Below are positions 1 to 64,000 of a stretch of 64,000 nt of DNA, one piece after another; the first letter of the stretch is position 1, and each line of letters opens with the position of its first letter. The translations under genes and the position numbers were made by a program. The DNA is from Chloroflexi bacterium GWB2_54_36 (GTDB taxonomy: Bacteria; Chloroflexota; Anaerolineae; Anaerolineales; Anaerolineaceae), in contig MGMG01000017.1 of assembly GCA_001796355.1 (NCBI GenBank), positions 1 to 64,000 on the forward strand. Direction: 5' to 3'. The notes beneath the pieces were generated by a model that ran no database searches, was not told the origin of the DNA, and worked only from the letters and a program-made list of their open reading frames with translations.

Positions 1-751
1 CCGGCGGGCCCATGTAGAGCAACTCAAAGGCCATGCCATCCTTTTGCCAGCGCAGGGTTTTCAGGTAAGGATCAGACTCCCATACCGGGCCTTGCTCTGT
101 GAGTTTCCAAACACCTTCCACGTATTCTCCGGTTGTGTTGCTGATTGCCACTTCTTCAACCGGAGCGTCAGGGCCTACCATGTTGCACAATTCACAATCC
201 TCCGACCCAGGTACCGGTTCCTGTCTGAAAACCAATCCATTCGTATCCATATATCGAAAGAATATCCGGACGATCTTTGGATCTTCAATGGATGCGCCTG
301 CAAAGGTTAAGTTTGATGGAATCCAGGAGGGTTCAAACACATCATATCCTGCCTGCAGTTCCACCTCAGTGATTTCCAGTTTGGCGTCGATGATGCTGGC
401 TGGGTTTGGTGTTCTAGTTCCAGCAGCGGGCAAAGGGGGGGTCAGTTGGAAGGACTGGAGCGGGAGTTCGTTACTTTCGGTCCGGGTGAAGAATTGCAGC
501 ATACTTTGCGCCATGGCCTGCCCCTGGGGCGTGGTGAAAAATAGCACACCAATCAGGATGACAGCTAAAGCGATCCCGGCTACCAGCCGAGGAATTAATT
601 TTTGACGTGTGTTCATTTTGGTACCTTTCAGTTCGGTTAGGTCACTCGTCTGAAGGCGGGATTCGATGGCAGGCCACAGGTTGATTTCCGCTTTTGGCGC
701 TTTTTGCTCGGTCAGGTCTTTGAGCATGGATTGTATTTGTTTCTCATTCAT
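1..751 (-). CDS. Membrane-anchored anti-sigma-like protein (C-terminus beyond window)
   Basis: The reading frame starts at an ATG ending at base 751 and stays open to base 1, giving about 250 residues with no stop. An N-terminal soluble stretch of about 50 residues is followed by one transmembrane helix (about residues 55-75), the segment PQGQAMAQSMLQFF, a Thr/Pro-rich stretch and an extracytoplasmic domain resembling DUF4367-type modules. Its start overlaps the 3' end of the sigma-factor gene by 8 bp (ATGAATGA), so the two are probably translationally coupled. I infer that it binds and restrains the upstream-encoded sigma factor. No zinc anti-sigma HxxxCxxC motif is visible, so the regulatory role rests on topology and gene order. 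It shares its layout and the post-helix motif with the protein at 1888-3207. Confidence 0.75.
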   Translation of the reverse strand, partial: MNEKQIQSMLKDLTEQKAPKAEINLWPAIESRLQTSDLTELKGTKMNTRQKLIPRLVAGIALAVILIGVLFFTTPQGQAMAQSMLQFFTRTESNELPLQSFQLTPPLPAAGTRTPNPASIIDAKLEITEVELQAGYDVFEPSWIPSNLTFAGASIEDPKIVRIFFRYMDTNGLVFRQEPVPGSEDCELCNMVGPDAPVEEVAISNTTGEYVEGVWKLTEQGPVWESDPYLKTLRWQKDGMAFELLYMGPP

Positions 752-1412
752 CGTCGATCTCCTGGTGTTCGCTATTCTTCACGTTCCCTTGCAGCAATCC
801 GTTCCGCAGCCGATTTCGGGCAGCATATAACCACCACTTGATGGTTGTCAGCGGCCGATTGAGATCCTGGATCATCTCGCGTTCGTTGTGATCCAGAAAA
901 TAGCGCAGTACCACCGCGGCCCGTTGCTCAGGCGTTAGTTCTCCGATTGCCTTCCAGATCGATTCGCGCATTTCGGCTGTCTCCACCAGTGTTTCCGGAC
1001 CAAGGCCGGGATCGATCAGCCATTTGGCGGCGAACTGGCCATCCTCCGCTTCTTCCAGCGGCACTGAGCGTTTCTGTCGGTAGGCGGACTTGAGAGCTGC
1101 GTTGATCACGATACGCAGGAACCAGGGTCGGAATGGGCGGCCGTCATCAAACTGATCGATTTTGCGATAAGCCTGAATAAATGCCTCCTGAGCGATATCT
1201 TCAGCCTGATCCCGGTCGCGGACGATGAGGAGGGCGGTGTGAACGGCTTCAACCTGATATTTCTGCACGAGCGCTGCCAATCCGGCTATGTTGCCTTGTT
1301 TCAGACGAGTGATTGCAGGTCGATCGGATGCCAGTTCATGAGGAACTGGTTCCGAAGGGTTGGAATGTGTCATGACATCGATGCCTTCGACAAGCAGTTT
1401 TGTACGGTTCAA
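744..1412 (-). CDS. ECF-type RNA polymerase sigma factor
   Basis: This 222-residue protein has the two conserved ECF regions. Region 2 is seen around residues 45-115 (AEDIAQEAFIQAYRKIDQF and RPWFLRIVINAAL). Region 4 is near the C-terminus (ELTPEQRAAVVLRYFLD, then an RPLTTIKWWLYAARNRLR-like recognition helix). It would direct core RNA polymerase to a small regulon. A TTG at 1412 is favoured as start because AGAGGA lies 8 bases upstream; an ATG at 1373 is the alternative but has no clear ribosome-binding site. The gene is first in a two-gene operon with the anti-sigma-like gene that overlaps it by 8 bp. Confidence 0.85.
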   Translation of the reverse strand: MNRTKLLVEGIDVMTHSNPSEPVPHELASDRPAITRLKQGNIAGLAALVQKYQVEAVHTALLIVRDRDQAEDIAQEAFIQAYRKIDQFDDGRPFRPWFLRIVINAALKSAYRQKRSVPLEEAEDGQFAAKWLIDPGLGPETLVETAEMRESIWKAIGELTPEQRAAVVLRYFLDHNEREMIQDLNRPLTTIKWWLYAARNRLRNGLLQGNVKNSEHQEIDDE

Positions 1413-1489
1413 CGAAAGGATCCTCTACTTATACTATCCTTTGACCCGGCGAAAAGATAGGCCGGAACACAGGAAAGTATGAATGAGCG

Positions 1490-1627
1490 GTAGGGTGCGT
1501 TCGGGTTTTGAACGCACCGATTTATGTTTAATCCATCTATACCGGTGCGTTCGACCCACATCTTTTGTGATCCACATCCTTTGCTCCCATTGACGGCGAG
1601 ATATGTCTGGTCGAACTGCACCCTACG
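1490..1627. repeat. Composite REP-like repeat (GTAGGGTGCG family)
   Basis: The gap 1413-1887 contains no convincing gene. It holds a unit bounded by GTAGGGTGCG and its complement CGCACCCTAC-like end, with internal palindromic arms GTGCGTTC/GAACGCAC. The same composite occurs at 26596-26738, and its hairpin core resembles the ends of the RAYT element at 26811-27570. I infer a non-autonomous REP/BIME element. The rest of the gap shows nothing recognisable. Confidence 0.6.
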
Positions 1628-1887
1628 CCTGGAACCTGGGAACGCATGAATGAGTAAAGTCACCGCGAGGGACGAAGCGATCCACATCAATCTACCCATG
1701 ATCACTAACCCTGACGGTAAATGCTGTTCATCCTAAACGAATTGATTCACTACGATTTATAGGGTGCAGACCCGATTAATGTTTTCACTCCCCTTGCAAA
1801 GGATTTCCCAAAGGTTTTCATTGCCATTGAAAACCATACGGGCAGCTGTTACGCCGCCCGCATTACATGAATGTGTTGAAATTGAAT

Positions 1888-3207
1888 TTACTGGACCGAC
1901 CGTGCGATTTCCAGCACCTGTTCTTTGGTGAAGGTCCCGCCGTACCATAAATCAGATGAGGTAATCAGCATTCCGATCTCCAGGCCGCCGGATTGCCATA
2001 CGACTGCGTGGGTAAAGCCGTCATTTGACATATATTTGCCCGGCTGGCCATTAATGTCAACGGTCTCGCCGGTAAACCTATCCCAGGTCCCGCCAGGATT
2101 TTGCTGGAGGGATTGCCAGAGTGATATTTCTGCCACCCCAGGATCATACCCAATTGGATGGTAATTCAATCGAATTTCCTTAAGGTCTGCATTATAAGTA
2201 CCATAATCGAACACGAAACCTTCGGGCAGGATTGCGGGTTTCAAAAGGGACAAACCGCTGATTTGCTCAGCTTCCGCAAAGCTTACCAGGTGATCTGCGC
2301 GAGGACCTTCAGCAGGAACCGATTGATCTACCATCGACAAGGCCAGCTCGATCAACCCCTCAGCGCTGCATAAATCCTCTCTTCCAACGCACCCGTAAGC
2401 ATTGATTTCATACCAACGTTCTCCATCTGCCCAGCGCAAGCTGTATTTTCCGGTTGGATCCCATTTATAAGCAGTCTCACCTGGCTTGGCGGCATAAATG
2501 CCAACCACATACTCCCCGGGGTACTCACCCACCAATACCTGCTGGATCGAATCTTCCGGGACGCCGGCGCCGATAGATGTAAATTCACCACCCGGCCCTT
2601 GAAGGAGATAGAGGTAAGCGCCTCCACCGACTCGCTCGTAATTAATTTGAATATCATTGTTAACCTGTATGTAAATTCCCTCAAATCGCATATCGGTGGG
2701 ATCAGCTGGAAATTCTTTAATGTCATACCCAACTTTCTTCTCAGCCCAAGCCAGCTTGCAGGCATAACCATACGGTTCAGTCTGGCAGGCTTGCGTTTTA
2801 GCCAGGGTAAATCCTTCGGGGGTCGGGAGTGGTGCTTCCGTTGGGGCTGAAGCCGCGGGCACCAACGTGACGGCAAAAGGAGAAGCAAAGGTCGGGGTCA
2901 CCAGCAGGTTGGGCTCTGTGATAGGAATTTCAGTGACGGTGGCAATTTTGAAGAAATGTTTGATTGAATCCGCCAAAGCCTGGCCTTCCGGCGCTTTCGC
3001 GAAAAACATGGCCAGCAGCAGCACAGCAGCAAAACCCAACCCAAAGCGTAAAACAAACCCTTTGCGAGCGACCTTTACAGCCTGGCTGTCGGCACGCCGC
3101 ATCAATTCGGCCTGGACGCGATTGACAAATTCGGCGCGAATTTCCGGGACGGCATACGCCTTACGCATAACCGCTTCAAATTGATCGAAAGATCCATTTT
3201 TATTCAT
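1888..3207 (-). CDS. Membrane anti-sigma-like protein with DUF4367-type domain
   Basis: This 439-residue protein has a cytoplasmic N-terminus of about 50 residues, a single transmembrane helix (about 51-70), the segment PEGQALADSIKHFF, a Pro/Thr-rich linker and a large extracytoplasmic region. Two similar units of about 150 residues are visible there, the second ending in a DUF4367-like domain (LPEGFVFDYGTY and DINGQPGKYM). It follows the ECF sigma gene with an 8-bp overlap (ATGAATAA), which argues for co-translation. The probable role is a membrane-tethered regulator of that sigma factor, sensing an envelope signal. Function is inferred from gene order and topology. Confidence 0.75.
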   Translation of the reverse strand: MNKNGSFDQFEAVMRKAYAVPEIRAEFVNRVQAELMRRADSQAVKVARKGFVLRFGLGFAAVLLLAMFFAKAPEGQALADSIKHFFKIATVTEIPITEPNLLVTPTFASPFAVTLVPAASAPTEAPLPTPEGFTLAKTQACQTEPYGYACKLAWAEKKVGYDIKEFPADPTDMRFEGIYIQVNNDIQINYERVGGGAYLYLLQGPGGEFTSIGAGVPEDSIQQVLVGEYPGEYVVGIYAAKPGETAYKWDPTGKYSLRWADGERWYEINAYGCVGREDLCSAEGLIELALSMVDQSVPAEGPRADHLVSFAEAEQISGLSLLKPAILPEGFVFDYGTYNADLKEIRLNYHPIGYDPGVAEISLWQSLQQNPGGTWDRFTGETVDINGQPGKYMSNDGFTHAVVWQSGGLEIGMLITSSDLWYGGTFTKEQVLEIARSVQ

Positions 3208-3775
3208 GATTGTCCTCTAACTGGCTTTGGAGCCGTGCCAGCAAACGGTAGGTAGTTTTTTTGACTGCATCTTCATTGCGCTGCAGCAGATGGGCAATTT
3301 CGCGAAAGCTCATTTCAGCCAGAAAGCGCAGGCGCAAAAGCTCCTGTTCATCCTCGTTGAGCGTCTGAATCAGCTTTGCCAACAATGCAGACTGCTCCGC
3401 GTGAATTGCCTTGGCCAGTGGGTCGGTATCGACCTGGTCACTGGCAGTGCCATCGATGGAAACGTCAAATTTCCGATGGCGGTAATGGTCAATGACCTTG
3501 TTTCGAGCGATCCCGAATAGCCAGGAAGAAAAGTGCCCGTCACCGCGGAAGCGATTAAAGGTTTCATAGGCGATTAGGAATGTCTGAGCAGTGATATCTT
3601 CCGCTTCGTGGATGTTTCCTGTCCGATTGTATAGGTAGCGAAAGACCGGAGTAACGTAGCGTTGATACAGCGCGCCAAACTCATGCGGATCTTTTCTGGC
3701 GGCAGTGATGAGTGAAGTTAAGTCGGTTTCAGCGTCGGTTGGGTGGAATGTCAAAGCAAAGTCACTTTCTGCCAT
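3200..3775 (-). CDS. ECF-type RNA polymerase sigma factor
   Basis: This 191-residue protein has clear sigma region 2 (NIHEAEDITAQTFLIAYETF, then HFSSWLFGIARNKVIDHYRH) and region 4 (LIQTLNEDEQELLRLRFLAE, then MSFREIAHLLQRNEDAVKK), the usual ECF length and architecture. The ATG at 3775 is preceded by a weak AAGGT. It heads a two-gene minus-strand unit with the 439-residue membrane protein and lies back to back with the maf gene. It is a second, sequence-distinct copy of the arrangement at 1-1412. Confidence 0.88.
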   Translation of the reverse strand: MAESDFALTFHPTDAETDLTSLITAARKDPHEFGALYQRYVTPVFRYLYNRTGNIHEAEDITAQTFLIAYETFNRFRGDGHFSSWLFGIARNKVIDHYRHRKFDVSIDGTASDQVDTDPLAKAIHAEQSALLAKLIQTLNEDEQELLRLRFLAEMSFREIAHLLQRNEDAVKKTTYRLLARLQSQLEDNHE

Positions 3776-3922
3776 AAATTACCTTATCTCGTATGGGTCC
3801 TGCAGGTTTGTATTTGTTTGAGCTCGTTAATTATGTCGTGAAAATGGAGAGAATGGGACAAAATAGCATGTTTAATCCCTTAGTCAAGGAGGCGAATTCT
3901 GGTGAGTTCGACCCCCACCCAT

Positions 3923-3959
3923 CCTCCCCCAAAATCCATTTTTTGGATTTTAGGGGAGG
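3923..3959. other. Long hairpin between divergent genes
   Basis: CCTCCCC-C-AAAATCCA (3923-3938) pairs with TGGATTTTAGGGGAGG (3944-3959), a 16-bp stem with one mismatch and a five-base T loop. It lies in the 316-bp gap 3776-4091 between the divergent sigma and maf genes, so it is not an obvious terminator for either. The rest of the gap shows nothing recognisable. Confidence 0.55.
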
Positions 3960-4091
3960 AGTCTTTATGTGGAACCTGGCAAGTCGAAGCGGGAGCGCAC
4001 TGCGTTCCCTACAAAACTTTTTTCTCCGTGTCTCCGTGGTGTAGTCCCCCGGCTTGCCAGCTTTTCATATGGACGTTAGAATAAGACCCAT

Positions 4092-4760
4092 ATGGCACAA
4101 CCGATATTCCTGTTGGCCTCCAACTCTCCGCGCCGCCAGCAAATGATTTCATGGACTGGATGGACCTTTGCCGTCCAGCCTGCCGACCTGGATGAATCGC
4201 GCCTGCCGGGTGAACCTCCGGCGGACTACGTACAGCGTTTGGCGATTGCCAAAGCCCGCGCAGTGGCAGAACAAACCGAAAGCACCCAGGTCATCCTGGC
4301 GGCGGATACGATCGTTGCGGATGGCGATGATTTGTTGGGAAAGCCCGCTTCCCCTGAAGAGGCGCGTCAGATGCTAGTCCGCCTGCGCGGGCGCACCCAT
4401 CAGGTTTACACTGCGCTGGCGCTGTACGACTCCGTTACCCAGATGTTGGAAACGGATCTGTGCGTGTCGCAAGTGCCCATGCGCGCGTATACGGATGAAG
4501 AGATCGAGGTTTACGTCGCGACCGGCGATCCGTTGGATAAAGCCGGCGCCTATGCCATCCAGAATGCCGAGTTTCACCCGGTGGAAGGGTTTGCCGGCTG
4601 CTATGCCAGCGTGATGGGCCTGCCCCTGTGCCACCTGGTGCGGACGGCGCGTTTTTTTGGAGTCGAGCCGTTGACCGACGTCCCGGTTGAATGCCAATCT
4701 AACTTGAAATATGACTGCCCCATTACCACTGCAGTGCTGCGGGGCGAGCAAGCTGGCTAG
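4092..4760 (+). CDS. maf: Maf-family nucleoside triphosphate pyrophosphatase
   Basis: This 222-residue protein opens with LLASNSPRRQQMI, the Maf signature (ASxSPRR). It continues with LAADTIV, the GRTHQVYTALAL segment and DKAGAYAIQ, all in the standard order. Maf proteins hydrolyse the pyrophosphate bond of modified or canonical non-standard NTPs to NMPs in the cytoplasm and have been linked to housecleaning and septation. The length matches the family with about 25 extra C-terminal residues. It is followed 32 bp later by the penicillin-binding protein gene, an arrangement consistent with a cell-division or wall operon. Confidence 0.9.
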   Translation: MAQPIFLLASNSPRRQQMISWTGWTFAVQPADLDESRLPGEPPADYVQRLAIAKARAVAEQTESTQVILAADTIVADGDDLLGKPASPEEARQMLVRLRGRTHQVYTALALYDSVTQMLETDLCVSQVPMRAYTDEEIEVYVATGDPLDKAGAYAIQNAEFHPVEGFAGCYASVMGLPLCHLVRTARFFGVEPLTDVPVECQSNLKYDCPITTAVLRGEQAG

Positions 4761-4792
4761 CTGCAAGGCTGGACAGATGGAGAAATAAAACA

Positions 4793-6994
4793 ATGAAGTT
4801 TCGATCAGCAATCTTGATTTTTATGGTGCTGCTGCTGGCAGCCTGCACTCCGGGTGCTAAAAATCCCCCGAATGGGCACGCCACCCCCACCTTGCGCGAT
4901 CCCATCGTTAACACCACCACCGTCCCGGAGCCTGAGACGGCTGCCAGGACCTTCCTGGAAGCCTGGAAGGTGGACAACTACGCCGCCATGTACGCGCAAC
5001 TGACTTTGCTATCGAAAGATGCGCTGATCGAAGGCGATTTCTCCAACCATCTCAAAGATGTCAGCGCCACCATGTCGCTCCAATCGCTGGATTTTGAAAT
5101 CCTGCAATCGTTGATTAAAAATCCGAGCGAGGCGCAGGTGGCTTACCGCATGACCTACCATACCGTGCTGGTGGGCGATATCGTGCGTGAAACAGTAATG
5201 AATATGAGCCTGCAGGATGACGCCTGGAAAGTGCAGTGGGAAGACGGCATGATCCTGCCCGAGCTGCGCGGCGGCAACCACCTGAGCATGGACATCTCCG
5301 TGCCGGCGCGCGGCAACATTTACGATGCCAACGGCAGCGCCCTGGCTGCCCAGTCGGATGCGGTGGCACTGGGCATCATCCCCGGGCAAATCAATCCGGA
5401 TACCGAAAGCGCGCTGCTGGTCGAGCTCTCCAACCTGACCAACCTCAACACCGACTATATCGCCTCGCTGTACGAATTTGCCCAGCCCGACTGGTACATC
5501 CCGGTGGGGGATGTCTCGTCCCAGGCGGTGAACCGCCGCTACGACGTGCTGTCGTCATTGGAGGGGCTGGTGATGAATTCGTACAACACACGCTATTATT
5601 TTGACCAGGCCGCTCCGCATGCGGTTGGCTATGTCCAACCCATCTCTCCAGAGACCATGGATGAGTACCGGCGGCGGGGTTACCGGGTGGATGAGCGCGT
5701 TGGCATGGCTGGCCTGGAGTCCTGGGGGGAGGAATATCTTACCGGTCAGCGCGGTGCCTCGCTGTACGTCGTTGACCAGCAGGGCAGCGTGATTACCCGG
5801 CTGGGGCAGCGTGAGTCTGAACCTGCTGATGAGGTTTACAGCACGCTCGACAAGGATCTTCAGGAACAAACGCAGCGCGCCATCGAGGGTTTCCGCGGCG
5901 CAATTGTGGTACTGGAGCGCGATACTGGCCGTATTTTGGCTATGGCTTCCGGCCCGACTTTCGACCCTAATCTGTTCGACCCGAACAACTTCAACAGCGG
6001 TTGGGTACTGGGTGATGTCTTCAATCAGGATACCGTGCCGCTGCTCAACCGCGCCACCCAGAGCGCCTACCCGCTTGGCTCCGTGTTCAAAATCATCACC
6101 ATGGCGACCGCCCTGGAGACCGGGGTCTTCAATGAATTTTCGGAGTACAACTGCACCAGCACATTCACTGAACTCACTGGCGTAACCCTGTACGACTGGA
6201 CTTATGAAAAAGAAAAACCTGCAAGCGGGTTATTGACCCTGCCTGAAGGTCTGATGCGCTCCTGTAACCCGTGGTTCTATCATATCGGCTTGGAACTCTA
6301 TACTCTGGGTTATACCGAAGACTTATCCAAGATGGCGCGCGCTTTTGGCCTGGGTTCGCCTACCGGCATCGAACAGTTGGACGAGGTGGCAGGCAATATG
6401 CCCATGCCGGTCAATGACAATGACGCGGTGCAACTGGCCATCGGTCAGGGCGCCATGCTGGCGACCCCGCTTCAGGTGGCGCGCTTCATCGCAGCCGTTG
6501 GTAATGGCGGCACCTTGTATCGCCCGCAGATTGTCGAGAAGGTCACCACCCCCGACGGCGAGCCGCTGATCAGTTTTAAAGTGGACCCCCAGGGTACGCT
6601 GCCGGTTTCCGTTGAAAACTTGCAGATTATTCAGGATGCCATGCGCAGCGTGGTGGCCGATAACCGCGGCACCGCCCATTTTGCCCTGGCGGGCCTGCAG
6701 GTGCCGATTTACGGCAAGACCGGCACCGCCACCAATTCGACGGGCACCTCGCACGCCTGGTTCGCCGGTTACACCGGTGCCGGGCGTGAAGACCTGCCAG
6801 ATATCGCCATCGCAGTGATCGCCGAGAACGCCGGCGAAGGGTCGGAGGTGGCGGCGCCCATCTTCCGCCGGGTGGTGGAAGCCTATTTCTTCGGCAAGCC
6901 GTCGCGGCTTTACCCGTGGGAATCGAGTTTCTACGTTACCCGCACGCCGACATCGGAATTTGATGAGACCGCCCAGGAAACGCCCCAACCTTAA
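4793..6994 (+). CDS. Class B penicillin-binding protein (lipoprotein transpeptidase)
   Basis: This 733-residue protein begins with a lipoprotein signal (LLLAACTP, lipid-modified Cys at about residue 18). It then has an NTF2-like MecA_N-type domain (about 45-155), a PBP dimerisation domain opening with ARGNIYDANG (about 172-330) and a transpeptidase domain (about 350-700). The catalytic motifs are present: SVFK (Ser430, Lys433), SCN (490-492) and KTG (642-644). It would cross-link peptidoglycan outside the cytoplasmic membrane. The MecA_N-like domain resembles PBP2a/PBP3-type enzymes of low-GC bacteria. Lipid anchoring instead of a transmembrane helix is slightly unusual. Neighbouring genes (maf, epimerase, NlpC/P60) also deal with the wall or its peptides. 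Confidence 0.92.
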   Translation: MKFRSAILIFMVLLLAACTPGAKNPPNGHATPTLRDPIVNTTTVPEPETAARTFLEAWKVDNYAAMYAQLTLLSKDALIEGDFSNHLKDVSATMSLQSLDFEILQSLIKNPSEAQVAYRMTYHTVLVGDIVRETVMNMSLQDDAWKVQWEDGMILPELRGGNHLSMDISVPARGNIYDANGSALAAQSDAVALGIIPGQINPDTESALLVELSNLTNLNTDYIASLYEFAQPDWYIPVGDVSSQAVNRRYDVLSSLEGLVMNSYNTRYYFDQAAPHAVGYVQPISPETMDEYRRRGYRVDERVGMAGLESWGEEYLTGQRGASLYVVDQQGSVITRLGQRESEPADEVYSTLDKDLQEQTQRAIEGFRGAIVVLERDTGRILAMASGPTFDPNLFDPNNFNSGWVLGDVFNQDTVPLLNRATQSAYPLGSVFKIITMATALETGVFNEFSEYNCTSTFTELTGVTLYDWTYEKEKPASGLLTLPEGLMRSCNPWFYHIGLELYTLGYTEDLSKMARAFGLGSPTGIEQLDEVAGNMPMPVNDNDAVQLAIGQGAMLATPLQVARFIAAVGNGGTLYRPQIVEKVTTPDGEPLISFKVDPQGTLPVSVENLQIIQDAMRSVVADNRGTAHFALAGLQVPIYGKTGTATNSTGTSHAWFAGYTGAGREDLPDIAIAVIAENAGEGSEVAAPIFRRVVEAYFFGKPSRLYPWESSFYVTRTPTSEFDETAQETPQP

Positions 6995-7019
6995 TTGATC
7001 GCTACAGGAACGCCTTCGC

Positions 7020-7928
7020 ATGGATGAAAAAATGGTCTGGGGTTGGATTACCCGGCTGCTCTCCGGTTTTTATAGCGTGCAGACCGAACAGGGTACTGTT
7101 GTCTGTCAGTTACGCGGCCGCCTAAAAAAACACCGGTCGGCTGGCGATATCATCGCCCTGGGCGATCATGTTCGCATTCAACTCCAAAATGACGGCACTG
7201 GCTCCATCGAAGAGATCGCCCCGCGTCAAACGGCGCTGGTGCGTTCTGCCCCCACTGCGCGTGGGGTGTATCGTCAGGTGTTGCTGGCCAACCCGGATCA
7301 GGCGGTGTTTGTGTTCGCCTGTGCGCAGCCCGAGCCGCACCTGCGCATGCTCGACCGGTTTTTAATCGTAGCCGAGCAGCAGGGGATTCCTCCGCTGGTG
7401 GTGGCCAACAAAATCGATCTGGCGACCCCGGAAGTCATCAAAAAGTTCGAAACTTACCCGCCGTTGGGTTACCCGGTCATCTTCACCTCAGCCCGTACCG
7501 GTCAGGGGATCGACGAGTTGCGCGAACGTCTGGTGGGCAAGCTGTCGGCATTGGCCGGGCCTTCGGGAGTGGGTAAATCCAGCCTGCTGAACGCCGTTCA
7601 ACCCGAATTGGGTCTGGCAGTGCGTGAAGTAAGCCAGGCGACTGAAAAAGGCCGCCACACCACGGTCATTCGCCAGCTATTTCCGTTGGACGCCGGCGGT
7701 TACGTGGCTGACCTGCCCGGCATGCGCATGTTGTCGTTGTGGGACATCCAGCCGGAGGAGTTGGACGGATACTTCCCCGAGCTGCGCGGACTGGTGCAGG
7801 AATGTTTATATAATGACTGCAACCATCAAAATGTACCGGGTTGCGCGGTGATCGAAGCCGTAAACCGGGGGACCGTGTCACACGAACGTTATGAATCGTA
7901 TTTGCGCCTGCGCTTTGGGGAGGAATGA
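7020..7928 (+). CDS. rsgA: Ribosome small-subunit-dependent GTPase RsgA
   Basis: This 302-residue protein has the circularly permuted GTPase order typical of RsgA/YjeQ. An N-terminal OB-fold (about 1-75) precedes G4 (NKID), then the G1 P-loop (GPSGVGKSSLLN) and G3 (DLPG). A C-terminal zinc motif follows (CLYNDCNHQNVPGC: Cys-x5-Cys-x-His-x5-Cys-like). RsgA acts as a late 30S maturation factor in the cytoplasm. It is encoded 25 bp after the penicillin-binding protein gene and overlaps the next gene by 4 bp (ATGA). Confidence 0.95.
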   Translation: MDEKMVWGWITRLLSGFYSVQTEQGTVVCQLRGRLKKHRSAGDIIALGDHVRIQLQNDGTGSIEEIAPRQTALVRSAPTARGVYRQVLLANPDQAVFVFACAQPEPHLRMLDRFLIVAEQQGIPPLVVANKIDLATPEVIKKFETYPPLGYPVIFTSARTGQGIDELRERLVGKLSALAGPSGVGKSSLLNAVQPELGLAVREVSQATEKGRHTTVIRQLFPLDAGGYVADLPGMRMLSLWDIQPEELDGYFPELRGLVQECLYNDCNHQNVPGCAVIEAVNRGTVSHERYESYLRLRFGEE

Positions 7929-8953
7929 TGACGTCGTCGACTGGTCTGCGCTGGGAAAAGATCGTTCTCAAATTACGCAATCCGTTTCGGCTGTCCTACG
8001 GCGTTTCCGAGACGCGCCAGGCCTTCTGGCTGCGTTTGCCGGGGGATGAGGGCTGGGGCGAAGGCACCATTCCGCCGTATTATGGCGTTGCTGACGCTGC
8101 CATGGAAGCCGTCTGGCGCGCTGCGGCTGAATCCGGGCGCGAATTGCCCGATAACCCGGCGGAAATTGAAGCCTGGGTCGGCACGCCGGGACCCGCGCCG
8201 GCGCGCTGCGCCCTGGATCTGGCGTTGTATGACCGGATAGGCCGTCAGCATGGCCTGCCGCTTTATAAGTTACTCGGTTTGCCCAAACCAGCGCCCATGC
8301 CAACCTCGTTCACCATCGCCATTGACACGCCCGCAGCCATGGCGCGCATGGCCGCCGAAAACCGCCACATGCCGATCATCAAGGTCAAACTGGGCAGCGA
8401 TGACGACGAAAGCCGCTTGAAAGCCATCCGCGCTGCCCGCCCGGACGCCCGATTGCGGGTGGATGCCAACGCCGGCTGGTCGCTGGAAGAAGCAATCCAT
8501 CAGGTGCAGGCGCTTGAAAGCTACGACCTGGAGATGATCGAACAGCCGCTGCCCAAAGAACAGATCGAGGCCATGGGTGAGGTGCAAAAATACACCCGCC
8601 TGCCGCTGGTTGCGGATGAATCGGTACAGACCCTGCAGGATGTAGAGCGTCTGGCAGCCGCCGGGGTGCGCGGCATCAATCTAAAGTTAATGAAGGTTGG
8701 CGGATTGACGCCCGGGCTGCGCATGCTCAAACGGGCGCGCGAACTGGGGTTGCAGGTCATGCTGGGGTGCATGGTGGAGACCTCGCTTGGCACTACCGCC
8801 ATGGCGCATTTAGCCGGCCTGGCGGATTGGCTGGACCTGGACGCCCCGCTGCTGGTCAGCAATGATCCGTTTGACGGCGTGACTTATTCTCCCACGCTGG
8901 ATCTTTCAATTCCTGAGCGTCCCGGGATTGGCGTACAATTAAGAAATGAGTAA
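7925..8953 (+). CDS. Dipeptide epimerase-type enolase-superfamily enzyme
   Basis: This 342-residue protein shows the muconate-lactonising/L-Ala-D/L-Glu epimerase pattern: KVKLGS (catalytic KxK), RVDANAGW and EQPLP, which carry the first two metal acidic ligands, VADES for the third, and the distal Lys in INLKLMKVGG. Members epimerise the second residue of dipeptides such as L-Ala-D-Glu derived from murein. The ATG at 7925 overlaps the rsgA stop; an ATG at 7928 is an alternative. An NlpC/P60 endopeptidase follows, the same pairing as ykfB-ykfC in B. subtilis, which supports a murein-dipeptide substrate by context. Exact dipeptide specificity cannot be read from sequence. Confidence 0.85.
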   Translation: MMTSSTGLRWEKIVLKLRNPFRLSYGVSETRQAFWLRLPGDEGWGEGTIPPYYGVADAAMEAVWRAAAESGRELPDNPAEIEAWVGTPGPAPARCALDLALYDRIGRQHGLPLYKLLGLPKPAPMPTSFTIAIDTPAAMARMAAENRHMPIIKVKLGSDDDESRLKAIRAARPDARLRVDANAGWSLEEAIHQVQALESYDLEMIEQPLPKEQIEAMGEVQKYTRLPLVADESVQTLQDVERLAAAGVRGINLKLMKVGGLTPGLRMLKRARELGLQVMLGCMVETSLGTTAMAHLAGLADWLDLDAPLLVSNDPFDGVTYSPTLDLSIPERPGIGVQLRNE

Positions 8954-9101
8954 GGGCATATCACGCAGGTCGGCATGATGGCCTGGTCGACGAACGTTGG
9001 TTTTCGGACTGCCCCCATCTGACAAATCCGAATGATTTGCACGCCTTCACGCACAAAGTGCCCTGCGGGCAAATCAACTCACAAAAAATGGCGGGTTTAT
9101 C

Positions 9102-9175
9102 GTAGGTCGGTTTGAGTGGCGTTGAAACGGAATGATTTGATCAATTTCATGGCAGCCCCGAAAACCGACGCCTAC
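9102..9175. repeat. GTAGGTYGG-type inverted repeat unit
   Basis: GTAGGTCGGTTT at the left end is mirrored by AAAACCGACGCCTAC at the right end, making a 74-bp unit with inverted termini. Similar ends (GTAGGTTGG...CCAACCTAC) bracket the repeats around the RAYT gene at 18889-19395. The unit lies in the 8954-9225 gap, where no gene is evident. Confidence 0.5.
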
Positions 9176-9215
9176 GAGCCCAGGACTCTGTGACTGCCCC
9201 TGCTGAAGCCATCAT

Positions 9216-9221
9216 AGGAGG
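9216..9221 (+). promoter_or_regulatory. Ribosome-binding site fixing the NlpC/P60 start
   Basis: AGGAGG ends four bases before the ATG at 9226. It selects this start over an in-frame GTG at 9190, which has no comparable site. Confidence 0.7.
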
Positions 9222-9225
9222 AAAC

Positions 9226-10239
9226 ATGCGTGATGAAATCCAGGCGATCCTGGTTGATCTTAAAAAGCTGAATGCGGACGGCCGCGAGCATGTGTTCGAT
9301 GTCCATATCGCTGCCCTCGATGACAAGCAGGTGGCACTCAGTGGGCGGGTATTGGCTGAGGCTGACCGCCAGGCGTTGCGTCAGGCGCTGCACACCCATC
9401 TGCCAGCGCTAACGGTGGACGACGCAGGGGTGCAGACTCTGCGCCTGGCGGAACCACGTTTGCGGTTTGTTGCGACCAACCTTACCAGCTTGCATCGCGA
9501 GCCGTCCTGGCTGGCCGAGCAGTTGAACCAGATGCTTTACGGCGCGCAGCTTGAAATTTTGGAAGAGCGGGAAAAATGGGCCTATGTGCGCTGCGCGGAC
9601 GGCTATCTGGGTTGGGCTTACCTCCCCTATCTGACCGCCGATTGGCAGCCGCCGGCCACCCACCTGGTGACGGCTCCGGTAAGCCTGATGGCGGTTGAGC
9701 CGCAATCAGATGCGGAAAAAATTACCCGCGTGTTGGGCGGAACGTTCGTGCATTTGCTTGGCTTGCAGGGGGAGTGGGCAAACATTCAAGCCAACCGCAA
9801 GGGATGGATGCGAGCAGACGACCTGCGCAATCTGCAGAATATACCGGTTACTACCGCGCAGCGGCGCGCACAAATGATCGCAGATGCGGTTCGCATGGTC
9901 GGCGTGCCGTATTTATGGGGCGGTTCGTCTGCGTTGGGCATCGACTGCTCGGGGTTTGCCCAACTGGTACACCGCTGGTCGGGCATCACCCTGCGCCGGG
10001 ACGCCGACATGCAGATGGCGGACGGCAAACCGGTCGAGCAGCCGCAGTTGCAACCCGGCGACCTGGTGTTCTTTGGCGAAGGCAGCGACCACCGCGCGAT
10101 CACCCATGTGGGCATCAGCCTGGGCGGCTGGGACATCATCCATTCGTCCCGTTCACGCAACGGGGTGTACCCGGATAATATTCAGGCGGTGCAGGGTCTG
10201 CGCGAAAGCTTTGCCGGCGGGGTCACGTATTTGGGGTAA
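9226..10239 (+). CDS. SH3-domain NlpC/P60 cell-wall endopeptidase
   Basis: This 337-residue protein has an N-terminal alpha/beta domain (about 1-75), two bacterial SH3-like domains (about 80-135 and 145-200) and a C-terminal NlpC/P60 domain. The catalytic Cys lies in GIDCSGF, the His in THVGIS, and a third polar residue follows in IIHSSR. Family enzymes cleave gamma-D-Glu/L-diamino acid bonds in murein peptides. No signal peptide is seen, so a cytoplasmic role on imported murein peptides, as for YkfC, is plausible. The start is fixed by an AGGAGG site. It lies 272 bp after the dipeptide epimerase gene. Confidence 0.88.
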   Translation: MRDEIQAILVDLKKLNADGREHVFDVHIAALDDKQVALSGRVLAEADRQALRQALHTHLPALTVDDAGVQTLRLAEPRLRFVATNLTSLHREPSWLAEQLNQMLYGAQLEILEEREKWAYVRCADGYLGWAYLPYLTADWQPPATHLVTAPVSLMAVEPQSDAEKITRVLGGTFVHLLGLQGEWANIQANRKGWMRADDLRNLQNIPVTTAQRRAQMIADAVRMVGVPYLWGGSSALGIDCSGFAQLVHRWSGITLRRDADMQMADGKPVEQPQLQPGDLVFFGEGSDHRAITHVGISLGGWDIIHSSRSRNGVYPDNIQAVQGLRESFAGGVTYLG

Positions 10240-10279
10240 GGTGTGGCACGTGCCATGCTTTTAATCCCTCTCCCGATAG

Positions 10280-10525
10280 TTGCGAGTGCGAGGCACTTTT
10301 GAAGTGCCTTGCACCTGAATTAGGCTGCATTTGGCCGTCCTAAGAGCAGGTGCATCGCTCCTTAATCCGGGGTAGTTTGGTGTTGTTGTAAACCCAGGAG
10401 CAACGCACCCGATAGGTTTTGGTTGCATTTGGCTACCTAAGAGCAGGTGCATCGCTCCTGCCTCCGTGATCGATTGGCATTCTCGTTCGCTCAGGAACAA
10501 CGCACCCGATAGGTTTTGGGTGCGC
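10280..10525. repeat. GGTGCRTYGCTCC repeat, two units
   Basis: Two related units contain AGAGCAGGTGCATCGCTCC and GCAACGCACCCGATAGG or close variants, preceded by a palindrome GAGGCACTTTTGAAGTGCCT. The family recurs in opposite orientation at 38912-39439 and as a fragment at 55806-55870. Confidence 0.6.
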
Positions 10526-10530
10526 TGACT

Positions 10531-11177
10531 ATACAACTATCTGTGGCTACGTTTGACAGATGCAAGGAATATATTTATAATAATTCTGCCAGATAATCAG
10601 CTATGCGGTGTTTTATCTTCAGGGATCCAAAACTTAGCTAGGCTTGACTGGCTGATCACGGCATGCCAAGGAAAAGTGAACATTCAACAGAAGAGGTTCT
10701 TACTCCAGTTCAAGATTGCTACAGAATCTCTAAATTCGTTATTGGTTATAATGAAGTGGGTTACGGTAAATGGGCTGGGTATTCGGACCTGAAATCCTGA
10801 ATCCAGCCGTTTTTGTATATCCGTCATTCTTTTGTGCCCTGGAAAATACGCTGAAACACCCGGGGCAAACACAAGCAGGCCAGGTGTCAGGCGTTACCTG
10901 CAGTCAAAGGAGAACTTAACGGGAGATAAGGCGTTTCCAGAGCTATAGCAAACCAGGTTATATGTGACAAAAAAGGTCGCGAAAGCATGGTGGTGCCCAA
11001 TAAATTGTAATATATCTGGTAAACTTTACCTATGATCGACCGTTATTTACAGCCAAATTAATTGTTATTTTTAAATTGGCTTATTCTTTGGAAGGAGGTG
11101 GTTTTTACTACAATCAATTATGATGCCGAAGTCGATGTCACCTTTTAACCCGACTATTTGTACGAGGAGGAGTTTGA
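10531..11177. other. Gene-free leader region of the first peptide transporter
   Basis: No coding frame with a credible ribosome-binding site was found here. AT-rich stretches near 11005-11080 could hold the transporter promoter, but no confident -35/-10 pair stands out. A strong Shine-Dalgarno-like GGAGGTGGT (11094-11102) lies 76 bases before the real start, with a second site (GAGGAGG) right at the start. The same GGAGGTGGT occurs before the second transporter's binding-protein gene at 22484-22492. Confidence 0.4.
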
Positions 11178-13742
11178 ATGTTTAAGAAGAGTTTTACGTT
11201 CGCATTTGCGCTTCTGATTGTTGCCAGTATGGTATTGGCAGCTTGCCAACCTGCTCAGACGACCCCAACAGAAGCCCCCGTTGTCGAACCGACAGCGGCT
11301 GTTGAACCGACGGCTGCCGAAGTCGTCCCCACCGAAGTTCCAACCCCCGAAGTAGTCCAAACCACCCGCAAAGGCGGTTGGTTGGATGAGATCGTGTTCT
11401 CGGTGGTCGCTTCCGATTCCGCCCTGACCCAGATCGGAGCTGGCGCCATTGACATCTATGCTAACGGCCTGTCCTCCAAGGACTTGCCTGCGATCAAAGA
11501 TGCCGGCGTGAGCTACTCGACCTCCAGCGGCTTGTACTATGACATCCTGTACAACCCGGTAGGCCCGGAATTCACCGACGGTCGTTTGAATCCGTTCTCC
11601 AATCGCAAGATCCGCGAGGCGACAAACTGGCTGTTCGATCGCGATTACATCAACCAGGAAGTCTATGCTGGCGGCGGTCTGGCCAAATTCTTCGCCATCA
11701 CCACCCAGTTCCCTGATTACGCGGACCTGGCGGATGTCGCCCGCAAGCTCGAATCCTACTACGCCTACAACTTCGACAAAGCCAAAGAAGTCATCACCGC
11801 TGAAATGGAAGGCATGGGCGCCACCCTGGTTGACGGCAAGTGGATGTACAAAGATGCCCCCGTCACCCTGGTCTACATCATCCGCAACGACTCCGACGGC
11901 ACCCGCATCCCCATCGGCGAGTACACTGCCGCCCAGTTCGAAGCCCTTGGCTTCACCGTTGACCGCCAGATGAAGAAGGGCTCAGAAGCCTCCCCGATCT
12001 GGATTGGTTCTGATCCCGTCGAAGGTCAATGGCACCTCTACACCGCTGCCTGGTCCGCCACCGTTCTCGACCGCGACCAGAGCAACATCTTCCAGGAAAT
12101 GTACCTGGACTCCAGCGCTCAGGGTATCCCTGCCTTCCTCGACAACGTCTCTGATCCTGAGTTCAAAGACCTCGGCGACCGCCTGGCCACCGCCGACTTC
12201 GCGACCGTTGAAGAACGGCACGACATGATGGCCCGCGCCCTCGAGCTCTCGCTCCAGGACTCGCTGCAGGTCTTCCTGATCGATGGCAAGGGATATATCC
12301 CCTATGTCAACGGTATGGTAGCCACCTCTGACCTGGCCGCCGGTATCGAAGGCGCTCAGATTTACCCCTACACCCTGCGCTTTGCCGACCAGGAAGGCGG
12401 CACGGTTCGCTGGGCCACCCAGGACCTGTTCGGAGAACCCTGGAACCCGATCGCTGGCTCCAACTGGGCATTTGACCAGGGCGCCATCCGCGCCACCCAG
12501 AGCGGCGACATCATGTACGATCCCTACACCGGCCTGGTTTGGCCGCTGCGCATCGAAAAAGCTGACGTCGTTGTGAAGGAAGGTCTGCCCGTTGGTAAGA
12601 CTCTTGATTGGGTCACCCTCGAGTTCGCCCCCGAAATCACGGTTCCGGCAGATGCCTGGATCGACTGGGATGCCGCCAACCAGGTCTTCGTGACCGTCGG
12701 CGAGAAGAACCCCGAAGGTCTGACTGCCCTGCGCAAGACCACCCTCACTTACCCGGCGGACATGTTCGAAACCGTAAAATGGCATGATGGCGCCAATCTG
12801 TCCGTCGCGGACTTCGTCTTTGGCATGATCATGACCTTTGACCGCGCCAAGACTGAAAGCGCCATCTACGACGCGCAGGCCGAGCCTGGCTTCCTGCCCT
12901 TCCAGGAAAACTTCCGCGGCTTCAAGATCGTCTCCACCCAGCCGCTGGTGATCGAATACTACTCCGACACCTACACACTGGATGCCGAACTGAACATCCC
13001 GCTCATGTTCCCGACCTACACCTTCGCTGAAGGTTCCTGGGACACGATGGCCGTCGCCAACGCTGCGGAAGCCGGTGGTGAACTGGCCTACTCGGTAGAC
13101 AAAGCCCTGGAAAAAGAGATCGAACAGACCAGCTTCATTGGCGGTCCGAGCCTCGAGATCCTGGCCAAATACCTGGATCAGGCCATCGCTGACAAAACCA
13201 TCCCCTACGCTCCTACAATGAGCGCATACCTGACGGCCGATGAAGCTGTCGCTCGCTACGAGGCCCTCAAGGCCTGGTACGGTGAGCACAACAACTTCAT
13301 GGTTGGCACTGGCCCGTACTTTGTAGACCAGGCTTTCCTGACCGAAAAGACCCTGACCCTCAAGCACTTTGCTGACTATCCTGATCTGGCAGACCGCTGG
13401 GCAAACTTTGGCGAGCCCAAGCTGGCTACGGTTGAACTGGATGGCCCTGGTCAGGTGAAGATTGGTGAAGAAGTCACATTCGACGTGTTCGTAACCTTCA
13501 ATGGCGAGCCCTATGCGGCTGCCGAAATCAAGCAGGTCAAGTTCTTGCTCTACAACGCGCAGAACGAGATCGTGAAGGTTGCCGAAGCCGTTGCTGTTGA
13601 AGACGGCCTGTACAGCGTCGTTCTGGATGCTGCAACCACCGCCGCTCTCGAAGCTGGTTCCAATAAGCTCGAGGTCGCGGTTGTTCCGTTCACCGTCTCC
13701 CAACCGACCTTCACGTCCGTCGAGTTCGTAACGGCTCCGTAA
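11178..13742 (+). CDS. Peptide-binding lipoprotein (family 5) with permuted lobe order
   Basis: This 854-residue protein has a lipoprotein signal (MVLAAC, Cys23) and a Thr/Pro-rich linker to about residue 62. In family 5 binding proteins the mature chain normally starts with GGT...NP and ends with the lobe carrying VRxAiNyaiDR. Here the order is reversed. Residues 65-400 carry GGWLDEIVF, GAIDIYANG and NPFSNRKIREATNWLFDRD. The canonical mature start (GGTVRWAT) appears only at about residue 407, followed by VKWHDGANLSVADFVFG (about 533) and VGTGPYFVDQ (about 709). A beta-sandwich domain (about 752-850) closes the protein. It would capture peptides for the permeases and ATPases that follow. A long perfect hairpin separates it from the permease gene, suggesting higher expression of this gene. 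Confidence 0.88.
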   Translation: MFKKSFTFAFALLIVASMVLAACQPAQTTPTEAPVVEPTAAVEPTAAEVVPTEVPTPEVVQTTRKGGWLDEIVFSVVASDSALTQIGAGAIDIYANGLSSKDLPAIKDAGVSYSTSSGLYYDILYNPVGPEFTDGRLNPFSNRKIREATNWLFDRDYINQEVYAGGGLAKFFAITTQFPDYADLADVARKLESYYAYNFDKAKEVITAEMEGMGATLVDGKWMYKDAPVTLVYIIRNDSDGTRIPIGEYTAAQFEALGFTVDRQMKKGSEASPIWIGSDPVEGQWHLYTAAWSATVLDRDQSNIFQEMYLDSSAQGIPAFLDNVSDPEFKDLGDRLATADFATVEERHDMMARALELSLQDSLQVFLIDGKGYIPYVNGMVATSDLAAGIEGAQIYPYTLRFADQEGGTVRWATQDLFGEPWNPIAGSNWAFDQGAIRATQSGDIMYDPYTGLVWPLRIEKADVVVKEGLPVGKTLDWVTLEFAPEITVPADAWIDWDAANQVFVTVGEKNPEGLTALRKTTLTYPADMFETVKWHDGANLSVADFVFGMIMTFDRAKTESAIYDAQAEPGFLPFQENFRGFKIVSTQPLVIEYYSDTYTLDAELNIPLMFPTYTFAEGSWDTMAVANAAEAGGELAYSVDKALEKEIEQTSFIGGPSLEILAKYLDQAIADKTIPYAPTMSAYLTADEAVARYEALKAWYGEHNNFMVGTGPYFVDQAFLTEKTLTLKHFADYPDLADRWANFGEPKLATVELDGPGQVKIGEEVTFDVFVTFNGEPYAAAEIKQVKFLLYNAQNEIVKVAEAVAVEDGLYSVVLDAATTAALEAGSNKLEVAVVPFTVSQPTFTSVEFVTAP

Positions 13743-13774
13743 GGCGGAACCAGTTCGTTTGTTTTTAGCATAAC

Positions 13775-13805
13775 GATAGGGGCAAGTGTCTCACTTGCCC
13801 CTATC
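13775..13805 (+). terminator. Perfect intercistronic hairpin
   Basis: GATAGGGGCAAGTG pairs with CACTTGCCCCTATC around a TCT loop, a 14-bp perfect stem between the binding-protein stop and the first permease start. There is no run of T after it. It is more likely a partial terminator or a 3'-end-stabilising structure that raises binding-protein output than a full stop. Its form also resembles the short GTAGG hairpin repeats elsewhere in the window. Confidence 0.65.
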
Positions 13806-13828
13806 TATCCTAATTTTGAGGACATAAA

Positions 13829-14950
13829 ATGACACAGGATACTCAAGCCGGCGTCCTCGGTGTACAAAAGAAGAAATCGACCTCAGCGTTTACCAGGGTG
13901 GCCCGTTTTATGGGTATCCGGGCGATTACGTTGTTCTTTACCGTGGTGATCGGGGTTTATACCACCATCCTCATCGCCAACATGGGTGGATACGTCGACA
14001 CCATCATGCGCAACGACATTCGTGAACGGGTGAACCAGCGCGTGGCAGCCTCGACCGCCAACCAGAATATTTCAGCGGAGACCCGCCGCCAAATGGCCGA
14101 TGAATTGATCGCCTTGGAAGAAAAACGGCTGGGTCTGAACACACCGTTTGCGATCCGTTCATTTCGCTACCTTACGGATGCGCTGCAGTTGGAACTCGGT
14201 CGGGCGCAGAATATGGTCAGCGATAATGGCTCGCGCACGGTGCGCAATATCATCCTCGAGCGCCTGCCAGCAACTTTGCTGTTAATGGGCACATCTCAGT
14301 TATTTTTGTTTTTTTTCAGTGTTTTTATCGCGCTGACTCTATCCCGTGCGTATGGTAGTTTTTGGGATAAGATGGTGATTACCCTTTCGCCTACATCCGC
14401 GGCGCCATCGTGGTTTTACGGCATCTTCTTTATCCTGCTTTTTGCTGCCGTGTTTAAGATTTTACCGTTTGGCGGCATGGTGGATGCACCCGTGCCCGAC
14501 AATAAGTTTGACTATATTTTGAATGTGTTGAAGCATTTGATCCTTCCAGCAAGCTCACTGATTATTAGTTCGTTATTTCTTAGCATCTATAACTGGCGAA
14601 CTTTCTTCTTGATTTACTCCAGCGAAGATTACGTGGATATGGCCAAAGCCAAAGGGCTGCCGTCGCGGGATATCGAGCGGCGTTACATCCTCCGGCCGAC
14701 CTTGCCGACCATCATCACCAATTTTGCGCTATTGGTCATCGGCCTGTGGACCGGCGCTATTATTACTGAAACAGTCTTCCTGTGGCCTGGCCTTGGTCGA
14801 ACGCTGTTCCGGGCGATCGGGTTCTTCGATACGCCCGTGATTGTTGGGTCGACCATCATCTACGCGTACCTGCTCGCTATTACCGTATTTCTCCTCGATT
14901 TTGTCTATGTTCTGGTTGACCCGCGCGTAAAAGTGGGCGGTGGAAAATAG
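13829..14950 (+). CDS. Peptide ABC transporter permease (DppB/OppB type)
   Basis: This 373-residue inner-membrane protein has one N-terminal transmembrane helix (about 30-52), an extended charged extracytoplasmic loop (about 55-135) and then about five helices. The EAA-type coupling segment is DMAKAKGLPSRDIERRYILR, followed by ETVFLWPGLG, typical of the DppB family. Family members form the translocation pore with a DppC-type partner, encoded next. It lies 86 bp after the binding-protein gene and 2 bp before the partner permease. Confidence 0.9.
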   Translation: MTQDTQAGVLGVQKKKSTSAFTRVARFMGIRAITLFFTVVIGVYTTILIANMGGYVDTIMRNDIRERVNQRVAASTANQNISAETRRQMADELIALEEKRLGLNTPFAIRSFRYLTDALQLELGRAQNMVSDNGSRTVRNIILERLPATLLLMGTSQLFLFFFSVFIALTLSRAYGSFWDKMVITLSPTSAAPSWFYGIFFILLFAAVFKILPFGGMVDAPVPDNKFDYILNVLKHLILPASSLIISSLFLSIYNWRTFFLIYSSEDYVDMAKAKGLPSRDIERRYILRPTLPTIITNFALLVIGLWTGAIITETVFLWPGLGRTLFRAIGFFDTPVIVGSTIIYAYLLAITVFLLDFVYVLVDPRVKVGGGK

Positions 14951-14952
14951 CC

Positions 14953-16308
14953 ATGAAAAACTTGAAAAAAAATTTCGCCGAGATTTCTCGCTACCCTTCA
15001 GCGGTTTTTGGTCTTTTTATAATATTCCTGCTGGTAGCCCTGGCAATCTTTGCTGTAATTAAGATACCTTATTCCGAGGCTGTTCGCCTGTGGCGCGGCG
15101 GCGAAGACGTCTGGTATATGAACCCTAAGAACGTCCCACCCGCTTGGTTTAACACTTTTAGGAAAACCAAGTTACCTGAATCATTTGCTATAAAAGGCGG
15201 GGAAGAGGGCTTTACCAAAACCGTTACGCCGAGCAGCCCGGATACAGCAGCCATTGATTTCGAATACGCCTTCGATTTCAATTACGATGTGTATCCACAG
15301 GAGTTGATGCTGTACTTCACCTCTACTTACCAGAGTAAAAATCCCTTCGTTTCCATCTATTTGATCACTCCGGATGGCGAAGAAATACGCATCGGTGACC
15401 TGGGCATCAGCGCCAGGCAAACCTTTCGCTTCTCGCAGGATGAAAAGCTGATCAAGCGGCTGGTGCGCGAAAAGCGCAACGACGACCCAATGCTCGGGCT
15501 ATTCTCGGTTCCCGAGACCGACCCACCGGTACCACAAAAAGGCAGCTACAAGTTGGTTGTTAATGGACAAACCTTCGAGGCTGACTCGGACATCAATGTA
15601 GAATTTGTCTTCCACGGCCAATCCTACGGCCTGGCAGGCACCGATCACGCGCGGCGCGACCTGATGGTGGCCCTGCTGTGGGGCGCCCCGATTGCTTTGG
15701 CCTTCGGCTTGCTGGCTGCGCTGGCGACCTCGATCCTTTCGATGGCGATTGCTGCCATTGGCGCCTGGTTTGGCGGCTGGCTGGACGAACTCATCCAGCG
15801 CATCACCGAGGTTAACCTGGTACTGCCCTTCCTGGCGGTTTTGATCATGGTGGGCACTTTCTATTCCACCAGTATCTGGACCATTCTGGGCGTTACCATT
15901 TTGCTCAGTATTTTCACGGGTGCGGTCAAATCGTACCGCGCCGTATTCCTGCAAGTGAAGGAATCGACGTACATTGAAGCTGCCAAGGCATACGGCGCCA
16001 GCAATTTCCGCATCATATTCTTCTACCTGATCCCGCGCATGATCCCGCTGCTCATCCCCACGCTGGTTTCGGCTGTGCCAGCCTACGTTTTCCTGGAAGC
16101 GTCACTGGCTCTTCTTGGACTGGGCGACCCGGTGCTGCCGACCTGGGGTAAGGTGATCAATGACGCCCAATCCAACGGAGCTTTGTATAAAGGTTATTAT
16201 TACTGGATTTTGGAACCCGCTGTGCTGCTCATGGTCACTGGTCTGGGTTTCGCGATGTTGGGTTTTGCGCTCGACCGCATCTTCAATCCAAGACTGAGAG
16301 GTATCTAG
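14953..16308 (+). CDS. Peptide ABC transporter permease (DppC type) with large ectodomain
   Basis: This 451-residue permease is about 150 residues longer than typical DppC proteins (about 300). After transmembrane helix 1 (about 18-38) comes a soluble insert to about residue 225, including a beta-rich stretch (VSIYLITPDGEEIRIGDLG). The usual family features follow: GTDHARRDLMVALLWGAPIA, the coupling segment EAAKAYGASNFRIIFFYLIP, and the LEASLALLGLGDP signature. The insert would face outward and could contact the unusual binding protein of the same operon. It lies 2 bp after the DppB-type gene and 4 bp before the first ATPase. Confidence 0.9.
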   Translation: MKNLKKNFAEISRYPSAVFGLFIIFLLVALAIFAVIKIPYSEAVRLWRGGEDVWYMNPKNVPPAWFNTFRKTKLPESFAIKGGEEGFTKTVTPSSPDTAAIDFEYAFDFNYDVYPQELMLYFTSTYQSKNPFVSIYLITPDGEEIRIGDLGISARQTFRFSQDEKLIKRLVREKRNDDPMLGLFSVPETDPPVPQKGSYKLVVNGQTFEADSDINVEFVFHGQSYGLAGTDHARRDLMVALLWGAPIALAFGLLAALATSILSMAIAAIGAWFGGWLDELIQRITEVNLVLPFLAVLIMVGTFYSTSIWTILGVTILLSIFTGAVKSYRAVFLQVKESTYIEAAKAYGASNFRIIFFYLIPRMIPLLIPTLVSAVPAYVFLEASLALLGLGDPVLPTWGKVINDAQSNGALYKGYYYWILEPAVLLMVTGLGFAMLGFALDRIFNPRLRGI

Positions 16309-16312
16309 CAAC

Positions 16313-17269
16313 ATGGCGGACACAACATTGTTGCAGCTGGAAAATTTAAAACTGTATTTCAAAACAAGTCGCGGCACCGTACAGGCCGTGGACGGGGTGG
16401 ACTTCACCCTGAATTCCAACGAAGCCATCGTAGTAGTTGGCGAGTCGGGCTGCGGGAAAAGCTCACTGGCTAAAGCCATTCTGCGTTTGCTACCGCGTAA
16501 CGTTCAGGAATATTCCGGCAAGGTCTACCTAAATGGCAAAGAGTTGATGAGCCTGACGGAGGAAGAGTACCGTCAGCAAATCCGCTGGATCAAGATAGCC
16601 ATGGTACCCCAGGCAGCTATGAACGCGCTCAACCCAGTGCTCAAAGTTGGCGAGCAGGTGGCTGAACCGATGATGGTTCACTTTGGCGTCAAAAAGGAAG
16701 AGGCGCTTGCCCAGGCGCAAAAAATGTTTCAGCACGTTGGCGTGCCGGCGGACTTTATCAACCGTTATGCCTTTGAGCTGAGCGGCGGGATGCGCCAGCG
16801 GGTTGCCCTGGCGATGTCATTGGTCACCACTCCTGACCTGATCATTTTGGATGAGCCGACTTCGGCGTTGGATGTGTTGACCCAGGCAAATATTTTCAAC
16901 TTGCTCAAACGCATCAAGCAGCAAATGGCTACCAGCTTTATCCTGATCACCCATGATATTGCCACCTCCAGCGAACTGGCCGATCGGGCAGCGGTCATGT
17001 ATGCCGGGCAAATTGTAGAGGTGAGCGATGCCAAGACTTTCTTCAGCCAACCGCATCACCCATACTCAGCCAAACTAATGGCCAGCGTGCCCAAGCTGCG
17101 CGGCAATGCGATTCCTGAATTTATCACCGGCCAGCCGCCCAGTTTGATCAATCCGCCGACTGGCTGCCGGTTTGCCGCCCGCTGCCCGAAGCGCTTTGCA
17201 CGCTGCGTTGAAGAACCGCCTGTGGTTCAGTTGGATGGCAATTTAGTCAAATGCTGGTTGTATGTGTAG
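16313..17269 (+). CDS. Peptide ABC transporter ATPase (DppD/OppD type)
   Basis: This 318-residue cytoplasmic ATPase has Walker A (GESGCGKSS), the ABC signature (LSGGMRQRV), Walker B (LIILDEPTSALD) and the H-loop (LITHDIATS). It ends with the oligopeptide-transporter C-terminal Cys-rich extension (GCRFAARCPKRFARC). Together with the next gene it would form the nucleotide-binding pair that powers import. It is encoded 4 bp after the DppC-type permease. Confidence 0.93.
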   Translation: MADTTLLQLENLKLYFKTSRGTVQAVDGVDFTLNSNEAIVVVGESGCGKSSLAKAILRLLPRNVQEYSGKVYLNGKELMSLTEEEYRQQIRWIKIAMVPQAAMNALNPVLKVGEQVAEPMMVHFGVKKEEALAQAQKMFQHVGVPADFINRYAFELSGGMRQRVALAMSLVTTPDLIILDEPTSALDVLTQANIFNLLKRIKQQMATSFILITHDIATSSELADRAAVMYAGQIVEVSDAKTFFSQPHHPYSAKLMASVPKLRGNAIPEFITGQPPSLINPPTGCRFAARCPKRFARCVEEPPVVQLDGNLVKCWLYV

Positions 17270-17282
17270 GGCGGGGTGAATA

Positions 17283-18323
17283 ATGACGATTGAACAAGAC
17301 AAAATTCAGGAACAGTTGGTTGTGGCTGACAACAACAAGAAGAACAGCACCGGCGCGCTATTGTCCGTCCAGGATTTACGCGTTCATTTTGAGCTGCGCA
17401 AATTTGGCTTTGGCCATGCCGGTTATGTTCGCGCCGTTGACGGGGTCAGCTTTGAGTTGAAGCACGGCGCATCGATCGCGATTGTGGGCGAGAGCGGTTG
17501 CGGCAAAACCAGTCTGATGAAGACCATCCTGGCGCTGTATAAGCCCACCGCCGGACATGTCATTTTTGATGGGAAAGACCTCAGCACGCTAAAAGGCGCT
17601 GATTTAAAGGCTTACCGGTCTGAGGTTGGATTTGTTCAACAAGATCCGTACGGCGCCCTGCCGCCGTTTATGACCGTTCAACGCATACTGGAAGAACCGT
17701 TGACCATCAACGGCGTGAAAGATAAGGAAGAACGGCTGGAACGCATCAGCAAGGTGTTGGAAGAAGTCAAGATGACTCCGGTCAATGAGTTCTTACCAAA
17801 ATTCCCCCACCAGCTCTCCGGTGGCCAACAGCAGCGCATCGTTATTGCGCGCGCCATGATCCTGAATCCCAAGCTGCTGGTGGCGGATGAACCCGTTTCG
17901 ATGTTGGACGCGTCGGTTCGCGTTGAAATCCTAAAACTGCTGCGCGGCTTGCAGGAAAAACACAACCTGGCGGTAATTTACGTCACACACGACCTGTCCA
18001 CCGTGCGCTATTTCTCGGAGCGCATCTTCGTGATGTACGCCGGGCAGGTGATCGAGAAGGGGCAGGTGGATTTGCTGGTCAATAATCCGCTGCACCCGTA
18101 CACGTACGCGCTGCTGCAGGGTACCTCCGATCCGGATGCCCATAACGCGACGGTGATGAAGGAAGTGCCGCCGGGTGAGCCGCCCAGTTTAGTGAACCCG
18201 CCGTCTGGCTGCCGCTTCCACCCGCGCTGCCCGAAAATCATTAAGGGCCTGTGCGAAGTCAAGGTACCGCCTGAAGTTGAGCCGGTACCCGGTCAATTGA
18301 CCTCCTGCTGGTTGTACGAATGA
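17283..18323 (+). CDS. Peptide ABC transporter ATPase (DppF/OppF type)
   Basis: This 346-residue ATPase carries Walker A (GESGCGKTS), the signature LSGGQQQRI, Walker B (LLVADEPVSMLD), the H-loop (YVTHDLSTV) and the family C-terminal motif GCRFHPRCPKIIKGLC. An N-terminal extension of about 25 polar residues precedes the ABC domain. It follows its partner ATPase by 13 bp and overlaps the small membrane-protein gene by 4 bp, so it is the last main component of the first transporter operon. Confidence 0.93.
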   Translation: MTIEQDKIQEQLVVADNNKKNSTGALLSVQDLRVHFELRKFGFGHAGYVRAVDGVSFELKHGASIAIVGESGCGKTSLMKTILALYKPTAGHVIFDGKDLSTLKGADLKAYRSEVGFVQQDPYGALPPFMTVQRILEEPLTINGVKDKEERLERISKVLEEVKMTPVNEFLPKFPHQLSGGQQQRIVIARAMILNPKLLVADEPVSMLDASVRVEILKLLRGLQEKHNLAVIYVTHDLSTVRYFSERIFVMYAGQVIEKGQVDLLVNNPLHPYTYALLQGTSDPDAHNATVMKEVPPGEPPSLVNPPSGCRFHPRCPKIIKGLCEVKVPPEVEPVPGQLTSCWLYE

Positions 18324-18523
18324 GCTTTTTTACCCCCATCCGCATGTTGGTGATTGGTGCTATTTTCGTCCTGGCGGGGATGGTTCTACCGCTGTTGATG
18401 GTAGTAAAAGTGCTTGAGTCGACTCTGTTTTTGAACTTTTTTTCGTATGTGATCGGGCTGGTCGGAACGTTTTTTGGCATCGCCGGCGCCTCCATGTACG
18501 TGAAATACAATCGAAGGAAGTAG
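18320..18523 (+). CDS. Small two-helix membrane protein, unknown function
   Basis: This 67-residue protein has two hydrophobic helices (about 8-28 and 35-58) and a basic C-terminus (KYNRRK), predicted as a membrane hairpin. Its ATG overlaps the stop of the preceding ATPase (ATGA), so it is probably translated with the transporter. No family is recognised; it might be an accessory subunit, but that is only inferred from position. Confidence 0.6.
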   Translation: MSFFTPIRMLVIGAIFVLAGMVLPLLMVVKVLESTLFLNFFSYVIGLVGTFFGIAGASMYVKYNRRK

Positions 18524-18659
18524 ATAACGATTAGAAATTCGTAGGTTGGGTTGAGCGGCGGCGGGAAACGCTCATTGGTGAAACCGGTTTGCAGCCGCGA
18601 AACCCAACAATAATCAAATAATGCAACCAAATTTTCGGATTTCGGGCTGCAACATAGTC

Positions 18660-18879
18660 GTAGGTTGGATTGCCCACAGGGCACTCTGCGAGTGAGGGCG
18701 GACAAATTACCCCGGTTGATCACATGCATGGATCGCCCGAAATCCAACGTCCGGTCAGCCCACACGATGTTGGTTTGAGGGGTCACACAAGCAATTTTGC
18801 ACAATCGCCGTACAATCCCCCTCAAGCCCTGTGTGCCCTGCCCACAGGGTGCCCTGTGGGTGTGGGCAAACCAACCTAC
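18660..18879. repeat. RAYT-flanking repeat unit, left copy
   Basis: This unit starts GTAGGTTGGATTGCCCACAG and ends GTGTGGGCAAACCAACCTAC, so its ends are inverted. It contains GGGTGCCCTGTGGGTGTGGG near the right end. A related unit in the same orientation lies at 19417-19555 on the far side of the transposase gene. The rest of the 18524-18888 gap holds another inverted unit (about 18541-18608, GTAGGTTGGGTT...AACCCAAC) and no gene. Confidence 0.65.
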
Positions 18880-18888
18880 AAAGACCGT

Positions 18889-19395
18889 TCATTCCATCAA
18901 CTTTACACCATCCCATATATTTTCACCATCACCCCAATTTGCAGTGTAAAGCCCTTCCTTCACAAACCTGGAAAAGCTGGAATATGGCCAATCGGAGGGC
19001 GAATTTACCAGCCCGTGCTTTACCGGGTTGAAATGAATATATTCAACATGCCTTTCTAAATCCTTTTCATCGCGGATGAGGTGTTCCCAAAAGCGATGCT
19101 GCCAAACAAGCACGTCTTTATCGCGATTTGTCCAATTTCGAGTGAAACAACTTTTGATTAACCGCCAGCGTGTTGAGAAATCCGAGTCGTTTTCCGGCAG
19201 CGTCCAAACCGCATGAATATGGTCGGGCATAATCACAGTAGCCACAATTGAATATGGAAAATGAGGCATTATATATTTGAACGCCATGCGAAGAGTTTCG
19301 ACCGCTTCCAGATCTGAAAATATCGGTTTTCGATTATAGGTCATCAGAGTAAAAAAATATGTGCCACCCGGGACATAAACTCGTCGATATTTCAT
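18889..19395 (-). CDS. REP-associated tyrosine transposase (RAYT, Y1/TnpA-REP family)
   Basis: This 168-residue protein carries the Y1_Tnp features: GGTYFFTLMTYNR at the N-terminus, the HUH metal motif in IMPDHIHAVWTLPEND, and the catalytic tyrosine region VEYIHFNPVKHGLV followed by WPYSSF. Such enzymes nick single-stranded REP DNA. The ATG at 19395 is chosen because it directly precedes the conserved KYRRVYVPGG start; upstream in-frame ATGs read through the flanking repeat. It is about 30% shorter in spacing between motifs than the second RAYT at 26941-27495, so the two are different subtypes or diverged copies. Confidence 0.88.
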   Translation of the reverse strand: MKYRRVYVPGGTYFFTLMTYNRKPIFSDLEAVETLRMAFKYIMPHFPYSIVATVIMPDHIHAVWTLPENDSDFSTRWRLIKSCFTRNWTNRDKDVLVWQHRFWEHLIRDEKDLERHVEYIHFNPVKHGLVNSPSDWPYSSFSRFVKEGLYTANWGDGENIWDGVKLME

Positions 19396-19416
19396 GAAAA
19401 TATTATAAAGGCTATC

Positions 19417-19555
19417 GTAGGTAGGATTGCCCACAGACATGGTGTGTCGGGTTTCGGGAGCACATAGGTGATTTCCAGATAAGACAATCATAGCCCCTCA
19501 CTCGCAGAGTGCCCTGCCCACAGGGCACCCTGTGGGTGTGGGCAAACCGACCTAC
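19417..19555. repeat. RAYT-flanking repeat unit, right copy
   Basis: This unit starts GTAGGTAGGATTGCCCACAG and ends GTGTGGGCAAACCGACCTAC. It matches the ends of the left copy at 18660-18879 but is shorter and has a different middle. It contains two hairpin arms, CTCGCAGAGTGCCC and GCCCACAGGGCACCCTGTGGG-like. Confidence 0.62.
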
Positions 19556-19570
19556 AAAATTCAATCCAAC

Positions 19571-20311
19571 CTACGAACCCAACAACTCCCCGGCCCGACC
19601 AAACACCTCATACGCCGCTCGGACATCCTTTACCTGGTTGGTGAACAGAAAAATCCGGCAATTGCGGGTGTAACCCCAGTCGTGAAACACGCCCGTGATC
19701 GAGCCGGTCTTATGGTAGAAATCCAACCGGTCGCGCGGGATATTGCGCTTAAGCAATAAATCATCGGTATTCACCAGCAGCAGTGGTTCCACCCAGGCTT
19801 TTTCCTCTGACGCGAGCTGGTCGAACAGGTCGAAAAAATGCACTGCGTCCTTAGCGCTGACCCAGTTATCCAACCCGCGGTCACGTGCCTTAAAATCCAT
19901 CAATTTGCGCTGTAGCTCCGTGCCGCGCAGGCCAAGCGCTTCGCGAAACGCCTGCTGCACACGCTCCAACCCGATACGGCGGATGACCAGGTTGGTGCAC
20001 AAGTTGTCCGAGAGCGCCATCATCATAAGCAGCACATCATGGTAAGGCAGCTTACGCGCAGCCATTTGGTATGCAAAACCGGCGCCGCGCACCTGCGGCT
20101 CCGCATCCAGGTTGCAAATTTCACCGCGGTCCAATTGCCCTTGGCGTTCCAGATGCACCCAGGTCAACAGCAAGGGGATCTTAATGATGGAGGCGGAGGG
20201 AAACCGGTCGCAGTTACTTTCCAGCACGGCAGGCTGCCCCGGGCGCTTAAAATAGAAAGCATATTGAAGGTTTTGCTGTTTTAGGGCAGTAATTATCGGG
20301 TCGATTTCCAT
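19571..20311 (-). CDS. Serine hydrolase of class A beta-lactamase/PBP fold, no signal peptide
   Basis: This protein of about 246 residues has the three active-site motifs of the fold: SIIK (Ser-x-x-Lys in FPSASIIKIPLLL), SDN (MALSDNLCTN) and KTG (YHKTGSITG). The omega-loop position holds ARDRGLDNW rather than the ExxLN of true class A beta-lactamases, so antibiotic hydrolysis is doubtful. A peptidase or esterase role is more likely. There is no signal peptide, which suggests a cytoplasmic enzyme acting on imported material. A promoter directly upstream would start transcription almost at the ATG at 20311; the ATG at 20317 is an alternative. It is divergent from the second dipeptide transporter. 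Confidence 0.8.
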   Translation of the reverse strand: MEIDPIITALKQQNLQYAFYFKRPGQPAVLESNCDRFPSASIIKIPLLLTWVHLERQGQLDRGEICNLDAEPQVRGAGFAYQMAARKLPYHDVLLMMMALSDNLCTNLVIRRIGLERVQQAFREALGLRGTELQRKLMDFKARDRGLDNWVSAKDAVHFFDLFDQLASEEKAWVEPLLLVNTDDLLLKRNIPRDRLDFYHKTGSITGVFHDWGYTRNCRIFLFTNQVKDVRAAYEVFGRAGELLGS

Positions 20312-20320
20312 CCGCATATT

Positions 20321-20349
20321 ATAATATTTGTCCAGTATTTACCTGACAA
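20321..20349 (-). promoter_or_regulatory. Promoter of the serine hydrolase gene
   Basis: Read on the minus strand, TTGTCA (20349-20344) and TATTAT (20326-20321) are separated by 17 bp. The predicted start of transcription falls within a few bases of the ATG at 20311, implying a leaderless or nearly leaderless mRNA. Confidence 0.5.
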
Positions 20350-20363
20350 TCTCAACCCTTTGT

Positions 20364-20392
20364 TTGACATCCCCAGGGTATTCAGGTAGAAT
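20364..20392 (+). promoter_or_regulatory. Consensus-like promoter of the second dipeptide transporter
   Basis: TTGACA (20364-20369) and TAGAAT (20387-20392) are spaced by 17 bp. It lies 91 bases before the first transporter ATPase start and only 14 bp from the divergent -35 box of the serine hydrolase, so one regulator could control both. Confidence 0.65.
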
Positions 20393-20482
20393 AAACTTCA
20401 GGTTTAATCGCAAATAGGTAAAATTCGCGTTATCCCCCTCCCGCTGTAAAGCAGCCATCCGAACAACTCAGAGGTCAATTGC

Positions 20483-21468
<986 letters not shown>

Positions 21469-21469
<1 letters not shown>

Positions 21470-22449
21470 TGGCAGCCAATGAGGTTTTGCTTAATGTTGT
21501 TGATCTGGTCAAGCACTTCCCGATCATGAAGGGTGTGCTGATCCAAAAGCAGGTCGGCGCCGTTCACGCCGTGGATGGCGTCAGCTTTGATATCGTAAAG
21601 GGCGAAACGCTTGGTCTGGTGGGGGAATCGGGTTGCGGAAAATCCACAACCGGCCGCGCGATTTTACAGTTGCACCGGCCGACCTCGGGCAGTGTTTTTT
21701 ATGAAGGCAAGGATCTGGTCAAGCTGAAGGGCGAGACTTTGCGCAAGACGCGTCGCCGCATGCAGATGATTTTCCAGGACCCCTACGCCAGCCTGAATCC
21801 GCGCATGACGGTCGGCCAGATTATTACCGAGCCGATGCTGATTCACGACATGACTACGCAGAAGGACACCCAGGGACACGCAGAACGGCTGCTCAAGCTG
21901 GTCGGTCTCAATCCGGCGTACACCAGCCGTTATCCGCACGAATTTTCCGGCGGGCAGCGGCAGCGTATCGGGATTGCCCGCGCCCTGGCGCTGGAGCCCG
22001 CATTGATCGTGTGCGACGAGCCCATTTCCGCGCTGGATGTATCCATTCAGGCCCAGGTGGTTAACCTGCTGGAAGATTTGCAGGCCAAATTAGGACTGAC
22101 TTACTTATTCATTGCCCACGACCTGTCGATGGTGCGCCACATCAGCGACCGCGTCGCGGTGATGTACCTTGGCATTATCGTCGAATTAACCACGCGTGAT
22201 GAGTTGTATAGCCATGCGTTGCACCCCTACACGCAGGCGCTGCTCTCGGCCGTGCCTATCCCGGACCCGGCCATTGAGGCCAACCGCAAGCGCATCATCC
22301 TGACCGGTGATGTTCCTTCCCCGGTCAACCCGCCGTCCGGCTGCCGTTTCCGAACGCGCTGCCCGATCGCGGCTGAGATTTGCAAACAGAAGAAACCCGA
22401 ATTCCGCGAGGTTACTCCGGGTCACTGGGTAGCCTGTCACATGGTTTAA
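21469..22449 (+). CDS. Dipeptide ABC transporter ATPase (DppF type)
   Basis: This 326-residue ATPase has Walker A ([13 protein letters not shown]), the signature [15 protein letters not shown], Walker B ([12 protein letters not shown]), the H-loop ([11 protein letters not shown]) and the terminal motif [15 protein letters not shown]. It is the partner of the DppD-type ATPase just upstream, with which it is translationally coupled. The binding-protein gene follows after a 137-bp leader. Confidence 0.94.
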
Positions 22450-22571
22450 TCAGCGAATATTAGCGGTGTGGAATTCTTCGAGAGGAGGTGGTAACTGGGT
22501 AAGCAATTGAAGCTCTTATGTCAAAGAAACCAGACTGGTTTCGACCAATGTTTGTTTCCCATTTATCCTGT

Positions 22572-22580
22572 AAGGAGGAG
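22572..22580 (+). promoter_or_regulatory. Ribosome-binding site fixing the second binding-protein start
   Basis: AAGGAGGAG lies six bases before the ATG at 22587, whose product begins with a clean lipoprotein signal. An in-frame ATG at 22518 would read through this site and bury the signal peptide, so it is rejected. Confidence 0.75.
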
Positions 22581-22586
22581 AATCAC

Positions 22587-24377
22587 ATGCGATCCAAATT
22601 GTTTGTGTTCGTGTCGTTCCTGATCTTGGCCAGCTTCGTTCTCGCAGCATGCCAGCCTGCAGCGGTCACTCCCGAGAAAGTCGTGGAGACTGTTGTCGTC
22701 GAGAAAGAAGGCCAGACCGTCGTCGTGACTGCAACCCCGGCTGCGGAGCCTGCTGAAACGCCGACCCTGCGCGTCAACCTGGGCTCCTGGCCTGATATCA
22801 TTGACCCGCAGAAGTCATCCTTCGTGAACGAAATTGCTCACCTGAAGATGATGTACGAAGGTTTGACCACCCTGGATGCTGAGCTCAACACCGTCCCCGG
22901 TGCCGCCGAGTCCTGGGAATATAATGCCGATGCCACCGAACTGACCTTCACCCTGCGTGATGGCCTCAAATATTCGGACGGCTCCCTGCTGAACGCCAAG
23001 CGCTTCGAGTACTCGATTTTCCGCAACGTCGATCCCGCCACCGCCGGTGAGTACGCTGCCATTACCGATGACATCGCCGGCGCGAAAGAATGGCGCTATG
23101 CCGAAGAACCCACCGAAGAACAGCTTGCCGAACTCAAAGCTGGTTTGAAGGTCCAGGCTTTGGACATGGCCGGCAACGCCTGCACCGATTACGAACAGGC
23201 TGACTGCCGCGTTCTGAAGATCGGTCTTGCCCAGTCCGCTCCCTATTTCCACACTGTCATGTCCCTGTGGGTGACTTTCCCCGCTAAGGAAGAAAACATT
23301 GCTGAAGGCGGAGACATCTGGTGGACTTCCTCCAAGTTCCATGTTGGTAACGGCCCCTTCGTTGTCAAATCGCTGGAACCCTATGTGCGCGGTTACTTCG
23401 AGCCGAACCCCAATTATTGGGGCGGCGTAGCCACCTACAACCTTGAGTTCCGCTACATCACCGACTCGGCAGTTTCCTTCGAAGCCTACAAGAACGATGA
23501 GTTCGATATCGTTCCGCTGGCCGCTGAAGACCTGGCCACTGTCCAGAACGATGCCACCCTGAATGCAGAAGCTAACATTTACCCCGGCTCCTGCACCTTC
23601 GCTGTCATGTTCCACCAACTCAAGGAACCCTTCACCAATCAGAAGGTGCGCGAAGCCTTTGCTATGGCGCTCGATCGCGAAACTTGGGTTGCCGATGTCC
23701 TCAAGGGCTTAGGCGCCCCCACCCTGACCTGGATCCCCAAGGGCTTCCCGGGCTATGACGCGGAAGAAAACCGCTGGGGCTTCGATCCTGCCGCCGCGCA
23801 GGCTGCCCTGGCCGAATCTGGTTACACCGTCAACAACGGCCAGTTGCTCGACCCGACTGGCGCTGTGGTCGAAATGGTTGACACCTTCTCCGACACTCCG
23901 CGCAACCGCGTCCGCCATGAGTGGCTGGTTGCCAAGTGGAAGGAAGTCCTGGGCGTGGATATCAGCCTCAACCCGGTTGAATCCACCACCTACACCGCTC
24001 TGACCAAAGACGTCAACACTGCCCCGCAGTTGTTCATCCTCGGTTGGTGCGCAGACTACCCCGATCCCCAGAACTGGCTCTCCGTATACTGGAAGACCGG
24101 CGCCTTTGGCGAGCGCATTGGCTACTCTAATCCTGACCTGGATGCCAAGTTAGTCGAAGCTGACTCGACCGTTGATCCCGCAGCCCGTATGCCCCTGTAT
24201 GCTGAAGCTCAGACGATGCTGACTGACGGCGCCCCGGTGGCCTTCATGTGGAACAACGTCAACTCCTACCTGGTGAAACCGTGGGTCAAGGGCATCGTCC
24301 AGACCCCGCAGGATGCTGGTTGGCCCGGCGACGTAGCCCCGCTGTCCATCACCATCGATACCTCGATGCTCCCGTAA
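22587..24377 (+). CDS. Dipeptide-binding lipoprotein (family 5), canonical order
   Basis: This 596-residue lipoprotein (FVLAAC) shows the normal family 5 order: TLRVNLGSWPDIIDPQ at the mature N-terminus, LTFTLRDGLKYSDG (about 125), VGNGPFVVKSLEPY (about 250), then NQKVREAFAMALDRETW (about 350) and a C-terminal lobe ending with LGWCADYPDPQNWL. It would bind peptides for the permeases encoded next. Compared with the 854-residue protein of the first operon it lacks the permutation and the extra beta-sandwich. An inverted repeat follows before the permease gene. Confidence 0.93.
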   Translation: MRSKLFVFVSFLILASFVLAACQPAAVTPEKVVETVVVEKEGQTVVVTATPAAEPAETPTLRVNLGSWPDIIDPQKSSFVNEIAHLKMMYEGLTTLDAELNTVPGAAESWEYNADATELTFTLRDGLKYSDGSLLNAKRFEYSIFRNVDPATAGEYAAITDDIAGAKEWRYAEEPTEEQLAELKAGLKVQALDMAGNACTDYEQADCRVLKIGLAQSAPYFHTVMSLWVTFPAKEENIAEGGDIWWTSSKFHVGNGPFVVKSLEPYVRGYFEPNPNYWGGVATYNLEFRYITDSAVSFEAYKNDEFDIVPLAAEDLATVQNDATLNAEANIYPGSCTFAVMFHQLKEPFTNQKVREAFAMALDRETWVADVLKGLGAPTLTWIPKGFPGYDAEENRWGFDPAAAQAALAESGYTVNNGQLLDPTGAVVEMVDTFSDTPRNRVRHEWLVAKWKEVLGVDISLNPVESTTYTALTKDVNTAPQLFILGWCADYPDPQNWLSVYWKTGAFGERIGYSNPDLDAKLVEADSTVDPAARMPLYAEAQTMLTDGAPVAFMWNNVNSYLVKPWVKGIVQTPQDAGWPGDVAPLSITIDTSMLP

Positions 24378-24415
24378 TCTTTACGGAAGGCATCGCTAAA
24401 TCAAGTTGGTCAATT

Positions 24416-24449
24416 GGCCGGTTCTGCCTGGCAACGGGTGGAACCGGCC
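24416..24449 (+). other. Intercistronic inverted repeat
   Basis: GGCCGGTTC (24416-24424) pairs with GAACCGGCC (24441-24449) around a 16-base loop, between the binding-protein and permease genes. There is no T-run, so stabilisation or partial attenuation is more likely than full termination. Confidence 0.5.
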
Positions 24450-24503
24450 AGAATCCCGCAGGAAAAGACCTGCAGAAAATCTAGAAATTAGGAACCACGT
24501 TCT

Positions 24504-25499
24504 ATGGGTAAATTTCTGCTGCGCCGTATGTTATGGCTCATCCCGGTGATTCTGGTTGTCTCAACCATCACATTCGTCCTGATGCACGCGGCTCCGGGTG
24601 GCCCCTGGGACCGGGATTTAAGCGCGCGTCAGGTGGACCCGGCAACACAGAAGATGCTTAATACATATTACGGGCTGGATAAACCGCTCTGGCGGCAGTT
24701 TACAGCTTACCTGGTTGGCGACGTCGATAGTGAAGGAAAATTTGACTGCGGCCTGATTTGCGGTGACCTGGGTCCATCTTACCGCCAACGCGGTTTGACT
24801 ATCCAGCAAATTTTGTTCATGCCGCCTGAAGAAAAGAGTGTTATTTACAGCCGCTTCGGTTATTCCATGCGGTTGGGCATTTATTCTTTGTTGTTTGCGA
24901 TTATCATTGGCATTCCGGCAGGGGTAATTTCGGCCCTCAAGCAAAACACGATGGTTGACTATGTCAGCCTCTTTATCGTCACGATTGGCATCTCGGTGCC
25001 AAATTTTGTGATGGCGATCTTCTTGATCATTATTTTCGCTTCCACGCTGCATATGGTCAGTATCGTTCCACGAAGTTGGGATGAGATAAGCGTGTGGGTC
25101 TTGCCAGCCGTGATTTTAGGGTTTGGTACCATGGCGCGCACAGCCCGACTGACACGCGCCTCCATGCTGGAGACCATGCGTCAGGATTATATCCGCACGG
25201 CCCGGTCGAAAGGCCTGTCTGAACGTGTGGTTATCATCCGCCATATGATTAAAAACTCGCTAATTCCCGTCGTTACCATCCTTGGCCCGGCTCTGGCTGG
25301 TTTGGTAACCGGTTCATTTATTATCGAAACCATGTTTGGTTTCCCAGGAATGGGACGTGCTTACGTTACCGCCATTGGCCAGCGTGACTACTCCATGATC
25401 ATGGGCACCACATTGATCTATGCGGTTCTGGTAGCGCTTGCTAACGTCAGCGTTGATGTCGTCTATGTCTTCCTGGACCCACGGATTCGGCTGGATTAA
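24504..25499 (+). CDS. Dipeptide ABC transporter permease (DppB type)
   Basis: This 331-residue membrane protein has about six helices. It starts with the DppB-like MGKFLLRRMLWLIPVILVVS and has HAAPGGPWD, the coupling segment YIRTARSKGLSERVVIIRH and ETMFGFPGMGRAYV. A short cysteine-containing loop (FDCGLICGDLG, about residues 80-90) is outward-facing and could form a disulfide. It forms the pore with the next gene's product. Confidence 0.93.
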   Translation: MGKFLLRRMLWLIPVILVVSTITFVLMHAAPGGPWDRDLSARQVDPATQKMLNTYYGLDKPLWRQFTAYLVGDVDSEGKFDCGLICGDLGPSYRQRGLTIQQILFMPPEEKSVIYSRFGYSMRLGIYSLLFAIIIGIPAGVISALKQNTMVDYVSLFIVTIGISVPNFVMAIFLIIIFASTLHMVSIVPRSWDEISVWVLPAVILGFGTMARTARLTRASMLETMRQDYIRTARSKGLSERVVIIRHMIKNSLIPVVTILGPALAGLVTGSFIIETMFGFPGMGRAYVTAIGQRDYSMIMGTTLIYAVLVALANVSVDVVYVFLDPRIRLD

Positions 25500-25510
25500 T
25501 AGGTATCCGA

Positions 25511-26518
25511 ATGACAATCCAAGTTTCACACCCCTCGACCGGTCAGACACAGGCGCACATTGCCGATTTGACCAATATGTCTGTCAAACCGCGCAGTCTG
25601 TGGATGGACGCCTGGTCGCGATTGATAAAAAATAGAGCCTCTGTTGTAGGAATGGTTGTGATTGTTGCTTTTACGCTGTTGGCCTTATTTGCCAGCGTCC
25701 TCGCTCCGCACAACCCGCTTCAAATCAATGACGGAAAAGGTTTTTTGCCGCCCACCTGGATCGAAGTTGGTTCGAACGGCAAAGCCAGCGACCCCGCCTT
25801 TTTCTTTGGCACCGATACCCTCGGACGTGACGTTCTCAGCCGTACGCTGTACGGCGCGCGCGTGTCCATGACGGTCGGATTTTTACCAACCTTCATCGTT
25901 ATTATAATCGGAACGATTGTCGGATTGTTCGCCGGTTACCGCGGCGGTCGAATAGATAACCTACTGATGCGATTAACCGATGTGTTTTACGCCTTCCCGG
26001 ACCTGCTGTTCTTTATTATCGTCATGGTTACGTTGCGGCAGACATACATTGGTCAATTGCTGAATGGGTTATTCCTGTTGTTCAGCGCCCTGGCGGTGGT
26101 TGGCTGGGTCAGTTTTGCCAGAATTGTGCGCGGGCAAACCCTTTCTTTGAAAGAAAAAGAATTTATCGAAGCGGCGCGCTGCATGGGCGCCACCGACACG
26201 CGAATCATGTACCGCCATATTCTGCCAAATGCGCTCAGCCCGGTCATTATCTTAACGGCCATATCCATCCCGGGCTACATTATCACCGAAGCCATTTTGG
26301 GTTACCTGGGTCTGGGTTTGATCCCGTCCACCAACCCGAATGATTTCTTCATCACCAGTTGGGGTGCGTCGATGTTGGAAGGTCAGACGGCGATTAATGC
26401 GCAGCCCTGGCTGCTGCTTGCGCCCGCCATTGCGGTGTCGCTGGTGGTGCTGGCGTTTACCTTCCTTGGTGACGGTCTGCGCGATGCGCTGGATCCTCGC
26501 CTGCAGGGCACGCAATAA
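25511..26518 (+). CDS. Dipeptide ABC transporter permease (DppC type)
   Basis: This 335-residue permease has an N-terminal cytoplasmic tail, transmembrane helix 1 (about 52-72), then FFGTDTLGRDVLSRTLYGAR and the coupling segment FIEAARCMGATDTRIMYRH. It continues with TEAILGYLGLGLIPSTNP and ends with LGDGLRDALDPRLQGTQ, all typical of DppC. It is the last gene of the operon and is followed 24 bp later by a terminator. Confidence 0.93.
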   Translation: MTIQVSHPSTGQTQAHIADLTNMSVKPRSLWMDAWSRLIKNRASVVGMVVIVAFTLLALFASVLAPHNPLQINDGKGFLPPTWIEVGSNGKASDPAFFFGTDTLGRDVLSRTLYGARVSMTVGFLPTFIVIIIGTIVGLFAGYRGGRIDNLLMRLTDVFYAFPDLLFFIIVMVTLRQTYIGQLLNGLFLLFSALAVVGWVSFARIVRGQTLSLKEKEFIEAARCMGATDTRIMYRHILPNALSPVIILTAISIPGYIITEAILGYLGLGLIPSTNPNDFFITSWGASMLEGQTAINAQPWLLLAPAIAVSLVVLAFTFLGDGLRDALDPRLQGTQ

Positions 26519-26542
26519 CAGGTTCGAGACGAAAAAGGCACT

Positions 26543-26574
26543 AAAGAGCGGCAGAAATCCTGCTGCTCTTTTTT
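26543..26574 (+). terminator. Rho-independent terminator of the second dipeptide operon
   Basis: AAAGAGCGGCAG pairs with CTGCTGCTCTTT (one G-T pair) around a five-base loop, followed by a T-rich tract. Confidence 0.8.
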
Positions 26575-26595
26575 GTTGTATGAATATCTGTGTCG

Positions 26596-26738
26596 TGGGT
26601 GCGTTCCGTTGGCAGAGCGCTCTGTGAGCGGTACTGAACGCACCAATTTTCAGCCCGGTGCGTTCGACCCAGGCCGCGATGGTCAGGCCTGACTTACCTT
26701 GAGCAGTTTATTTTGTACCGGTCGAACTGCACCCTACG
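26596..26738. repeat. Composite REP-like repeat (GTGCGTTC family)
   Basis: This unit begins GGGTGCGTTCCG and ends GTCGAACTGCACCCTACG, with internal GAACGCACC and GGTGCGTTCGACCCA. It is a second copy of the composite at 1490-1627. It lies in the gap 26519-26940, which has no gene and also holds the terminator and the left end of the second RAYT element. Confidence 0.6.
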
Positions 26739-26810
26739 AAAAAAAACAGAAACTCCCGGTCATGACGCGTGCTCAGAGTTCGCACGGCAATTGCGCCAAC
26801 TGTAGCCTGC

Positions 26811-26833
26811 TGTAGGGTGCGCTTCAGCGCACC
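26811..26833. repeat. Left inverted end of RAYT element 2
   Basis: It starts TGTAGGGTGCGC and contains a 7-bp stem hairpin with a TTCA loop. It is the reverse complement of 27548-27570 without mismatch. Confidence 0.8.
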
Positions 26834-26940
26834 GTTCTGAATGGTGGTACTTCAGTACATCAACTATATAATTATCAGGTGTGTTTTTCCCCATACCTTG
26901 TGAGTAGCGCACCTTACCCCAATCGATTAATCACCCTGAT

Positions 26941-27495
26941 ATGCCTAATTACCATCGTCATTTTCAACCGGGTGGGACATTTTTCTTCACATTGGTTACA
27001 TATAATCGTTATCCAATATTTAATTCTCCATCCGCTCGCGAATTGCTTGGGGAAACCTTCCGCGTCGCGATAGAGCGCTATCCTTTTACGATGGATGCTA
27101 TTTGTTTGCTCCCAGATCACTTGCATTGTATTTGGACGCTGCCGGAAAATGACGCGAATTACTCTTTACGCTGGAGCTTCATAAAATCGTTCTTTACCCA
27201 TCGTTACAATGCCAATGTCATGATTCCAGCCGGCTTAAATGTATCCCGTGAAAAACGTAGGGAAGGGCGTGTCTGGCAACGGCGATTTTGGGAGCATGTC
27301 ATCCGAGACGAACTGGATCTCGAAAGGCATTTTGATTACATCCATTACAACCCGGTGAAGCACGGTCTCGTTCAGCGCGTCGAGGATTGGGAATGGTCCA
27401 GTTTTCATCGTTATGTAAAGTTGGGATGGTATCCCATGAAATGGAATGATGAAAATAATGGCAAAAACCCGAAAATTTTGGATTTATGGGATTGA
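26941..27495 (+). CDS. REP-associated tyrosine transposase (RAYT)
   Basis: This 184-residue protein has PGGTFFFTLVTYNRYPIF, the HUH motif in LLPDHLHCIWTLPEND, RFWEHVIRDELDLERHFDY, and the catalytic region YIHYNPVKHGLV with WEWSSFHRY. Family enzymes cut REP hairpins as single strands. It differs from the RAYT at 18889-19395 by an additional segment between the central motifs (VMIPAGLNVSREKRREG) and is linked to a different repeat family. It appears intact and may still be active. Confidence 0.92.
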   Translation: MPNYHRHFQPGGTFFFTLVTYNRYPIFNSPSARELLGETFRVAIERYPFTMDAICLLPDHLHCIWTLPENDANYSLRWSFIKSFFTHRYNANVMIPAGLNVSREKRREGRVWQRRFWEHVIRDELDLERHFDYIHYNPVKHGLVQRVEDWEWSSFHRYVKLGWYPMKWNDENNGKNPKILDLWD

Positions 27496-27547
27496 TGATT
27501 GAAAAAATAGGTTGATCGGTGCGCCAAAGAATGCGTGGGCAGAAAAT

Positions 27548-27570
27548 GGTGCGCTGAAGCGCACCCTACA
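27548..27570. repeat. Right inverted end of RAYT element 2
   Basis: It has the hairpin core GGTGCGC-TGAA-GCGCACC and ends CCCTACA. It is the exact reverse complement of 26811-26833. Confidence 0.8.
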
Positions 27571-27685
27571 TAGGACTGCAGTCCCCTGCGGCGTCGGCAG
27601 CAGTGGCGCCATCCGAAACATTTCTTGGTTATAATGGAAACCATCCTGCCGCGGCAGAATTTATCGGGCTCCAAAGGAATTTTAC

Positions 27686-29626
27686 ATGCCTGACCGCTAT
27701 CGAATCATCGCCATTCTTCTGTTAGCTGCTGTGCTTCTGGCTGCTTGCAGTGGAACGCCCTCCGCAACGCCAACTGAAGCGCCAACCGATCCTGTTACCC
27801 CACCCGCCCCCACAGCGACGCCGGAACCGCCCAGCGAATTAGCCGTCTGCCTTGGCAAAGAACCGCTCGGGCTGTACCTGTACGGCGGATCATCGCGGGC
27901 GCAGTGGAGCGTGCTGGAAGCCGTGTATGACGGACCCATCGATCAGCGTGGTTATACCGACCAACCCGTGATTCTGGCCCAACTGCCTTCTGCCGAGAAT
28001 GGCGACGACCGGATCACTGCAGTCCCCGTCCAGCGTGGGCAAATGGTGCTGGCGGCTGACGGGAATGTCGCGCCGCTGGATACCGGGCTTACCGTTCTAC
28101 CCGCCGGCTGCACGGACGAAACCTGCGCAGTCGCCTGGGACGGCGCCACCGCCCTGGAGATGGATCAGCAGCAGTTGACCTTCCGCTTGCTGGACGGACT
28201 CAAATGGTCGGACGGCGCCCCGCTGACGGCTGCCGACTCGGTTTACTCGTTCCAGGTCGCCTCCGACCCGGCTACCCCGGTCAATCCGCTGGCGCTCGAC
28301 CGCACCGAAAGCTACGCTGCCCTCGACGAAACCACGGTCGTCTGGACTGGCGTGCCGGGTTACCGCACCAGTGAGCCTTCGGCTTACTTTTTCATTCCGC
28401 TGCCGCAGCATGCCTACGGCGCCTTGTCGGCGGCGGATATGCGGACCGACGAACTCTCGAACCGCACCCCGTTGGGCTGGGGACCGTACATCATCGAGTC
28501 CTGGACGGCCGGTGAATCGATCGAACTGACGCGCAACCCAAATTATTTTCGCGCCGGCGAAGGTCTGCCCCGCTTTGACCGTTTGACCTACCGCTTCATC
28601 GGCGATCATGCCGATAACAACCTGGCTGCCCTGGTGGAAGGTGGGTGCGACATTGTGGACGAGACCACGCTGCTGGAAGAGCAGTTACAATCCGTGCGCA
28701 ATACCACCCTTAACGGGCGCATTCAGACTTTTATCAGCCTTGGCCCGGATTGGGAGCATCTTGACTTTGGCGTTCGTCCGGCAGCGTATGACGCCGGCTT
28801 GAATCCCTTTCTGGCAACCCGCCAGGATTTCTTCGGCGACCTGCGCGTCCGGCAGGCTGTCTCCGCGTGCATCGACCGGCCGGCGCTCGTCAGTGAGCTG
28901 CTCTACAACCAGTCCCAGGTTCCCGTGGGCTTCTTCCCACCGGATCACCCTTTATATGCCGCCGATCTCCCGCAAATCGCTTATGATCCCGCCTACGGCG
29001 CGCAGTTGCTGGATCAGGCAGGCTGGCTGGATCACGACGGCGACCCAACCACGCCGCGGCAGGCCGCTGGCGTTGCCAATGTCCTGGATGGCGCCGAGTT
29101 TTCCGTCATTTACAGCACCACGCCTGAAAAATTACGCGTTTCGACTGCAATCCGCATTGCCCAGATGCTCGGCGATTGCGGGATAAAAGTAACCGTGCAG
29201 CCGCTGGATGCCGGGACGTTGTATGCGCCCGGTCCGCAAGGCATTTTGTTCGGCCGCAACTTTGACCTGGCGCAGTTTGCCTGGCAGTCCGGCCGCGGTT
29301 CACCCTGCTTCCTGTACACCGGTGAGCAGATTCCAGCCAACGATAACGGTTGGCTGGGCGTCAATATCACCGGTTGGAGCGACCCGACCTATGATGCGGC
29401 CTGCCAGGCAGCCTTGACGGCAGACCCGTCCGATGCGGCATCGGTATATGCTGCCAATCGGGCGGTACAGGAACAATTTGCGCAGCAATTGCCGGTCTTG
29501 CCGTTATATTACACCCTTCACCTGACCGCCGCCCGTCCTGAGATTTGCAACCTGCAGGTGGACAGCAGCGCCCGCAGCGAATTCTGGAACCTGGAAGACC
29601 TGGCGTCCGGCAACGACTGCCCGTAA
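27686..29626 (+). CDS. Orphan peptide-binding lipoprotein (family 5)
   Basis: This 646-residue lipoprotein (VLLAAC, Cys near residue 22) has a Thr/Pro linker and the canonical family 5 order: LTFRLLDGLKWSDGAPLTAADSV-like (about 165-185, key WSDG and TAxDSV), GWGPYIIESW (about 270) and RVRQAVSACIDRPALV (about 390). No permease or ATPase is adjacent, so it may feed one of the two complete transporters upstream, or act as a sensor. AAAGGA lies 8 bases before the ATG. About 120 bp separate it from RAYT element 2. Confidence 0.88.
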   Translation: MPDRYRIIAILLLAAVLLAACSGTPSATPTEAPTDPVTPPAPTATPEPPSELAVCLGKEPLGLYLYGGSSRAQWSVLEAVYDGPIDQRGYTDQPVILAQLPSAENGDDRITAVPVQRGQMVLAADGNVAPLDTGLTVLPAGCTDETCAVAWDGATALEMDQQQLTFRLLDGLKWSDGAPLTAADSVYSFQVASDPATPVNPLALDRTESYAALDETTVVWTGVPGYRTSEPSAYFFIPLPQHAYGALSAADMRTDELSNRTPLGWGPYIIESWTAGESIELTRNPNYFRAGEGLPRFDRLTYRFIGDHADNNLAALVEGGCDIVDETTLLEEQLQSVRNTTLNGRIQTFISLGPDWEHLDFGVRPAAYDAGLNPFLATRQDFFGDLRVRQAVSACIDRPALVSELLYNQSQVPVGFFPPDHPLYAADLPQIAYDPAYGAQLLDQAGWLDHDGDPTTPRQAAGVANVLDGAEFSVIYSTTPEKLRVSTAIRIAQMLGDCGIKVTVQPLDAGTLYAPGPQGILFGRNFDLAQFAWQSGRGSPCFLYTGEQIPANDNGWLGVNITGWSDPTYDAACQAALTADPSDAASVYAANRAVQEQFAQQLPVLPLYYTLHLTAARPEICNLQVDSSARSEFWNLEDLASGNDCP

Positions 29627-29816
29627 GCGTTTGATCAAAGTTTTTGGGGACGTGGGTTTTTAGAACCGCTCCCCCGAAAATTAGACCCAACTGGAAAGAT
29701 CATAACGTGCTGGGGAGCGGGGCTAGCGGGTGAGGGGTAAAACCAAATTTGTTGCCTTGGCAATGGGTACCATCAGCTAAACAATTGTTTTCTGGCAAGC
29801 CAGCCCCTACCTGTAG

Positions 29817-29838
29817 GGGACGGGTTGCATCCCGTCCC
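29817..29838. repeat. GTAGGGG hairpin
   Basis: GGGACGGG pairs with CCCGTCCC around TTGCAT, preceded by GTAGG and followed by GTAAA. It lies in the 29627-29936 gap, which contains no gene. It belongs to the short GTAGG hairpins scattered through the window. Confidence 0.5.
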
Positions 29839-29885
29839 GTAAAAATGGGTTGATCGATGTTATATTTTCTTTTCAGTTAATCCCC

Positions 29886-29894
29886 TGCTATAAT
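29886..29894 (+). promoter_or_regulatory. Extended -10 promoter element of the regulator gene
   Basis: TGC-TATAAT, an extended -10 box, lies 42 bases before the GTG start. No good -35 box is found at 16-18 bp, as is common for extended -10 promoters. Confidence 0.5.
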
Positions 29895-29936
29895 AAATTA
29901 ATCTCAAGAAACCTCATATTTAGAGGGAACATATCC

Positions 29937-31190
29937 GTGAAACGGATTCTGATAGTCGATGATGCGCTCGAATTAGGCCGGATGCTGCGCGCCGCGGTCG
30001 AAACCCTGGGGGCCGGGCTGGAAGTCAAATTGTTTCCTTCGGCGGAAGAAGCACTGATGGAAACCGCCCACCTGCAGCTCGATCTGTTGATTGCGGATAT
30101 CCGGCTGCCAGGCATAACCGGCTTGGACCTGGCCAGGCGGCTGCGCGAACGCAGCAGCGAGATCAAGATTCTACTTATTACCGGTCTGACCGCCAAAGAT
30201 TTGGATGCCAAAGCCGGCGCCGCCGGCGCAGATCGATTTTTACGCAAACCGTTTCTGATGTCGGAGTTCATGGCAGCCGCCAGTGAACTGCTTGGCCTGC
30301 ACCAGCCAGAAAGCGCGCAGTCGCAGGCTGGACCCGCAGCCGAAGAACCACCTGCTCCGGCAATCGACCTTTCCGGGGTGTTGCAGCGCGTGAGGAAGGG
30401 TCTGGGAGCGGCGCTGGTGCTGCTGGCCGATGAGCGCGGCAGAGTAGTCGCCCAGACCGGCGAACGAACGGACTTCGAGTTCGAAAAACAGTGGGCGCCC
30501 GCCGTGCTGGCTGCCCTGAGCGCGGCGCAAAAAGCGTCCCGCCTGGTGACCAGCGGCATCCCCCAGGGTGCGCTGGTGCTGCGCGGCAATGAGCTGCAAC
30601 TGATTCTGGCTCCTGTGGGTGATTATGCATTCGTGATTGTGCTTGGTCCGGATGCCAGGATGTTGCGCTCCGCTCTGGCTTTGGAGGAAGCCCTCACCGC
30701 CCAGGCGCAACTGGTGCGCATTCTGGACGGGATGGGCGTTGACTTCCGCGCCGTGACCGCTATCTCGGCTCCGCCGGCAGAGGTCACCCCGCCGCCTGCA
30801 GCCAAGCCCCCGGTCAAATCGCCCGCAGTCGTGAAACCAGCCGCAGCCGCAGATATCCCCAGCAAGCCGCTGCATAAGGCGGCTAAACCCGCGGCTGAGA
30901 AGAAATCGGAGCTCTCCGCTGAACCCGGGGAAGCACCGCCGCCGGAAGCACCGCCCGCGCCGGGCCTGGCGCCGGTCGATAAACCGGTCGGGCCATTTAC
31001 CGATTATTCTGAAGCCGCGCTCGAAGGCCTGGGCGAGGTGTTTGAAAAACCTGAGCAGGCTGTCGACCCGCAAAAGGCCGATGAATTTTGGGAGCAAGGG
31101 CTGGCAGACATGACCGGCGCGGTTGAATCTCCGGATGGATTGACCTACGACCAGGCCCACCAGTTGGGCTTAACCCCTGATCCGAATTAA
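29937..31190 (+). CDS. Receiver-domain regulator with roadblock-like domain
   Basis: This 417-residue protein begins with a response-regulator receiver domain (about 1-120): the acidic pair D8-D9, phospho-acceptor D54 (LLIADIRLPG) and K104 (RKPF). It continues with a roadblock/LC7-like domain (about 145-265; LGAALVLLADERGRVVAQTG and YAFVIVLGPDARM). A Pro/Ala-rich linker (about 280-365) and a short acidic C-terminal segment follow. It has no DNA-binding domain. Roadblock proteins often pair with small GTPases, which suggests a non-transcriptional output. A GTG at 29937 after GAGGGA is chosen; an in-frame ATG at 29850 would place an unrelated 29 residues before the receiver fold. Confidence 0.82.
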   Translation: MKRILIVDDALELGRMLRAAVETLGAGLEVKLFPSAEEALMETAHLQLDLLIADIRLPGITGLDLARRLRERSSEIKILLITGLTAKDLDAKAGAAGADRFLRKPFLMSEFMAAASELLGLHQPESAQSQAGPAAEEPPAPAIDLSGVLQRVRKGLGAALVLLADERGRVVAQTGERTDFEFEKQWAPAVLAALSAAQKASRLVTSGIPQGALVLRGNELQLILAPVGDYAFVIVLGPDARMLRSALALEEALTAQAQLVRILDGMGVDFRAVTAISAPPAEVTPPPAAKPPVKSPAVVKPAAAADIPSKPLHKAAKPAAEKKSELSAEPGEAPPPEAPPAPGLAPVDKPVGPFTDYSEAALEGLGEVFEKPEQAVDPQKADEFWEQGLADMTGAVESPDGLTYDQAHQLGLTPDPN

Positions 31191-31215
31191 CTCTCATTTG
31201 AAAGCGCATCCTGGC

Positions 31216-33330
31216 ATGGGCAGACTAAAGTACCTTATTTTCGCCGCGAGCGGGGCAATATTGTTAATAACGGTCGGCGTTGGCCTGGCGTTACCGCGGC
31301 CGGCGGCAGCCCAGGGGGTTACCCCACCGCAAGGGGAGCGGGTTGACCGTCAGGTGCTGGAAACGCTCGCAGCGACCGGCAGCGCTGATTTTGTGATCGA
31401 AATGGCCGAGCAGGCCGACTTAAGCGCCGCCTACGCGATCAGCGATTGGAATGAACGCGGCCAGTACGTGGTGGATACCCTGAAAGCCACCGCCGAACGC
31501 AGCCAGAAGGATGCCATCGGCCAGCTAAACCGCCAGGGAGCGCGTTTCACCTCTTATTTCGTCAGCAATGTGATTGTGGTGCGGGGCGGCAACCAGCACG
31601 CCCTGGATGCCGTTCAAAACCTGCCCGGGGTGGCGCGCGTGCGCGCGCCGGTGGTAGTGCGGCTCGAGCCGGTCGAAGAGCTGCTGAGGCGGGCGGTGGA
31701 GATCAAATTGCCGCAGGCGATATTGGCGGGCACGCCCACCTGGGGGCTGACGGATACAAAGGCGCCGGATTTTTGGTCTGCCTTTGGCAGTCAGGGGCAG
31801 GGGATTATCGTCGCCAATATCGATTCGGGCGTGCAGTACGATCACCCGGCGCTGGCAGGAGCTTACCGTTGCGCAGGTGGGGTGGCTATTCCTTATACTG
31901 CTTGTTGGAAAGATGCCACAACCACTCCCAGTAGTACTGCACCATACGATGATAATGGCCACGGCACCCATACCATGGGCACGATGGTTGGAACGGACCA
32001 ACTCGTCTCCATATCCAGTGTGGGAATGGCACCCGGTGCCAAATGGATTGCCTGCAAAGCTTTTACGGGCGCTGGTAGCGGCGATGACCTCGACATTATT
32101 GATTGTGCGCAATGGCTGTTAGCCCCCGGGGGGAGTGCCGCCAACCGGCCGCATGTGATTAACAACTCCTGGGGAGGTGAAACGACCGCCTCGGAATCAT
32201 GGTTCAGGCCGTATGTGCAGGCCTGGCGGGCTGCCGGGATGTTTCCGGTCTTTTCCGCAGGAAATAAAGGTAGTGGTTGTACTACATTGGGTTCCCCGGC
32301 GGATTACCCGGAAGGGTTTGCCGTTGCAGCCCATGATAGCAGCCGTAATATCGCTTCGTTTTCCAGCAGAGGCCCGATTACTTTGGGCGTGATGCCTTAT
32401 ACCAAACCCAATCTTTCAGCACCCGGAGTGACAATCCTGTCATCATATGTTAATTACGATTTTATAAATAACACTTATACAAATACATGGGCTGAACTTT
32501 CTGGTACTTCCATGTCCGCGCCGCATGTCTCCGGGGCGGTGGCGCTGCTGTGGTCGTGCAACCCCGGTCTGGTTGGCCAGGTTGACCAGACTTTTCAACT
32601 GCTGCAAAACAGTGCGGGAATAACTCCAGCAGGGTCCTGCGGCGCACCGGATTCTGGCGGCGGCAATTACACCTATGGCTATGGCTATTTGAATGTCTTC
32701 CAGGCCGGAGTGGGGGTGTGCAGCGATTGGCACAAGACTTTTTTACCGTTGGTCATGAAAAACTATGGTGGTAGTGTTCCGCCTAACCCTGTACAAAACG
32801 GTGGTTTCGAATCGGGGCAAGTTGCCTGGGATGAAGTTTATACGGGAAATATTGGTTTGATTTTGAACACATCATTCGACCTACCTCTACCTCCCCATGG
32901 TGGTTCCTGGTTAACCTGGTTGGGTGGTGTGTATGATGAAGTGTCATCCATTTCACAAAGTGTTACCATACCCGTTGGAAGAAGCATCCTCCACTATTGG
33001 TTCGCCAGCGGTTCTGAGGACGTGTGTGAGTACGACGAATTTAGTATTTCTGCAGGGGGCAACCAGCTCGTTTCCGAATGGATTTGTTCAACGAATGAAG
33101 CAAACAATTGGATACATCGAACCTTGGATCTGACAGCCTATGCAGGAACGACACAGACTATCAGGTTCATGGTTAGCACAGATGGGTCATTAAATAGCAA
33201 TGTTTTCCTGGACGACATCTCGTTTGAGACCACGACTGCGCTGTCCGGCAGCGCTGTGAACGGATCTCCAGTTCCTCTTCCGGTAGACGGGTCCGCCTCG
33301 GAGCGGCTCAAGACCAGCAAGCAGGATTAG
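31216..33330 (+). CDS. Secreted subtilisin-like serine protease (S8)
   Basis: This protein of about 704 residues starts with a signal peptide (basic GRLK, hydrophobic helix, cleavage near AAAQG). An inhibitor-I9-like propeptide region (about 40-150) and an S8 catalytic domain (about 175-460) follow. The triad is visible: Asp203 (ANIDSGVQYDHP), His249 (NGHGTHTMG) and Ser432 (SGTSMSAPHVSG), with the oxyanion Asn in INNSWGG. After KTFLPLVMKNYGG (about 515) comes a beta-rich domain (about 530-680) resembling a carbohydrate-binding or adhesion module. It would be exported to degrade proteins, giving peptides for the nearby importers. The ATG at 31216 gives a cleaner signal peptide than the TTG at 31198. 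Confidence 0.9.
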   Translation: MGRLKYLIFAASGAILLITVGVGLALPRPAAAQGVTPPQGERVDRQVLETLAATGSADFVIEMAEQADLSAAYAISDWNERGQYVVDTLKATAERSQKDAIGQLNRQGARFTSYFVSNVIVVRGGNQHALDAVQNLPGVARVRAPVVVRLEPVEELLRRAVEIKLPQAILAGTPTWGLTDTKAPDFWSAFGSQGQGIIVANIDSGVQYDHPALAGAYRCAGGVAIPYTACWKDATTTPSSTAPYDDNGHGTHTMGTMVGTDQLVSISSVGMAPGAKWIACKAFTGAGSGDDLDIIDCAQWLLAPGGSAANRPHVINNSWGGETTASESWFRPYVQAWRAAGMFPVFSAGNKGSGCTTLGSPADYPEGFAVAAHDSSRNIASFSSRGPITLGVMPYTKPNLSAPGVTILSSYVNYDFINNTYTNTWAELSGTSMSAPHVSGAVALLWSCNPGLVGQVDQTFQLLQNSAGITPAGSCGAPDSGGGNYTYGYGYLNVFQAGVGVCSDWHKTFLPLVMKNYGGSVPPNPVQNGGFESGQVAWDEVYTGNIGLILNTSFDLPLPPHGGSWLTWLGGVYDEVSSISQSVTIPVGRSILHYWFASGSEDVCEYDEFSISAGGNQLVSEWICSTNEANNWIHRTLDLTAYAGTTQTIRFMVSTDGSLNSNVFLDDISFETTTALSGSAVNGSPVPLPVDGSASERLKTSKQD

Positions 33331-33348
33331 CCGCCGTCTGTTCCTGTA

Positions 33349-33368
33349 GGGGAGCGCATCGCGCTCCC
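33349..33368. repeat. GTAGGGGAGCGC hairpin
   Basis: GGGAGCGC pairs with GCGCTCCC around ATC just after the protease gene, within GTAGG...CCCTAC context. It may double as the gene's transcript end, although no T-run follows. Confidence 0.5.
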
Positions 33369-33559
33369 GTATCCCCCTACGTCAAAACCGGGTGAGAAAC
33401 TCCTCGCCCCAGGTTTTTTACAGCCGCTCAGAAGGCAAAGACCGGCTTCTCGAACCTGCTCTGATTTATTAATCCCGTCAAATTCGACGGGATTGGCATC
33501 AACCATCGACCAGGCGGTTATGAACCGCGCGTACATTCGATAGGATAGGTTGCTCCATC

Positions 33560-33588
33560 GTGCATTGCACCTTGCTGGTGCATTGCAC
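33560..33588. repeat. Short direct repeat GTGCATTGCAC
   Basis: Two exact copies of GTGCATTGCAC occur at 33560-33570 and 33578-33588. The 11-mer is itself almost palindromic. The purpose is unknown. Confidence 0.45.
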
Positions 33589-33718
33589 GTGCCTTTGATG
33601 CACTTTTTCCACTTGACTTAATAGAACATAAATCCTATAATATCACTATCCCGTACTTTAACAACCTGCTGCCAGCTCCAACATGTACCCCGTATTCCGT
33701 CCCTGAATCTCGCAAAGG

Positions 33719-33859
33719 GTATTCGTTTTTGATTTTTTTACGAAACGAATACGAATAGCCTGACCCCCACCCGTGGGTACATTCGCGCCATGCCCCCCAT
33801 GGCTGTGCCAAAATCCGCCCAATGTTGCCTATTCGTTTCGCGAATAATTTGAAACGAAT
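33719..33859. repeat. Two hairpins with shared ATTCGTTT/AAACGAAT arms
   Basis: GTATTCGTTT (33719-33728) pairs with AAACGAATAC (33743-33752), and ATTCGTTTC (33831-33839) pairs with GAAACGAAT (33851-33859). Four copies of one motif in a 140-bp gene-free stretch could be protein-binding sites or a degenerate repeat. The gap 33331-34313 as a whole has no credible gene. Confidence 0.5.
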
Positions 33860-33963
33860 ACCCCATTTACCGCAAAAAAAGGCGGAATGACCCATGAAGG
33901 CGGACTCGCATCAAGCACGCTGTGTGTTGTAGTAGAATGGCGAATGCTTCGCCCACAACGCAA

Positions 33964-34047
33964 AGCGGGCGCGCATTGCGGTCTGTGCATCCCCGCCCAC
34001 AGGGCGCTCTGTGAGCGAGCGAAGCGAGAGGGACTGCGCGCCCCTAC
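33964..34047. repeat. 84-bp duplicated segment, copy 1
   Basis: The segment starts AGCGGGCGCGCATTGCGG and ends GCGCGCCCCTAC. It is repeated without mismatch at 34142-34225, 178 bp away. It contains GCCCACAGGGCGCTCTGTGAG, resembling the repeat arms of RAYT element 1. Confidence 0.75.
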
Positions 34048-34141
34048 CGGTACAAGGTGGGTTTCAAACTGAGCATACCGCCCGAAAGGTACTCAGCCAG
34101 ACCTTGCTGGGGCAGGTCGGGTAACCTTGTCCCATCCAGAC

Positions 34142-34225
34142 AGCGGGCGCGCATTGCGGTCTGTGCATCCCCGCCCACAGGGCGCTCTGTGAGCGAGCGA
34201 AGCGAGAGGGACTGCGCGCCCCTAC
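34142..34225. repeat. 84-bp duplicated segment, copy 2
   Basis: This is an exact second copy of 33964-34047 in the same orientation. Between them lies a GGGGCAGGTCGGG...CCTTGTCCC inverted stretch. Confidence 0.75.
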
Positions 34226-34313
34226 ACTTCGCATACGGTTCAGGGCGCTAAACGCCCGGCAAAGATACATTTCTTAAATCACCCACAATCCGGTTAATTG
34301 CCGTCCAATTGTT

Positions 34314-35096
34314 CTAGCGCCGCGAATTCATGCGGGCGTAAATCCCCAACCCGATGCCTGCTAACACCACCGCGACGCCAAGAATTCCCATCAATGGGGA
34401 TCGTCCGCCCTCTGAAACCGGGGTTGGCAGCGCCTGCGAGTTGAGCTGGGCGCCAAAATCCAGGGTGGAGCTATCGCCGGCTTTGAGCGCCAGCGCATAA
34501 TTCATGCGGGTGGTGGGGTTGTAGCCTTCCGGTACGGCCACGCTGACGTTGTAATCGCCTTCGGGCATCTCGGGGAAGCAGGTTGGCTCGTCGAAACTGG
34601 CGCTGGACTGCCCGGAGAGCGACACGCGCCCCAGCCGGTCGGTGATGCTGACCGCCCCGCCAGCAATGGCCGCCTCACCTTCCTCCGCCACCGCGTTGCC
34701 GTTGACGTCGTTGAACAAGATCACGCACACTTCGCCGTTGCCGCGGAACGGCGTTGGCGAAGGCAGCGCGGAGGTTTCTGTCGGCGCCGGGCCGGATGAG
34801 GTGGCTTGCGGCGCGACTGTGGCAATCAGCAAAATCCGGTCGGGGTTGAGCACGCATTCCTCGCTCAAATCGTTGAGCGTGCGCAACTGGTCGAGTGAAA
34901 TATTATTGAGCAGCGAGACGCTGATGCAGGTGTCGCCGGCTTTGACTTTGTAGATAATCTGCCCCTCAGCGTTGGGAGTCGGCGTATTGTAGAAAGCCTG
35001 TGCCTGCGGGCTGGCCTTGACGGGGCCAGTCAACAGCAGCGCTGTCAGCGATATGAGGCTTAACAGTCCGATGAGCATCCAGCGTGATTTGTTCAT
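34314..35096 (-). CDS. LysM-domain exported protein with C-terminal membrane anchor
   Basis: This 260-residue protein has an N-terminal signal or anchor (about 5-28) and a LysM domain (about 45-92; IIYKVKAGDTCISVSLLNN and NPDRILLI). A Ser/Pro/Thr linker leads to a Cna-B/SdrD-like beta domain (about 122-205; VCVILFNDVNGNAVAEEGE). A C-terminal transmembrane helix (about 235-255) ends in RMNSRR. LysM binds peptidoglycan or chitin glycan, so this probably ties the membrane to the wall. It is monocistronic and divergent from purA. Confidence 0.8.
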   Translation of the reverse strand: MNKSRWMLIGLLSLISLTALLLTGPVKASPQAQAFYNTPTPNAEGQIIYKVKAGDTCISVSLLNNISLDQLRTLNDLSEECVLNPDRILLIATVAPQATSSGPAPTETSALPSPTPFRGNGEVCVILFNDVNGNAVAEEGEAAIAGGAVSITDRLGRVSLSGQSSASFDEPTCFPEMPEGDYNVSVAVPEGYNPTTRMNYALALKAGDSSTLDFGAQLNSQALPTPVSEGGRSPLMGILGVAVVLAGIGLGIYARMNSRR

Positions 35097-35267
35097 GCAG
35101 CCTACCTTGGAAAGGATTATATCATCACTTTATTTTCAGCCTTTGAGACCGGCCGGTCAGCGGTGCAGGGCGATCATCCCAGGCTGAAAAAGGCATGACA
35201 TCCATCCTGATTTTGGCTCTGGTTATCACTCCAGCCCGGTTAGCCATTTATAACCGTACCGTCCGGG

Positions 35268-35295
35268 TTGTATAATCATTTTGTATGCGTATAAT
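35268..35295 (+). promoter_or_regulatory. Probable purA promoter
   Basis: TTGTAT (35268-35273) and TATAAT (35290-35295) are separated by 16 bp, 38 bases before the purA start. A second TATAAT overlaps the -35 box, so an alternative start is possible. Confidence 0.45.
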
Positions 35296-35333
35296 TTATT
35301 TCAATCTTTCTCAAAACATCAGCGGAGGTGTTT

Positions 35334-36629
35334 ATGCCTCTTGACATCGTCATTGGCACGCAGTGGGGGGACGAGGGCAAAGGTCGGATTGTCGATCTGC
35401 TGGCAGCTCAGGCAGATATTGTGGCGCGCTTCAACGGCGGCGACAATGCCGGGCATACCGTCACGGTTGGTAATCACACCTTTAAACTGCACCTGATCCC
35501 TTCCGGCATCATTCACCCGCATACCGTTGGGGTGCTGGGCAATGGTATGGTGATCAACCCCTCCAGCTTTCTCAGCGAAGTGGAAATGCTGCAAAATGCC
35601 GGCGTCCAGGTGGGACCCGACCGGCTGCGCATCTCCTTTGCCGCCCACCTGATCACCCCGGCGCACCGCGCCATGGATCTGGCCCAGGAAACGGCCCGAG
35701 GTTCGGGTAACCTTGGGACCACCGGACGCGGCATTGGCCCGGCTTATACCGGCAAGGTCTCGCGTAACGGGCTGCGGATTGAAGACATGCTCAACCCGGT
35801 GACTTTCATGAAAAAGGTGCAGGCGCATGTCGAGGAGGTCAACCAAATTCTGGTGGGCCTGTACCACACCGAACCGCTCGACCCGCGCGCTGTGGCCCGC
35901 GAATACACCAACTGCGCCCACCATATCATTCCATACATCAGCGATACCGGTCTGCTCCTCCATCAGGCGCTGCAAAACGGCCAGCGTGTGCTGGCTGAAG
36001 GCGCGCAGGGCACGCTGCTGGACATCGATCACGGCACTTATCCTTACGTGACCAGCTCATCGGCGGTGGCGCCGGCTGTCTATACCGGACTGGGTATCGG
36101 CATCACGCCGGTGGACCGGGTAGTCGGGGTGACCAAGGCCTTCCAGACGCGCGTCGGCAGCGGCCCGTTCCCGACCGAGGTGTTTGGCAAGACCGCCGAA
36201 CGGCTGCGCGGCACCGGTAAAAACCCCTGGGACGAATTTGGCACCACCACCGGGCGTCCGCGCCGGGTAGGCTGGTTGGACGGCGTGCTGCTGCGCTACG
36301 CGCTGCGCGTCAACGGCGTGACCGAATTAATGATGACGAAAATGGATGTTCTCAGCGGGCTGACCACACTGCGGTTGTCCGTCGGCTATAAAGCAGGCGA
36401 TGAGGCTTATCAAGAATTACCGCTAGGCCCGGCCAACCTGTCGCCGTTTGAACCGGTTTACGAAGAATTACCGGGTTGGGAAGAAGACGTCACAGCAGTG
36501 CGCCGCTGGACGGATTTGCCGCCCCAGGCGCGCGCCTACGTTCGCCGCATTGAAGATTACTGCGGCGTACCGGTCCGGCGGGTTTCGGTCGGCCCTGAAC
36601 GCGATCAGGTGGTAGACGTACACAATTGA
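35334..36629 (+). CDS. purA: Adenylosuccinate synthetase
   Basis: This 431-residue enzyme has the N-terminal GTP-binding signature IGTQWGDEGKGRIVDLLA, with catalytic Asp and His in GGDNAGHTV. Further signatures are GTTGRGIGPAY, EGAQGTLLDIDHGTYP and the C-terminal TKMDVLSGL. It joins IMP and aspartate with GTP to give adenylosuccinate in AMP synthesis. GGAGG lies 5 bases before the ATG; an in-frame GTG at 35328 overlaps that site and is rejected. Length matches the family. The downstream lipoprotein gene starts on a TTG overlapping the stop. Confidence 0.97.
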   Translation: MPLDIVIGTQWGDEGKGRIVDLLAAQADIVARFNGGDNAGHTVTVGNHTFKLHLIPSGIIHPHTVGVLGNGMVINPSSFLSEVEMLQNAGVQVGPDRLRISFAAHLITPAHRAMDLAQETARGSGNLGTTGRGIGPAYTGKVSRNGLRIEDMLNPVTFMKKVQAHVEEVNQILVGLYHTEPLDPRAVAREYTNCAHHIIPYISDTGLLLHQALQNGQRVLAEGAQGTLLDIDHGTYPYVTSSSAVAPAVYTGLGIGITPVDRVVGVTKAFQTRVGSGPFPTEVFGKTAERLRGTGKNPWDEFGTTTGRPRRVGWLDGVLLRYALRVNGVTELMMTKMDVLSGLTTLRLSVGYKAGDEAYQELPLGPANLSPFEPVYEELPGWEEDVTAVRRWTDLPPQARAYVRRIEDYCGVPVRRVSVGPERDQVVDVHN

Positions 36630-37453
36630 AAATTGGTCTTTTGATCCTCGGTTTGCTCTTGCTGGGGGCGGGGACTATCGCCTGCGCGCCTGCTGCCAAT
36701 GCGACAGAAGCGCCGTTGATTTCTCCGACCAGCGCGCCAAGCGCAACGCCTACGCCGACCATCGACTGGTTCCCGGCGACGCCGACGGCCACCATGCGCC
36801 CCACGGAGCAAATTCAGCCAACCGCCACGCCAGCATTGGCGCTGGGGGCCGAATTGCTGCGCGACGACTTCAGCAACGAGGGTCAGTGGGAGACATTTCG
36901 CGAGGCTGCCGGCAGCGCCAGCTACGGCAAGGAACGCTTCACCCTGGCAGTTTCTGCCAAAGAAGGCTATCTGCTCAGTCTGCGCAGTGCGCTGGAATTA
37001 ACCGATTTTTACCTTGAAATCACCGCCAGCCCAAGCTTGTGCCGTAACACCGATTCCTATGGCCTGTTTTTACGCTCCGGCGGCGAGGGTTACGGCTACC
37101 GTTGGGTGATCACCTGTGATGGACGTACCCGCCTGGAGCGTGTACGCGACTTTCAGGCTTCACTGGTCGAAGACTGGGTCGGCAGCCCGTTCATCCTGCC
37201 CGGGTCGCCGGTGACGCTGCGCCTGGGGGCCTGGATGTCCGGCGCTGAGATGCGCTTTTATGTCGAGGGGGTGGAAATCTTTCGCACGCGCGAACCGTTG
37301 TATACCGGGGGGATGCTCGGAGTGTTTGCCCGCGCCAGCGGTGAAACGCCGGTGACCGTCAGCTTTTCGAATCTGGTGGTCTATGCGATCGATCCCGCGG
37401 CGCTGCCAACCCGCACACCCTACCCGCAGACCACCGCCACGCCGGTACGCTAA
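36626..37453 (+). CDS. Lipoprotein with LamG/DUF1080-like beta-sandwich
   Basis: This 275-residue protein has a lipoprotein signal (GTIAC, Cys near residue 20), a Thr/Pro-rich linker to about 70 and a beta-rich domain (about 75-255) with DDFSNEGQWETF and LEITASPSLCRNTDSYGLFLR-like strands. This is the jelly-roll pattern of concanavalin-like/3-keto-disaccharide hydrolase-fold domains. The substrate is unknown. The TTG start overlaps the purA stop by 4 bp and is the only start giving the signal peptide. Sugar binding is an inference from the fold. Confidence 0.7.
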   Translation: MKIGLLILGLLLLGAGTIACAPAANATEAPLISPTSAPSATPTPTIDWFPATPTATMRPTEQIQPTATPALALGAELLRDDFSNEGQWETFREAAGSASYGKERFTLAVSAKEGYLLSLRSALELTDFYLEITASPSLCRNTDSYGLFLRSGGEGYGYRWVITCDGRTRLERVRDFQASLVEDWVGSPFILPGSPVTLRLGAWMSGAEMRFYVEGVEIFRTREPLYTGGMLGVFARASGETPVTVSFSNLVVYAIDPAALPTRTPYPQTTATPVR

Positions 37454-37462
37454 AGCCGGAGG

Positions 37463-38308
37463 CTATATTTCGCCGCGTTCCGCTCGCTCAGAAGTGCGGT
37501 TTAAAACCAGTTTCACTGCAGCCAGCGTCAGGAACGAAAAACAAATCAGAATAAACGACAGCAGCAAGGCGGTACTCAGATCGATCTCGAAGCCGACATA
37601 GATCGCCAGCGGCATGGTCTGGGTGCGCCCGGGGAAATTACCGGCAAAGATGATGGTTGCGCCAAATTCGCCCAGTGCCCGCGCCCAGGTCATCACGCTG
37701 CCTGTCAGGATCGACAGGCGCGCCAGTGGCAGGGTGACATGCCAGAAAGTTTGCCAGCGGGTGGCACCGTCCAATGCAGCGGCTTCCAGCAGCTCGGTGC
37801 GGATGCCGCTGAACCCGATGGCTGCCGCCTTGACGAAAAACGGCGAGGCGACAAAGATTTGCGCCATAATGACCGCGGCCTGGGTGAAGGGCAGGGATAT
37901 ACCGAGGGCTGACAGCCAGGCGCCAAACACGCCCCGCCGCCCGAAGGCGATCAGCAGCGCCACGCCGGCAACAGCCGGGGGCAGAATGGTTGGCAAATCG
38001 ACAATCGTATCGATCAGATGGACTGTGCGCGACCGGCTGCGCGCCAGCAGGTAAGCCACCGGCGTGCCAAACACCACAGTCACCAGCACACTGATGGTTG
38101 ATGTGAACAGGCTGAGCTGGATAGCCTGCCGCACCTGCAGGTCCTGCACCGATTTAAAGATGTCCTGGTAGGGCACCTGCGTCAGCAGCGCAACCAGCGG
38201 CAGCACGATGAACAGGATCAACGGCATTCCCAGCAGCGGCAGGAAAGCGCGATCGAAGCGTTGCGATAATTTAGCTTCAGTTTTTACGGCAGCAGTGTCG
38301 TCCTGCAT
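37463..38308 (-). CDS. modB: Molybdate/sulfate-type ABC transporter permease (ModB-like)
   Basis: This 281-residue protein has six predicted helices and the ModB/CysT pattern: PTILPPAVAGVALLIAFG, the coupling segment LLEAAALDGATRWQTFWHVT and GEFGATIIFAGNFPGRTQT. It would form the membrane channel for an oxyanion, probably molybdate, given the molybdoenzyme gene just upstream. Neither the binding protein (ModA) nor the ATPase (ModC) gene is adjacent in this window. The start lies 25 bp inside the preceding PadR gene, so the two are co-expressed. Confidence 0.82.
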   Translation of the reverse strand: MQDDTAAVKTEAKLSQRFDRAFLPLLGMPLILFIVLPLVALLTQVPYQDIFKSVQDLQVRQAIQLSLFTSTISVLVTVVFGTPVAYLLARSRSRTVHLIDTIVDLPTILPPAVAGVALLIAFGRRGVFGAWLSALGISLPFTQAAVIMAQIFVASPFFVKAAAIGFSGIRTELLEAAALDGATRWQTFWHVTLPLARLSILTGSVMTWARALGEFGATIIFAGNFPGRTQTMPLAIYVGFEIDLSTALLLSFILICFSFLTLAAVKLVLNRTSERAERGEI

Positions 38309-38829
38309 TGATCCAACCAGTCCAGCATGGCATTAATTTGGCTCAGGCGGTAAGCATCTACCACGCGTTGAAAATTCAGTGGTTCCTCACTGTGTTCCAT
38401 CGTGCCCCGGATGCTTTCCTGCCAGTTTCGGCATGTGGCATATTGGGCATCGATCAATTGCCGGGTTACCGGTACGCCAGCTTGCCGCGCAAAATACAAG
38501 CGCGCCAGGAATTCCTGGCGCATTTGACGCGGGTGCTGCACCGGGCTGTTCATCCAGGCTTCAAATGCCTGCTGACCGGCGGCGGTCAATTGATATTGTT
38601 TGCGCAGGACGGCGGCAGTTCCCGGAACAGCTTCGCCGTGAAGGTAGCCCATGTTTTCCAGCTTATCGAGCAGCGCGTAAACCTGGCTCTGCTTGACGCG
38701 CCAGATCGAAGACAGCCCGTCCAGGGTACCGAGTTGTTTGTGCAGGTCGTAGCCGTGTACCGGTCCTTTGGCTGCAAGACCTAACAGGATGTATTCGGTC
38801 GAAAGCGGAGCTTGCTGGCGCGGGGACAT
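38284..38829 (-). CDS. PadR-family transcriptional regulator
   Basis: This 181-residue protein has the PadR winged helix: STEYILLGLAAKGPVHGYDL and SQVYALLDKLENMGYLHGE (about 10-75), with PadR-like YQLTAAGQQAFEAWM. A C-terminal helical domain (about 100-178) matches the VirR-like dimerisation part. PadR proteins usually repress a transporter or detoxification gene next to them. It overlaps the permease gene by 25 bp, so it probably controls that operon, possibly in response to the transported ligand. The ligand cannot be deduced. Confidence 0.85.
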   Translation of the reverse strand: MSPRQQAPLSTEYILLGLAAKGPVHGYDLHKQLGTLDGLSSIWRVKQSQVYALLDKLENMGYLHGEAVPGTAAVLRKQYQLTAAGQQAFEAWMNSPVQHPRQMRQEFLARLYFARQAGVPVTRQLIDAQYATCRNWQESIRGTMEHSEEPLNFQRVVDAYRLSQINAMLDWLDQCRTTLLP

Positions 38830-38911
38830 AGGGAGACCAATCCATACTCATTAAATGAATATGGACGAAAGTATACCACGGAAACCGACCGCCGGTGCAA
38901 TGCGTCAAAAT

Positions 38912-39439
38912 CAGGTGCAAGGCACTGCCAAAGTGCCTCGCACCCAAGCCTTGCGGGTGCGTTGCTCCTGGATTTGCAGGTTGGCCAATCATCGTCCATT
39001 CGAGGAGCGATGCACCTGGTAAGCCCTCACCTAATGCTCGATGGGGCAAGGTCTCCCGACCTGCCCCATGTGAAGTGCAGACTAATCGATCAAGATCAGG
39101 TGCAACGCACTTTGCAAGTGCCTCGCACCCAAGCCTTGCGGGTGCGTTGCTCCTGGATTTGCAGGTTGGCCAATCATCATCCATTCGAGGAGCGATGCAC
39201 CTGGTAAGCCCCCACCTAATGCTCGATGGGGCAAGGTCTCCCGACCTGCCCCATGTGAAGTGCAGACTAATCGATCAAGATCAGGTGCAACGCACTTTTC
39301 AAGTGTATCGCACCTCAAAAACGTCGGGTGCGTTGCTCCTGGGCTAACCAGTTGGCTAATTATCACCACTCGAGGAGCGATGCACCTGCTCTTAAGCTGT
39401 CAAAGGCAGGTGCAAGGCACTGCCAAAGTGCCTCGCACC
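38912..39439. repeat. Tandem 185-bp repeat array (about 2.8 units)
   Basis: Identical markers recur at 185-bp spacing: AAGCCTTGCGGGTGCGTTGC at 38946 and 39131, and CAAGATCAGGTGCAACGCAC at 39091 and 39276. A third, diverged unit closes at 39439. Each unit holds palindromes (GCACTGCCAAAGTGC-like, GGGGCAAGGTC...CGACCTGCCCC). The gap 38830-39454 has no gene. The unit is related to the repeat at 10280-10525. Confidence 0.8.
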
Positions 39440-39454
39440 TCAAGATGCTAGTTC

Positions 39455-40090
39455 TTACCCGAAGCGTTCTTCCTTCCAAACGTCGGCCTCATTGTGATAC
39501 CCGGCTTCCTCCCAGAAGCCAGGCCGGTCCTGCCGCATCCACTCCAGCCCGCGCAGCCATTTGGCGCCTTTCCAGAAGTAAGGCGTAATCAAATCATCGC
39601 GCCCAGGGATGGCGCCGACAACGCCGCGCAACGGAAAACCATGGTCAGGTGTGATGGGTTCGCCGTCGTAGTGGGTGGCCATGAGAAAATTTTCTGCCAG
39701 GGCTACTTTGGCCGGAATGTTGACCGTAAAGCCGTACTCGGCATGCTGCATGACGAATTTGGCCGTAGGCAGCGGTTTAAAAATGCCTTCATCGATCAGT
39801 GTGCGCACGGAAACGCCTTCCCAGGTTGTATCGACCTTGCTCCAGCGCGTGACACAGTGAATATCCATTTGTAGCGTTGTGCGCGGCAGTTGGTTGAACT
39901 CTTTCCAGGTCAGTTCGACCGGTTTTTCGACTTCGCCCCAGATGCGAAACGTCCAGGTATCCAGGTTGACGCGCGGGACGGGGCCGTAGTGCAGCACCGG
40001 GAAGCGGTTGGTCAGGGATTGGCCGGGTGGCAGCCGGCCCTGGCTGCGCGCCTCATCCTCATCTTCTTTCCGGCGGAAGGGATTAAACAT
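39455..40090 (-). CDS. Sulfite-oxidase-like molybdopterin oxidoreductase
   Basis: This 211-residue protein is a compact sulfite oxidase-family catalytic domain. The molybdenum-ligand Cys is in MDIHCVTRWSKVDTTWEGV (about residue 79), with PDHGFPLRGVVGAIPGRD and KWLRGLEWM downstream. No twin-arginine signal is present, so it should be cytoplasmic, and its electron partner is unknown. The ATG at 40090 has GAAAGG upstream; longer in-frame starts give residues unlike the family. The nearby ModB-like permease could supply molybdate. Confidence 0.85.
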   Translation of the reverse strand: MFNPFRRKEDEDEARSQGRLPPGQSLTNRFPVLHYGPVPRVNLDTWTFRIWGEVEKPVELTWKEFNQLPRTTLQMDIHCVTRWSKVDTTWEGVSVRTLIDEGIFKPLPTAKFVMQHAEYGFTVNIPAKVALAENFLMATHYDGEPITPDHGFPLRGVVGAIPGRDDLITPYFWKGAKWLRGLEWMRQDRPGFWEEAGYHNEADVWKEERFG

Positions 40091-40295
40091 AATGTTTGCC
40101 TTTCTGGTTGTCCTCAACCAATAAGACGAATTATACCCGCGCCGGACGCCGGGTGCCACGTGCCAAGCGTAAAGAAGACGTGTCAAGTGCCAGGTGTCAC
40201 CTGCCAGGCTTCGACAGGCTCAGCCATCGGGGGGAAGGCGACTCGCGAGCCGCCATCTTCATGCCCCCTGGCCCGTGACACGTGAAACGGTACCG

Positions 40296-40304
40296 TGCTA
40301 TACT
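40296..40304 (+). promoter_or_regulatory. Extended -10 element of the histidine kinase gene
   Basis: TGC-TATACT lies 28 bases before the ATG at 40333. No convincing -35 box is seen, as at the other extended -10 sites in this window. Confidence 0.45.
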
Positions 40305-40332
40305 CAAAGTCACAAATCCATTGGGGAATTTT

Positions 40333-41895
40333 ATGGCTCAGGATCCAGCTCAAACATCGCTAGAATTACTGCTCAACATCAGCCGCGAACTATCTGCCAG
40401 CCTGGATTTATCCCGGGTGCTGGAGCGCGTTTTATTTCTTTCCACCGAGTCGATTGGCGCAGAACGCGGGACGTTGATTGCCTTTAACCCCGCAGGACAG
40501 CCGGTTGAAGCTGCCATTGTCGTCAAAAATCAGTTGTTTCACCCCTCAACAGACGAAATGGCTGAAATCCTCGATCACGGGCTGGCCGGCTGGGTGCTGG
40601 CCAATCGACAGCCTGCCTTGGTCGCTGATACCTCGCAAGATGTGCGCTGGATGCGCCGGCCGGATGACGACTTGCGCGCCAGCGGACCCAAATCGGCGGT
40701 GTGCGTACCGCTGCAGGTCCTCGACCAGTTGACCGGGGTGCTGACCCTGGTGCATGCCCAGCCGCATTTCTTTACCGCGCAGCATCTGGATCTGGCACAA
40801 GCCATCGCCGGGCTGGCAGCCATGGCGGTGCGCAATGCGCACCTGTATGCTTCCGAACAGGAAGCCCAGCAACGTTATCGTGAACTGTTTGAAGACAGCA
40901 TCGACCCCATCCTGTTAACCGGTTGGGACGGGCGCATTCAGTCGGCCAACCGCCAGGCCGCCCGCAGCCTGGGACGCGAACCGGATCAACTCACCGGTTT
41001 GTCGATGCTGGATTTGCACGTTGCTCCACCGGAGCGCCTGGGGCCCGATTTTGCGGCGCTAAAAAGTGGCAGCACCATTTCCTATGAATCCAACCTTCAT
41101 GCCCTGGATGGTACCACCTCCCCGGTCGAAGTGCATATTCGGCAGGTTCAGTTTGGCGCCGAAACCATCTTGCAGTGGTTCCTGCGCGATATCCGAGAAC
41201 GCAAGCAGTTGGATACGCTGCGGGATGACCTGATGGCCATGATTTACCACGACCTGCGCTCGCCGCTGGCCAATATCATTTCCAGCCTGGACCTTCTGAG
41301 TACCATGCTGCCGGCGGAATCAGATGCCTCCATTGATGCGGTCTTCCAGATTGCCTCCCGTTCCACCGACCGCCTTCAGCGGTTGATCAGTTCTCTGCTG
41401 GACATCTACCGGTTGGAATCAGGCCAGGCTATTGTGCGCAAAGAGGATGTGGACTGCGCCCAATTGGTGCGGGACAGCGTGGAAGTGGTCAAGTTGCTGG
41501 CGGAGAGCAAAAACCAGACACTCACCCTTACCCAGGTTGGAGACGGACCGGTCATCCAAGGCGATTATGACATGATCCGCCGGGTTTTTATCAATCTGCT
41601 CGAAAATGCGATCAAGTTTACGCCTAACGGCGGTTCGATTGAAGCCGGACTGGCCGAACAGGCTGGTTCAGCCCGCTTCTGGGTCAAAGATACCGGCCCT
41701 GGTATCCCGGAAGAGTCCCACGAGGTAATTTTTGAACGCTACAGCCGTCTGCAAACCGACCGCTACCCCAAAGGGATTGGACTGGGACTGGCATTCTGCC
41801 GGCTGGCGGTGCTGGCGCATGGTGGTAAAATCTGGGTAGAAAGTTCAGTGGGCGCGGGCAGCCGCTTTGTCTTTACTCTGCCGGCTGGCGCATAA
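40333..41895 (+). CDS. GAF-PAS sensor histidine kinase
   Basis: This 520-residue soluble kinase has a GAF domain (about 10-175), a PAS domain (about 182-295), a HisKA dimerisation domain with phospho-acceptor His306 (YHDLRSPLANI) and a HATPase domain (about 400-518). The HATPase shows the N box (NLLENAIKFTPNGG), G1 (DTGPGIPEES) and G2 (GIGLGLAFCRL). There is no membrane segment, so it senses an internal signal. No response regulator is adjacent; the receiver protein at 29937-31190 is one candidate partner by presence only. The ATG at 40333 follows GGGGAA. Confidence 0.92.
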   Translation: MAQDPAQTSLELLLNISRELSASLDLSRVLERVLFLSTESIGAERGTLIAFNPAGQPVEAAIVVKNQLFHPSTDEMAEILDHGLAGWVLANRQPALVADTSQDVRWMRRPDDDLRASGPKSAVCVPLQVLDQLTGVLTLVHAQPHFFTAQHLDLAQAIAGLAAMAVRNAHLYASEQEAQQRYRELFEDSIDPILLTGWDGRIQSANRQAARSLGREPDQLTGLSMLDLHVAPPERLGPDFAALKSGSTISYESNLHALDGTTSPVEVHIRQVQFGAETILQWFLRDIRERKQLDTLRDDLMAMIYHDLRSPLANIISSLDLLSTMLPAESDASIDAVFQIASRSTDRLQRLISSLLDIYRLESGQAIVRKEDVDCAQLVRDSVEVVKLLAESKNQTLTLTQVGDGPVIQGDYDMIRRVFINLLENAIKFTPNGGSIEAGLAEQAGSARFWVKDTGPGIPEESHEVIFERYSRLQTDRYPKGIGLGLAFCRLAVLAHGGKIWVESSVGAGSRFVFTLPAGA

Positions 41896-41930
41896 GCCGC
41901 TTTCCAATATCCCTGCAGCAAGGACAAATT

Positions 41931-42788
41931 ATGCAAGAAATTTCCGAGCATGTGTTCATCGAGCGCAGTTACCCTGGAGTCACGCTGGGAGCAATCAACT
42001 GGTCGCATGGGCTTATTCTAATTGACGCCCCCTTCCGCGCAGAAGACTGCCGCGCCTGGCGTACCAGTTTGTTAAACCTGGGTGGCGGGGTGGACCGGCT
42101 GCTAATCAATCTGGATGCGCACGTGGATCGCACGCTGGGCGCGCGGGCAATGGAATGTACAATCGCCGGGCATGAGCGTATGGCCGAAGTGTTCCGCAAC
42201 CGTCCGGTGACCTTCAAGACGCAGGGTCCAGAGACTGGCGCTGAATGGGAGATGTACAACGGTCTGGGCAGCATTCGCTGGGCGCCCCCCGAGATCACTT
42301 TTAACACCAGCATGCAAATTCATGGGAGCGATTCGTCGCTGGTGCTGGAGTCTCATCCTGGCCCTGCCAGCGGCGCCATCTGGGCGGTTCTGCCCGGGCT
42401 CAACCTGGCATTCATTGGAGATGCGGCCGTGTTTGGCCAGCCTCCCTTCCTGGCTGCGGCTGACTTGCCGGCCTGGTTAACCACGTTGGAACTGCTGGGC
42501 TCGCCAACCTATCAAAACTATCTGCTGGTCAATGGACGGAACGGGCTGGTCACGCAGAAACATGTGCACTATATGCGCGATTTCCTCAAGGAAACGCAGG
42601 CCATGCTCAAGGAGTTGTCTGATTCCCGCGCGACCGCTTCCGATACAGCCGCGTTGGTTCCAGTTTTGTTGAAATTCTTTGAATTTACGGCAGATCGTTC
42701 CGAGCAATATACCAACCGGCTTAAATGGGGGCTGGCTCAGTGTTTTACCCGTAATTTCCGCTCTGCTGGCGAAGCAATCGAAGAATAA
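41931..42788 (+). CDS. Metallo-beta-lactamase-fold protein with incomplete metal motif
   Basis: This 285-residue protein follows the MBL fold: an N-terminal GVTLGAINWSHGLILIDAP strand-turn, NLDAHVDRTLG where THxHxDHxxG is expected, then a conserved HPGPASG and LAFIGDAAV. The first and last His of the metal motif are replaced by Asp and Arg, while the second His, the Asp and two later ligands remain. It may bind one metal, use different ligands or be non-catalytic. It lies 35 bp after the histidine kinase gene and 18 bp before the asparaginase gene, so it is probably in the same operon. Confidence 0.7.
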   Translation: MQEISEHVFIERSYPGVTLGAINWSHGLILIDAPFRAEDCRAWRTSLLNLGGGVDRLLINLDAHVDRTLGARAMECTIAGHERMAEVFRNRPVTFKTQGPETGAEWEMYNGLGSIRWAPPEITFNTSMQIHGSDSSLVLESHPGPASGAIWAVLPGLNLAFIGDAAVFGQPPFLAAADLPAWLTTLELLGSPTYQNYLLVNGRNGLVTQKHVHYMRDFLKETQAMLKELSDSRATASDTAALVPVLLKFFEFTADRSEQYTNRLKWGLAQCFTRNFRSAGEAIEE

Positions 42789-42806
42789 AGCCAAAAGGAA
42801 CAACCC

Positions 42807-43883
42807 ATGCCGTCATCTCCGTATGCCCCTCTCGTCGAAGTCACCCGCGGCCCGGTGGTCGAATCAGTTCATTCAGGCGCGTTGGCTGTAGTGGATGCGC
42901 ATGGTAAATTGATTGCCAGCGCCGGCGACCCCAACCTGGTTACTTACTTGCGCTCCTCGTCCAAACCATTGCAAGTGCTGCCGTTACTGGAACGAGGAGG
43001 TGTGCAGGCGTTTAACTTGAGCGATAAAGAAATTGCGCTGATGTGCGCCTCACACTCTGGCACGGATGAGCATTATGCCACTGTGACCGCGCTGCAGGCC
43101 AAGATTGGGATCAGCGAGAGCGACCTGCTGTGCGGCGTCCATGCGCCCACCCACACCGCTACTGCTGAAGCCATGCGTCAGCGCGGCGAGGTCTTCACTG
43201 CTAACCGGCACAATTGCTCTGGCAAACACACCGGGTTTTTAGCCCATGCCGTGCTGCGTGGTGAGACCAAAGAAGATTACATCAACCCGAACCATCCCAT
43301 CCAGCGAACCATTACCCAGACCTTTGCCGAGATGATCGAGTTCCCGCGCGAGAAAATAGCCATTGGCGTTGACGGCTGCTCGGCGCCGGTTTTTGCCGTC
43401 CCGCTTTTCAACGCTGCACTGGGTTTTGCCCGCCTTTGCAACCCGACCGAGCTGGCGCCCGCCCGGGCTAAAGCTTGCCAGACGATCACTCGCGCCATGA
43501 CCGCATACCCGTTTATGGTGGCCGGACCGGAGCGCTTCGACACCTTGGCCATGGAAATTGGCGGCAGGCGTTTCATCTGCAAGGGCGGCGCTGAAGGTTA
43601 CCAGGCGATTGGCATTCTACCCGGCGCGCTCGGTCCTGGAAGCCCGGCTCTGGGCATCACCTATAAGGTCGCTGACGGCGACGTGAACGGTCGGGCGCGT
43701 CCGGTGATCGGGGTCGAAATTCTGCGCCAACTTGGGTTGGTAACCGCGGCGGACATTGCCGGTCCGCTGGCGCATCTGGCTGCCCGCCCGGTGACGAACT
43801 GGCGCGAAATCAAAGTAGGCGAAATGCGTCCTGTATTTCACCTGGACTGGTCAGCCCTCAGCGCGTGGGTGCGAGAGGAATGA
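42807..43883 (+). CDS. Asparaginase II-family protein
   Basis: This 358-residue protein matches the thermolabile asparaginase II family (PF06089): LVEVTRGPVVESVHSGALAV, RSSSKPLQVLPLLE, MCASHSGTDEHY, NRHNCSGKHTGFLA and GVDGCSAPVFAVPLFN. Members hydrolyse L-asparagine to aspartate and ammonia, though many are unproven. The aspartate made could enter the purA reaction, but this link is only speculative. Its stop overlaps the nth start (ATGA). Confidence 0.88.
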   Translation: MPSSPYAPLVEVTRGPVVESVHSGALAVVDAHGKLIASAGDPNLVTYLRSSSKPLQVLPLLERGGVQAFNLSDKEIALMCASHSGTDEHYATVTALQAKIGISESDLLCGVHAPTHTATAEAMRQRGEVFTANRHNCSGKHTGFLAHAVLRGETKEDYINPNHPIQRTITQTFAEMIEFPREKIAIGVDGCSAPVFAVPLFNAALGFARLCNPTELAPARAKACQTITRAMTAYPFMVAGPERFDTLAMEIGGRRFICKGGAEGYQAIGILPGALGPGSPALGITYKVADGDVNGRARPVIGVEILRQLGLVTAADIAGPLAHLAARPVTNWREIKVGEMRPVFHLDWSALSAWVREE

Positions 43884-44575
43884 GCGATTCACCCGCCGTC
43901 GATTCCGGGGTGGCGGAGAAAGCGCTGCTTATCCACCGTCGCTTGATGGAAGTGTACGGCGCGCCAGAATGGCGCCTGCCGCTGACCGGCATCGACGAAT
44001 TGGTTTCAACCATCCTGTCGCAGAATACCAATGACCGTAACCGCGACGTGGCTTTTTTTGCGCTCAAAAATGCCTTTCCGGATTGGGAGACGGTGCGCGA
44101 CGCCGCCCCGCAGGCGGTGATCGAGGTTATTCGACCGGCCGGTCTGGCCAACCAGAAAGGTCCGCGCATTCAAGCGGCGCTGCAGCAGATCAGCGCGGAA
44201 CGCGGCGCGCTCGACCTGACCTTTCTAAAAGAGTGGCCAGCCGAGCAGGCGCATGCCTGGTTGACCGCTTTCAAAGGCGTTGGCCCAAAGACAGCCGCCA
44301 TCGTTTTGCAATTTGCGCTGGGAATCCCGGCCTTTCCGGTGGATACTCATATTTACCGGGTCAGCGGGCGGCTCGGGCTGCGTCCCCCGAAGATGACGGT
44401 GGAGCAAGCGCATGTGCATCTGGCGAAATTATTCCCGCCAGAAGAGTACGGCCCGGCGCACCTCAACCTGATCCGGTTGGGGCGCGAGATTTGTCACGCG
44501 CGCAAACCCAATTGTCCGGTTTGCCCGCTGCAGGATGTTTGCGATTATTTTAGGGATGTAATTTCCGCGCCCTGA
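43880..44575 (+). CDS. nth: Endonuclease III-type DNA glycosylase/AP lyase
   Basis: This 231-residue enzyme has the helix-hairpin-helix LTAFKGVGPKTAAIVL with the catalytic Lys in GPKTA, the catalytic Asp in PVDTHIYRV, and the C-terminal 4Fe-4S motif Cys-x6-Cys-x2-Cys-x5-Cys (CHARKPNCPVCPLQDVC). It removes oxidised pyrimidines and cuts the abasic site. The ATG at 43880 overlaps the asparaginase stop and follows GAGAGG; the longer in-frame start at 43865 lacks a site. Confidence 0.93.
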   Translation: MSDSPAVDSGVAEKALLIHRRLMEVYGAPEWRLPLTGIDELVSTILSQNTNDRNRDVAFFALKNAFPDWETVRDAAPQAVIEVIRPAGLANQKGPRIQAALQQISAERGALDLTFLKEWPAEQAHAWLTAFKGVGPKTAAIVLQFALGIPAFPVDTHIYRVSGRLGLRPPKMTVEQAHVHLAKLFPPEEYGPAHLNLIRLGREICHARKPNCPVCPLQDVCDYFRDVISAP

Positions 44576-44603
44576 TTAAATAATTGTCCCCTGGACATTG
44601 GAT

Positions 44604-44850
44604 GTCACCCTGAACGAAGTGAAGGGTCTACATGCCAGTCGTCGAGATGTTTCGCTGCGCTCACTCGCAGAGTGCCCCACCCGAAGGGTGCTCTGTGAGT
44701 GTGGGCAACATGACAAATAGGAAAGCTTGGTAGGAATGAGGGTATGCTGTTCTCAAAGCGGCATGACAACAATAGCGAATTTGTCACCCTGAACGAAGTG
44801 AAGGGTCTCTAGGCAAAACGGCAAGATGTTTCGCTGCGCTGACTTACAGA
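44604..44850. repeat. Two copies of a GTCACCCTGAACGAAG repeat
   Basis: An identical 26-bp stretch beginning GTCACCCTGAACGAAG occurs at 44604-44629 and 44783-44808. Each is followed by a shared AGATGTTTCGCTGCGCT and a CAGAGTG segment. The first copy also holds the CTCGCAGAGTGCCC/GGGTGCTCTGTGAG arms related to RAYT element 1. The gap 44576-45187 has no gene. Confidence 0.65.
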
Positions 44851-44913
44851 GTGTCCTGTGGGCTGCAATCACCTTTGCACGATTAGTATGCCTCGATCTG
44901 GCCTTGGGTTTAT

Positions 44914-44940
44914 GTAGCGCAAACTGAAAGTTTGCGCTAC
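44914..44940. repeat. GTAGCGCAAACT hairpin
   Basis: GTAGCGCAAACT and AGTTTGCGCTAC form a perfect 12-bp stem with a GAA loop. The same arm sequence recurs at 45161-45179. Confidence 0.7.
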
Positions 44941-45138
44941 ATGCCGGTGCTTCAACAGGCTCAACCAACGATACCCAGTTCTGTGCTGGTCGAAGCATGA
45001 CAGTTCCCTGTCCGCAGGACAATCTGTGATTGAGCTTGTCGAAGGGGAGCGGTCCGACAGGCTCATTCGCAGAATTCTCTGTGAGCGGCAATCACTTTTG
45101 CATGATTAGGATACCAACTGGGGTCTTGGGTTTTTGTA

Positions 45139-45179
45139 GGGCAAGCTTGCAGCTTGCCCACGCAAACTGAAAGTTTGCG
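45139..45179. repeat. Paired GTAGGGCAAGCT / CGCAAACT hairpins
   Basis: GGGCAAGCT-TGC-AGCTTGCCC (45139-45159) is followed directly by CGCAAACT-GAA-AGTTTGCG (45161-45179). The same two-hairpin module, in the other order, is at 49650-49689. Confidence 0.7.
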
Positions 45180-45187
45180 CTACATGA

Positions 45188-46012
45188 CTACCGTAGCGCC
45201 AGCCCCACTGCGGAACGGAAAGCAAGATACGCTGCCGGCATATCCGGCGCGGTAAATTCCACCGTCCGGCCGTCCACGCGCACTGCGCCCGGCATGATCA
45301 CTGAACTGTCCGCCATTTGCGCCGCCAGAAACTCCACCCGCACCGTAACCGGGGTCTTAATCTTCAGTGGAGGCGGGTACTTGCCTGCCATGAAGCTGCG
45401 CACCGCTCTTTCGGCGGTTTCGCGGATCACCTGGCGGGAGGCTTCCAGCGGTAGGCATTCAGCCGCCCAGCGGCTGGCGGCTTTTTTGACCTGGGCAGTC
45501 TCAACCCCGGCGACCCATTCGCGCGCCTCGGCGCAGACCGTCTGGTCACCGGAGACCATCAAGGCTGGTACGCCAAAATGGCCGCACACACTGGCGTTCA
45601 GGCCAAATTCACCCGTCAGCCGGCCATTCAACCAGACATTGGCAACCCGCGCACTCGACCAGGTGTGATCCAAAATGGCATGGAGCGAACCGGCGCAGGC
45701 ATGGTAACCGATAAAGAAAGCGGCATCGACGCCCGAATCAACCCCCTGCACCATGGAAAAGGGGGAGGGCGTGCCGCTGTTCAAATGGGCGCGCGGGTCG
45801 AGTTTTTCGATCAGGATATTAGAGCTGTTCCAGTGGCCGTCGGCGACCAGAAACTCGGCAGTTCCCGCTGCGGCTGCTCCCTGAATGGCAGCATTCACAT
45901 CCTCGGTCATGATGGCGCGGAAACGTTGGTACTCGGCGTGAGAGGGATCCACCTGGTCCCAGTTGACCACGCCTGAGATGCCTTCCATATCGACGGCAAT
46001 TAATAACTTCAT
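45188..46012 (-). CDS. M55-family D-aminopeptidase (DppA-like)
   Basis: This 274-residue enzyme begins MKLLIAVDMEGISGV, the M55 signature with metal ligands Asp8 and Glu10. It continues with FLVADGHWNSSN (His ligand), FFIGYHACAG and NGRLTGEFGLNA (Glu), matching the B. subtilis DppA zinc site pattern. DppA removes N-terminal D-Ala from peptides such as D-Ala-D-Ala. The ATG at 46012 has GGAGAA upstream; a longer in-frame start adds residues unlike the family. It fits with the dipeptide importers and murein-peptide enzymes elsewhere in the window. It is divergent from the alpha/beta hydrolase gene. Confidence 0.88.
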   Translation of the reverse strand: MKLLIAVDMEGISGVVNWDQVDPSHAEYQRFRAIMTEDVNAAIQGAAAAGTAEFLVADGHWNSSNILIEKLDPRAHLNSGTPSPFSMVQGVDSGVDAAFFIGYHACAGSLHAILDHTWSSARVANVWLNGRLTGEFGLNASVCGHFGVPALMVSGDQTVCAEAREWVAGVETAQVKKAASRWAAECLPLEASRQVIRETAERAVRSFMAGKYPPPLKIKTPVTVRVEFLAAQMADSSVIMPGAVRVDGRTVEFTAPDMPAAYLAFRSAVGLALR

Positions 46013-46077
46013 GGTTGATTCTCCGTTGTTCGTTTTGGGGTTGGGTTTAGTATACACCCGCCCCGCAAACAAAATAA

Positions 46078-46106
46078 TTGACTTGCAGGGGTACACTGGG
46101 TACACT
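46078..46106 (+). promoter_or_regulatory. Promoter of the alpha/beta hydrolase gene
   Basis: TTGACT (46078-46083) and TACACT (46101-46106) are separated by 17 bp, 29 bases before the ATG. A direct repeat GGGTACACT spans the -10 region. Confidence 0.55.
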
Positions 46107-46135
46107 TTTAGTAATCCCTGTTCGAGGAGGCGCGG

Positions 46136-46975
46136 ATGCCGCAGCTTTATTATGGTTCCATCATGCGGGAAGGAGTCCGCATCCAATATTACCGTACCGG
46201 CGGTGAAAAACCGCCGCTGATCCTGCTGCACGGGTTGTCAGATAACGCCCTAATGTGGAACCGTCTTCCGATGCTGCTGGAAGTGGAGTACGACGTGGTG
46301 ATGATGGATGCCCGTGGACACGGGCTTTCCGGACTGGATGAACTCGGCGCCGGTTTGGATGTTCAGGCAGACGATGTGGCAGCCCTCATCCAGCAGCTGA
46401 ATCTGGTGAAACCGGTGTTGATCGGGCATTCGATGGGCGCGGCGCTGGCAGGACTGGTGGCAGCCCGCCTGCCCAAAGTCATCCGGGGGGTGATTATGAT
46501 CGACCCACCCTGGCGGGACGAGGCGGAAATCTTCCCCTCGAACGGCAAAGAACGGTTGGATGAGGCTACCCGGGCTGGATTCTGGAAAGCCAAAGAAACC
46601 GATTTGCAGACCTTGATGGCCAGGGCAAAAGTCGAAAACCCGGGGTGGGACGAGAGCGAATTTTCGCAATGGGCCAAAGCAAGGCAGCAGTTCAACCCGG
46701 AGGCGCTCAATTCAGTCATGATCCGCGTCTTCCCCTGGAAGGAGATCGCGCCGCGGCTGGCTTGCTCCGGCCTGTTGATTACCGGCGACCCGGAATACGG
46801 TGCCATTATCACCCCGGCGCTGGCAGGCATAATTGAACGTCTGTGGAAAAAGGGAAAGGTCATTCATGTGCCGCGCGCCGGTCATAACATCCACCGCGAC
46901 CAGTTTGCCTTTGTGATGCAGGCAGTTAGCACTTTTTTACGCAGCCTGGGAAGGTGGTCGCCAAAGGGAAAATAA
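46136..46975 (+). CDS. Alpha/beta hydrolase
   Basis: This 279-residue protein has the fold's hallmarks: LILLHGLSDNALMW (oxyanion loop), MMDARGHGLSG, the nucleophile elbow GHSMGAALAG (Ser), LLITGDPEYG near the acid position and the catalytic His in RAGHNIHRD. The substrate is unknown. GAGGAGG lies 6 bases before the ATG. It is followed by a strong terminator and stands alone, divergent from the D-aminopeptidase. Confidence 0.88.
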   Translation: MPQLYYGSIMREGVRIQYYRTGGEKPPLILLHGLSDNALMWNRLPMLLEVEYDVVMMDARGHGLSGLDELGAGLDVQADDVAALIQQLNLVKPVLIGHSMGAALAGLVAARLPKVIRGVIMIDPPWRDEAEIFPSNGKERLDEATRAGFWKAKETDLQTLMARAKVENPGWDESEFSQWAKARQQFNPEALNSVMIRVFPWKEIAPRLACSGLLITGDPEYGAIITPALAGIIERLWKKGKVIHVPRAGHNIHRDQFAFVMQAVSTFLRSLGRWSPKGK

Positions 46976-46976
46976 T

Positions 46977-47004
46977 AAAGGCGCTGCTGATCGGCAGCGC
47001 CTTT
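46977..47004 (+). terminator. Terminator after the alpha/beta hydrolase gene
   Basis: AAAGGCGCTGC and GCAGCGCCTTT form a perfect 11-bp stem with a TGATCG loop, followed by TCTCTTGTTATTT. Confidence 0.85.
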
Positions 47005-47096
47005 CTCTTGTTATTTACGGCCGTGGCTTGATGGGCGAAGCTTCAATTGAACGGTTGTATTCGCCTCGCTTCTACGGATTTTAACCCGAGAAACAA

Positions 47097-48509
47097 CTAC
47101 GGCATATTATTGCTGTTGGCCCAGTCCGCGCCAACCACAACGGCGATGTCGTATTGGGCATTCGGGTCGTAGCGGTTGTACACCCGCGGATTTTCCAGCC
47201 CCATGACGCTTGATATATAGCGTACCGTATATGGCTTGCCGCTGTAAATGAAAATGGTGGTGGCGTCGTATAACTGGTCGGCATTGGTCTCGTCCACCAC
47301 GTTCAAATTAAGACTGCGCAGCCATTCAGCGGTGCGACTGGCCATACCCTCGGTGGTGGTACCGTTCTGCACCGAAATGCGCGCCTGTTCGGCCTGCATC
47401 AACTGAGCGTCATCCTGGCTGACTGCCGCAGGGCCGACCGCGCCGGCCGACGAAAAGATTTCGTCGCGCAGCAGCCGGATTTCATCCGGAATGGGGATCA
47501 GGATGTCCTGTCCATCTGCCGAGAAGGCATTTTGCACCATGTCCGGCGAGATTACGGCCTGCTTGATGTTTTCGGATGGAATTTGCTGCACCAGCCAGGC
47601 CAGTTTAATCAACTGGTCGAGCGTCATATTCGTGCGTACGCCGGCGGATAGTTCGCTAAACAGTACGGGCGCTTTGACCACCAGGGTTGGCAGCATTTTG
47701 AAATCCAGAATGCGGTCACGCACACCAATGATGACCTGCTGGGTGCGCTTGGCGCGGTCAAAATCGCCGCCGTCCGTCTTACGGTTACGGGCGTAGGCCA
47801 GCGCATGGTCACCAGGCAGGGTGTAGGTTCCGGGTTCCAGGTTAACCTTCTTGTTGGAACCCAGGATGGCGATGGTCATGGGTTCTTCGACGGTAATTTT
47901 CACGCCGTTGATTTCATCGATAAAGCGCACGAAAGCGCTGAAGTCGATCTGGGCGTAATAATTAATCGGCACGCCCAGGAACTGCTCTACCGTCTCAACG
48001 GCCAGGCCGGGGCCGCCTCCGGGCAGGTGGTTGACCTCACCAAGGAAAAAGGCGGTGTTGATTTTGGCATAATCATAGCCAGGGATGTTAACCCACAGGT
48101 CGCGCGGGATCGAAAGGATGCCGGCGGTATTGGTAAGCGGATCGAGCGTGAACAGCAGCATCGTATCAGAGCGCGGCGGATCGCCGGCTTCCCAATCCCG
48201 GTAGTCCAGCCCCATTACCAGCATGGTAACCCGGCTCTTGCCGTCCCACGGGTCAGGGCTTGGGCCGTCTGATTGCAGCGGCTGATCCATCGGGACAGTA
48301 GGACCGGTGTTGTTCGCTTCGCCGTTGGAGGCTTCCACCGGGATGCCTTCGATGTCGGTTGCAGTCCAGCTTTTGAAGAGGTCCCGCGCGATGGAGAAGG
48401 CCGCAATAGCGGTGATTACTGCCAGGACGGCGAACGCTCCCAGAACGATGATGGTCGTGCGGTCAAATTTGCCGCGCTTTTTAGCCATTGGTAAACGACG
48501 ATTTTCCAT
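47097..48509 (-). CDS. LytR-CpsA-Psr (LCP) family protein
   Basis: This 470-residue protein has a short basic cytoplasmic tail, one transmembrane helix (about 20-42) and an LCP domain (about 85-290). Family features include RSDTMLLFTLDP, GILSIPRDLWVNIP, KINTAFFLG and the Arg-rich YARNRKTDGGDFDRAKR. A C-terminal LytR_C-like domain (about 380-465, RISVQNGTTTEGMA) follows. LCP enzymes transfer glycopolymers from lipid carriers to peptidoglycan or proteins outside the membrane. The start could also be the ATG at 48488 (MAKKRGKF). Confidence 0.9.
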   Translation of the reverse strand: MENRRLPMAKKRGKFDRTTIIVLGAFAVLAVITAIAAFSIARDLFKSWTATDIEGIPVEASNGEANNTGPTVPMDQPLQSDGPSPDPWDGKSRVTMLVMGLDYRDWEAGDPPRSDTMLLFTLDPLTNTAGILSIPRDLWVNIPGYDYAKINTAFFLGEVNHLPGGGPGLAVETVEQFLGVPINYYAQIDFSAFVRFIDEINGVKITVEEPMTIAILGSNKKVNLEPGTYTLPGDHALAYARNRKTDGGDFDRAKRTQQVIIGVRDRILDFKMLPTLVVKAPVLFSELSAGVRTNMTLDQLIKLAWLVQQIPSENIKQAVISPDMVQNAFSADGQDILIPIPDEIRLLRDEIFSSAGAVGPAAVSQDDAQLMQAEQARISVQNGTTTEGMASRTAEWLRSLNLNVVDETNADQLYDATTIFIYSGKPYTVRYISSVMGLENPRVYNRYDPNAQYDIAVVVGADWANSNNMP

Positions 48510-48598
48510 AAGTTATTCTTGCATGCTCCAGCGTTAAGTCTGCAACGTGAGGTTGCAAGATCAATACCAATCGAATTTAATTCGTATATTATAAATCA

Positions 48599-48820
48599 CT
48601 ATTGAACAGGTGGGGGTGGAACCGGCAGCGCATCGACCGCGGTCTTCACCCATTTATCGCCTTCTTCGATCAACATCACCGGGATGTCCTCGACGATCGG
48701 GTATTTTCGCCCGCAGTCGCGGCACACCAACCAGGATTCTTTGACCAGATCCAGCAGGCCTTCTTTTTCGCGCACGCAGTTTGGACAGCGTAAGATTTCG
48801 AGCAAATCCGGATTGACCAT
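48599..48820 (-). CDS. Trm112-like zinc-ribbon protein
   Basis: This 73-residue protein has NPDLLEILRCPNC at the N-terminus, a second Cys pair VCRDCGRKYPIVEDIPVML, and an overall YcaR/Trm112 layout. Trm112 proteins are small zinc-binding partners that activate methyltransferases; most bacterial forms are uncharacterised. No methyltransferase gene is adjacent. It lies upstream of the LCP gene on the same strand, 90 bp away. Confidence 0.88.
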   Translation of the reverse strand: MVNPDLLEILRCPNCVREKEGLLDLVKESWLVCRDCGRKYPIVEDIPVMLIEEGDKWVKTAVDALPVPPPPVQ

Positions 48821-48957
48821 TGCAACTCCCAGTGGACGTGTTTATACGCCTTCTATTTTACCACGAGCCAAAAATCAGATTTTCGTGCTTGCGCCGGTGA
48901 CAACAGGTTCTTATAATGATGGATTGGGGTATTTTGAAAGCCGGGGAGGAATGTCTC

Positions 48958-49437
48958 ATGAAGGCGCTGGTTATTTTTGAATCGGTTTATGGCAACACGG
49001 AAAAAGTCGCCCGGGCGATTGGCGCGGGATTAACGGCCGCTGGGGAGGTGCAGGTTGTATCGGCGGCGGAAGCCAGGCCGGAGCAGCTGACCGACCTGGA
49101 CTTGCTGGTAGTCGGTTCGCCGACCCAGACATTCGGCCCGATTGCCGGTACGAAGGAATTCTTGAAGACTTTGCCTATCCATGCGTTGAAAGGCTTGAAA
49201 GTGGCGGCATTCGACACGCGCGTCCCGGTGGCAGAGGTCAATTCGAAGGTACTGACCTTTATGGCGGGTGCGTTTGGCTACGCTGCTGAAAAGATAGCCA
49301 AAGGACTGAAAGCCAGGGGCGGGGTCGAGGTGGTCGCGCCCGCCGGGTTCTTTGTTGTGGACAAAGAAGGACCGTTGAAGGACGGCGAGCTGGAACACGC
49401 CGCTGCCTGGGCCAGAGAGATCGTCAAGGGGCTGTAA
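48958..49437 (+). CDS. Flavodoxin-like protein
   Basis: This 159-residue protein begins MKALVIFESVYGNTEKVARAI, the FMN phosphate-binding loop (S-x-Y-G-N-T). DLLVVGSPTQTFGP is at the second FMN loop and KVAAFDTRVP follows. It should be a cytoplasmic electron carrier or an NAD(P)H-dependent FMN protein. GGGGAGGA lies before the ATG at 48958; an in-frame ATG at 48916 is rejected because it lies before that site. It is monocistronic. Confidence 0.88.
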   Translation: MKALVIFESVYGNTEKVARAIGAGLTAAGEVQVVSAAEARPEQLTDLDLLVVGSPTQTFGPIAGTKEFLKTLPIHALKGLKVAAFDTRVPVAEVNSKVLTFMAGAFGYAAEKIAKGLKARGGVEVVAPAGFFVVDKEGPLKDGELEHAAAWAREIVKGL

Positions 49438-49553
49438 GGACACGTTGCACGCGCCCGCAGATTCGCTATTATTCGCTAATTGAGCCCGAGGCTTCGACAA
49501 AAGCTCAGCCACCGGAGTGGTGGGCGTAGCACGCGCCAGCCCGATTTTTTGTA

Positions 49554-49792
49554 GGGTAAGCTTTAGCTTGCCCGGCGGCCGAAAGGCCGCCCTTTGTTAT
49601 TGCGCGCTGAACCCGGCAATCTTATCTGATCCCAAATGAAGTCGAGTGGCGCAAACGGGACGTTTGCGTGGGCAAGCTGAAGCTTACCCTACCTATAGAA
49701 TTAATGGTTGTTTGCTAAGCACATGTAGGACAAACTTTAGTTTGTCCAGTGCCAGCCAACAGGCTAACAAATGGGCAAGCTGAAGCTTACCC
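49554..49792. repeat. Cluster of six short hairpin repeats
   Basis: The hairpins are GGGTAAGCT/AGCTTGCCC (49554-49573), GGCGGCC-GAAA-GGCCGCC (49574-49591), CGCAAACG/CGTTTGCG (49650-49668), GGGCAAGCT/AGCTTACCC (49670-49689), GGACAAACT/AGTTTGTCC (49728-49747) and GGGCAAGCT/AGCTTACCC (49773-49792). Most have 2-3 base loops and a GTAGG or CCTAC edge. The gap 49438-49871 holds no gene. Confidence 0.75.
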
Positions 49793-49871
49793 TACATTCC
49801 CCCTGACCCTCTGACCATTTGATAGTAAAATTCAATGCTTTCTCCAACCCCACAAGGTCATATTCCTTCCC

Positions 49872-51095
49872 ATGCGCCGGCTATTCAAACTCGACTTCCC
49901 GCGCCAGTTCTGGCTGATGTTCCTTGGCATGCTGATCAGCACCATTGGCGCCAGCATGATCTGGCCGTTTCTGATGATCTATGTCAGCGAACGCCTCAAC
50001 CTGCCGCTGACCTTCACCGCCATGCTGCTGACGCTCAACTCGGTCATGGGGCTGATCAGTTCATTCATCGCCGGCCCCATCATCGACCGCCTCGGGCGGA
50101 AATGGGTGATGGTCATCAGCCTGCTGTTGAACGGTGTTGGTTTTCTATTAATGAGCCAGGCGCACACGCTGCTGGCTTTTGCGGCGCTAATGGCGCTGCA
50201 AGGCGCTGTCAACCCGCTCTACCGCGTCGGTTCGGACGCCATGATGGCGGATTTGATCCCCGCCGAAGAACGGGCAGATGCCTATTCATTGATGCGCCTG
50301 AGTAACAACGTCGGCGTGGCCATTGGCCCGGCAGTCGGCGGATTCCTGGCATCGGCATCCTACAACCTGGCTTTTTTCGGCGCTGCGGCTGGTCTGGCTA
50401 CCTACGGGCTGTTGCTGGCTTTCCGCGCCAAAGAAACCCTGCCCGCAATCCATGCTGCTCAAGCTGCGCAAGCGGCGAGCGAACGGTTTGGCGGTTACGG
50501 CAAAGTGCTCTCCGACAAACCCTACCGCTCCTTTGTCTTCGCTTTTCTCTTCACCCAGTTCAGCGCGTCCATCTTGTGGGTGATGCTTTCCGTGTATTCC
50601 AAGACCAATTTTGGCATGCCGGAAAGCCGCTACGGACTGATCCCCATGACCAACGCGCTAATGGTGGTGCTATTCCAAATCCCTGTCACCCAGTGGACAA
50701 AACGGCATAAACCGCAGGCAATGATGGCGTTGGGTGCCTTTTTCTACGCGGTGGGGGTCGGCAGCGTGGCGCTGGGCAGCGGTTTTTGGGGTTTCTGGTT
50801 GAGCATGGTAATCATGACCATCGGTGAACTGGTGCTGGTGCCGACCTCATCGACTTATGCCGCCAACTCTGCCCCGACGCACATGCGCGGGCGGTATATG
50901 AGCATCTACGGCCTGACCTGGAATGTAGCTCAAGGCATTGGCCCGGTGGGTGGGGGTTTTCTCAACGATACTTTTGGCCCACGGACGATGTGGTACGGCG
51001 GCGGCGTGACCGGTTTGGTCAGCACCGGGCTGTTTATGCTGCTGGCAAGAGCCCGACAGGATGCGGCGGTGATAGAGGCGGAATCACAAGGATAA
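49872..51095 (+). CDS. Major facilitator superfamily transporter
   Basis: This 407-residue protein has about 12 hydrophobic segments. The loop 2-3 signature GPIIDRLGRKWVMV, the mid motif RVGSDAMMADLIPAEERADAY and a central cytoplasmic loop (about 190-215) fit the drug/sugar exporter branches of MFS. The substrate cannot be assigned. The ATG at 49872 follows weakly placed AAGG. It is monocistronic. Confidence 0.88.
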   Translation: MRRLFKLDFPRQFWLMFLGMLISTIGASMIWPFLMIYVSERLNLPLTFTAMLLTLNSVMGLISSFIAGPIIDRLGRKWVMVISLLLNGVGFLLMSQAHTLLAFAALMALQGAVNPLYRVGSDAMMADLIPAEERADAYSLMRLSNNVGVAIGPAVGGFLASASYNLAFFGAAAGLATYGLLLAFRAKETLPAIHAAQAAQAASERFGGYGKVLSDKPYRSFVFAFLFTQFSASILWVMLSVYSKTNFGMPESRYGLIPMTNALMVVLFQIPVTQWTKRHKPQAMMALGAFFYAVGVGSVALGSGFWGFWLSMVIMTIGELVLVPTSSTYAANSAPTHMRGRYMSIYGLTWNVAQGIGPVGGGFLNDTFGPRTMWYGGGVTGLVSTGLFMLLARARQDAAVIEAESQG

Positions 51096-51295
51096 AGCGG
51101 GCATGTAACTCGGCGATTTCCTAAATGGTGGATGTACAGAAAGAATGTCCCCAACGCCCCCAAAAAATAATTCAACCCAATCCGGCTAGTCAAGGGCGAT
51201 TTTTCATTTCAATCGGGTGCATTTTTTCCATCTTGTGAAATAATATTATTTAAGGTTGCATATCGGTCTCGATTTCCCATAAGGAGGAAGCGATT

Positions 51296-51775
51296 ATGAC
51301 CGTCCGTGCTTGTATGAAACAAAGAGTTATCTCGGTTCAACAGGACACAACCCTGGAAATAGCTGCTGCAGTGATCCGGGAACATCACATTGGAACGCTC
51401 CCGGTAGTTGACCACGGCAGAAAGTTGGTCGGAATGCTGCGGTTGGAAAACCTTCTTGCCCTGGTGATGCCCGACTTCGTTCACCTGGTCGAACATTTCG
51501 AATTCGCCCACGATTTTGGTTATCTGGAACACGTGAAACCTGACCCATCTGCCTTGAAAGGGGCAGTGAGGGACATTATGGAGGAACCGATCAGCGTGCT
51601 GGCCGACAGCGGGGTATTAAGGGCCGCCGCTCTCCTTCACCTGCGTGACCTGCGCGATCTGCCGGTGGTGGATGCTGAAAATACGTTGGTTGGATTGGTT
51701 TCACATGTGGATTTGGGCGTTGCCCTGATGTCTGGCTGGGAATTGCCTGAGCTCTCTTCGGATACCAGCCCATGA
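51296..51775 (+). CDS. Tandem CBS-domain protein
   Basis: This 159-residue protein consists of two CBS motifs (about 1-60 and 85-145): MKQRVISVQQDTTLEIAAAV with IGTLPVVDHGRKLVGML, and MEEPISVLADSGVLRAAALL with DLPVVDAENTLVGLVS. CBS pairs bind adenosyl nucleotides. AAGGAGGAA lies before the ATG. The stop overlaps the start of the transporter gene (ATGA), so it likely regulates that transporter according to energy state; this is an inference from coupling. Confidence 0.9.
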   Translation: MTVRACMKQRVISVQQDTTLEIAAAVIREHHIGTLPVVDHGRKLVGMLRLENLLALVMPDFVHLVEHFEFAHDFGYLEHVKPDPSALKGAVRDIMEEPISVLADSGVLRAAALLHLRDLRDLPVVDAENTLVGLVSHVDLGVALMSGWELPELSSDTSP

Positions 51776-53064
51776 TCATCCAGCCCATCCTTGCTACGCT
51801 GATTTTTATCGTCTGCCTGACTTTGATTTTTACCGATAAACTCAACCGGGCAATTGCTGCTTTGGGTGGCGCCGTTATCATGGTGGTGCTGGGGCTTGTC
51901 CTGGGGTTTTACTCCGAAGAAGAGGCAGTTGCCTCGGTTGACGCCAATACCCTGGGGCTGCTGCTGGGAATGATGATTCTGGTAGCTTTGCTCGAGCCAA
52001 CCGGGTTCTTCCAATATCTGGCGGTCTGGGTGGCACGGTTGTCCAAAGGGCGTCCGGTGCGTTTACTAGTGCTGTTGGGAGCAGTTACCAGCATCATGTC
52101 CATGTTCCTGGACAACGTCACGACCGTGGTATTAATAGCGCCTGTGACCATCCTGATCTGCGAGATTCTGGGGCTTAATCCGCAGCCGTTTCTCATTTCA
52201 GAAGCGCTGCTTTCTGATACGGCTGGTGTCTCCACCCTGGTTGGCGATCCGCCCAATGTGCTCATCGCCTCGGCTGCCGGCCTTTCATTTGTGGATTTCC
52301 TGACCCATGCGCTGCCAATTGTTATTGTGGTGTGGTTAATAGCCCTGTTGATGATCCGGCTGTTATTCCGCAAGGAATTGGCTGTGATCCCCGAGAATTC
52401 TGATGCGGTCCTTGAATTTAACCCAAATGAAGCCCTCAAAGATCGGAAGACTGCTGTAAAAGTCCTGATCGTAATTGGGGGCGCAATTCTTCTGTTTTTA
52501 TTCGAGGAATTCTTGCACATCCAACCATCGTTAATCGCACTCGGTGCGGCGGCTGCCGGGTTGATCGTCGTTCAGCCCGATATCAACGCGCTGCTCAAAA
52601 AGGTGGAGTGGGACGTGCTGCTCTTCTTTGGCGCATTGTTCGTCATGGTAGGCGGAATGGAACAAGCCGGGGTGATGCGCGAGTTATCTTCGCTAATCAC
52701 CAAAGGTGGATCGTTGCCGCCAGTAGTGCTGGGTTTAGTCTTGTTGTGGGTGGTAGCCATCGCCTCGGCCTTTATCGACAATATCCCCATCACCATCGCG
52801 CTCATCCCGGTGGTGCTCGATCTGGCGGCTGCTGGCATTAACCCCAACCCTTTTTGGTGGGCGCTGGCCTTTGGGGCTGGTTTTGGCGGCAACGGCACCA
52901 TCATCGGATCGACTGCCAATGTTGTCGTCGCTTCATTGTCCGAGCGCACCCGGCACCCGATCACGCCGGCGATCTGGAACAAACGCGGGCTGCCAGTCAT
53001 GCTGGCGACCTGTGCAGCTGCCAGCATTTTGTACATCCTATTCTTCCCATGGTTGAGCCGGTGA
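51772..53064 (+). CDS. ArsB/NhaD-type ion transporter
   Basis: This 430-residue membrane protein has about 11-12 helices. The signature FLDNVTTVVLIAPVTI and the second-half counterpart SAFIDNIPITIALIPVVLD form the inverted-repeat motif of the ion transporter superfamily. Both SDTAGVSTLVGDPPNVLIAS and the matching FGGNGTIIGSTANVVVAS are present. Family members export arsenite or exchange Na+/H+ or anions. The ion cannot be decided, and no ars regulator is nearby. It is translationally coupled to the CBS protein upstream. Confidence 0.9.
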   Translation: MIIQPILATLIFIVCLTLIFTDKLNRAIAALGGAVIMVVLGLVLGFYSEEEAVASVDANTLGLLLGMMILVALLEPTGFFQYLAVWVARLSKGRPVRLLVLLGAVTSIMSMFLDNVTTVVLIAPVTILICEILGLNPQPFLISEALLSDTAGVSTLVGDPPNVLIASAAGLSFVDFLTHALPIVIVVWLIALLMIRLLFRKELAVIPENSDAVLEFNPNEALKDRKTAVKVLIVIGGAILLFLFEEFLHIQPSLIALGAAAAGLIVVQPDINALLKKVEWDVLLFFGALFVMVGGMEQAGVMRELSSLITKGGSLPPVVLGLVLLWVVAIASAFIDNIPITIALIPVVLDLAAAGINPNPFWWALAFGAGFGGNGTIIGSTANVVVASLSERTRHPITPAIWNKRGLPVMLATCAAASILYILFFPWLSR

Positions 53065-53117
53065 TTGGTATTTATTGGTAGGGTGGGTCGGTAAAGGACC
53101 TTGTGATTTTCACCCTG

Positions 53118-53126
53118 TGCTATAAT
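53118..53126 (+). promoter_or_regulatory. Extended -10 element of the epimerase gene
   Basis: TGC-TATAAT lies 37 bases before the ATG. No -35 box at the right spacing was found. Confidence 0.5.
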
Positions 53127-53163
53127 CCCCATACTCAGCTGAATTATTAGAGAAAACCCATAA

Positions 53164-54093
53164 ATGCGATTTCTCATTACCGGCGCTGCCGGATTCCTCG
53201 GTTCGTCTCTGGCCAACCGCCTGGTGCGCGAAGGGCACGAGGTGCGCGGCCTGGACGATTTGTCCACCGGCGACCCGGCGGTGCTCTCGCCCGAAGTGCA
53301 TTTCACCCGCGGCGACGTCAACGACCGCCCCAAGCTGTGGACGCTGCTGCAGGAAGTGGACTGCGTCTATCACCTGGCTGCGCGCGTACTGGTGCCCGAA
53401 TCGCTGCTCTACCCGCGCGAGTACAACCAGACCAACGTCGGCGGTACGGTCAGCCTGATGGAAGCCATGCGCGATGTTGGCGTACGCCGGGTGGTGTTTA
53501 TCTCGTCGGGAGCAGTGTACGGTGACCAGCAGCAGCAACCGGTACGTGAGGACGCGCTGCCCAACCCGCGTTCGCCGTATGCGGTCTCCAAGCTGGCGGC
53601 GGAGTATTATGTCAAAACAATCGGGGGTCTGTGGGGGATCGAGACTCTGTGCCTGCGCGTCTTCAATGCCTACGGCCCCGGGCAGCATTTCCCGCCGGTG
53701 CATGCGCCGGTGGTGCTTTCCTTCCTGCGCCAGGCGCTCAACAACGGCACGCTGGTGGTACACGGCGACGGTCAGCAAACGCGCGACCATGTTTATGTGG
53801 ACGATGTGGTCAATGCAATGCTGGCGGCATCCACTGCGCCGGAGGTCAACCAGCTAACCATCAATGTAGGCAGCGGGCGGGAGACCAGCGTACGCGATTT
53901 AGCCAAGCTGGTGATCTCCGTGACAGGCGCCAACCCCGAGGTGGTTTACAATCCGCGCTCGGATCGTGGCTCGTCGCGCCTGTGCGCTGACCTGACCCTG
54001 GCAGCCGACAAGCTCAACTATAAGCCGAGCATCGGGCTGGAGACCGGTCTGCGCCTGACCCTGGAGCGCGACACCCGGCTGCGTGTGCGATAA
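53164..54093 (+). CDS. NAD-dependent sugar-nucleotide epimerase/dehydratase
   Basis: This 309-residue SDR-extended protein has the Rossmann motif ITGAAGFLGSSLANRL, the catalytic S...YxxxK (ISSGAVYGDQ and SPYAVSKLAAEYY), RVFNAYGPGQ and QTRDHVYVDDVV. This is the pattern of UDP-glucose/UDP-GlcNAc 4-epimerases. The product would feed polysaccharide or glycopolymer synthesis. It lies alone in its transcription unit. Confidence 0.9.
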   Translation: MRFLITGAAGFLGSSLANRLVREGHEVRGLDDLSTGDPAVLSPEVHFTRGDVNDRPKLWTLLQEVDCVYHLAARVLVPESLLYPREYNQTNVGGTVSLMEAMRDVGVRRVVFISSGAVYGDQQQQPVREDALPNPRSPYAVSKLAAEYYVKTIGGLWGIETLCLRVFNAYGPGQHFPPVHAPVVLSFLRQALNNGTLVVHGDGQQTRDHVYVDDVVNAMLAASTAPEVNQLTINVGSGRETSVRDLAKLVISVTGANPEVVYNPRSDRGSSRLCADLTLAADKLNYKPSIGLETGLRLTLERDTRLRVR

Positions 54094-54335
54094 CAAGGCC
54101 AGGCAGCATCATGATTAGGTTGTCTCCCTATTATCAAAAATAGGGGAGGTTGGTGGGGGTGGTTGAATTCGCCACTTTCTTGCAGTCGATAAAAGTGTAT
54201 AATTATTCTATACGCAATTCGTTTTGCGGCGGTATTACGCCCGGCGATAGTCTGCCCCCGCCGTAGCCGCCGTGAATCCTGCCCTCGGATGGATCGTTTC
54301 AGACGGTCGCCGTCCAATTTCTACAGTATTGGCTC

Positions 54336-55799
54336 ATGCTGGCAAAACTGCTGCGAACCCCTTCCATTTGTGTCATTTTACTGCTGGCAGCCTTGCTGCT
54401 GGCGGGCTGCGACGCGGCGGATATCGCCCTGCAGCCGGAACCTGGCACTTACACAGTGGATACTGTTTTCCGCGAATATTATACGTCACTGGGCGGACGT
54501 GAAACGCTGGGGCCAGCCATAAGCGCCCTGTTCAATTACCGCAGCAAACAGTGCCAGTACGTTCAGAATGTGATGATGTGCTTTGACCCCCAGTCGGAGG
54601 GTATTGCCCGCTTCACGCTTTTTCCGCTGGGGGATGCCCTTGGCATTTATGAGGATCCCGAGATATCTGCGGTGGGCAATCTGGTGGTGGACGGCTACCC
54701 GATATACGAGGAGTTCGAGGAACTCTACCATCGCCTGTACGGGCCCTTGTATGTTGGCCGGCCGCTTACCCAGCCGCGCTACAACGCCAACGGCAGCCGT
54801 ATCGAGCAGTATTTTCAGAATGTCGGCTTTTACCGTGGCGTCAATGATGCGCCTGGTGAAGTGCATTTGCTTTCCTACGGCGTTTTCGCGTGTTCAACCG
54901 ACTGCCGTTTCACTCCGCCGCAAACCGCCGTTGTCACTGCCAATATTGCCAGCGCCTCTCAGCCGTATTTGTCGCAGGTGGCACGCTTGGGCGGTTTGAA
55001 TGTTTTTGGCATGCCGCTAACCGAACCCTATGTGGCGCCAGACGACAACTTGGAGCAGATTTACGAGAATGTGGTGCTCTACTCGCCGCAGGAGGACACC
55101 AGCAGCCTGCAACTCCGTCCGGTATCGTTGATGTTGGGAGTGCCGGTCGATCCCCCAGGGCCAGAATTGCGCAGTCAGGCGGAGGGTATGGTCTTTTACC
55201 CGACTGAAGGCGATCTGGGTTACCATGTGCCGCTGGTGTTCGATTATTTCATTGCGCAGCACGGCGGCCGCGAGATCTCCGGCAAGCCGCTGGGGGAAAT
55301 TTCACCATTCAATGGCACCTTATACCGCCAATGTTTTGAAAATTACTGCCTGTATTTTGACAGCAGCGCCGCGGAAAGCCTGCAGGTGCGCATGGCGCCG
55401 CTGGGGTTAGATTACCTCAACCAAACCCAGGCAGCCCCGGCGGTTGAGTCCACGCCGGTCGCGCTGGAAGCGCAAACCATTCGCATGGTAGCCAATCCCG
55501 GTACTCCGCGTATCCCGGCTGACCAGCCGCAGCGTTTTGACCTGTTTGTGGTGCGGGCGGCGGATAACCAGCCGGTTCCCAACATCGAAACTGAATTGAC
55601 CCTGACGATGCCGGACGGCGCTCAGACGATCTACCAGTTGCCGCCAACTGATACCCAGGGGCGCGCCAGCCTGATCGTCCCCCCGATCCAGCCGGCACCG
55701 GTCAATGGCACGGTGATTTCCTTCAAAGTCTGCCTGAACGCCCCGACAACTGGCGCGGTGTGCACGTCGGACAGCTATTTGATCTGGAATTTTCAATAA
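54336..55799 (+). CDS. Repeat-containing lipoprotein with Ig-like C-terminus
   Basis: This 487-residue protein has a lipoprotein signal (LLLAGC, Cys near residue 26). At least three internal repeats of an LGFP-like pattern follow (YYTSLGGRETLGPAIS, YHRLYGPLYVGRPLTQP and FIAQHGGREISGKPLGEI). A C-terminal beta-rich Ig/invasin-like domain (about 375-485, ending YLIWNFQ) closes the protein. LGFP repeats are associated with wall-attached proteins. A surface adhesin or structural role is plausible but unproven. It is monocistronic. Confidence 0.7.
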   Translation: MLAKLLRTPSICVILLLAALLLAGCDAADIALQPEPGTYTVDTVFREYYTSLGGRETLGPAISALFNYRSKQCQYVQNVMMCFDPQSEGIARFTLFPLGDALGIYEDPEISAVGNLVVDGYPIYEEFEELYHRLYGPLYVGRPLTQPRYNANGSRIEQYFQNVGFYRGVNDAPGEVHLLSYGVFACSTDCRFTPPQTAVVTANIASASQPYLSQVARLGGLNVFGMPLTEPYVAPDDNLEQIYENVVLYSPQEDTSSLQLRPVSLMLGVPVDPPGPELRSQAEGMVFYPTEGDLGYHVPLVFDYFIAQHGGREISGKPLGEISPFNGTLYRQCFENYCLYFDSSAAESLQVRMAPLGLDYLNQTQAAPAVESTPVALEAQTIRMVANPGTPRIPADQPQRFDLFVVRAADNQPVPNIETELTLTMPDGAQTIYQLPPTDTQGRASLIVPPIQPAPVNGTVISFKVCLNAPTTGAVCTSDSYLIWNFQ

Positions 55800-55805
55800 T
55801 ATTAT

Positions 55806-55870
55806 TGGGTGCGTTGCTCCTGGGGTAAACGCAGCACCCATCTATCACGGATTAAGCAGCGTTGCACCTG
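55806..55870. repeat. Fragment of the GGTGCGTTGCTCC repeat
   Basis: GGGTGCGTTGCTCCTGG and AGCAGCGTTGCACCTG form the two ends of a shortened unit of the family at 10280-10525 and 38912-39439. Confidence 0.5.
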
Positions 55871-55910
55871 ACCTTGCAGCGTAAGTGCAAACCACCTTTT
55901 CGCGCATTTC

Positions 55911-56001
55911 CAAATCACCCCCACGTGCGTGGGGAATACTTTATTACCAGTATAACAAGGACAAGGACAAACTGGTTCACCACCACGTGCGTGGGGATAA
56001 C
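55911..56001. CRISPR. Degenerate two-repeat, one-spacer type I-E-like CRISPR remnant
   Basis: Two 29-bp repeats (55911-55939 and 55973-56001) share the core CCACGTGCGTGGGGA with one mismatch over their central 21 bp and differ at their edges. They are separated by a unique 33-base spacer (55940-55972), giving a 62-bp period. The repeat layout (GGTT-x-A-CC...GGGGA-x-AC around a short palindrome) matches type I-E repeats such as E. coli's. No cas gene is present in this window. Only two units exist and both repeats are decayed at the ends, so it is probably an inactive relic or an orphan mini-array. Confidence 0.6.
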
Positions 56002-56102
56002 GAGTTCAGGCGCGGAAACGTGGCATTAGCGACGGTTTCCGTTCGCCGCTCCCAACCCGACCTACAATAAACACTCTTCTACAAAAATCCCGGTTACATG
56101 TA

Positions 56103-56145
56103 GGGCGAAATTTAATTTCGCCGGCGCAAATTGAAAATTTGCGCC
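56103..56145. repeat. Paired GTAGGGCGAAATT / GGCGCAAATT hairpins
   Basis: GGCGAAATT pairs with AATTTCGCC (56104-56122) and GGCGCAAATT with AATTTGCGCC around GAA (56123-56145). These follow the same architecture as the modules at 45139 and 49650. A further AGGCGC/GCGCCT arm pair is at 56192-56211. The gap 55800-56213 contains no gene. Confidence 0.65.
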
Positions 56146-56213
56146 ACAATAAAATCCGTGTATCATGAAATATAATTTCACGACTGGAGTTAGGCGCGCA
56201 GCGTTGCGCCTCC

Positions 56214-57014
56214 CTATATTGGTTTCGCTGCCATTAATTCACGGTATTCCTTTGATGCAGCGAATTTGCGCAATTTCTCGATGCGGTTGATGATCAACGG
56301 ATGGGTCGCCAGGCTCTCCCCCAACGCACTGACCGGCGAATCGTCCTCGGTATCCAGCAATCTTAGCGCTTGCTCTATCTCGGCCGGTGAATCCAGCTCT
56401 CCCGCCACCAGCTTGACCAGCGCTGAGGTGGCTTTTTCCAGACTGCCACAGGCCACCAAACCGGCCCGGTCGGACGAATACTCGCATGCCCGACTCCACC
56501 AGCGGAACGCGAAGGTAAAAACGATGGTCGCGCCAAGGGACGGTGGGACTCCGGCTACCCCGCCCAGCAGAGTGGTCAGCCAGGTGTGATTGAGCACCAC
56601 GTGCCCCAGCTCATGCCCGATGATAAAGCGCAGTTCGCTGGCGTCCATGACCTGCAACAACGGCGAGTACACCACCACCACACGCGGGTCTGAAAAGCCA
56701 AAGGTATAGGCATTCATTTGCCGGGCGCGCAGCACATATAACTCAAACGGCCCGGAGTTGAGTGATTTCCCGCATGCGGCCGCCAGTTGAGCCAACTCTG
56801 GAGCAGTTTGGCTGCTGACACGTAGCGCATTTTGAACGATAGCACGGTGGTGCGCCTGGTTCATTTGAAAAGCCACTGCCACCAACAAAATGGCGCTCAG
56901 CGGTAACAGGCATAGTGTAGGAGCGGCGGCCAGCAAAAAAACCGCCAGGATCATCAGCAGAGTGGCGACCAGAATTGGCTGTTCGCTGGGGTCGCGCAGT
57001 ATTTCCCGGCGCAT
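56214..57014 (-). CDS. M48-family membrane metalloprotease
   Basis: This 266-residue protein has two N-terminal transmembrane helices (about 17-55), then a cytoplasmic or peripheral catalytic region. The zinc motif HELGHVVLNH contains HExxH, and the downstream Glu/Asp-containing FRWWSRACEYSSDRAG matches the M48 third-ligand helix. HtpX/Ste24-like enzymes degrade damaged membrane proteins. The ATG at 57014 begins MRREILRDPSEQPIL; an upstream in-frame start reads through the neighbouring gene. It is last of three minus-strand genes and follows the AhpD-like gene by 7 bp. Confidence 0.9.
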   Translation of the reverse strand: MRREILRDPSEQPILVATLLMILAVFLLAAAPTLCLLPLSAILLVAVAFQMNQAHHRAIVQNALRVSSQTAPELAQLAAACGKSLNSGPFELYVLRARQMNAYTFGFSDPRVVVVYSPLLQVMDASELRFIIGHELGHVVLNHTWLTTLLGGVAGVPPSLGATIVFTFAFRWWSRACEYSSDRAGLVACGSLEKATSALVKLVAGELDSPAEIEQALRLLDTEDDSPVSALGESLATHPLIINRIEKLRKFAASKEYRELMAAKPI

Positions 57015-57021
57015 GGCAGGT

Positions 57022-57375
57022 TTATTCCACCCCGCGTCCGCGCGCCAGGTCCAATGTCTCCACCGCGTGTCGCAGGTGCGGGATGACGATGCTGCCGCCC
57101 ACGACCAGCGCCACATTGAACGCCTCGTACAATTCTTCATCGCTCCAACCAGCATCCACGCACTGCAGGATGTGATAATCAATGCAGTCGTTGCAGCGCA
57201 GCACCATTGAAGCTGTCAACCCGAGCAGTTCCTTCGTTTTGCCATCCAGTGCAGCGTTATTGTAGGCTGCGGTATCCAGGTTGAAGAAGCGTTTAATCCC
57301 CAAATGGTCGATTTCGAAAATGCGCTCATTCATCTTTTTTCGGTAAGTCTGAAAGTCATCCAGCCGGTTGGTCAT
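57022..57375 (-). CDS. Carboxymuconolactone decarboxylase/AhpD-like protein
   Basis: This 117-residue protein has the family motif KTKELLGLTASMVLRCNDC followed by IDYHILQC, where the CxxC and the His form the redox centre of AhpD-like proteins. Members are small helical disulfide reductases or decarboxylases. It probably acts in peroxide defence, but the partner reductase is not evident. It lies between the uncharacterised 326-residue gene and the M48 protease gene. Confidence 0.87.
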   Translation of the reverse strand: MTNRLDDFQTYRKKMNERIFEIDHLGIKRFFNLDTAAYNNAALDGKTKELLGLTASMVLRCNDCIDYHILQCVDAGWSDEELYEAFNVALVVGGSIVIPHLRHAVETLDLARGRGVE

Positions 57376-57387
57376 AGGGTTTTCCTT

Positions 57388-58368
57388 CTAATGCACTTCG
57401 TTGGGATCGGTGATGTACTTCCACCAGTTATACGCAACACCATTTGTCTGCCCGCTGATGTGCGGGAACAGCTTCAGCCACCAATTGTGGTGCGCCCGGA
57501 TATCGCCGTTACCCCATTCTTCACAGGCAACCGTCACTGGTGCGCCGTCCAGTTGCGGAAAATGCTCCCAGTTGCGGCTGCGGCACAGCACTGGCGTGGG
57601 ATTACCCCATTCGTAATCGCGAGTGCTGTTGGGCGCAAAATGCACCGTACCGCACTCGGCCATTCCGGGAGAGGACTGATCGTAGCGGATAAACCGCGCC
57701 CACAGGTTTCTCGCACCGCTCGTTGCACGGAATACCTGCCGCATAATCGACTCGGAGCGGTGGCCAAAGCTTTCCAACATCTCTCCCACGCTGCGCTGGT
57801 AGGTAAAGCCCATGATGATGAAACGCCGGTTGGCAGCGATGCCAGTCAATGGCGGCGCGTTGCAGAAAAATGCGCCCGGCCCGGCCATGATCGACTCGTA
57901 AAAACCGCCGTAAGGCATGGCCACCAACCAGACCTCATCAATCGTCGCGGCGTTGATTTTGGCGACCAGGTCAAAGTCCACTAGAATACGGAGGTAATCA
58001 ACCATATCTGGCATATGAAAACCGCTGCCGGATTGCCAGGATTGCAGGTAGGCATCTGCGTCGTATAAGAAACCGTCCGCTTTTACGGGAAAGGTCGGCG
58101 ATTGGATGGTCTCGACCATTTCATAATTCAAATAGCCGTGGCTGCTGGTTTTCAAATCGGCGACGTAACCATCCACCAGCGCAGCAGTGTCAGCCCAGCC
58201 TAACACGCGGGAGAGCGGTTTGTCGCCCTGCGACGGAACCGGCGGATCAAAAATGATCAGGGATACTTTACGGGTCACCGGGTTAGGCGTTAACCCAATC
58301 ACTTCGCTCGGGCTGCTCGAGCCACCCAACGACCGCAGCCAATTAATAAAATCATCCCAGAAGCTCAT
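57388..58368 (-). CDS. Conserved hypothetical protein, 326 residues
   Basis: No confident family assignment is possible. The protein is soluble, without signal peptide or membrane helices, and rich in Trp, His and Gly. Distinctive segments are EVWLVAMPYGGFYES, FIIMGFTYQRSVGEM, SFGHRSESI, CGTVHFAPNS and NGDIRAHHNWWLKLFPH. The many conserved-looking His, Cys and acidic residues suggest an enzyme, perhaps metal-dependent, but this is not demonstrated. I recall similar uncharacterised proteins in actinobacteria and other Chloroflexota, and no function. It heads the minus-strand unit with the AhpD-like and M48 genes, 12 bp upstream of the former. Confidence 0.6.
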   Translation of the reverse strand: MSFWDDFINWLRSLGGSSSPSEVIGLTPNPVTRKVSLIIFDPPVPSQGDKPLSRVLGWADTAALVDGYVADLKTSSHGYLNYEMVETIQSPTFPVKADGFLYDADAYLQSWQSGSGFHMPDMVDYLRILVDFDLVAKINAATIDEVWLVAMPYGGFYESIMAGPGAFFCNAPPLTGIAANRRFIIMGFTYQRSVGEMLESFGHRSESIMRQVFRATSGARNLWARFIRYDQSSPGMAECGTVHFAPNSTRDYEWGNPTPVLCRSRNWEHFPQLDGAPVTVACEEWGNGDIRAHHNWWLKLFPHISGQTNGVAYNWWKYITDPNEVH

Positions 58369-58523
58369 AGTACCTCCAAGGTCAGGTTGCGCAGGGGAAC
58401 CATATAGTCATAGTATAGTCATTTTCCAGGCAAAGCAGCAAGCGCAGCGATTGTTGGTCCAAAGGGCACTCAATATTAAATTGTGAATAATGCGAAGAAT
58501 TTTGTGAATAGCCCCTCACCTAA

Positions 58524-58554
58524 CCTCTCCCCAGCCAAAAAATTTGGGGAGAGG
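58524..58554. repeat. CCTCTCCCC/GGGGAGAGG hairpin
   Basis: A 9-bp perfect stem surrounds a 13-base A/T-rich loop in the 374-bp gap 58369-58742. The remaining gap holds an AT-rich stretch near 58660-58700 (TACAAT at about 58684) that may carry the ssb promoter. No gene is evident. Confidence 0.45.
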
Positions 58555-58742
58555 AATCAAGTTCGGGCGGCTCGCGAGTTGCCTCTACCAACCCTACAGG
58601 TAGAAACCGTTTTTCTTGTTTGCCCGTTGTTTGTATGCCCCTTACTGCTATCCCTGCCATTAAATATTTTCTTCTTTTCTCGTGTACAATAAAGTTTGTA
58701 GTCGTGAATAATCGATATTTGCTTTGACACACAGGAGTCGCC

Positions 58743-59162
58743 ATGTACCATACCATTATCATCGTCGGCAATCTGGGTAAGGATCCGGAAATGCGCTACA
58801 CGCCCAGCGGTCAGGCGGTAACCAGCTTCTCCGTTGCCACCAGCCGGCAGTACACCGGTCAAAACGGCCAAAAAGTCAAAGAAACGATCTGGTTCCGAGT
58901 GTCCGCCTGGGGTAAACAAGCCGAGACCTGCAACCAGTACCTGCGCAAGGGCAGTAAAGTGCTGGTGGAAGGCCGCCTTACCCCGGATCCATCCACCGGG
59001 GGGCCGCGCGTCTTCACCCGCCAGGATGGCACATCCGGCTCTTCCTTCGAAATCACTGCCAGCAACGTTCGCTTCATGTCCACCCGCGCTGAGGGTGAAG
59101 GTGAAGGCGGCGGTGGCAGCGAATTCCCCGAAGGGGATGCTGGCGACGAGATCCCGTTCTAA
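58743..59162 (+). CDS. ssb: Single-stranded DNA-binding protein
   Basis: This 139-residue protein has an SSB OB-fold (about 1-108; VGNLGKDPEMRYTPSGQAV, WFRVSAWGKQAE and YLRKGSKVLVEGRL), a Gly/Glu-rich linker and the acidic tip DEIPF that binds partner proteins. It is shorter than E. coli SSB (178 residues). GGAGTCGCC precedes the ATG. It starts a run of plus-strand genes that continues to the window edge, with repair and nucleic-acid proteins downstream. Confidence 0.95.
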   Translation: MYHTIIIVGNLGKDPEMRYTPSGQAVTSFSVATSRQYTGQNGQKVKETIWFRVSAWGKQAETCNQYLRKGSKVLVEGRLTPDPSTGGPRVFTRQDGTSGSSFEITASNVRFMSTRAEGEGEGGGGSEFPEGDAGDEIPF

Positions 59163-59174
59163 GGATCGACTGCC

Positions 59175-59543
59175 ATGAACGGCCAATCCAAACCCCCTAC
59201 TCCTGGTTTTAACATGGAGATGCCGGATGACCTGCTGGCTGTGTACAGCAACGTTGCCCGTATCAGTCACACGCCGTTTGATTTTGTGATGGACTTCTCG
59301 CAGGCGCTGCCGGGTAAACCGCACACTGAAATTTTGTCCCGCGTCATCATGTCGCCGGCCGGGGTCAAACTGTTCCAGCGGGCGTTGACCGAAAATATTG
59401 CTCGCTATGAGTCTATTTTTGGCGAGATCACGCTTCCCAAAGGCGACACGGGGTTGGCAACCGACCTTTTCCGGCGCGTTCAACCGCCGGATGCCCCTCC
59501 CGCCGAACCTCCTTCAGACGAGCCTACCCCCCCGAAAGAATAA
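59175..59543 (+). CDS. DUF3467-like small protein
   Basis: This 122-residue protein has the DUF3467 pattern: VYSNVARISHTPFDFVMDF, then RVIMSPAGVKLFQRAL, then NIARYESIFGEI, with a Pro-rich tail (about 103-122). The family has no known function. It lies 12 bp after ssb and 3 bp before the translin-like gene, so it is probably co-expressed with both. A link to DNA or RNA metabolism is inferred from position only. Confidence 0.82.
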   Translation: MNGQSKPPTPGFNMEMPDDLLAVYSNVARISHTPFDFVMDFSQALPGKPHTEILSRVIMSPAGVKLFQRALTENIARYESIFGEITLPKGDTGLATDLFRRVQPPDAPPAEPPSDEPTPPKE

Positions 59544-59546
59544 TCT

Positions 59547-60179
59547 TTGGAAGATTTTTCGCAATTCACTGAAATCGTTCATCAAGCCTTCGAAACCTTA
59601 AACCAGGCGCGCGACAACGCGCTGGTACAGGCGCGTCAATTGACCCGCCTTTCAGCCAATACCATTCGCGCCATACACCGCGGTGAAAACGATGCTGCCC
59701 ACAAAAATCTGGTTGAAGCCGGCAAAATCGCGGCCGAATTGAAGAAATCTCTGGCCGGATTCCCGCAACTTTTCTTTGCCGGTTACACCCAGGACGCGCT
59801 CAAAGAATATGTCGAGGCGACTCTCACCTGCGCCATCATCGAAAACCAGCGCCTGCCCAAACCGGAGGTGTTGGATGTTGAAATCAACACCTATTTAAAC
59901 GGTTTAGCCGAGGTCACTGGAGAACTGCGCCGCCGCACTCTGGATATTTTGCGGCAGGGCTATTCCCCGGAAGCCGAACGCCTGTTGAGCTGGATGGACG
60001 AGATTTATAACCTGCTGGTCACAGTCGATTACCCGGATGCACTGACCAACGGCTTGCGCCGCCAGACGGACCTGGTACGCGGCATCGTCGAACGCACCCG
60101 CGGCGACCTGACGATCAGCCTGCGCGAGGAACGCCTCCAGCAGGCGCTGGAGCAGGCAATCAAACGCCTGCCAGAGTAA
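59547..60179 (+). CDS. Translin-family protein
   Basis: This 210-residue all-helical protein matches the translin/TRAX fold. It has an N-terminal helix (about 5-60) with an Arg-rich ARQLTRLSANTIRAIHRGE, the hallmark KEYVEATLTCAII (translin GlqEYvEA segment, about 92-104) and PEVLDVEINTYLNGLAEVTGELRR, with several acidic residues typical of RNase-active members. Translins bind single-stranded DNA/RNA, and some cleave RNA. The TTG start at 59547 is the only candidate near the fold's beginning. Its stop shares one base with the next start (TAATG). Confidence 0.8.
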   Translation: MEDFSQFTEIVHQAFETLNQARDNALVQARQLTRLSANTIRAIHRGENDAAHKNLVEAGKIAAELKKSLAGFPQLFFAGYTQDALKEYVEATLTCAIIENQRLPKPEVLDVEINTYLNGLAEVTGELRRRTLDILRQGYSPEAERLLSWMDEIYNLLVTVDYPDALTNGLRRQTDLVRGIVERTRGDLTISLREERLQQALEQAIKRLPE

Positions 60180-60418
60180 TGCGGGTCATTCGCGCGTCCG
60201 AGATCGGTGCTTACCTGTACTGCCACCGCGCCTGGTGGTATCACCTGCAAGGGATCACCTCCGAAAACCAACAAGAACTTGCATCCGGCAGCGGTTTTCA
60301 TCGCCGCCACGGCCGGCGCGTGTTAAGCGCAACTCTGCTGCGGGCTGCCGGTTGGATTCTGCTGCTGGCAGCGCTGGTGGTGGCGGCTGTGACTGCCACG
60401 CTGCAGTTCCTCCCCTGA
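60179..60418 (+). CDS. N-terminal half of a split membrane-bound Cas4-like nuclease
   Basis: This 79-residue protein begins SEIGAYLYCHRAWWYHLQG, the N-terminal iron-sulfur Cys (Cys15) helix typical of Cas4/PD-(D/E)XK nucleases. LASGSGFHRRHG (His41/His44 in the active-site helix) follows, then a transmembrane helix (about 52-76). It ends with a TGA. The next coding start lies one codon (GCC) after the stop in the same frame. The missing nuclease core and three Cys are supplied by the following gene. It overlaps the translin stop by one base. Confidence 0.8.
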   Translation: MRVIRASEIGAYLYCHRAWWYHLQGITSENQQELASGSGFHRRHGRRVLSATLLRAAGWILLLAALVVAAVTATLQFLP

Positions 60419-60421
60419 GCC

Positions 60422-60934
60422 ATGCCCTGGATTCTCGCACTCCTCCTGGCTGCAGCCGCCCTGGCGCTGCTCTGGCTGAGCCGGCGTCAGCAGAGGTCAG
60501 CCGGACTTCCCGCCGGGCGCGTGCTATATAGCGATCCCAAGGTCATTGGCGCCCCGGAGCGTCCGTTATATGACCCGGACACGCATCTCACCGGCAAACC
60601 GGATTACCTGGTCGAAGAGCACGGCGTGGTTATTCCGGTGGAGGTCAAAAGCGGCTGGGCGCCGCCCGAGCCGCACCTGGGGCACATCTACCAGTTGTTG
60701 GCATACTGCCTGCTGGTGGAAAAAACCCAAGGCAAACGCCCGCCGTACGGCATTCTGCGCTACCGCAACCGCTCCTTCAGCATCGATTTCACCCCCGATG
60801 CCGAACGTGAACTCAGGTCACTACTGGAGGAGATGCACGCCGCCGCCCGTCACAAAGAACTGAACCGTTCGCATGAAGACCGCAGCCGCTGCGCTCATTG
60901 CGGCTATCGCTCGATCTGCGACCAAAAATTGTGA
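60422..60934 (+). CDS. C-terminal half of a split membrane-bound Cas4-like nuclease
   Basis: This 170-residue protein begins with a transmembrane helix (about 3-20) and continues with the PD-(D/E)XK core: GKPDYLVEEHG (Asp61), IPVEVKSG (Glu74, Lys76) and HIYQLLAYCLL (Gln91, Tyr95). It ends with RCAHCGYRSIC (Cys157, 160 and 166), the C-terminal Cys trio of Cas4 Fe-S nucleases. It lacks the N-terminal Cys and His, which are on the previous ORF. Together the two halves contain the full residue set, so they probably form one enzyme. The Cas4-like label is by motif; no CRISPR locus is linked. Confidence 0.82.
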   Translation: MPWILALLLAAAALALLWLSRRQQRSAGLPAGRVLYSDPKVIGAPERPLYDPDTHLTGKPDYLVEEHGVVIPVEVKSGWAPPEPHLGHIYQLLAYCLLVEKTQGKRPPYGILRYRNRSFSIDFTPDAERELRSLLEEMHAAARHKELNRSHEDRSRCAHCGYRSICDQKL

Positions 60935-61040
60935 ATTTGCATTTTCATCAAGGGATATTTTACCGAATGGTCCGGAAATTGGATTGGCAATAGAAGACCA
61001 ATAAAAATCCCTTTTGCTCAGATAATTGTAAAACCGTAGC

Positions 61041-61089
61041 GGCACGGGGTTTTATCAAGAATTCCAGGCTTTCCGGCTTGCCCCGTGCC
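61041..61089. repeat. GTAGCGGCACGGGG inverted repeat
   Basis: GGCACGGGG (61041-61049) pairs with CCCCGTGCC (61081-61089), with GTAGC and CCTAC at the outer edges. It is another member of the GTAG-edged repeats and lies between the nuclease and nadK genes. Confidence 0.5.
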
Positions 61090-61121
61090 CCTACTTGTGA
61101 GCGCGCCCATTTCCATCGCGC

Positions 61122-61130
61122 TGGTATAAT
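61122..61130 (+). promoter_or_regulatory. Extended -10 promoter for a probable leaderless nadK mRNA
   Basis: TGG-TATAAT lies only eight bases before the nadK ATG at 61139. Initiation at the usual distance would place the first transcribed base at or next to the start codon. There is no ribosome-binding site in the eight-base gap. Confidence 0.6.
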
Positions 61131-61138
61131 AATTCGAT

Positions 61139-62008
61139 ATGGACTGCACCCAGACAATCCCCCGTCGAATCGCGATTGGCGTGCACCCGCAAATGCCCGC
61201 GGCGGCCGAAGAAGCCGAAGGCATTGCGCATTTTCTCCATGAGCGCGGCGTGGAGGCGTATTGGGGAAGGATGCATGATCCATCTTTCCGTCAGAAATTG
61301 GAAAGCGATACCGATCTGTGCATCGCCCTTGGCGGCGACGGCACCATTCTGCGCGCCGGGCATCTATGCGCTCCGCTGCATATTCCCATCTTAGGCATCA
61401 ATCTGGGCCGCTTTGGCTTCCTGACGGAGGTCAAGCGGACTGAATGGCGGGACATGCTGCCGCTGCTGATGGAAGGGCGCTACTGGCTGGAAGGACGCAT
61501 GATGCTGCAGGCCACCCATTTGCGTGAGGGAAATGCGCTGGGCAGTTGGAGCGTGCTCAACGAGGTGGTTATCTGCCGCGGACAGTTTGTCCGGCCAGTG
61601 ACGCTGCGCGCCCAGGTGGACGGTTACCCGCTGGCGACCTACATAGCTGACGGATTGATTGTTTCCACCCCCACCGGTTCCACCGCTTACGCATTAGCTG
61701 TTGGCGGGCCAATCATGCCACCGGACTTGCGCAACATTCTGATTGTAGCCGTCGCGCCGCACCTTTCAGTGGACCGCGCCATCATCCTGTCCGAAGGGTC
61801 GGTGGTCAATGTGACCGTACACACTACCCACCAGGCGGTCTTTAGCGTAGATGGACAGCCGCCGGTCAGCATGGCGGACGGAGACGAGGTGCGCGTCGAA
61901 GCCAATCATAATACCGCCTGTTTTGTGCGTTTTGGCGACCGCGGCTATTTCTACCGTAACATCACGAATTATATGGAACAAAATCCTACTGCCGGTGAAA
62001 CTGAATGA
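61139..62008 (+). CDS. nadK: NAD kinase
   Basis: This 289-residue enzyme has the GGDGTIL catalytic/ATP loop, the NAD-binding ADGLIVSTPTGSTAYALAVGGP segment (key residues D, TPTGSTAY) and LNEVVICRG. It phosphorylates NAD+ to NADP+ in the cytoplasm. The ATG at 61139 is very close to a TATAAT box, so the message may be leaderless. Its stop overlaps the next gene (ATGA). Confidence 0.94.
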   Translation: MDCTQTIPRRIAIGVHPQMPAAAEEAEGIAHFLHERGVEAYWGRMHDPSFRQKLESDTDLCIALGGDGTILRAGHLCAPLHIPILGINLGRFGFLTEVKRTEWRDMLPLLMEGRYWLEGRMMLQATHLREGNALGSWSVLNEVVICRGQFVRPVTLRAQVDGYPLATYIADGLIVSTPTGSTAYALAVGGPIMPPDLRNILIVAVAPHLSVDRAIILSEGSVVNVTVHTTHQAVFSVDGQPPVSMADGDEVRVEANHNTACFVRFGDRGYFYRNITNYMEQNPTAGETE

Positions 62009-62526
62009 TCGAACCAACCACTACAGCCCAATATTGCTATAACCATCCCAACCGTGAGACCCTGCTGCGCTGCAATCGCTGCGAGCGTCCGATATGTACG
62101 GAATGCGCCGTGCTAACCCCCACCGGGTACCGCTGCAAAGAATGTGTGCGCGGGCTGCAGAAGAATTACGATACCGCACGCTGGATCGATTACCCGGCGG
62201 CGATCCTCATCGCCGGGGTATTGAGCTATCTCGGCGGCGGACTAGCTTCCATTATGGGCTTTTTTACAATTTTCATTGCCCCGGTAGCGGGCGTGATCAT
62301 CGCCGAAGCGGTGCGCTGGGCAGTCAAAAGACGCCGTTCGCGCTGGCTGTACCGCGCGGCTACCATCGCTGCCGCTGCCGGCGGAGTTGGGCTTCCGTTG
62401 GCCAGCCTGATCACGATGCTCGTAGGCGGTGGCTTTGGCATCTGGCAGCTGGTGTGGGGCGCTGCGTACGCTATTTTGGTCACATCGACGGTCTTTTACC
62501 GTCTGACAGGCATACAAATTCGCTAA
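62005..62526 (+). CDS. Zinc-finger membrane protein (B-box-like N-terminus)
   Basis: This 173-residue protein begins with a Cys/His-rich zinc module (CYNHPNRETLLRCNRCERPI, then CTEC and YRCKECV; about 10-50) like the one at the N-terminus of some bacterial rhomboid proteins. About four transmembrane helices (about 65-170) follow. No rhomboid catalytic GxSG or His is visible, so it is not an obvious protease. The zinc module suggests protein binding. The gene overlaps nadK by 4 bp and lies 10 bp before recN. Confidence 0.75.
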   Translation: MIEPTTTAQYCYNHPNRETLLRCNRCERPICTECAVLTPTGYRCKECVRGLQKNYDTARWIDYPAAILIAGVLSYLGGGLASIMGFFTIFIAPVAGVIIAEAVRWAVKRRRSRWLYRAATIAAAAGGVGLPLASLITMLVGGGFGIWQLVWGAAYAILVTSTVFYRLTGIQIR

Positions 62527-62536
62527 TCAGGGCGGC

Positions 62537-64000
62537 ATGCTTACCGATCTGCGCATCGAAAATTTTGCCATTATTCAGGAGTTGGAGCTTTCCTTTCAAC
62601 CTGGCCTGACCACCTTCACCGGCGAAACAGGCGCGGGTAAATCTATTATCCTGGATGCGCTGATGGCTCTTCTTGGCGGCAAAGCAGATGCCACACTGAT
62701 CCGCTCCGGCGCCGACCGGGCCAGCGTAGAGGGCAGTTTTACCATCCCGCTTGCCAGTCAGGAGGCGGTGCGCGCGCTGCTCGAACCGGAAGAATTACTG
62801 GACGACTCTCAATCTGTTTCGGTCGGGCGCGAAATGCGGCAAAACGGACGCAGCGTGGCGCGCATCAACGGACGCAGCGTCGGGTTGCCCCTGCTGCGCG
62901 ATCTGGGGCAGTATCTGGTGGATATTCACGGGCAATCCGAGCATCTGTCACTGCTCAATGTGCGCCAGCACATTCACCTGCTGGACCGATTTGCGAACTC
63001 ACAGGAAGCGCTAGAGACTTACCGCGGCACTTATCGCGAGCTGCGGCGGGTGCAAAAAGACCTGGTCATACTGCGTCAGGCCGAACAAGATGCCGCCAAC
63101 CGCATCGATTTGCTCGAGTTTCAGGCCGGTGAAATCGAGGGAGAACATCTGATCGCTGCCGAAGAAGATGAACTCCGCAGCGAGCGCATCCGTCTGGCTA
63201 ACGCCGAGGGGTTAAACTCACTTTGCGAGCAAACCCTGGCCTTATTGGACGATGGGTTGCCGGAAACACCCGCCCTCACTGACCTGGTCGGCCAAATGGT
63301 GCAGGCGCTCGATTCACTGGCGCGCATCGACCCGCAGCAACATGCCCTGGCTGAACAGGCGCAGACCCTGAGCGAGACCCTCAGCGATATCAGTCGCGCG
63401 TTACGCGGCTACAGGGAAGGCATTGAATTTAACCCGCGGCGGCTGGAACAGGTGGAAGAACGACTGGATACGATCAACCGCCTCAAACGAAAATACGGCG
63501 GCACAATCGAATCAGTGTTGGAATTTGCGCGCAAAGCCCGTAGCGATCTGGATAACATTGCTCACGCCACGGAACGCATTGCCGATCTTGAACAGCAGGA
63601 ATTGGAGCTGCGGCAGACATTGGCCGGGCAAGCCGAGCGCCTGTCCGCGCTGCGCAGCCAGGCTGCCGGGGCGCTCGCTGCTGCAGTCGAAGCCGAGTTG
63701 GACGATTTAAGCATGGCCGGCGCGCAGTTTGCGGTTGATACGCAGCAGGTACAGGTTGAAAACGGCCTCCGCTTGCAAAATGGCAACACCGTCGCCTTTG
63801 ACGAGACCGGTGCCGACAAAATCGAATTCCTGATTGCCCCCAATCCAGGCGAAGGTCTCAAGCCGCTGGTCAAGATTGCCTCGGGCGGTGAAACTTCGCG
63901 CTTGATGCTGGCCTTGAAGCGGGTATTGACCCAGGCCGATTCGATCCCCACGCTGGTGTTTGACGAAATCGATCAGGGCATCGGCGGACGGGTCGGCTCG
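62537..64000 (+). CDS. recN: DNA repair protein RecN (C-terminus beyond window)
   Basis: The frame from the ATG at 62537 stays open to base 64000 (488 codons). It has the SMC-type N-terminal motif FTGETGAGKSIILDALMALLG (P-loop; key GETGAGKS), VDIHGQSEHLSLL, long coiled-coil regions (about 150-350) and the ABC signature IASGGETSRLMLALK. The Walker B segment LVFDEIDQGIGG lies at the edge. RecN acts at double-strand breaks. Full-length RecN is about 550-570 residues, so about 70 are missing. It follows the zinc-finger membrane protein gene by 10 bp. Confidence 0.93.
   Translation, partial: MLTDLRIENFAIIQELELSFQPGLTTFTGETGAGKSIILDALMALLGGKADATLIRSGADRASVEGSFTIPLASQEAVRALLEPEELLDDSQSVSVGREMRQNGRSVARINGRSVGLPLLRDLGQYLVDIHGQSEHLSLLNVRQHIHLLDRFANSQEALETYRGTYRELRRVQKDLVILRQAEQDAANRIDLLEFQAGEIEGEHLIAAEEDELRSERIRLANAEGLNSLCEQTLALLDDGLPETPALTDLVGQMVQALDSLARIDPQQHALAEQAQTLSETLSDISRALRGYREGIEFNPRRLEQVEERLDTINRLKRKYGGTIESVLEFARKARSDLDNIAHATERIADLEQQELELRQTLAGQAERLSALRSQAAGALAAAVEAELDDLSMAGAQFAVDTQQVQVENGLRLQNGNTVAFDETGADKIEFLIAPNPGEGLKPLVKIASGGETSRLMLALKRVLTQADSIPTLVFDEIDQGIGGRVGS

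Follow-up and report, generated by a model that had tools for sequence, protein, structure and literature searches.

Substrate-binding proteins (SBPs) of ABC importers consist of two lobes that close upon a ligand and then dock to the permeases of the transporter. The betaine-binding proteins OpuAC and ProX, which belong to a different SBP cluster from the protein described here, are related by a change in chain order. Canonical family-5 SBPs such as DppA, OppA and NikA share with the present protein the PF00496 profile and the two-lobed fold, but differ from it in the order of their halves and in their length, which is mostly about 500 aa. The nearest solved structure, a pentapeptide complex of Thermococcus kodakarensis OppA (7fi3), is matched best by both halves of our protein, in sequence as well as in structure, belongs to the same family and is similarly long, but its order is canonical, with the early lobe (N) followed by the first (C1) and second (C2) halves of the late lobe (N-C1-C2). 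Tp0684/TpMglB-2 of Treponema pallidum is likewise an SBP circularly permuted in nature, and serves an ABC importer as a membrane-tethered lipoprotein, although its fold is cluster B/type I sugar-binding, of another family and with another cut, and the available part of its description mentions no second permutation (PMC4990184). Permutation of an SBP is thus already known from a sugar-binding protein, and the unusual part of the present case is the apparent repeated switching among three orders. Our literature search, with most subscription papers and bioRxiv preprints outside its reach, found no permuted family-5 SBP.

Layout of the permuted protein and its operon

The window, by which we mean the whole stretch of 64,000 nucleotides analysed from Chloroflexi bacterium GWB2_54_36, encodes on its forward strand, which carries all features given below, a permuted family-5 SBP of 854 aa (11178-13742), recognised by profile, rotation and structure matches. 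Reading of the sequence places a purine-rich ribosome-binding site 5' of the ATG (11164-11171) and a lipoprotein signal peptide (11178-11246) with the motif LAAC, which we take to be a lipobox with Cys23. A Pro/Thr/Glu-rich linker (residues 24-65; 11247-11372), disordered in the prediction with pLDDT < 50, leads to the canonical late lobe (residues 67-402), of which C1 (residues 67-228; 11376-11861) was delimited by its match to 7fi3 from chain residue 327 and an HMM split, and C2 (residues 229-402; 11862-12383) by structure match and HMM split. The C-terminal limit of C2 is where canonical chains end, and the border between C1 and C2 is the cut point of a second permutation found in relatives. 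The new junction (about residues 403-408; 12384-12401), located from the strands of the whole-chain model and the alignment of an archaeal relative (L043) to 7fi3, connects, in the predicted model, the strand that ends canonical chains (395-402) with the one that starts them (409-414). The canonical early lobe, N (residues 403-751; 12384-13430), is thus preceded by the late lobe and is followed by a C-terminal Ig/macroglobulin-like beta-sandwich (residues 752-854; 13431-13739), for which the Pfam match to FlgD_ig (E 0.004) lies below the cut-off of that family.

The gene is the first of a five-gene Opp-type importer operon, and the link of SBP_bac_5 proteins to Opp/Dpp-type permeases and ATPases is therefore found here as well. 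It is followed by an OppB-type permease (13829-14950; BPD_transp_1), an OppC-type permease of 451 aa (14953-16308; Pfam, with Opp4C profile positions 58-278 at residues 227-447) and OppD-type (16313-17269) and OppF-type (17283-18323) ATPases, both with ABC_tran and oligo_HPY. Between its first transmembrane segment and the permease core, OppC carries an insert of about 180 aa (15079-15630) without a Pfam match, which might dock the SBP. Mostly, the OppC proteins beside permuted SBPs are about 445-470 aa long. The complete SBP-OppB-OppC-OppD-OppF arrangement occurs in 10 of the 11 loci L032-L042, while L035 leaves its contig within OppD; the L043 locus has SBP-OppB-OppC, with an ATPase gene upstream. 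Five additional family-5 SBPs are encoded in the genome of the window, one of which (L108) alone matches both lobes, in canonical order.

Evidence for the rotated chain order

The match of the protein to PF00496 (SBP_bac_5) reaches 91.1 bits against a curated cut-off of 32.4 bits. Positions 148-355 of the Pfam profile correspond to residues 69-301 and positions about 25-153 to a later piece, about residues 531-754, so that the order of the profile is reversed in the chain. Because of this reversal of the canonical order, in which the N lobe precedes the C lobe, the protein is not a canonical SBP_bac_5 member, and we file it as a permuted branch through the homology of both halves. Comparison of 7fi3_A with a profile of 13 relatives likewise gave two reversed, non-overlapping matches, profile positions 473-728 to chain 62-307 (E 2.9e-24) and 66-295 to chain 327-577 (E 1.6e-34), a reversal that, judged from the alignments, far exceeds chance. 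Without rotation, the protein aligned to 7fi3 in two pieces of 28.5 and 38.6 bits; once rotated, it gave a single alignment (rotated 79-578 to chain 63-569) of 73.2 bits. These results bear out the sequence-only reading, which had placed the late lobe before the early lobe and had proposed profile alignment as a check. The ORF, coordinates and motifs on which that reading was built were correct within one residue, with GGWLDEIVF at residue 66, NRKIREATNWLFDRD at 142, GGTVRWAT at 407, VKWHDG at 533, GTGPY at 710 and EPKLA before 751.

The joint is shown best by the archaeal L043, in which residues 412-699 align to 7fi3 19-305 and residues 57-309 to 319-590, and residues 337-398 give a weak match to 663-724 (i-Evalue 66). 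As L043 residue 398 corresponds through this weak match to chain residue 724, and residue 412 to chain residue 19, the canonical end and start lie within about 14 residues of each other. The protein of the window thus has the features of a natural permutant, in that the old ends are joined, new ends are made, both halves are intact and the match is continuous once rotated.

The structure predictions lead to the same arrangement. In the whole-chain model (mean pLDDT 75.6, pTM 0.69, with 13 sequences in the alignment), residues 61-405 superpose on 7fi3 334-755 (Z 23.4, rmsd 3.6 A, 335 aligned; VIA-align) and correspond in DppA, AppA, TM1223 and others to the second half alone, to near the C-terminus. 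Since the VIA matches of this model were mainly to residues 61-405, residues 403-854 were modelled separately (pLDDT 85.4), and from residue 403 onward they align to 7fi3 starting at its residue 34 (Z 25.7, rmsd 3.0 A, 289 aligned), the range 34-602 giving only the first and last aligned residue. Both lobes thus show the family-5 fold in the predicted models. Residues 748-854 match CD109 (Z 12.3, rmsd 2.0, 100 aligned), so that the extra beta-sandwich recognised earlier after the second part is of the Ig/macroglobulin type. Foldseek with the whole chain returned partial matches only, with TM-scores < 0.5 among the matches listed, as expected from a permutation. The order is concealed when annotation rests on single-profile matches.

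At 854 aa, against about 500 aa typical for family-5 SBPs, the chain could be long enough for a tandem of two complete and separate SBP domains, but in both sequence and structure its halves correspond to different halves of one canonical chain, without overlap. As residues 61-405 match the canonical second half and residues 403 onward the canonical start, neither is a whole SBP, which is the outcome that the structure prediction suggested with the earlier reading was to decide, and we reject the tandem explanation as having next to no likelihood. The short loop joining the lobes would also suit a domain-swapped dimer, in which each half pairs with its counterpart from a second chain; the monomer model of the whole chain (pTM 0.69) argues weakly against this arrangement, which we consider very improbable.

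We are thus highly confident that the protein is a family-5 SBP circularly permuted in nature and that it acts as the lipid-anchored receptor for an ABC importer of the Opp type, with one chain probably forming one trap and an order probably reached by duplication, fusion and trimming. The chain is opened at the hinge between the canonical early and late lobes, and a loop of about six residues connects the old termini. A single two-lobed trap would still form from one chain, close on its ligand and hand it to OppBC, and both the anchor linker and the Ig-like domain would exit from the hinge. The C1-C2-N order may have arisen by tandem duplication, fusion and trimming, and renewed trimming elsewhere in relatives would yield all three circular orders. 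By analogy with the pentapeptide in the nearest structure, and with one relative fused to a matrixin-like domain (L095), the ligands are probably peptides.

Distribution and fusions of the permuted order

A relative (E <= 1e-10) is present in 20 of the 61 genomes nearest to that of the window, its own included. Twelve loci came from named records, including an Anaerolinea thermolimosa isolate and a Nitrososphaera MAG, and all 12 align to the protein of the window in its own order (L035 partially). A rotated profile matched 38 of 400 Chloroflexota genomes, nearly all in two pieces and in permuted order. It also matched 152 of 250 genomes of the phylum of L043, with matches listed for part of them; both counts are of genomes with a match, with few candidates scored per genome and the order checked in part. 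The class and phylum of L043 were taken from the title of its record. Twenty genomes were drawn from the 152 matching ones, mostly for weak scores. With L043 as query, 121 of 150 genomes matched in the archaeal class of the Nitrososphaera MAG (that of G061), and both lobes were spanned in nearly all of them, the partial or split cases being G201 (two contigs), G108, G097, G071 and G179. The same order was thus widely found in other species, as the sequence-only reading had suggested looking for. To our knowledge, the use of peptides by ammonia-oxidising archaea is an open question, and the high frequency in this class makes the permuted SBP a candidate organic-nutrient receptor of these organisms. 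A plasmid search with the rotated protein gave no match.

Assembly or binning artefacts have to be weighed, as the genome of the window is in 103 contigs and many relatives are from MAGs; however, the same order occurs in the Anaerolinea thermolimosa isolate, on a single contig of 4.4 Mb (G047) and in two phyla. We therefore reject an artefact for the first permutation as practically impossible. Mis-binning probably does apply to one record, L038, which is assigned to Tissierellia and clusters in the tree with Anaerolineaceae-type proteins. In the same tree, of 85 rows hand-picked from the proteins collected by then, permuted SBPs from nine loci in archaeal-group genomes (L107, L117, L119, L121, L132, L138 and L140-L142) cluster with Chloroflexota and not with Nitrososphaera, which suggests transfer between domains; the C-terminus of L107 has a coiled coil and a membrane segment.

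Permuted cores are also found within larger proteins. The lengths of L030 (G019, complete) and L027 (G048, cut by its contig) had suggested tandem SBP fusions, which we rejected, as in both the permuted SBP is preceded by a Ser/Thr kinase and a membrane segment (the L030 kinase by Pfam). From this domain order, they are probably receptor kinases with an SBP sensor, and the closure of the lobes may plausibly be relayed to the kinase. In a protein of 1075 aa (L095:2978-6205), a matrixin-like metallopeptidase domain (HEIGHTLGLDD) lies N-terminal to the permuted SBP, and an archaeal protein of 2079 aa (L104:1817-8056) combines FG-GAP repeats, a permuted SBP and two type-I periplasmic binding domains. 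Additionally, L019, L026, L091 and L093 have an insertion of about 100 residues within the early lobe, at query residue about 509.

A second permutation and the probable switching of orders

New here is a second permutation within one Chloroflexota family, C2-N-C1, in which the cut always falls in the same loop. It is represented by five proteins (L094, L147, L153, L148 and L150) on separate contigs from four genomes (G594, G822, G836 and G837), which makes an artefact unlikely for this order as well. In L094 (the same protein as L146 and L191), the signal peptide is followed directly by C2, then N and C1, and the OppB and OppC genes come after it. Pfam positions 115-278 match L094 536-736 in a single stretch, and the canonical hinge joint is therefore covalent again. 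The cut lies in the loop before the strand VTLVYIIR (residue 229 of the protein of the window) in the four proteins with complete ends, and L153, whose start is truncated, has its C-terminus at the same loop. L148 has a ribosome-binding site 5' of its start and a hairpin 3' of its stop.

Among distinct proteins holding all three segments, 149 are C1-C2-N, five C2-N-C1 and three N-C1-C2, with duplicates removed by a 200-residue core and proteins without one of the three segments excluded; as the loci are best matches, these numbers are not a random sample. All three joints (N-C1, C1-C2 and C2-N) are thus covalent among the relatives. The trees were built from rotated sequences, include long branches and many sequences of unusual composition, and had their groups named after the first tree was seen. 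In them, the C2-N-C1 proteins are spread over three positions within the C1-C2-N ones. Two archaeal proteins of canonical order (L179 and L180) nest among permuted relatives, in a group whose first branch is Thermococcus OppA, and C1-C2-N as one clade is rejected (p-AU 0.0013 without the bacterial outgroup and 0.0003 with it). L198 is N-C1-C2 and cut at the contig start; its stop is followed by a hairpin, its end retains a linker of the C2-N type, and it groups with L147/L153 (support 88/90).

A single origin of C2-N-C1, its scattered places being due to tree error or gene conversion with neighbours, would agree with the cut loop shared by all cases and with the similar N-C1 linker of several (PAHTG in L147, L148 and L153). 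However, a single C2-N-C1 clade is rejected for the whole chain (p-AU 3.6e-38) and separately for N (9.9e-59), C1 (0.015) and C2 (1.3e-86), and the pairings of L148 with L092 and of L150 with L155/L159 are common to the N, C1 and C2 trees; we thus regard a single origin as unlikely. As the second permutants do not form one clade and canonical relatives are nested within permuted ones, one fold appears in all three orders and was switched repeatedly. We lean towards the SBP of this clade being a cyclic module. Its open end would have moved several times among three fixed places through recurrent rounds of tandem duplication, fusion and trimming, and some of these moves would have restored the canonical order (L179/L180, L198 and perhaps Thermococcus OppA). 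A single origin with reversals is, on the sequences at hand, indistinguishable from several origins. Repeated re-permutation provides a natural series on where a two-lobed trap tolerates chain ends, and this series may guide biosensor design. No fused tandem intermediate was found among the relatives. Tandem pairs of permuted SBP genes do occur in L096 and L100, and such genes are a possible source of duplicate-and-trim events.

Follow-up and report, generated by a model that had tools for sequence, protein, structure and literature searches.

A two-part member of the Cas4 family with a predicted transmembrane hairpin in Chloroflexota

The divided locus and its relation to Cas4

The window analysed here, a stretch of 64,000 nucleotides from contig MGMG01000017.1 of Chloroflexi bacterium GWB2_54_36, contains two consecutive short open reading frames, A and B, on the forward strand. 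The first-pass annotation, which was made from the letters alone, had described a frame (60179-60934) interrupted by a single TGA at 60416-60418 and followed by GCC and an ATG at 60422, and this matched the sequence letter for letter. The residues it had named were also present, namely Cys15, a histidine region that corresponds to His41/His44, and a hydrophobic segment in A, and a hydrophobic N-terminus, Asp61, Glu74-x-Lys76, Gln91, Tyr95, and Cys157/160/166 in B. In addition, the ATG of A overlaps the stop codon of the preceding gene (TAATG at 60177-60181). The features of the locus are as follows.

60179..60418, + strand: ORF A (putative subunit A), 79 aa; N-terminal part of Cas4, carrying Cys15 and His41/His44, then a single transmembrane helix (predicted) at the C-terminus
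60221..60223, + strand: codon of Cys15 of A, equivalent to the N-terminal Fe-S ligand position of Cas4; invariant in homologues
60356..60412, + strand: transmembrane segment of A, about residues 60-78; mean Kyte-Doolittle value of 2.46 over 19 residues
60416..60421, + strand: split point, with the TGA stop of A (60416-60418) and GCC, after which B starts
60422..60934, + strand: ORF B (putative subunit B), 170 aa; N-terminal transmembrane helix (predicted), PD-(D/E)XK domain, and three C-terminal cysteines
60422..60499, + strand: transmembrane helix of B, about residues 1-26, then a basic stretch; predicted helix, hydrophobic in homologues
60602..60706, + strand: active-site residues of B (Asp61, Glu74, Lys76, Gln91, Tyr95); invariant in homologues
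60890..60919, + strand: Cys157, Cys160, and Cys166 of B, equivalent to the C-terminal trio of Fe-S ligands in Cas4; invariant

Both reading frames were matched to the curated Cas4 family model TIGR00372 (cut-off 65 bits), for which the joined A+B sequence scored 81.1 bits, B alone 66.3, and A alone 18.5. Residues 5-49 of A were placed on model positions 2-46 and residues 49-166 of B on positions 61-178, while about 78 residues of the window pair, comprising the two transmembrane segments, lie between positions 46 and 61. B also matched PF12705 (9.8e-11) and PF01930 (4e-10). The consecutive placement of A and B along the Cas4 models of Pfam and NCBIfam indicates a resemblance beyond chance. A profile search likewise aligned the A part and the B part with the Cas4 chains 8d3l and 4r5q, with Cys15 falling on their cysteine. 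Cys15 and His41 were invariant in all 70 A sequences from named relatives, and Asp61, Glu74, Lys76, Gln91, Tyr95, Cys157, Cys160, and Cys166 in all 79 B sequences (the window and 78 named loci). The pair carries the PD-(D/E)XK residues expected of a Cas4 protein (His, Asp, Glu-x-Lys, and Gln), and it has the four Fe-S cysteines, one N-terminal and three C-terminal, only when both chains are pooled. The requirements of a sufficient family model score and a Cas4 fold, the latter predicted, were also met. What A and B lack is the usual, though not formally defining, trait of a single polypeptide carrying the whole site. A and B together are a two-part member of the Cas4 family and, in this divided form, represent a new variant.

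A hydrophobic segment was found in all 69 A and all 78 B homologues. The mean net charge was +2.8 (A) and +2.7 (B) on the domain side of this segment, and 0.35 and -0.03, respectively, on the loop side, so that both chains satisfy the description of an integral membrane protein with one helix per chain and a basic flank toward the domain. The basic flank on the domain side of both suggests that the soluble parts are cytoplasmic and that the split lies in an external loop. No transmembrane segment was detected in two CRISPR-type Cas4 controls, from Chloroflexota and Thermus.

The fold of the window chain was modeled with the TGA read as Gly, using 91 sequence rows that mostly held A alone or B alone. 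The joined chain gave a pLDDT of 93.5 and a pTM of 0.89, with long helices at residues 31-75 and 84-107, which support the transmembrane segments of A and B, respectively. The best PDB match of the model was the Cas4 structure 8d3l (E 1.1e-6, TM 0.66 by target), and further matches were Dna2, ACE1 (9iac), 4r5q, AdnAB, MGME1, and 4ic1. The model gives, with high confidence, a Cas4 fold into which a hairpin of helices is inserted, and the split falls in the predicted external loop. A read-through single chain forces A and B together, so the model supports the fold and is not proof of association.

Conservation of the division

B was detected in 43 of the 61 genomes searched from the window's own genome, its genus, family, and order, and in 28 of the 30 loci fetched in this order-level search A with its own stop codon preceded B; the exceptions were a truncated A (L018) and a locus with no A nearby (L021). 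The joined A-B profile matched 221 of 297 genomes of the class and 119 of 301 genomes of the phylum, and an A homologue was present in 211 of the 297 class genomes. An independent scan of named genomes returned 288 relatives, and the best 80 of these, all labelled Chloroflexi or its sublineages, were analysed. The isolates Anaerolinea thermolimosa IMO-1 and Levilinea saccharolytica KIBI-1 are among them and carry the split. Thus, the comparison of homologues that had been proposed as a check showed the split to be kept throughout Chloroflexota, and also in two other phyla (see below).

Among the best 80 of the 288 relatives, A stood directly before B in 52, a gap of 0.2-1.3 kb, usually with a gene inside, separated them in 19, and no A was found in the fetched stretch in 9; no A-B fusion was seen in any of the 80. 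In some other loci, unrelated genes have come to lie exactly between A and B, a HEAT-like gene in L092 (2544-3176) and a YkuD L,D-transpeptidase gene in L090 (2921-3694) and L091 (about 1430-2165). In the 52 adjacent pairs, B was in frame with A in 11 and in the other two frames in 28 and 13, and the stop codons of A were TGA (36), TAA (10), and TAG (6). The position of the split is therefore kept among relatives, and the frame, stop codon, and spacing vary. Many B starts overlap the A stop (ATGA), suggesting coupled translation.

In other genomes, A and B are not linked. For the 129 class genomes with both positions listed, the genes were adjacent in 73, 0.6-1.4 kb apart in 23, further apart on one contig in 7 (only 5.5 kb in one of these, G135), and on different contigs in 26. 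Some of the latter cases may be assembly breaks, although the same separation was seen in closed genomes: A and B lie 434, 387, and 410 kb apart in the closed one-contig genomes G255, G262, and G302, respectively. In G585, 887 kb of a single contig separate them, and they are also far apart in G069. Each of these five genomes has exactly one A and one B, with the exception of a weak second match in G585, which is an ordinary Cas4. When B was counted at a joined-profile E value <1e-20, with A-only matches excluded and the comparison made by hand, 207 of the 297 class genomes had both genes, 82 had neither, 4 had only B, and 4 had only A. Because the genomes share ancestry, these figures do not represent independent events. 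The B tree requires at least 4 changes between the linked and unlinked states and at least 3 changes for fusion. The dN/dS ratios among four close relatives were 0.06-0.17 for A and 0.07-0.15 for B, which corresponds to purifying selection. A and B are retained or lost together, independent of gene linkage.

The pair also occurs on plasmids in two other phyla. On the Bacillus subtilis plasmid NZ_OX419581.1 (L245/L247), an 81-aa "hypothetical" protein is encoded directly before a 162-aa Dna2/Cas4 domain protein, and two more B. subtilis plasmids match. The planctomycete plasmids PALBO2 of Paludisphaera borealis (NZ_CP019084.1, L246) and pSINAC03 of Singulisphaera acidiphila (NC_019895.1, L248) carry an A-B pair with a 4-base overlap. 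The B. subtilis and planctomycete pairs retain the cysteine of A and the active-site and cysteine positions of B, and a clear transmembrane segment was found in each chain of the B. subtilis and Paludisphaera pairs. A DinG-type helicase gene precedes the pair on the B. subtilis plasmid and hfq comes after it, while the planctomycete pairs are near DNA methylase genes. These plasmid records label B as Cas4-like and A as hypothetical, indicating that half of the enzyme goes unrecognised by standard annotation. On the Planctomyces plasmid NZ_CP011275.1 (L249:837-1336), a B homologue following a transposase gene looks shortened or broken into overlapping ORFs. No match to the pair was found in phages or viral contigs, and a phage origin was rejected on this ground.

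Natural single-chain forms were found in f79, a family with genomes of up to 13.7 Mb in which most members are split. Three loci (L094, L095, and L096) are A-B fusions in which the hairpin is retained, and the B tree places them within split relatives. The catalytic Asp is gone in all three, GKPD being replaced by GKPA, ARPA, and GKPT, and several split f79 members also lack Asp or Glu with the cysteines retained. As a side observation, f79 loci are sometimes fused and often without Asp/Glu (L094-L096, and also L114, L238, L239, L110, and L235-L237), and keep all Fe-S cysteines of B, as if a nuclease had turned scaffold or sensor.

These data bear on the two alternatives that the first-pass annotation had left beside a true split. 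A solo Cas4 gene for one chain that has been broken by a recent nonsense mutation, has become a pseudogene, or contains a sequencing error would fit the window genome and its closest relatives, where the two ORFs are in frame with one stop codon between them, but this is refuted with virtual certainty by a split that recurs in isolates, in all close relatives that have the gene, and in three phyla, by the varied stop codons and the mostly different frame of B, by purifying selection on both parts, and by separate loci in closed genomes. The other alternative, TGA readthrough, taken together with programmed frameshifting as a second route to one protein, has the in-frame TGA of the window and the fused chains of three relatives in its favor. 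However, 41 of the 52 adjacent pairs are out of frame, all three stop codons are used, 19 of the 80 loci have a gap between A and B, usually with a gene in it, and the genes are unlinked in other genomes, so that this explanation is hardly tenable and was likewise excluded. The division of A and B is old and inherited, and it is not a broken gene.

Genomic neighbourhood and possible role

The genes around A and B in the window are as follows.

58743-59162, + strand: ssb, named from sequence
59175-59543, + strand: DUF3467 gene (DUF3467 domain match)
59547..60179, + strand: Trax (translin family)-like gene (PF01997 5.4e-7; AfTRAX 3zc1 3.6e-22), with one base of its stop codon shared with the start of A
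61139-62008, + strand: nadK-like gene, named from sequence
62005-62526, + strand: gene for a zinc-finger membrane protein, named from sequence
62537 to the window end (64000), + strand: recN, named from sequence

The Trax-like gene is similar to archaeal AfTRAX, and such genes are unusual in bacteria. In 55 fully flanked named loci, neighbours were nadK-like (43), recN (39), Trax-like (25), ssb (24), and DUF3467 (21) genes. It was also observed that the order ssb, DUF3467, Trax-like, A, B, nadK-like, zinc-finger, recN recurs in many Anaerolineales (L145-L224). Other lineages have different neighbours, such as an M50 peptidase gene (L104) or an HD-domain gene (L096). This variation between lineages means that the role is only weakly fixed by the operon. 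The neighbourhood of ssb, Trax-like, nadK, and recN genes in Anaerolineales suggests DNA end processing.

Cas1 was never near the pair in the genomes checked, although it was present in most of them. In those genomes the pair does not adjoin cas1/cas2 as a CRISPR-associated Cas4 would, and on this basis a CRISPR link was rejected. A link to DNA uptake was sought through ComEC and was uninformative, since 42 of 43 genomes had ComEC, whether or not they carried the pair.

The possibility that the two chains form chiefly a membrane Fe-S sensor or a DNA-binding scaffold, and not a nuclease, arises from the f79 members that keep their cysteines without the catalytic Asp or Glu; this loss implies that nuclease function may not be common to all versions of the complex. 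None of the 79 B sequences departs from Asp, Glu, Lys, Gln, or Tyr at the active-site positions, and we regard this possibility as quite improbable. A nuclease acting at the membrane primarily in anti-phage or anti-plasmid defence is harder to set aside. A cyanobacterial solo Cas4 limits a plasmid (PMC10653904), and DNA methylase genes lie near the planctomycete plasmid copies. On the other hand, the Anaerolineales pair is found among ssb, nadK, and recN and not among defence genes, and the absence of Cas1 near the pair in the genomes checked also speaks against defence, which seems rather unlikely and remains the main rival. Our inference is a housekeeping nuclease that acts at the membrane on DNA ends or single strands. 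Its role may, as a tentative proposal, be the processing of such ends and strands in DNA maintenance or in the control of incoming DNA.

Two chains and one predicted Fe-S site

The A-B pair shares with solo-Cas4 and the wider Cas4 family (PF01930, TIGR00372) the PD-(D/E)XK motifs, the arrangement of one plus three cysteines, and the predicted fold. Unlike solo-Cas4, it consists of two polypeptides, has a transmembrane hairpin inserted where the family model runs from position 46 to 61, and lacks a cas1 link. The fold and Fe-S ligand layout also resemble those of CRISPR Cas4 (8d3l, 4r5q, 4ic1), which is a single soluble chain. ACE1, an Argonaute-associated Cas4 (9iac, 9iab), is likewise a Cas4-type fold outside CRISPR, but it was solved as one chain, and in the loci read we noticed no Argonaute gene close to either A or B. 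The nuclease domains of Dna2, AddB/AdnAB, and MGME1 have the RecB/Cas4-type fold in common with the A-B model; however, they occur in large single chains or without the cluster, and they are not membrane hairpins. In Dna2 and AddB, too, the Fe-S site brackets the nuclease domain.

In the searched portions of a previous survey, solo-Cas4 is described as monophyletic in many Chloroflexi and all Cas4 proteins as having four conserved cysteines, while the methods state that short fragments or disrupted sequences were discarded (Hudaiberdiev et al., 2017; PMC5704561). No split or membrane form of Cas4 is reported in those portions. Nor was a published split or membrane Cas4 found elsewhere in the literature, although only openly licensed papers were covered and this is weak evidence.

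Taken together, A and B are most probably the two subunits of a single Cas4-type nuclease anchored in the inner membrane, one Fe-S ligand being on A and three on B; the association of the chains, the cluster, and the activity are inferred. In the proposed arrangement, A would give the N-terminal helices, the first Fe-S cysteine, and the conserved histidines, and B would give the catalytic PD-(D/E)XK domain together with the three remaining cysteines. The single transmembrane helix of each chain would contribute to a hairpin, the chains being divided at its external loop and their soluble parts lying in the cytoplasm. After synthesis, the chains may assemble so that one Fe-S site and one DNA-binding channel are closed at the inner membrane. 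Conservation, topology, and the predicted fold are the basis for the shared cluster, the helix-mediated assembly, and the membrane tether, all three of which have been inferred, not measured.

We also lean, with more reserve, toward a stronger reading: the pair would be an obligate two-subunit membrane nuclease, present in three phyla or more, and its single Fe-S cluster would be built from ligands on two separately encoded, sometimes unlinked chains that meet through a transmembrane hairpin. Cas4 has been described as single chains with a four-cysteine cluster. The two-chain membrane form gives a testable architecture for the solo-Cas4 of Chloroflexota, whose function is open. It raises the questions of how one metal cluster is completed from two polypeptides and why a DNA nuclease is held at the membrane. 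If the obligate two-subunit reading is true, cluster assembly could control DNA cutting at the membrane.
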